Shown here: in pieces, positions 1 to 34,642 of the stretch | Layout: each line of letters begins with the position of its first letter | Numbering within the stretch: position 1 is the stretch's first letter | Assembly: GCA_946803715.1 (NCBI GenBank) | Contig: CAMPET010000145.1 | Location: forward strand, 121,044 to 155,685 | Direction of reading: 5' to 3' | Length of the DNA stretch: 34,642 bases | Source of the DNA: Beroe ovata | Taxonomy: Eukaryota > Ctenophora > Nuda > Beroida > Beroidae | Notes under the pieces: model-generated | Told to the model about the DNA's origin: nothing | What the model saw: only the letters and a program-made list of their open reading frames with translations | Database searches by the model: none | Program-made: the position numbers and the translations under genes

Positions 1-31
<31 letters not shown>

Positions 32-165
32 TGTGTGGGTGCGTTTGTGAGGGTGCGTTTGTGTGGGTGCGTTTGTGAGGGTGCGTTTGTGAGGGTGACT
101 GTTTGTGTTTGTATGTGTGTTTGTGTCTGTGTCTGTGTGTGTTTGTGTCACTGTATGTCAATGTG
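1..165. repeat. (GT)n microsatellite grading into a degenerate GT-rich minisatellite
   Basis: The first 25 or so bases are pure GT. They are followed by degenerate units such as GTGAGGGTGCGTTT, repeated several times to about position 165. The open frame through it is low-complexity and not a gene. The window starts inside the repeat, which suggests the contig was broken there. Confidence 0.95.
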
Positions 166-717
166 TCATTATCAATGCTCGCGGTGGTAACCAATAGAAA
201 CAATGAGTTGGTTATTTTAACAAGATAGAAAAGTAGTACAAACTCTTAGTCCAAATACTTGAATCTTGGCCATGCCCCCAATCAATAGTTTAGTGCTCTG
301 CACTATAGCAGTACTTACTCTAATAACCACTACTACTCATCACTCTACTATGTATTAGCATGAGCATTATATACATGATTTGGGTACGGAATACCCAACT
401 TCTACCCAATGTCGGGAATTCCGTTTCCCGCTATCTTCACGGCTACGATCTCACAATGATACCCTCCTCAGTACTAGAGTTCGGTGAAACAACCGTCAAT
501 GTCCCTAACTCGGATACTTGGGGCATCCTACTGAATTTCGTGCCACTACTGCCGCAGCTGGATGCTTCTGAAGAAGACACAGAGATGTCTTTCTTTTGTT
601 TGAGATATTTCTTCATCCAAAACATCTGAAAATGAAAGCCAAATGTCAATATGATTGAACGTTATACATTTTGCAAGAAGAGAGATCTTTGTCAATAGAT
701 CCTGTTCGGCACCCTAT
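166..717. other. 3' flank of the fusogen gene, no clear gene
   Basis: This is AT-rich sequence with short unconvincing frames on both strands. The one stretch that may be expressed is the possible extra minus-strand exon at 443-636, listed separately. Confidence 0.5.
443..636 (-). other. possible alternative 3' exon of the fusogen gene
   Basis: On the minus strand a strong pyrimidine tract and acceptor (CTTTCATTTTCAG, ending near 637) precede an open frame that stops at 443. In phase 0 it reads as a lysine-rich start (MFWMKKYLKQKK) followed by a serine-rich stretch, which would suit a cytoplasmic tail. No good phase-0 donor was found in the preceding coding exon after its membrane segment. 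A phase-1 donor near the end of that exon would instead give a 25-residue tail. The exon is therefore only a candidate for alternative splicing and could be chance. Confidence 0.25.
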
Positions 718-721
718 TTAT
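716..721 (-). terminator. AATAAA polyadenylation signal overlapping the fusogen stop
   Basis: On the minus strand the last codons read ATT CAA TAA followed by ATAGGG. The hexamer AATAAA therefore includes the stop codon. It is the nearest canonical poly(A) signal, and if used it leaves almost no 3' UTR. Confidence 0.45.
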
Positions 722-3700
722 TGAATTGATAGAATACATGCCTCATTCTTCTTTTTAGACTTGCACTTGCAAAGGCCACAACACGTCAAGCACTGGTACA
801 AACACCCGAACATCTTGAGAAGCTTGGTCAGGATTCCTATCACTATGGCAACCAAGATGCACACCACGGTGATAATTACCCCCTCAACCCAGGAGGGTTT
901 ACCCCCCGTAAACCACTGAACGGGGTTGAGGTATTTTCCCCATGTTGAGAGGGAGAGAATGTCGTCGTGTTCTGCCCGTTCATACTCGATTTCGTCCTCA
1001 GGGACGGCAAATTTCGAGTTTTTGTCCTCCGTACAGATCACCTACAGAGGCAGGGGTTAGCCAGGAGGCTGATAAGGGGCTCCCCGGTTAGAAATCCTCG
1101 GTTAGTTAGTGCAATGGAACTGGGAGGTAAGGAGAAATCCTACAATGGGTCGTGTTTGGGTAGGAGAATTAACAGCTACCACTAGTCATGAGTCCTCATG
1201 AATGAGGATTAAGTCCTCATACAACGCAATCTCCCCCGACCTGTTTGCAAATCTCGCTCCTCTGATCTCCTCCCCGGGGCTTGACACAAACCTCCGCAAC
1301 CTTCCCTACCACATCTCCTCCTCCCACCGCAGCTGATGACGCCATCTTCCTATCTCGGCACACACTGCTGATCCTGATGTACCGCTGGTACTCAGGGGTG
1401 TGACGGGTAGGAATGTGGAGGGAAAAATGGTCGCCTTCCGAGTACAACTTCTGGAAAGAGGGTGATATTGGAAAAATAGCAAAATTTAAGGTCAATAATA
1501 ATGCTTGAAGTGGGTGATGGAAACATCTAATAAGATTAATGGTAATTGACTTCTCCGCCGACGCCACCTTTGCGCCCACAAAGTGCCCCCTTTTGGGGGC
1601 GATAAGGGGGCGTCGGTAGAGCAGTCAATGACCAGATTAAATCCTGCCGACAATACCTCGACTGTTCCATCGATGCTCCCTGAGGCACCAACAGCAGTCA
1701 GATTGAGGATGCGATTGGAAAACTTATCGAGCATGATGTGTCCCTCGAAATCAGCAATGTACGACTTGTCGTGGATGAAATCTATCTTACTCTTCTCGTT
1801 GAATGTAAGCTTCAAGTTGAGAAGTGGGGAGGTCCTGGGAGAGAGAGAGATGAGGGAGAAATGGAGAAGGATGGCCAGTTTCAATGAATTTTCCTGTCCT
1901 TGTCTTTTTTCAATTATAATTTGTGAAAGAGGATGTCTATTTGACCGACTTTAGTCAAACAGAGAATAGATGTAAACTGAGCTGTCTCTGTACTGACCAT
2001 TTCACTCCCACTTTGGTTCCCACTTTCACTCCCACTTTGCTGCAAGGATCATATCATACCTGTGATATGCGATGACTTGACGAGAAGTATCATTCCGAAC
2101 CGCTTTCTGTATCTTCCCGAACAGGTAAGTGTGGACTGTCTCAGCTTCAGATGGATATCTGTTGTAGTAGGAAGCAGCAAAATCTGTCGGGAGGAGGGGG
2201 GGTAGAGTCAAGACCGTATTAAAGAGAATGATCGGGTACGGAATAGTCTTGCCCTGAATTTCTGAAGTGAAGGTATTGCTAAAGGAATAATATTGCTCTG
2301 AACTTGTCTTTCATCAGAATCTTCAGGACACCAACACTACGACGGATATTGTTCTCGATTCTATACCCACTGACTTGTATCGAGCAAGTTTTCGCCACAG
2401 TTCTGTGTCAAAGCTGAGAATGCGTCTCCGACAATACTCTTCCTAATCGTTTCCACGCCGTCCTGGACTTTGTACCAGCCCAGTTTGTTCATGTCCCACT
2501 CGTTCAGTCTGCGGTGTCGGAAATGGTGTCAAAGATGCCGCGTGATACGTCATAAACTGGTGTCAGCGATAGATCATGAACGACTGGAGTCGATGAAATG
2601 TCAAAAACTGTTAGCGTTGGATCATGACCAGGTACCAATGTCAACGATACTGGTGTCAATGAAACTGGTGCAAATGGAATGTGGAAACAGCTGGTGTCAA
2701 CGAAACTGGTGTCAATGAAACGACATTGGTGTCAGTGAAACTGGTGTCAATGAAATGTCGAAACACCTGGTGTCAATGAAACTGGTGTCAATGTAACTGG
2801 TGTCAACTCACCCGTTAATCTGCACATTTGTCTTCAGTTCCCCTGAGTTTGTTCTCCCGAAATACCAGCCGGGAGGGAGCAGACTAGCCGTGCTGGAACT
2901 CACAATATTCATCGTAACTGTGGAGAGCAGGGAGTTGTGAGTCAATGATTAAGTTGCTTGTTTCAAGAAAAGATGGGGATCTTGGATGCGACAAATTCGT
3001 CAAATCACTGGCAACTTGGAAACTTTATCATATTACAAAAACAAACCATGCGTTCACACCAGCTATAATCAGCATACGCCACGCCAATCCCACTCTTCCA
3101 ACACACCAATCTCATCAGAGGTCACGCCACTATCCAAATCCACGTTGTACACCCTATCCTTGACCAAATGTTCGTTGGTTTTCATGTCGATTACGTTGAG
3201 TCGGAGTTGAGCTACTGTCACGGGACTGGCTATCTCAACAGCTCGATAAGTGTCGGCTGAAAATCTGAAATCCCAGGAGTAATTGTCATTGTCATTGTTC
3301 CAATTATGATAAATATAATCTTCTATTCACTGTTTGACATCAAATCGTATCGCGTATTGAGACCGGAAAACCAAGAAAACCTAGAAATTGTAGGGCTACA
3401 TGATAAAACCTGGTTATATCGAGGTTACAACAGCTCTGCCCTGAACCAGTGAACATGAGACACCCCTCGAGTGTCTGTCCGTCATCATACCAGTTAACAC
3501 ACGTGTCAGCATTCTTGTCATACCTGAGAACACGTGAGTGAACTGAATATCAGATTGTCAAACAGACCACACGGACACATAGACACAGACTGGTAAAGTT
3601 ATTCATAACGAGACGAACAAAGACACATGGAGGGACTCAAAGACACGAAACGAAAGGGAGAAACGAACATCAACTCACTTGTCACAGGAGTCAGTATCAG

Positions 3701-4189
3701 AGTCGCACTGGTTGCTGAAACCCGGGCAGTCACACCAACACGTGACTTCCGTCCCAGGGATTGCGAATTCGTACGTGTTTTTGTAGTTGTACACGTGTTT
3801 TAGAGTGTCGTACGTGATGGTGTAGAGTTCAGTTCGTTCCACCTCGACGCCGGGAATGTGTGTGGTGTAGTTGTAGGATCGTCTGCGGGGCAGACTTGAG
3901 AAAAGGCGGAAATTGGGGGTGAGAAAGAATGGGAAACGGTTGAGAAACTTGATAATCAAAGCACTTGGCAGTGACGGAAACTTTCACTTTTCACCAGCAC
4001 TCACTTGTAGCAGAGTGTCTCATCAAGACCAATATTACTGCTTATCACCGTCTTGACACTCCTGACACCCCCCTTATTTGTTTCGAGCTCCATTTCCCCG
4101 GTTAAGGACCCGGACGGCTGAGAACACAGGGTGGGTAGGTTGAAAGTGGTTGCGTTGTCGAGCAACACGGAGAACAGGATGAGAAACAT
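718..4189 (-). CDS. EFF-1/AFF-1-family (FF) cell-cell fusogen, 608 aa, 10 exons
   Basis: Exons (minus): 4189-4005, 3894-3679, 3523-3410, 3264-3107, 2917-2812, 2508-2375, 2261-2060, 1834-1657, 1450-1241, 1041-718. Every junction is GT-AG and keeps phase. The product is a type I membrane glycoprotein. It starts with a hydrophobic stretch (MFLILFSVLL), has a large cysteine-rich ectodomain and a membrane segment at about residues 555-574, and ends in a 34-residue Cys/Lys-rich tail. Motifs recalled from nematode EFF-1/AFF-1 occur in order: a WCDCPG cysteine cluster, CCNLDI, a TYRAVEIASPVT stretch, PPGWYFGRTNSG, LNEWDMNKLGWYK, DFEGHI, SGSIDGTVE, a C-x12-C pair at residues 485-498, and WGKYLNPVQWF before the membrane. 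Family members fuse somatic cells, acting from both membranes, and share the class II fold with HAP2. The exon 6/7 and 8/9 junctions are least certain. HAP2 was considered, but motif order and the juxtamembrane match favour FF. Confidence 0.88.
2540..2811. repeat. intronic minisatellite with GGTGTCAA core
   Basis: Most of fusogen intron 5 (2509-2811) is built from variants of a 15-bp unit, GAAACTGGTGTCAAT. Many copies are interrupted by short spacers such as ATGTCGAAACA. The repeat ends immediately beside the donor of exon 5. The same GGTGTCAA/TTGACACC core recurs in other introns and flanks of this window. Confidence 0.85.
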
Positions 4190-4372
4190 CTTATCCTGGG
4201 TTGCTGTAAACTATGAGAAATGGGGTGTTACAAATAGGGTCAACCGTTGGGTGAAAAACAACAATATGACAAGCTATTAAATCGTGAATCAATGGTAAAA
4301 GTAGGGATATAAACAAGGAAAAGACGCCACCTGTAAATTGATCCCGGAAAGCAGACAAGATAAACGGCACGT

Positions 4373-4445
4373 CACGTGTTGTTACCATGACAACCCACGT
4401 GCTGTAATCACACTTTAGTCCTAGCAACGAGCAACTAGTCACGTG
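4373..4445. promoter_or_regulatory. putative fusogen promoter: RFX X-box-like site and three CACGTG E-boxes
   Basis: GTTACCATGACAAC at 4381-4394 matches the symmetrical RFX X-box, with half sites GTTACC and GACAAC and a 2-base spacer. CACGTG palindromes lie at 4373-4378, 4396-4401 and 4440-4445. The cluster is about 190-260 bp upstream of the fusogen ATG at 4189 (minus). X-boxes at this kind of distance drive ciliary genes in animals; use of this one is inferred. Confidence 0.45.
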
Positions 4446-4950
4446 ACAGAACAATCTGGCGGATCATTTCGTCATATGACATCGATTTCGCACGTAGGAA
4501 TATCATGCCCGGCAATTGTTGCTAGCTCTCCAAAAGTCATGGTCTTTGCCTAAAAGTGGTTGTACGGGTGGTGAAAATGACAAAATTAGTTGCTGAGTTT
4601 ATTCCTAAAGTAATGCTACAAACATCTCGACAATTCGATATAATGATGATACCGATTGCATGCAAGCCTATTGAATCGACAAAATAGACTGGGCTGAGTT
4701 AGAAACACGGGAAAGGACGAGGGTAAAAGTTCATTATTTTGAGAATCTTTAATATCCATTCATTTTGCATTACTTATTCCTAAAATCAACAGTCTCTTGA
4801 ACAATCAAATCATTATCTGAAATCTACAAGTTAAACTATTTACATTTGCCTAGTGCTTATCAACAAATTCATAAAAACGAACACATCACAAAATCGGAAA
4901 TCGCAAGCTATTTCATTTTTCAAATCTCGGAAGTCTGATTGATCAAGAAC
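4446..4950. other. intergenic between the PG-rich gene 3' end and the fusogen promoter
   Basis: This is AT-rich with no supported frame on either strand. It should hold the 3' UTR of the minus-strand PG-rich gene, whose stop ends at 4951. Nothing else is recognised. Confidence 0.5.
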
Positions 4951-5360
4951 TCAGTTGCATATCTGAGTTATCTTGTGGACAGGCTTGGCAAAAGAGAAAG
5001 CGGGCATTCTTGGCTTTACTGCGGGCAGGTTCGGAGCATACATGCCTGGTCCTGGTATGTATTCTGCGGGAAACGGGTATTCAGAGTATAACCGTCTTAA
5101 ATTAGACCTTTCAATTCCTAGATCTAATAGTTGCCCACCCTTCTCATGGACCAATATCTTATCTAAAGTATAACTCACTGTTCTTTATCCAAGGGTCGTA
5201 CGAATAGTCCTTCCTAACCATGGTATAAGACGGTGTACTGTTGTAAGTCAGCCTTGTTGATTTTGTGACATCATAAGCGTTCGGGCTGGGATCCAAACCT
5301 ACTGAGAAATTCACAAGTTTTGAAATATCTTCAAGCTTTGGCACATGTGCGCGCCATGGC
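4951..5360 (-). CDS. sperm-tail PG-rich (SHIPPO-like) protein, 3' exons only
   Basis: Two exons are supported: about 5360-5179 and 5063-4951. The junction is phase 1, so A joins AA to give Lys. The product carries proline-glycine turns typical of SHIPPO/ODF3/STPG proteins: DPSPNAY, then TPSYTMV, then YIPGPGMYAPN followed by PRMPAFSFAKP at the C-terminus. These proteins are linked to axonemal and sperm-tail microtubules. The 5' boundary is uncertain. An acceptor (CTTGCAG) precedes 5360, and no in-frame ATG is convincing, so a small upstream exon is missing or lies further away. The exon abuts a GCGC-rich patch (5343-5465) that may be its promoter. It could also be the end of the PG-rich gene at 9061-12413, with the peptidase gene nested between. 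Confidence 0.7.
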
Positions 5361-5607
5361 CTGCAAGCCGCGCGCGCGACATTATTATCAAGGTGAGTGT
5401 TGAAATAAAAAGAGTAGATCAGCAAATATGTCCCGCGCGCGAAGCAAACCAAAATGTAGAGCGCGCTTTCGTTGCCACTTTGCGACACAGTAATGGAGGT
5501 TTCCGCACATTATTACAAGTTTATACGAATACGATCTTGCATAGATTCAGTCTTAAGAAATTGTGAAGATTGAGCAAATTAATCTTTACGGTTGTAGCTC
5601 AGTTATG

Positions 5608-5613
5608 TTTATT
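5608..5613 (-). terminator. AATAAA poly(A) signal of the carboxypeptidase-prolidase gene
   Basis: A canonical AATAAA on the minus strand lies about 75 nt after the stop codon at 5688. Confidence 0.5.
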
Positions 5614-5687
5614 GTTCTACATGGGCCATGGATTAATTGGGTCATGGAATAATTGGGTCATTGTTCATCGTTCATTGGCCCAGATCA

Positions 5688-8501
5688 CTAAACATCCTCC
5701 GCCAGGAAGCTCTCAATCTCCTCCACAGTTCTTGGCAGATCATGCGAGAGCAACTCCACTCCATCCTCAGTAACAGCAACAACATCCTCAATCCTCACTC
5801 CGCCCATCCCTCTAAACTCCTCAATCCTCGATTTGTTCAGGAACCTTGCTTTTGCCGGGTCTTCATATGCTGCCTCAATCAGGACATCTGGGAAATACAC
5901 GCCAGGCTCCACAGTGACGACCATACCCTTTTCCAGAACAACAAGAGATGAATTCCTCGTCCTAGCTACATCATGTACATCCAGCCCTATGTAATGTGTC
6001 AAGCCGTGCGGGTAGAAAATATCGTCAATCAGCGCCTCTTTCATTTCCTCCGCTGTCCCGTTCACCAGAAGCCCGCCCGCAATAAACTCCCGCAGGATTG
6101 TCAACTCGGAAATATCATTCATATCAGCCCACGTCATACCAGGTTTCATAGCGGCGATCACAGCTCTATTCGCTGCGAGGCACGTCTCGTAAACCAGTCT
6201 CTGATTATCGGTGAATTTCCCGTTAGCAGGCCAGGACACAGTGACATCGGTTGTGTAGCCAGCGTACTCGCCCCCCACATCAAACAGTAACATATCTCCA
6301 TCCTCCACCATCCGGTCATTGGGTTCACCAGCATGGCCATAATGCAGGACAGCCGTATTCTCGCCACTTGCACAAATACTAGTATAGCCGTTAAATCTCA
6401 TGCCACCTCGAGTGTATATGTAGTGTTTGAACGTCGATTCCCCCTCATATTCCATTCGTCCGGGCCTCATCATTTTCATCACTTCCCGGTGTGCTTCACA
6501 ACTCAACTGTGTAACGTATCGCATGATCTTCAACTCTTCTTCAGTTTTGATAGCCCTCAGTGCTGCCATTTCCAGGTAGAGAGTCGAGTCATCGACTGAG
6601 AAATTCTCAATTCCTGCAAAGAAAAGTGCGGGGAGATTCGCACCGCTGTAAATGTTTGAACCACTCATCGTAAGAAGGACAGGGGGATTCACTTCTGATG
6701 AAAGTGTGGTCGCCATTTCATCTACGTAGACCACACTATCAACCCCATATCGCTGCCGGAAATACTCGGGGGTTTTGAGGGGTCCCATCCACACAGCATA
6801 CGAATCCGGGAGTCGCGGCATGAATAGGTAACTCACACAACCAGACAAACTCACAGCTCCATAGAAATCTGCCTCCACAACCCCAAACAACCACATGAAA
6901 TAAGACTCCTGCTGGAATTCTGTATCTCTATCCGAATCGTACATAGTTTCCTGAGTCCCGCCCTGCAGGACCATAACAGCGTCAGAGTCGATACCTTTCC
7001 CCGCTAACCTCTCACAAAGCCTCCTCCGATTATCTTTAAACAGAGAGTTGGGGATTCTGAGTGTCCCTGGCCCGACTTGGTAATAATCAGGGATGTCCGG
7101 TTCATTTCGGTTATAGTACAAGGAATGGGTGATCAACGCCAGCAACCCATCCACATTTTCCTCCGCAGTTTCCCGGATTTGACTTGGCGGCAGCTCAAAC
7201 CCATAGGTCCCGTTATCTCGCAATTCCACAGTGTACGCATCAACCACGCCCAGTTCTAGATGGGCCCAGTCCGCGCTACTACCGCTGTGTGGATAGAGAG
7301 ATGCAGCCCGCTGAGCAGTGTACAATGTCCCGTGTCGACCCCGTATCGCGTCAACCACAGCACGACCAATTTGTTGATAGTGTGGTTGATGCTCGGTTAT
7401 TGTATCGGTTGTGTACCCCAGAGGGGTTAGGAATAACTGTGAGTAGCTGTGGTAGGAGACGTAGATTTTCAACAGATCCTTTCTACTCTCGAGGTAATTC
7501 TTCACGGCAGCGGTGTTATGTTGGTCGAATGGGGCACCACCAGGATAAACATTGCTGCAAGGATTAGAGCTAACCCCGGATGTTGCCCAGAAATCAGTTC
7601 CCCAGTTCCTATTCGGGTCGGTACCTAAACATTTCTCAGTGAAGCAGCCCCCGAACCAGTTGGTTTCGTTCTTGAAACATCCGGATGGTTTTCGTGTTTT
7701 ACGCCATAGCCGGTCGATTTGTGTGTGCTCACATCCATCTGGATTCAGACAGGGAGCGATAACAAATTGAAACATTTCCAACAGTTCCTCCACCTCCTTC
7801 TTCTTCTCCTCCTCTTCCAAACCCAGGAAAGTGTGGATGAAGTAGGTCACCGTTGCTGGGGAAACCCATTCCCGTGCATGTATCCCCCCGTCAATCCAAA
7901 TCATTGGTTTGGAATCGGAGCTCGAATCGGCAATGTTCTTCGTGATTCTCAGGGCTATGATCTTCCTCCCCTCGTAGGTATCTCCCGGCAAATCAAACAG
8001 TTCCACCATATCACTGTGATTAGCGGATAACGCTTCCAGATGATCATACAACACATCCAATTTGTGATATGTTTCAAAGTTGAAATGGCCTGGTTTAACT
8101 GCTGAATTGAGCAGGAGCAATTTCTCCTCCTTGATTGAGCTCCCTACATTGGAGTTCAGCACTGTGCTGCCGTCGAATATTCCAGAATCAGCGAGGGAAA
8201 ACTTGGGGTTTACTACGGTGTCAATGAACCCAGCGTGACCATCAGATAGGAGGTCGAGAACACCTTCAGCTTCTAATTTGAGGAGTGATTCCATAACTGA
8301 GGGTGATCGTAGGGGGACACGGAGGATCTGTGGGAGGAATTAGCCAATGAAAAACGAGAATAGATATCATGTGATCGGGTTATTGACCAATAGGAGTGAG
8401 CGGCTTACCTTGTAATTTTCATATGATTTGGTGGGGTACCTCACGGAATTTGTGTCCACCAGGGGCACTAACAAGAGAGGGAACACAAAAATTCGCCACA
8501 T
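5688..8501 (-). CDS. secreted M14 carboxypeptidase-M24B prolidase fusion, 910 aa
   Basis: Exon 1 (8501-8409) encodes a signal peptide (MWRIFVFPLLLVPLVDT). Exon 2 (8327-5688) is one uninterrupted frame. The phase-0 intron has GTAAGC and CACAG ends. Residues 32 to about 75 are the end of an M14A propeptide (ILRVPLRSP). The carboxypeptidase domain (about 105-435) has zinc ligands His181 and Glu184 (HAREW) and His324 (SYHSYSQ), catalytic Glu400 (VELRD), Arg in RLWRKTR, DPNRNW, and the Tyr of SLYPHSG. Residue 255 (bovine numbering) reads Ala, so a neutral A-type pocket is likely. After only a short linker a full prolidase follows (about 440-910): an AMP_N domain, then metal ligands Asp714, Asp725, His805, Glu838 and Glu878. 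Prolidase cleaves X-Pro dipeptides and is normally cytosolic, so secretion by this leader is unusual. The protein probably degrades peptides extracellularly or in a digestive vacuole. Confidence 0.95.
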
Positions 8502-9060
8502 TGCGATCAAATGAACAATCAACGCATGATCGATGGAGAACCCGTGTTGAAATTAGATTAGGGATGAGCCACTGATAAGAGAATGAAAACTGATTCCGTA
8601 ATTTGAGCGAGATCATCGACAATCCATGTGAGGGACCCGTGTTGTTACCTCCTTTCCTCATATACTCTCAGCTTTATCATGTTTTTATGATAATAAAATA
8701 TCGGTGAAACGAGGCTGTGGTATGAATTTTTGGGAGGAAGGGATCGCCATCAGCAATCGATACATCGTTCATTTATTTTCTAGCTCATTCTCTAGGCACA
8801 ATATTGTTATCATTCATCATTCATCACAATCATTTATATCCCTTCTCCATCATTACCCCCTGGCGTGCAGTCATCCACTCATCAAAATATGTGTGAAATA
8901 GTTATAAATAGCATCGATAACAGGCAATACGTGTGAGAAGTGCGCGCTTCCCACGGATTACACATTTATATCACGAAAACTTCACCGATTAGCACCGATT
9001 TTGCAATGAAAGTTCCCCGAAACATCGAAATCTCTCCCCCCCATCTCGAATTTCACTCAC
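8502..9060. other. upstream region of the peptidase gene and tail of the neighbouring PG-rich gene
   Basis: This should hold the peptidase promoter. The PG-rich gene upstream also needs a last exon here. A candidate acceptor (CATACCACAG) at about 8715 leads, in the required phase, to a 12-codon tail stopping near 8677; this is unproven. Nothing else is recognised. Confidence 0.35.
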
Positions 9061-12000
9061 GTTTTACGGTTGTCGTTGGTTTAATCCCAAAAGATGAAGC
9101 TGGACCACAGGGCAGATGAGGCAATCTCTTTCCCAAACAGTTGAACTCATATTCGTGACTTCCTATTTCAGGCCACTGAGAGGAGAGGGGAAGTCGAACA
9201 CAATGAAATATTTTGGAGAATTATCAGATTTGAAGTTTTATTTGACTTCGGTTTATGTTTAAATTGATTTTGAACTATAATGCGCGCTGCCATGGACAGG
9301 GGAAATCAATGATTTTGCATTGTTTGCTACCCACAGGTTTGAAAAATAAGCAGCACAAGTGCCAGTATTCCAGTAAAGTCTTCATTACAGACCCTTAAAA
9401 TCAGAGTATGAAAGTGTGGGATCATCCACTTGACTTTTTACAAGATAAGAAATCCGAGGAAAATTTTTCCTCAGTTTAGCGACAGATAAAGGGTGTTTTT
9501 GGACTAATTTTTGACGTAGAATCCGAATCTGAAAGAATTATTGGGCTAGCTTGATGGGAAATCGGTCAAAATTCCAATTCCTTCACAGTTGTGATATTTA
9601 AAGTCGCGTGAAAGATAGCTCTTCAGGGAAGCAAGATAGAGCCAAAATTCGTTCAGAAATCGATTCAGCATCAAAAAATACGTAGGAATCGATGATTTTT
9701 GCATTTAAATTGAGCAAAAAATTTTTCCGGTTTTGGTGTGTCCCATTGATTTTCGTGTTTTTGCACTGTTTGCTTCCCACAGGTTTGAAATTGTGTTTTG
9801 GGCGTGGTTTTACGGCAAGTATGAACACTTCATAATCGCAACGAGGGTTGTTCCTTGTAGTGTGATAGTAGGAGAGATGATTTGGTGAAAAATAAGCAGC
9901 ACAAGTGCCAGTAAAGTCTTCGTTAAAGACCCTCAAAATCGGAGTATAAAAGTGTGGGATCATCCACTTCACTTTTTACTGATGCCCAGATAAGAAATCC
10001 GAGAAAATTTTTTTCTCACTTAAGTGGCTCGCAAAGAGTGTTTCTGGCCTATTTTTTGACGTAGAATCCGAATCTGGGAGAATTATCGAGTTATCTCGAT
10101 GGGAAATCGCTCAAAATTCCAATTCCTTCACAGTTGTGAGGATAAAAGTCACGTGATGGATAGCTCATCAGGGAAGCGAGATAGAGCCAAAATTCGTTCA
10201 GGAATCGATTCAGCGTCAAAAAATACGTAGGAAACGGTGTTTTTCACATTAAAATTGAGCAAAAAATTTTTCCGGTTTTGGTGCGTCCCATTGATTTTCG
10301 TGTTTTTGCACTGTTTGCTTCCCACAGGTTTGAAATCGTGTTTTGGGCGTGGTTTTACGGCAAGTATGAACTCTTCATGATCGCAACGAGGGTTGTTCCT
10401 TGTAGTGTGATAGTAGCAGAGATGATTTGGTGAAAAATAAGCAGCACAAGTACCAGTAAAGTCTTCATTAGAGACACTCAAAATCGGAGTAAAAAAGTGT
10501 GAGATCATCCACTTCACTTTTTACTGATACACATAAGAAATCCGAGAAAAATTTTTTCCCACTTTAGTGACTGGTAAAGAGTGTTTCTGGCCTATTTTTT
10601 GACGTAGAATCCGAATCTGGAAGAATTATTAAGCTAGCTCGATGGGAAATCGCTCAAAATTCCAATTCCGTCACAGTTGCGAGGATAAATGTCACGTGAT
10701 AGATCAGGGAAGCGAGATAGAAATCGTTCCTGACTTTGATCACAGTGCCGGTAATGCCGGTAAATGGCACACAAATTCCAGTTTTGTATATTACAGTGCA
10801 GAGCGCAATAATCTTCCTCTCTGGACAACAAATCACCATGGAAACAGGAATTACTTCTCCAAATTACATGGAAATTCACTGAACTATTGACTCGCCACTT
10901 GATAGGGAACGTAAGAGGATAGGGTTTGAATTTAACAACGACCGATCTCAGATCAGATACGGGAAGATGCAGATGAAAAGTAGTATCGGTTACTTACTTT
11001 CTCCTCAAAGTTAGTTTTTATCTTCCACACATCATTGGTCGCAAACCAGGCTTTCTCCCAACTTGTCCTGCCTTTGCCAAACCCTCCGTCTGCGATAATA
11101 AACTTTCAATAAGTTTGAGAAAGCTGCCAACTACCTATCTATACGTGCTTAGTGGATATTTTATCATTTATTGGATAGTTCATATTATTGAATTAAAGCC
11201 AACAAATCGCCGGTCTTGTAATCGAGATAAAATAGATATTGAATTTCAAACATATGGGTAATACTTACGTAAACCAAATAAATATTATGGTATCTCACAC
11301 GTTTGATTTTGATGGAGACTCACCTTTTTCACCTAGCTTCTGACCGAATGAGTAACTCGGTGCGGTGGGGGAGAGAATGGGGTAGTACTGGTCTGGAGCA
11401 GGTCGTGGTGAGGGCAGTCTCTCAGCAAATCTCGGAGTATTGACTGGAGGAGAATTGGAGTTGTAACATGTGATGAATTTACATGACATGTGATGAAAAG
11501 TCTATAACATGCATTGTAACCGGTTGTATTGTAATGCACAATGCATGGTACAGGTATCATAAATGTTTCTATAAAATTCTAACTGCATAAGAGTTGTTAA
11601 ATGTTTACTTGTCACTATTGTATGTTACATTTACATGATATTTTAAGCAACATCACACGGCCCAAGGCTATAGCATAATATGGTAAGCAAGATTTTCAGT
11701 GTTTAATTCATCAGCTGCTACAACAGTAAGATAATTTCAGGACTGTATGTACCATCATGCACTGCAGTGTAATATACAGTGTAAATGTGCTTGATTTTAA
11801 AACTACAATCAAGCTGAGATTGCAACTGACTCCATTAGGGAGGTCATTATAATGATTTCACTATCCATGAATTGGAACTGCACATTGGGGAACAAACCCT
11901 CTTTTTTCAAGGGAACTGTTGGAATTGTATAGGGAATATGCATTTCTCTTGAATATTCTGAAACATTCATCAGACATATGTATTTGTAATGATATTAACA

Positions 12001-12413
12001 TTTCACATGCTCATGGCAGGACCATGTTTGTTGGTGTGAAATAACCATGAGCTATAAGTGAGAGTTTGAACTAATTTAGAAAAATACTCACTGCTTTCAG
12101 AGATCTTCTTCCGGGGTGGAGGAGAAGGGGGAGAGTGGTATTTGTTTTGAAAATGCTGAGTATGTGAGGCAGCCCGTCTTGGCGGCAACTCACCTCCATA
12201 GCCCCTGCATTGATATATCTGTCATGTGCGAATATTCTATTATTCTGATATAACTTATAAGGATATTGGAGATGTTTTATCTAAAAACTCTTTTCTGAAC
12301 TAACCTGTTTTGAGAAGCATTTCTTGTTCTTGTTTTGAAATGTTTGTATGTTGAGCTATCTGTTGCATTAGGAGGTTTCACAACAACAGCAGCCTTTGGT
12401 ACAATTATCTCTG
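9061..12413 (-). CDS. PG-rich repeat (SHIPPO/STPG-like) protein, internal exons
   Basis: Five exons join in phase: 12413-12305, 12204-12092, 11443-11324, 11089-10998 and 9175-9061. The predicted segment starts with a basic low-complexity part (IIVPKAAVVVKPP, YKHFKTRTRN), then a PPSPPPRKK linker. PG-type repeats follow: RLPSPRPAPDQYYP, TAPSYSFGQKLGEK, and in the last exon FNCLGKRLPHLPCGPASSFG. Between them lies a non-repeat block (GRTSWEKAWFATNDVW). Proline-glycine-tyrosine turns followed by SFG are the SHIPPO signature of axonemal and sperm-tail proteins. The first exon and stop codon are not found. The last intron (9176-10997) contains the 545-bp tandem repeat. The exon at 9061 ends in phase 1, so at least one more exon lies downstream, possibly at 8714-8677 or as far as 5360. 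Confidence 0.68.
9290..10730. repeat. 545-bp tandem repeat, about 2.6 copies
   Basis: The landmark CCCACAGGTTTGAAA occurs at 9330, 9776 and 10321. Spacing between the two full units is exactly 545 bp. The first unit lacks about 100 bp after the landmark, giving a spacing of 446. The last copy breaks off near 10730. Long open frames of about 120 codons on the minus strand (9598-9972, 10149-10517) arise in each unit and look alike only because the DNA does. I recognise no protein family in them. The array sits in an intron of the PG-rich gene. Confidence 0.9.
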
Positions 12414-12880
12414 CTGCATTAAATAAAAGTTATGCTGTGTGAAGCAGTGATACTGTTGTAGAATAATACTGCGTTAAATTGTACATGTCTACAGTATCAA
12501 ACCTTGGCCTTGAGTCATTGTTCACATCATCATAGACATACCATAGAGTTTATCTATCAAATATAACATCATTTAAAGCTATAAACCAAGTTGAAAATCA
12601 AACACAATACTTCTACTGAAGATGATTAATGAAACAAGAGCATGAACTTCACAGAATAAGAATGTATTATATTGTGCTAGAAAATTGACAGTGTAAATAA
12701 GGAAAAAAGGGGCCAGAATATGAATGTTGAGCAGTTACAACTGTGAGAGCATATTATGTGATATGTAAAAGGAAAAATTGAAGCAAAAAAATTGAAAGCT
12801 AGAAATTTTTCGTTCCTGGCATTGCAATTAGCATAATTTAGCGTTTATCAGATTGCCTGGCAATGCTAGGCCCTCTGACG
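12414..12880. other. AT-rich region upstream of the known PG-rich exons
   Basis: The missing first exon of the minus-strand PG-rich gene should be here, but no frame with a good donor can be supported. Confidence 0.4.
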
Positions 12881-12971
12881 CGAGCCGCATTGTAGGATTT
12901 TACCCTACCCTCGGTGCGCGCGATTTTCAATCCGCCAGCAAGGGTAGGGTGAAATCCTACAACGAGCCGCA
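12881..12971. mobile_element. 73-bp MITE-like foldback element with 9-bp target duplication
   Basis: A 73-bp segment (12890-12962) starts TTGTAGGATTTTACCC and ends GGGTGAAATCCTACAA. The terminal inverted repeats are 22 bp with one mismatch, around a 29-bp centre. It is flanked on both sides by the direct repeat CGAGCCGCA (12881-12889 and 12963-12971), as expected for a 9-bp target-site duplication. No coding capacity. A 9-bp duplication would suit Mutator- or Merlin-type transposases, but the family is not established. Confidence 0.75.
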
Positions 12972-13260
12972 AAGCAGTGAGCGTCAGTTAACGATGGCTG
13001 AGCGCTTGTGGCGCGTGCGAAATCCCGGCCTATCAAAGACAGGCAATAATCAAATTAAATTTAGTGGGCGGGACCTTAATTGTTCTTTTTGCGCGCCTTC
13101 AGCTTCATCGGATCGCGATGATTTTAGCGCACGCCGCGCGCTTTGCAGACGATGGTCTGCGAATCACGCGCGCAAGAAACAGAGCTATTTCAAGAGGCTG
13201 AGTCATATATTGCAATGCGCGGTGTTTGATCATGCAAACATTGAAACAAATTGACGCGCA
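12972..13260. promoter_or_regulatory. GC-rich GCGC-dense patch, possible divergent promoter
   Basis: About 290 bp with many GCGC/CGCG words in otherwise AT-rich DNA, lying between the minus-strand PG-rich gene and the plus-strand helicase gene. It includes TTTTTGCGCGCC (E2F-like). The open frame across it (12853-13254) shows no family resemblance and runs through the foldback element, so I do not call it a gene. Confidence 0.35.
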
Positions 13261-13795
13261 CGATTACTGAGCGCATCAGTTTATTTTCGCTAAACATGAA
13301 CGCACTGTTGGGCTGTATAGAATACATTCAGCTGGCCGATAACTCTACCACCCTCGCAGTCAATTCTTACCACAAAATGACATTTCTTTGGTTTGTAATA
13401 ATTCATTGCTTCATACTGAATTGGACTCTTAGCATGGAAGTATAAAACGATTATATTATTTCATCATTTGGTAATGACAATGCTAGTGCTACTAACCCTT
13501 CTTTGCTCTTATTTCATCAGTACTGTAGTTTACATCTGGGTCCACCTTTGTACAAATCGCACTCTCCGTGGAAGGCTCAAAGTTTTGTATTTGGACATCA
13601 TCTATCATTATTAAGTCATAGATTCTTTGCTAGGAAATCAAAATTGAATGTCTGATGATTGTGAAATTTTATTGAAGAAAACATTCTGCACTGTTTGTCT
13701 TGAGATGTCTATATCATCAAGTAATAGCCATGTCACTGTTCCTGACACGAAATCTTTGGTCTAGGATTTCCTGCAGATCAAAGGCAGGTTGCAAG

Positions 13796-19468
<5,673 letters not shown>

Positions 19469-19471
19469 AGT

Positions 19472-19527
19472 GGTGTCATGGTAACCTGGAGTTGGTGTCA
19501 TGGTAACCAGGAGTTGGTGTCATGGTG
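19472..19527. repeat. 22-bp minisatellite directly after the helicase stop
   Basis: Three units of GGTGTCATGGTAACC plus (A/T)GGAGTT start at 19472, 19494 and 19516, four bases after the stop codon, so they lie in the 3' UTR. Each unit contains an X-box-like half site (ATGGTAAC) and the GGTGTCA core. Confidence 0.85.
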
Positions 19528-22500
19528 AGAAGTAGTGTTGTAAAACTCATGATAACCGTGACATATCTGTAGACAATTATCATGTTTATATTATTCGCAC
19601 AGCGGCGAGCGTCATTGTGGCGCTCAGAACCGTAGCTCACCCCCTACTACCCTATAGTGGTGTTCGAGCTGCGTGTTCCCGCTAAAACCCTTATAAACTT
19701 TACTATTGATTTTGCTAACCGCTTAGTTAGCTCTCGCATACGCGTGTGAGTTCATAATGGTTTGATTAACTTACATAAATTTTCAAGCGTGATCGGTTTT
19801 TTCGTGTAATCGTGTGTTTTTTGAGTGGTCGTGGCCGATTTTTTCAAAGGAGGCACTGTTGATACTGGAATGGCTGAACAATGCGAAACTATATGTTTGA
19901 GAACTTTTTCATACTAACAGTGGATATGAGTCTTAGTTAGCGATATGTTAACTTAATTTAAAAAATTTCCTTATGATTTGGAAGGACGACTCGTTAGCCA
20001 GCCCTTTTGAATATAAGCTGGTTCAATCCAGACGAAAATTCGGCCATCTGCCCGGACCCTTCTCCATAAGCTATTTGATTTATGTATTAGTATTGTTCAA
20101 ATGAACGGTCTAAGAACTAATAAGATCCAATTAGTGCCAATTAAAATGTAACAGGTTGATGACGTAATGATGTCAGTCGAATCTACAATTACAGATCTCT
20201 GTCAGATCTCTGTTATGTGCATGAATAAGAACACTTTTGTCTGTAACTGAATCGTAAGAATACGATTTATGTTTGTACAGGTTGTGACAGATATATGTTT
20301 AATGTATCCGGAAGGTAATTACATATCAGGATATTTCTAAAAATCATTTTTAAGAAGTGACACTAGAACTATGTTAAAGCTCAGATGTGAGACAATTTGA
20401 GTTGAATGACTTCTTGATTGATTTTGCAATCCTTTGATATGAAAGGTGTTTATTTCCGGCTGGCGTGAAATAGTTCGACTGTAGACGAACAGTTGACGGA
20501 TTTGTATGTTGACAACGTGTCACCAGAATGTTAACATGTTGCAGAATTGTTGCAGAGCAGTGAATCGAAGCTTCCGATAATATTCAATTGTTAGACATGT
20601 ACATATTAACTGAGGATATAATATAGATTTTCGTATTTGTTTTGTAACGATTTCACACTGGCGAGTAACTAACATTTCCTTATATGGTGAATAATCATAC
20701 CTTATTTGGAAAAACGCCTATCGTGGAATCATGTTGAATACAGAACAATTATGTTGATGGTAATTGGTCAGGGTAATTAGGTAATCAGTTATGAGAAGTA
20801 ATTGGGAATCGAGAATTCAACTGTTGTATAAAATGTAAGAGCTGTATATTTGTATTGCATCATCGAAAAGAATGTTCCTTTTTAAATTGTTTTTTATAAC
20901 ATATATTATTCTTAGTATCATATTTAAATTATTTGAAATCCATGGATTGATTTTTCTTATCTGTTAACCTTTCATTCATTTGATTCATTTATTTATTTCC
21001 GGTCAACTTTTTGACCCTAAATGATGATAGATCGAAAGTTAGGAGCGAAATTCCATTCCTTGTCGATTTTATTTCGTTATGATATTATTTGGTGGTTTAA
21101 GTGAATATTGAACAAAATAATTAACATTATTTTGTTATTTATTTACTAAACTTCGAATAACGAATCTACGAAGTTCAATGGATGTTATTTCGTGATTTAC
21201 AGATAGTTTGACCTATACAGCTCAGTAGTTATCCAACTTTCCTTAGCATTTTATACTGTCAATTTCTTTTTATATACTCAGTTGAATGGGGAAGACATGA
21301 AAACCAAATCTTGACAATCGATTCTTTTATTTTTGTGGAATCGACCACAAAATAAGGCGGGTTATTGTGCATGTGAAATCTGATGTCAGATGATTTGGTG
21401 TAAATAGAAACTAGGAGCTAAAGTTATTTTATAACCATCAGAACTTTGATATAATTGATATTTCGGCCTATTTTCTGGCTATGTGACGTATACACTGTGA
21501 TAAGAGCAGCTGATTATCCATTGTCACAGAGAGAACCTCCATTTTATCCCAGTCCCATCCTCCCTTGACATCAATACGAACTTCCAACTGGGGACACACC
21601 ATCAAATCTTATCGACAGCATCCTTGATCTCCCCTTAAAACCATTTTGAACATATTGACACCACATTAGACTCTGACACCCCCCTGTTTTCTCTCTTGTG
21701 GCGGTGGGGCGACATTCATATTGTATATGGTTGTGTAGTATCTGTAAATTGGTCAAATATATTTACGTCCATACTTGAATACATCAGTGTGGACAGAAGC
21801 TTCTGATGAGAAATTGATAACATTTCGAAGAAGCTACCATCGTGACTTGGTGGATAAATTGAATGTTTCTGTGTTGACATATGACAGAAAAATGGTCTTT
21901 TTGGTAGCACAATCGAATATAATATGCCTCTGTATAATTACTGATTAGGAAGTAATAATAATAAGACAATATTTAGTTATTGTGGTACATATATTCGGAG
22001 TTTATATGATTGAGTAACAGTTGAATTTGGCGGTGAAGCTCGGTGTAACTTATTATCCCCCATTCCCTAGATCCCCTAATTGTGAATCTAAGGAAGCATG
22101 AGAATGTGCTTCACCCCCTAACTATAACACCCTTGTTTCAATAAGTTGCTGCTTGCCCAAACAACAATGTTTGTGAGGATAATGATATTTGTACAACTGA
22201 TGATGAGAAGAAGTTTTTGATCAATGCCTGATCCTATCGTAAGATCTTATGGAAGTGGGAAGTGATCGAAATCCAATGGATTAAGGAGAAAATCCGCTGG
22301 ATAGCTGGAAGTTAGATGAAACTTCAATTTTTGCGTTTTGAGGCCAAAGGGCCGTTTTCTGTGTTGTAGAAGTTTTGGCATCGATTATGGATCAATGTTT
22401 TTGGTAACATGTTATGCATCAACTAGGGGATTCTTAAGTTTAAGTGGAGTATAATATTGCTGCAGCATTATGAAGATTGAAGGGCATATCCAGGGAGATG

Positions 22501-22740
22501 CAAGGAACCCCCTATTGAAATCTCAATTCTAGGCCAGGACCTAGGACAAGTAGGGAATCTCTCCTCCGAGAATCCTGGACACGCCCATGAGCAGCTATTC
22601 AGATTAATGGGTACACTGTCCTAGTTTGGCTATATGTCCCTTCTGATTGATATTTATTATGCACCCTGTTCCTGGAAATCGTTCTAATTAATGAAAAAGT
22701 TAAGAAACTCGTGTTATTCTAGTATTCTGTATATTCGCTG
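19528..22740. other. intergenic region, AT-rich, no gene supported
   Basis: About 3.2 kb with only short unrelated frames. It should contain the helicase 3' UTR and the downstream flank of the integrin gene. No RNA gene, transposase or long repeat is recognised. TTGACACC-type words recur near 21655. Confidence 0.55.
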
Positions 22741-22990
22741 CACTGGCGAGATATCCCTGGCCCGGCGTTGCGCGCAATTTGATAATGCGCGGCGTAACGG
22801 GATTAGGCCAGCTAGGGAGATATCTCCCCCATATCTAGTTATTTGCGCGGCGCTCGCGTAGCTAAATTTTCATATAAAAGGCGCGCGCGCAAATTGCGCG
22901 GCGCGACAACAGGAAGATGATCTTGTAATACCGCGCTGCGTAACCCAACCGCGCTGCGCGGCTCCATCTCACGACATTTCAGATTACAGA
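22741..22990. other. GC-rich foldback patch
   Basis: GCGAGATATCCCTGGCCC (22745-22762) pairs imperfectly with GGCCAGCTAGGGAGATATCT further on. The right arm contains the perfect 14-bp palindrome GGGAGATATCTCCC at 22815-22828. Beyond it lie GCGC-dense stretches (GGCGCGCGCGCAAATTGCGC). It could be a degenerate nonautonomous transposon. Confidence 0.45.
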
Positions 22991-23064
22991 GTGAAATAAG
23001 GGGTACGCAACGTGCACAAGCAACAAAATTATGCAAAACAGTGACAAGTGAATTTCATAAGTTT

Positions 23065-25375
23065 CAATTTCATCAACTTTAATTGGTTTGAATTTATTTT
23101 CAAAAACATATTTCGGGTTTGATTACATTTTATGATATTTAGACAATTGTTGAACAAGAAGAGGTATAATGAAATCTTGATTATAGAATCGAAGCCATTT
23201 TAATTTTGCACAAGTATGGGATACTGTCAAAACGTCCATAATAAGAATACTAGAGCAGCATTGAAACCACACACTAGTTCTTATTTTCCCTAGAATATAC
23301 CTCTAAAACCATCATCAAGTCTTAATAAAATGTGTCATTAATAAGATCAGTAACTTGAGTATCATAATTTAAATCTCGACTCGATTTAATAGAGTATAAA
23401 ACAAAACATCAAATAATATTATTATTTATTATTGAAAAAGTGAAACTTAAAACAGGTTAGCATCCATTCATATGAGACATCAATGATCAATATTGATATT
23501 GAAATTCTTTCACCAAACTAAAATTGTTGATGAACCTATGATATTTAAAGCCTGAAAGAAATACCATACCATCACTTTTTCAGAGGAATATAAATTGATT
23601 AAAATAAAAACTGTCCTAGAATGCTGTTTCCTTCCATATATAGTTCATCAACAGCCTTGTATTTACATTGTGGTCTGTATGAAAACTCTAAAGTATTTAC
23701 ATCCAGTTTTCACCCCCCTTGAAGTAGTACAATCAAAACTTGTCCGTTAAGTTTTTGACCCACGATATTGCTTATTCTGTCTTTCGGGGTCATGAATAGA
23801 AATCCAACAATTTCTTGCAATCTGTGGAATGTAAAAGATGTAAAGATGGGATTGTACAGATTTTTAAGAAATCATTAAGTTCAATGTGCTTGTGGTATTA
23901 CCTGCAATGGACCCTACATTTTCCTTGCTATGGGATTGTTTACATGCGTAATAGGACAGTTGTACAATGGTGACTGGGTCTGCAGGAAAATAGTTATGTT
24001 TAACATAGTTCAAAATGGCAGATCAATATTCATGATTCATTTCAATTTTGTGTTATTTGTTATGGCTTACCTCGGCAAATTTGGCATTTTCCATGTCCTC
24101 AATGAACTTTTTGTACTCTTGCTTGTCCTTATGGGTGACAGCACACTTCCAACAGCAAATGACAATTATTCCTGTAACAAAATGCATTCAATGTTGAGAA
24201 AGGAGCAACATCGCTCAGTATGGGTCTTGGCAAGGCAAGAACCAATTAAATAAGCAACATTACATCATGCACTTAGCAACATCCATAGCAACGTACCCAT
24301 GCAAATGATGGCTGCCATGACTCCCACGATGATATAAATGATGTTCACAGGGCCGCAGTCAGGATCCTTGTTTATATAGAGGAGTCGGCGAGTTTGTCTC
24401 GTCTCATTGGCTGCCGTGTAGTAGTACTCGTAGGTACACTCGTCTTTCTGTTCCGGTAGAATCGATGTAATTTTGGAATATCATATCTTATCTTGATCTA
24501 CTTTTTCTAGATAATGAGAAAGCTCTATAGTTTAAGATTGCTCCATAATAAATCCTGTTATCATTATTGTAATCACATCAATCCCATTTTCAGGCATGTC
24601 TCACCTCAAAGCGGCACCACTTCGTCTGGTTCCTGTCATTGATGTCCTCCTCCAAATCATAGTCCTCCGGGTAGCGCTCTGATGTGAAGAACACCTCCGC
24701 AGCTGGACATGGGGGAGTCAGATGAGCGCACGTGCACAACACAGTGACTATGTGTTGAGCACATGTGACATAGTAATAATCCGTATCCGTCCCAAGAACC
24801 ACGCCCCTCTCTCAGCACAACTTATCCCCGTAACCCCACAACCCCGATATAAATAGCCCCTATTCCCCCCACTCACCAACATCACAGGAATCGCAATCCT
24901 GTGCGTCTCTTCCCGCCACCTCGTCTGTTCCCACAGCACAGAGGACGCACTCCTCAAACTCCTCACACATCTTACAGAACTCACACGACTGACAGTACTT
25001 TCCTGCGGGACAGTTAGAAGTGTTGCAGCGGGGAAACGAGAAGGTAGAGATGAACGGAGGTGATGTTTTGTCATCACTGATAATCTCATTATCAATGAGA
25101 TCCTCATTTCTCTTCATCATTGATGATGAGAAATGAGAAATGGGAAATCAGAGAAACGGGTTGAAGAAAAAGACGAAGCTAGAGAATGAAGATGAATGAG
25201 TCAGGAGGGCGAGTCAGGGTGATAATTTTGCTCAAATAGAGCAAAATGAGCGGAAACATGATGTTTTGATCCATATCATACCTGAGTAAGTATTCCCTCT
25301 GGTGTCGGTGTTGCACTTACACTTGCCACACTCACAGACTCCATTTCCAGCACAATCGTGTCCATCAAACATACA
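23065..25375. repeat. first copy of a 2.3-kb duplicated segment (integrin 3' exons)
   Basis: The segment from CAATTTCATCAACTTTAA at 23065 to CATCAAACATACA at 25375 is repeated almost exactly at 25377-27709. The copies differ by scattered substitutions and small indels. A single N (25376) separates them. Confidence 0.95.
23914..25375 (-). pseudogene. second set of integrin beta 3' exons (duplicate, truncated at an N)
   Basis: Exons here: 25375-25282 (an EGF-type exon cut off at the N), 25002-24877, 24702-24605, 24447-24297 (membrane exon), 24171-24071 and 23979-23914 (tail and stop). They encode the same residues as the 26213-27744 set, as far as I can read. In this copy the donor after the 24702-24605 exon is a normal GTGAGA; the other copy has GTGCCT. 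It is probably the second allele placed in tandem by the assembler. If the duplication is real, it is a 5'-truncated remnant or an alternative 3' end. Confidence 0.7.
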
Positions 25376-25376
25376 N

Positions 25377-27709
25377 CAATTTCATCAACTTTAATTGGTT
25401 TGAATTTATTTTCAAAAACATATTTCGGGTTTGATTACATTTTATTGAATTTAGACAATTATTGAACAAGAAGAGGTATAACGAAATCTTGATTATAGAA
25501 TCGAAGCCATTTTTGCAAAAGTATGAGATACTGTCAAAACGTCCATAATAAGAATACTAGAGCAGCATTGAAAACACACATTAGTTCTTATTTTCCCTAG
25601 AATATACCTCTAAAACCATCTTCAAGTCTTAATAAAATGTGTCATTAATAAGATCAGTAACTTGAGTATCATAATTTAAATCTCGACTCGATTTAATAGA
25701 GTATAAAACAAAACATCAAATAATATTATTATTGAAAAAGTGAAACTTAAAACAGGTTAGCATCCATTCATATGAGACATCAATGATCAATATTGATATT
25801 GAAATTCTTTCACCAAACTAAAATCGTTGATGAACCTATGATATTTAAAGCCTGAAAGAAATACAATACCATCACTTTTTCAGAGGAATATAAATTGATT
25901 AAAATAAAAACTGTCCTAGAATGCTGTTTCCTTGCATATATAGTTCATCAACAGCCTTGTATTTACATTGTGGTCTGTATGAAAACTCTAAAGTATTTAC
26001 ATCCAGTTTTCACCCACCTTGAAGTAGTACAATCAAAACTTGTCCCTTAAGTTTTTGACCCACGATATTGCTTATTCTGTCTTTAGGGGTCATGAATAGA
26101 AATCCAACAATTTCTTGCATCTGTGGAATGTAAAAGATGTAAAGATGAGATTGTCCAGATTTTTAAGAAATCATTAAGTTCAGTGTGCTTGTGGTATTAC
26201 CTGCAATGGACCCTACATTTTCCTTGCTATGGGATTGTTTACATGCGTAATAGGACAGTTGTACAATGGTGACTGGGTCTGCAGGAAAATAGTTATGTTT
26301 AACATAGTTCAAAATGGCAGATCAATATTCATGATTCATTTCAATTTTGTGTTATTTGTTATGGCTTACCTCGGCAAATTTGGCATTTTCCATGTCCTCA
26401 ATGAACTTTTTGTACTCTTGCTTGTCCTTATGGGTGACAGCACACTTCCAACAGCAAATGACAATTATTCCTGTAACAAAATGCATTCAATGTTGAGAAA
26501 GGAGCAACATCGCTCAGTATGGGTCTTGGCAAGGCAAGAACCAATTAAATAAGCAACATTACATCATGCACTTAGCAACATCCATAGCAACGTACCCATG
26601 CAAATGATGGCTGCCATGACTCCCACGATGATATAAATGATGTTCACAGGGCCGCAGTCAGGATCCTTGTTTATATAGAGGAGTCGGCGAGTTTGTCTCG
26701 TCTCATTGGCTGCCGTGTAGTAGTACTCGTAGGTACACTCGTCTTTCTGTTCCGGTAATTTTGGAATATCAAATCTTATCTTTATCTACTTTTTCTAGAT
26801 GAAGAGAAAGCTCTATAGTTTAAGATTGCTCCATAATAAATCCTGTTATCATGATTGTAATCACATCAACCCCTGCCCATTTTCAGGCACCTCAAAGCGG
26901 CACCACTTCGTCTGGTTCCTGTCATTGATGTCCTCCTCCAAATCGTAGTCCTCCGGGTAGCGCTCCGATGTGAAGAACACCTCCGCAGCTGGACATGGAG
27001 GAGTCAGATGAGCGCACGTGCACAACACAGTGACTATGTGTTGAGCACATGTGACATAGTAGTATAGTACATTGTGCAATTGGAAGCCCATTATTAACCC
27101 AATTAATAATCTGTATCCGTCCCGAGAACCACGCCCCTCTCTCTCAGCACAACTTATCCCCGTAACCCCACAACCCCGATATATATAACCCCCTCTTTCC
27201 CCCCACTCACCAACATCACAGGAATCGCAATCCTGTGCGTCTCTTCCCGCCACTTCGTCAGTTCCCACAGCACAGAGGACGCACTCCTCAAACTCCTCAC
27301 ACATCTTACAGAACTCACACGACTGACAGTACTTTCCTGCGGGACAGTTAGAAGTGTTGCAGCGGGGAAACGAGAAGGTAGAGATGAACGGAGGTGATGT
27401 TTTGTCATCACTGATAATCTCATTATCAATGAGATCCTCATTTCTCTTCATCATTGATGATGAGAAATGAGAAATGGGAAATCAGAGAAACGGGTTGAAG
27501 AAAAAGACGAAGCTAGAGAATGAAGATGAATGAGTCAGGAGGGCGAGTCAGGGTGATAATTTTGCTCAAATAGAGCAAAATGAGCGGAAACATGATGTTT
27601 TGATCCATATCATACCTGAGTAAGTATTCCCTCTGGTGTCGGTGTTGCACTTACACTTGCCACACTCACAGACTCCATTTCCAGCACAATCGTGTCCATC
27701 AAACATACA
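25377..27709. repeat. second copy of the 2.3-kb duplicated segment
   Basis: It matches 23065-25375. The copy-specific differences include about 40 extra bases near 27060-27105, a 12-bp loss after TCCGGTA near 26757, and a lost TTTATTA unit in the AT-rich part. It joins smoothly to the upstream integrin exons. Confidence 0.95.
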
Positions 27710-30700
27710 CGACTCCTTGTTTGTCGTGCATCCGCAGTTTGGTCCTGTGTAAAGTTACATTACTCATGGTTATGTTGCTGAGTCTCCATGGTGACTGCGT
27801 TACTATGGTTACATTAAGTAACTTCATTCAACAGAGTCTGACTTACCCGTCCAGCCCTCGAAACATTGGCATTCACTCTGTGTGGAGTTAGCACGGCAAA
27901 CACACTCCCCGTTTCCACTACAATCACAGTTCCTGGCCTCGTTGTTACACTGACAGAAATCTCCGTAGTTCGGTGCTGTAAGGTTGGTAACCATGGTTAC
28001 CATGGGAACAAATGAGATTGAGAGAAACGTAAAGATATAACAATGGGTTGCGTTCAATTTTCAGAAAACCGATATCTGTTACGCCGATTTTTACCGGAAA
28101 ACCATATCGAACCCACCTATACAGTCGCACTTTCCACACCTACACTTTCCCTTCTGAGGTCCAGAACACAGGAGAGCGGAAGCCGAGTTCCCGGGTTTAC
28201 ACATGTCCGTGTCTCCTTGTTCACCTGCAAAATGAGGGGGAGGGGGGTTAGTACACTTGAATTGGTAGCAACCTCGTTAGTTGTTCAGTGTTCATGGATC
28301 GTGTTATCTTAGATAGAACGATGTCAGATCCCAGATCATTTCATTCCGAGAGGACACACAGGTAGAGAGAGGAGGGGGTCTCGTATATGAGATATCCGAG
28401 TTTGTATCTTGGCAAATTTCCATGTCATCAATTTCGATGCAACAACATCGAGACAACTTACCGTCGGGGCATTCACAGAGGTCGCCACTCCACCCCTTAT
28501 CACAGACGCATGCTCCACAAAGGAGATCACCCTTGCCCGAGCAAACTGTTTCATCCCTGGGGACCTGGGGGAGAATTTGAGTGATCAGTGTGCGAACTTT
28601 TGAGTGATCAGTGTGTGAACTTGAGTGATCGACTGTGTGAATGTCGAATGTCGATCTAGGGTAGAGAGAAAGTAGTGGATTAATCTGTGAGAATTTTGCA
28701 GCGGTCATTGCTTATCACTCACACTTGGTACGGTATCGCAATCACAGCCACAGAGCGTTGTAAGATCCAGTTGTAGCTGACCAAAACCAGTGAACTCAAT
28801 AATCTGTAAATGGATATGTTTGTCAATCCTATGTCCTAAGTCAAGTCAAGTATTCTCCAGAGAATGTTTTCGTTTCCGAGAATGTTTTCGTTCCCGAGAA
28901 TGCTTTCGAATGAATGATTTTTGCACGAAAGCAATCAATTAACTAATTACCATTTCTTTAGTTCCCTCTAGACACTGTTCGGCAGTGACTGTAAATTCGA
29001 ACTCGGCATGCTGCTCGATTCCCACGTTTCCACACTCACCGTTCTTCACACCCTCTTCCAAACCTGGGGAATTGACATGGCATTAGATATGAAATAGGGC
29101 ACTATCCGAGGGCAAATGAGGTGGTCGGGCCTCTTGGATAGTGCCTACTGCCAGAAATAGAAATCTTGAGAACGAAATCGAGGAAGATTCGATAGGTCAA
29201 CTAGTCGAAGATAACTTCGTGACTCTAGTTCCATGGTAATCCCGAATATCTTACCAGGACATTTAGCGATGTACTCCATTGAGATTCCCTCAATAGTCTC
29301 AGTTTGGCGAGGTACAATTTTCGAACTGATCGACTGAAAACAAACTCGGTCATAACATCATCACCGGAGCATAAATTGGTTGAACGAAAGCAACAGTCCA
29401 GCAGTGATACTACTATCTATAGCCAGCATAGGAAACCCCCAACTCATTGCTAACCCCAATATATATTTGTTACGTCTAACCCCAGCGGTTCGCTCCGAAA
29501 ACGAGTTTTGTCCATTCTTTCACGGTATATTCTCTATTTAAGAAGTTCTGGCAATTCCTCACCACCCCATACGTTTATTTTTATTTTTGTCCATGTTTTT
29601 CTCACCGCATACTCCTGGTAGATGAGATCGACCAGGTTTTCCGAATCCTCCTGGAGCACTCCCACACTTCCATAGGGAAAGAATGCCCTCAGATCCTCGT
29701 ACAGGTTGAGAACACTTTCCGTTACCCCGAAAATGGGAATCATCTGCTTGCTTACCATCTTCTTAACGACCTGAAAATGTGCTTTCTTGTGTTGACCCAT
29801 TTGGGAGTTCTAAGCAACTGAAGTATTTCAAATCGGAATTCTCTTCGAACGGTCATCTTCAAGTCGGCCCCACTCACTTGATGAATTGAAGGGTAGTCCA
29901 GGATCTTCTCTTTTGAATAAGTTCTCCCATCCTCTAACCAACACTCACCATCATTTCGCTCAATCTGCAATAGAAGTAGAAATAGGATGAGACGACGTCC
30001 GTACGGGAATCCTACAACTGCCGGATAAACCCCAATTCCCCAGTCTCACCCCCCTTTTTCATGACCCCTCCCTCCAAATTATACCTGTCCCCCGAGTTTT
30101 CCATCCCCGGCAAAGTGGAATCCCGTATCGGTGAGGTAGACCACAACTTTCCTCGAGTGATCCCTCCACCCGATCTCGTCCTTGCACGCAGCAACCTGCA
30201 TCAGTGCATCCATTCCTGGGTGGTGGAGTGGGTTCAGTTCTTCCTCAGACCTTATTTGACTGAGCGAGACCTCATTAAGATCTCATTGAGAGTAGATTAG
30301 GTTTATAATACTCGATAATCTTCTCAGAGGGATCTGTCGATAATCCTAAGTTTAGCTGTGTACTTCCACAGACTTCATATGGGCGTTTGGGTGTTAATAG
30401 ATCTTTCCCCCATCTTATTCAAGACAATTCATCCCATGAGAATGTCGAATGATCATTGACGGTGTTCATGAATTTCCATGGATCTCGAGACATCGATTTC
30501 TAACCTGCTTCTGGGAGATCAACAGAGGCCGATACTCGACTAGCGTTGATGAGAGTCTGAAATTTGGTGTGATTTGGAATGGAATTTACATAAAAATGTG
30601 GGCTTTTAAAATGAGGAAAGAATGGAATGCCGCTTGATTGCTCAATCGTGACATCAACACTGGTATTCTGACATCATCACTGGTATTTTGGCATCATCAC

Positions 30701-31432
30701 TGGTATTTTGACTTCATCTCGGATATTTTCACTTACGTTGAATTCCTCGAACTCGTTGAGACTGACAGTGTTGTTGAAGTTGTACGCTGGTGGACACTCC
30801 AAGCCAGACGCTAGGCAGGGATTCTTCTTCCTGAGTGATAGGGAGGGTTGATCATCATAACTCCTCGAGATTTGGCGGGAATCGAGTCTCTGGACGTCTT
30901 ACCTTTCCACTGTTGTGTAAATGTAGGGAGCAGTTGTTTTATCGACGAAAGTTCCAAATCCTATCCTGTGATTCTTTGTGAGTTGTTTCAGTTTCCGACC
31001 TGGGATCAAAAACAGATGATCAAATTTGTCCAGCAAATGATAGCACGAGTTATTCACTCATCTATCAAGCACCGAAAAGGCCATTTCTCATGAATCACTT
31101 ACTCATAGCGTCAACGCTCTTCTTTAACGTTTCCAGGGTGGGTTTCATAGAATAAGAGTGATCCATAACGAAGTATAGATCAAGGGGGAAATCCTTAGCA
31201 GGGGATACGATAACATTGAATGACACTGATGATCCTGGATGAGTGAAATGTGAGAAGAGGCTGTCGAAATAACTTCAGATTGAGAAAATACCATGAGATT
31301 GAGAAAATAGCATAAAAATTTTCATCCTTAGCGAAGAGTCCTGCTCTTACCATTCCGCACTGAGGCAGCGAGGCCTTGGGGCTTTATTTGTACAATCTTA
31401 CCACTATCTAACTGATCGCCTATGTCTTCGTC
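26213..31432 (-). CDS. integrin beta chain, N-terminus missing, 707 aa visible
   Basis: Twenty in-phase exons: 31432-31351, 31234-31103, 30999-30903, 30830-30737, 30556-30505, 30215-30085, 29964-29878, 29770-29606, 29333-29255, 29063-28951, 28803-28723, 28564-28462, 28224-28117, 27975-27847, 27744-27616, 27336-27211, 26988-26891, 26746-26596, 26470-26370, 26278-26213. The beta-I domain has the MIDAS motif [33 protein letters not shown] and DYPSIHQ. Cysteine-rich I-EGF repeats, a beta-tail, a membrane helix ([17 protein letters not shown]) and a short tail follow. Integrin beta pairs with alpha for matrix adhesion. Two oddities: the ADMIDAS DD is replaced (SMKPTLE), and the tail reads SPLY and NPIA rather than two NPxY motifs. 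The signal peptide and PSI domain exon were not found upstream. Confidence 0.95.
28579..28640. repeat. about 21-bp minisatellite in an integrin intron
   Basis: Three units of GAGTGATCAGTGTGTGAACTT with drift, located between the exons ending 28723 and starting 28564. Confidence 0.75.
28859..28910. repeat. 18-bp minisatellite in an integrin intron
   Basis: Three units of GAGAATGTTTTCGTTTCC with small changes. Confidence 0.75.
30650..30729. repeat. 20-bp minisatellite, four copies, in an integrin intron
   Basis: Exactly 4 x 20 bp of GACATCATCACTGGTATTTT with drift toward the exon side. Confidence 0.9.
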
Positions 31433-32022
31433 CTATAGGAGGGAGAGGAATGCAAATGTGACAAATCTGTGACTAAATCTGACAAAGTGGGGGCAAGGTT
31501 GAGAATTCCATGGTTTCGCGTAGCACGCGAAGACATTTGTAATCTACTTTCGATTGTAAGTCTTAACGTAAGCCGCGCACAAATTGTAACACGCGCGCAA
31601 TTGAATGCGCGTGTTATTTTAGCTAGGTGATCTGAAAACACCACGGTACAAATCAACAGACATCAAGTGATACAATGAGTTTGCATCATTGAAACGTAGG
31701 GGGATTAAGGTGTTAATTAAAGGTGTTAGCCATACCTATGTCGCCTATATCATTCAAGAAGTAGCATGACACAAGACAGCATATCGAATGGTAGCATTCT
31801 AAGAGGATTGCGGAAGATATATGGGAAAACAACACTAGAGCAAGGACTCGCACGTTCATATCGTGTCAAGGGTCGTCTCACAAAACTGTGCTCCGTATAA
31901 TCCTGAATTCCGAATACGCGCGTTCTCTGCGCGCGCGTGTGGTGTGTGATTGTAGTGAATGACTAGAATGAAAAGTACCATGCGAGTTAATTTTCGCGCG
32001 CGACGCAAACTCACAGACTGAT
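31433..32022. other. upstream flank of visible integrin exons, with GCGC patches
   Basis: GC-rich patches lie at 31570-31615 (CCGCGCACAAATTG, ACGCGCGCAATTGAATGCGC) and 31915-32000. A minus-strand frame near 31975 begins MVLFILVIHYNHT and could be a signal peptide, but no donor and phase link it to the integrin, so it is not called. The missing integrin 5' exons may be here or beyond. Confidence 0.35.
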
Positions 32023-32254
32023 ATCGATAATTAAGTTTGAAACTACAATGTATTGCGTTGTGGGCATTGAGTGGTACTTGATAGTAACCAACTTGTTGAA
32101 CATGTTCATTGTAATGATTATTCTCAGTTCTTTTCATATTCATAGATGACAACACTGAGATAAAGCGATCCCTAACCAAACCCAACTCCCAAATTTGGGA
32201 ATGAGCATCTCAGGCTCAAAAAACTACTATGGATATTGAATTACACATATTATT
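32023..32254. repeat. duplicated segment, copy A
   Basis: ATCGATAATTAAGTTTGAAA onward to the N at 32255. It matches 32319-32556 with scattered substitutions and short indels. No coding function seen. Confidence 0.92.
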
Positions 32255-32260
32255 NGATTT

Positions 32261-32303
32261 GTACCAAAGTGTACCAAATTCCATGATTTGGTACACTTGG
32301 TAC
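32261..32303. repeat. palindrome between the duplicated segments
   Basis: GTACCAAAGTGTACCAAAT is followed, after the spacer TCCATG, by ATTTGGTACACTTGGTAC. The arms are inverted repeats differing by one missing T. Confidence 0.9.
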
Positions 32304-32318
32304 ACTTAGGTCCCTCTC

Positions 32319-32556
32319 ATCGATAATTAAGTTTGAAACTACAATGTATTGCGTTGTGGGCATTGAGGTGGTACTTAATGGTAACCAACTTGTTGAACAT
32401 GTTCATTGTAATGATAATTCTCAGTTTATTTCATATTCATTCTTGAAAGATAACAACACTGAGATTAAGCGATCCCTAACCAAACCCAATCCCAAATTTG
32501 AGAATGAGCATCTCAGGCTTAAAAACTACTATGGATATTGAATTACACATATTATT
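32319..32556. repeat. duplicated segment, copy B
   Basis: Counterpart of 32023-32254, continuing into unique sequence at GTCGTGTG. Copy B carries an extra ATTCTTGAAAG stretch. Confidence 0.92.
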
Positions 32557-33188
32557 GTCGTGTGTAATGAGACAAATGCCATCATATTCCCTTCACAAGT
32601 ATACATTGCATAAATGGGGTGTTTTTCCGGCGTATACCAATGACACACACACAAACGTCATGACATAAGCCCCCAATCACTCACTCAAACACTCTATAGT
32701 GTCAATGCGTGTAACTTAAAGTACAGATCACTAAGGATTCCCTCCAATCAACAAGCAGAGCACTACTTGGGCAGCCAATACCAGTCTGAAACCCTGTCAC
32801 GTGACACACATCTGTCAACACTCTACATCAACACGACGACCGGGTCAGCCAATCAGAGTGCTGCATTTGAAATAGAAACCTATAAACCTAACGTCACGTG
32901 GGGTTGTGTTGCGGGTTTTCATTGGTGTAGCAAGTCGAATAAACGTGTATAGCGGTACATTTGTGACTCGGCGGTGGTATACATTGTCATCATGTATATT
33001 GTGTACGATGTATAATATGTACACGGTGTGTATTACTCCTTCATAATAATTAGCGGTGTACATTGAACATTCCGAACGTATACACATTACACAATCATAA
33101 TTAGGAAATTGTGTCGCAGTTCCGAAACTTGATACCTCGAGTTTAATATAGGTCTCCAACCTTTGTGAAGTGTGAAGATGTAACATCA

Positions 33189-33207
33189 GCACACCCACAG
33201 ACCCACA

Positions 33208-33259
<52 letters not shown>
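33189..33259. repeat. (CA)n microsatellite
   Basis: Nearly pure CA over about 55 bp, ending in AAAAA and an N at 33260. Confidence 0.95.
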
Positions 33260-33300
33260 NACTCAATAAAAACTTTGCAATGAAATATCCTACACACCTG

Positions 33301-33376
33301 TCACACACACACACTCACACACACACTCACACACACACACTCACACATACACTCACACATACACACATACACACAA
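33301..33376. repeat. compound (CA)n/(CACACT)n repeat
   Basis: Units of CACACACACTCA repeat, grading into ACACATACAC. Confidence 0.9.
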
Positions 33377-33608
33377 CCTATTGATAATGAGTAATGGTAA
33401 TTTTATACCTACAGGTTCCTGTTTGAAATTTAATTCCCTTCTCATCAGCAGTGAAAAACATGTGTTCTCACTATGACATCATGTAACACCTCTCAGTTAA
33501 GTGACACAAAACACGCATGATTTCATGTTGACAACTGTGATGTCATATGCCCATAATGACTGAATATATGTAGGTATGAACTCACGAATCGTTCAAATTC
33601 CTGCGAAC

Positions 33609-33664
33609 ATTCGATGAGGAACGGAAAACAGAAGAGAATTTCAAATGACAATTCCTCATCGAAT
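33609..33664. repeat. perfect 13-bp inverted repeat
   Basis: ATTCGATGAGGAA (33609-33621) and TTCCTCATCGAAT (33652-33664) are exact complements with a 30-bp loop. No flanking target duplication is visible. Confidence 0.85.
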
Positions 33665-34617
33665 ATATTAGCAATTAATCAGGACAAGTGTGGTGTCTTT
33701 TTTAAAAAAAAACTTCCAACTCAACTTTATTCTAAATAGGGATGTGATAAATTTCAAAAGCAACCGGCAATTATCGGAAACTAGATGCCAGAGAAACCGC
33801 TTTTTTATCCCTGAATATAATATAAAAACCACTGGTGTTTAAAATCACACCAACTGTTAAAAACGGTTCAATGACCCGAGTTAAATTTGGAACAGACAGC
33901 TGAATATATACTCAAATTCTATCACATTTAATTTCGAGTTGTTACTTCTTGTATAATGTCTATCAAATTATGCATTATCTCTGTTGAATAACCAGTTTAA
34001 AATGCGAAATATTTACTTGGCATATACAATATCATGGATATAGCGTACTTCAGTCACAAGCCGCCGCTACTGCTGGATTTGAATTATTCGAATATTATTT
34101 TCTTAGCATGTATTCAGTATTGGAATGTAGCGAACAAGTGTTGGGGAATATGCAAAAAGATGCAAACTTTAGTTGGGCTTTAGTGACAGAATGACAAAGT
34201 GCTTCGTATCTCACTCAAATTTCATGGGGTGTACACTATACACTGTACACTGTACATACAAAACATATATATGTACATTGTACATGTGTAAACACGGATT
34301 AAAACCAATCATTGAAAACTGTAGTCTGTATGACATACAAATATCCCGAATTATACATTGCCATCATCCCAGTACATTGTAGTCCGGGCAGCCCACGCCC
34401 CAGAAAAATACCCAAAAACATCCTTCAGTGATTCACTGTGGCCTAATTTTTCCTGTGATCATTGGAAGGTTTCGTTGCTCTTGTTGCTCTATACTTACAC
34501 AGAATTATCCCTAATTTCTGCTAATTCAATGTCTCGTGACAGTGTACAATAGATGTGAAGAATAGCTCAACAGCAGCTACATTATATCCCCCGCACTCAA
34601 TGTATTGTGTATTCGTC

Positions 34618-34642
34618 CTGTGTGTGTGTGTGTGTGTGTGTG
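34618..34642. repeat. (TG)n at the window end
   Basis: Pure TG to the last base; the contig probably ends in this microsatellite. Confidence 0.95.

Follow-up and report, generated by a model that had tools for sequence, protein, structure and literature searches.

Organization of the locus

The stretch of DNA analyzed, which is called the window and comprises 34,642 nucleotides as a whole, contains on its minus strand a gene of the FF (EFF-1/AFF-1) family at positions 718..4189, with the ATG at 4189 and the end of the stop codon at 718. Ten exons are joined in phase across nine GT-AG introns of 122–303 bases each, and both these coordinates and the ten in-phase exons had been given correctly by a first-pass annotation of the DNA. 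The product length of 608 amino acids given there was not reproduced: splicing initially gave a protein of 592 residues, and the final version has 578, after two donors had been shifted to fit the ortholog from Mnemiopsis leidyi (P0001; see below). The parts of the gene are as follows:

4005..4189, minus strand: exon 1, residues 1–62; start codon at 4189–4187, short hydrophobic N-terminus, donor GTGAGT; 38% identity to P0001 in the matched stretch
3679..3882, minus strand: exon 2, residues 62–130; CWCDCPG cysteine cluster; 61% identity to P0001 in the matched stretch
3410..3523, minus strand: exon 3, residues 130–168; strands c and d of domain II and the tip loop; 71% identity to P0001 in the matched stretch; weak donor GTTTTA
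3430..3462, minus strand: tip (cd) loop of domain II, C151-LMFTGSGQS-C161, at the alignment position of the acidic EDD loop in EFF-1
3107..3264, minus strand: exon 4, residues 168–221; donor picked to fit the Mnemiopsis protein; 69% identity to P0001 in the matched stretch
2812..2917, minus strand: exon 5, residues 221–256; PPGWYFG
2375..2508, minus strand: exon 6, residues 256–301; NKLGWYK
2060..2183, minus strand: exon 7, residues 301–342
1657..1834, minus strand: exon 8, residues 342–401; DFEGHI and SGSIDGTVE
1241..1450, minus strand: exon 9, residues 402–471; end of the ectodomain; donor picked to fit the Mnemiopsis protein
718..1041, minus strand: exon 10, residues 472–578 plus the stop codon; LNPVQWF-containing stem, transmembrane helix (from about W522), and a cytoplasmic tail rich in Cys

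The revised donors end exon 4 at 3107 and exon 9 at 1241; both earlier ends follow from the alignment with the Mnemiopsis protein (DEI-VTMNI versus DEL-VTMNI for exon 4, CKQ-VICTEDK versus CKM-VVCLEEK for exon 9), and other frame-preserving donors are present in these two exons. Intron 3 has a weak donor, GTTTTA. When the exons were compared individually with P0001 in a six-frame search, nine of the ten gave a match, ranging from 8.3e-42 for exon 10 to 1.6e-9 for exon 1; exon 9 gave none in that search and was accepted because of its frame and the alignment of the joined protein. Intron 5, the longest of the gene, harbors a minisatellite at 2639–2807 with a best-scoring period of 76 bases and further periods of 41 and 15.

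Several other features lie in the window:

5688–8339, minus strand: uninterrupted frame of 883 amino acids adjoining the FF gene, a fusion of two peptidases, that is, a zinc carboxypeptidase (Peptidase_M14, 1.9e-76) and an aminopeptidase-P-like part (AMP_N, 2.5e-24; Peptidase_M24, 2.4e-59)
9370–10817: three direct repeat copies spaced by about 540 bases, with 61–92% identity to the reference copies, containing two frames (125 and 123 amino acids) of similar sequence
23065–25146 and 25377–27480: tandem duplication of about 2.1 kb, with seven matching blocks spaced by 2286–2334 bases at 95–99% identity
28304–28711, minus strand: fragment with an EGF domain of the integrin beta type (I-EGF_1, 8.4e-7), which is probably one exon of a larger gene rich in Cys

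Family assignment

The spliced protein contains the motifs WCDCPG, CCNLDI, PPGWYFG, NKLGWYK, DFEGHI, SGSIDGTVE, a C-x12-C pair formed by C138 and C151, and, ahead of the membrane segment, LNPVQWF, in the order in which the first-pass annotation had listed them. The same annotation had called a full-length member of the FF family, and both parts of this call are borne out by the match of the 592-residue version to Pfam EFF-AFF (PF14884; 5.1e-66, 223.6 bits against a cut-off of 25), which covers positions 1–466 of the 467 of the profile. No family besides EFF-AFF, neither HAP2 nor any viral one, was found in the Pfam scan of this version to E 0.1, for which reason an identity as HAP2 (PF10699) was rejected. 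Among all chains of the Protein Data Bank, searched up to E 10, the sole match was EFF-1A of Caenorhabditis elegans (3e-32); with a five-row profile, the match to EFF-1 reached 1.2e-56 and covered EFF-1 residues 37–608. The gene is not a chance pattern.

The homology to C. elegans EFF-1 (PDB 4CYL, 4OJC, 4OJD, 4OJE) extends along the whole ectodomain, and the two proteins have in common the cysteine scaffold, one transmembrane helix, and an LNPxxW stem adjoining the membrane. Both carry Cys in 14 of 16 ectodomain columns, or in 16 of 20 columns if the tail is included, counting those columns that are Cys in at least 8 of the 16 alignment rows. Overall identity is 24%, EFF-1 being the sole characterized member and the sole non-ctenophore FF sequence compared. 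The topology had been annotated as type I; its single C-terminal transmembrane helix is clear (the peak begins at residue 525 with a score of 3.04), while for the signal peptide there is the N-terminal stretch MFLILFSVLL, which is hydrophobic and fits one but is short and stays below the 19-residue hydropathy threshold used.

Orthologs and host

The best protein match is the hypothetical protein ACHWQZ_G018899 of M. leidyi (P0001), with 61% identity over 562 aligned positions, followed by the EukProt entry sb/3463226 (P0002), with 56% identity over 432. The style of the latter identifier is that of Pleurobrachia bachei gene models. By identity, both are orthologs of the window protein, and their tip loops are of the same type; the end of the cytoplasmic tail of P0001 differs from that of the window protein, and P0002, unlike the window protein, lacks the C-terminal part. 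The protein searches yielded either these two only or only the nine relatives of another FF type described below; they scored just the approximately 8,000 candidates sharing most words, so that nothing can be concluded from the lists containing no FF proteins of nematodes, arthropods, or chordates.

The host is taken to be a ctenophore, as judged from the FF genes alone. That it looked like a non-nematode animal, as had been proposed, agrees with 61% identity to Mnemiopsis as opposed to 24% to EFF-1. The same figures, and the spread of the FF loci over six contigs in a single assembly, led to the rejection of nematode contamination.

FF genes in the genome

Searching the assembly (77.8 Mb in 534 contigs) returned FF matches on six contigs, four of them above the Pfam cut-off, namely C145, which holds the window, C218, C321, and C55. 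There are about six FF genes in this ctenophore genome; those outside the window are:

C218 (positions 16–3090 of locus L001, minus strand): intact single-exon FF frame of 1024 amino acids with a long cytoplasmic tail (>400 amino acids)
C321: intact single-exon FF frame of 641 amino acids
C55: FF match above the Pfam cut-off, in several exons
C84: weaker FF match, with the C-terminal part alone recovered from the accessible part of the region; it gave no tip loop to read
C200 (positions 2054–5646 of locus L030): sixth, very divergent FF-like gene, found mainly by local profile search

When the genome was searched, E values for the C200 locus were 0.69 and 0.04; in the local profile search, six of its frames pass the inclusion threshold. 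The long cytoplasmic tail of the L001 type is lacking in the window gene. Nine relatives of this type (P0003–P0011) were recovered, with 52–75% identity among the matches listed, and P0003–P0005 retain the C-terminal GHSRNGSRVLLLKN and RRHTVQ motifs of L001. The paralogs have diverged considerably, the window protein being 27% identical to the L002 type and 30% to the L001 type.

A tree was calculated from 16 rows (the window protein, P0001–P0011, L001, L002, EFF-1, and the C55 fragment). The window protein, P0001, P0002, and the long-branched L002 were grouped with support of 94/95, not starred; L001 and P0003–P0011 formed one clade (100/100). Long branches lead to L002, EFF-1, and the C55 fragment, and joins of this kind can be spurious, according to a warning of the program; the age of the paralogs and the order in which they arose are therefore not fixed by this tree.

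Fold and relation to other class II proteins

A class II three-domain fold like that of EFF-1 was found in the structure model of the Mnemiopsis ortholog, and when this model was compared with known structures, a comparison which had been suggested for the window protein, the fold match to EFF-1 was far above that to HAP2. The models are of moderate confidence: mean pLDDT runs from 63.0 down to 35.1 in a first set of five, and the tip loop is below 50 in both best models obtained. Structural alignment of the ortholog's model gave 8% identity to the HAP2/GCS1 gamete fusogens and, in the top alignments, 7–9% to viral class II fusion proteins (phenuivirus Gc and relatives).

As the predicted fold is common to viral class II proteins, and two of the six FF loci are single-exon, one might think of a domesticated or recently captured viral envelope gene that merely resembles the FF family. 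The matches at the level of sequence, with EFF-AFF as the family and EFF-1 as the only solved structure found, speak against this, as does the outcome for viral families in Pfam. The window copy further differs from the viral proteins in that it is interrupted by nine introns and has an ortholog of 61% identity in another ctenophore; viral capture is already disfavored and would be extremely improbable. In a check for viral neighbors, made in the window only, the next gene was the peptidase fusion, and one of nine other frames scanned contained an EGF domain. The window gene is, with high probability, a ctenophore FF (EFF-1/AFF-1) class II fusexin, most likely encoding a cell-surface fusogen.

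The domain II tip loop

The hydrophobic fusion loop of viral class II proteins is their cd loop, located at the domain II tip, whereas the cd loop of EFF-1 is acidic, according to the accessible parts of PMC4050280, PMC12236693, and PMC8784728. The acidic EDD at the EFF-1 tip is numbered 157–159 in the accessible text of PMC4050280; the EFF-1 chain (residues 37–608) contains a single EDD at 179–181, and the resulting offset of 22 also fits four more positions named in that text (both DDE motifs, Glu245, and Lys400). The EFF-1 loop sits between scaffold cysteines, and the ctenophore loops align with it: LMFTGSGQS in the window protein, VWITGSGQS in Mnemiopsis, IWVTGAGQT in sb/3463226, and SEDDIPKL in EFF-1. 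The loop of the window protein is thus uncharged, with one Phe and with Gly residues, where EFF-1 has its EDD. In the model of the Mnemiopsis ortholog, the loop stretch lies between predicted strands at 150–155 and 171–206 and mostly has a pLDDT below 50.

Phe or Trp occurs in the loop in all 15 ctenophore alignment rows; its net charge is 0 in five of them and −1 in ten, compared to −2 in EFF-1. The loop of C200, read by eye as LLDLGSQSAVS, contains one Asp. Hydrophobicity was expressed as the share of all stretches of the loop's length in the ectodomain concerned that are more membrane-favoring than the loop. This share is 5–7% for the window protein and both of its orthologs, 7% in L002, 12% and 14% in L001 and P0003, respectively, 17% in the C55 fragment, and 29–38% in P0004–P0011, whose loop has one Glu; for EFF-1 it is 92%. 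From this rank within the ectodomain, the window gene and its orthologs look as if they carried a fusion loop, and most proteins of the long-tailed type do so less clearly.

An acidic tip devoid of a hydrophobic fusion loop, as described for EFF-1, is not what is found in the window protein. Since AFF-1 is also said to have no charged tip (PMC12236693, as far as its text was accessible), this trait of EFF-1 is not family-wide, and an uncharged tip leaves the window protein within the FF family; the hydrophobic loop could make it an FF variant.

A tip loop unlike that of EFF-1, together with the strong divergence from the L001 and L002 types, might also be expected of a receptor or adhesion protein that derives from the FF family and is no longer active in fusion. 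This is improbable, considering that the cysteine scaffold, the stem, and the transmembrane layout have been maintained between orthologs of 61% identity and that the hydrophobic character of the loop has been maintained in the window protein and two orthologs.

Possible mechanism and biological role

By analogy to EFF-1, a fusogen of this kind would be displayed on the cell surface, with an ectodomain of domains I, II, and III on one membrane, anchored by the single C-terminal transmembrane helix. The tip of domain II would contact the apposed membrane, either inserting into it (one-sided) or meeting a partner there (two-sided), and fold-back into a trimer of hairpins would draw stem and tip together, so that the two plasma membranes merge. 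At one further remove, its use might be the building of ctenophore syncytia or the joining of cell processes.

Another use of the same mechanism would be sealing, scission, or self-fusion within one cell, as in phagosome closure, the making of tubes, or wound repair. In C. elegans, AFF-1 is reported to act in endocytic scission, and EFF-1 in the closure of phagosomes (PMC5931541 and PMC11996554, in the parts available), but both nematode proteins also fuse cells; doing both, they make this alternative a choice of site and not of mechanism. Sequence decides neither for the one role nor for the other, and a protein serving mainly within one cell has a small probability. Very unlikely is a gamete fusogen that has replaced HAP2 in ctenophores; it would be in line with HAP2-GCS1 (PF10699) having no match in this genome, but the control also matched nowhere, and absence from the genome is not concluded.

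Returning to fusion between cells, a more specific proposal, which is possible albeit unlikely, is that the ctenophore FF proteins have kept a hydrophobic fusion loop of the class II type, which EFF-1 of nematodes has replaced with an acidic patch, that they insert this loop into the membrane of the target and could act when present on one cell alone, and that the approximately six genes encode the fusogens of the syncytial subepithelial nerve net. Were insertion indeed one-sided, the two-sided mechanism considered typical of FF proteins would be a derived nematode trait. Multinucleate muscle, wound closure, and gametes are candidate sites of equal standing beside the nerve net.

In young Mnemiopsis, the subepithelial nerve net forms a continuous syncytium, and Burkhardt and colleagues raise the question of whether the continuity between its neurons is left over from cell division or comes about by outgrowth and fusion (PMC7617566). 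In the available text of that paper, the Discussion names no fusion protein and "fusogen" occurs once, in the reference list; in that of two reviews on ctenophore neural systems (PMC9816575, PMC10730927), "EFF-1" and "fusogen" occur in the reference lists only. Within the accessible portions of the open-licence literature searched, no publication was found that connects the FF genes of ctenophores with the syncytial nerve net, nor any ctenophore FF protein with demonstrated activity; that the FF genes may be linked to the nerve net is what we infer here. FF members in "a ctenophore" are already in print, going by the accessible part of PMC4723337, so a ctenophore FF gene is in itself not new in kind. 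The accessible text of the literature searched was not found to mention how large the family is in any one ctenophore genome, the type with a single exon and a long tail, or the hydrophobic loop at the tip.

With the Mnemiopsis ortholog of this full-length FF gene, there is a named candidate for how the cells of comb jellies, perhaps those of the nerve net, merge, and one that is open to knock-out and localization. Ctenophores are reportedly sister to other animals, as in the title of a 2023 study by Schultz et al. If so, the occurrence of FF proteins in ctenophores as well as in nematodes would imply an ancestral animal fusogen or else a later transfer, with wide loss. The difference in the tip loop would offer a direct test of why the FF fusogens of nematodes need to be present on both membranes.
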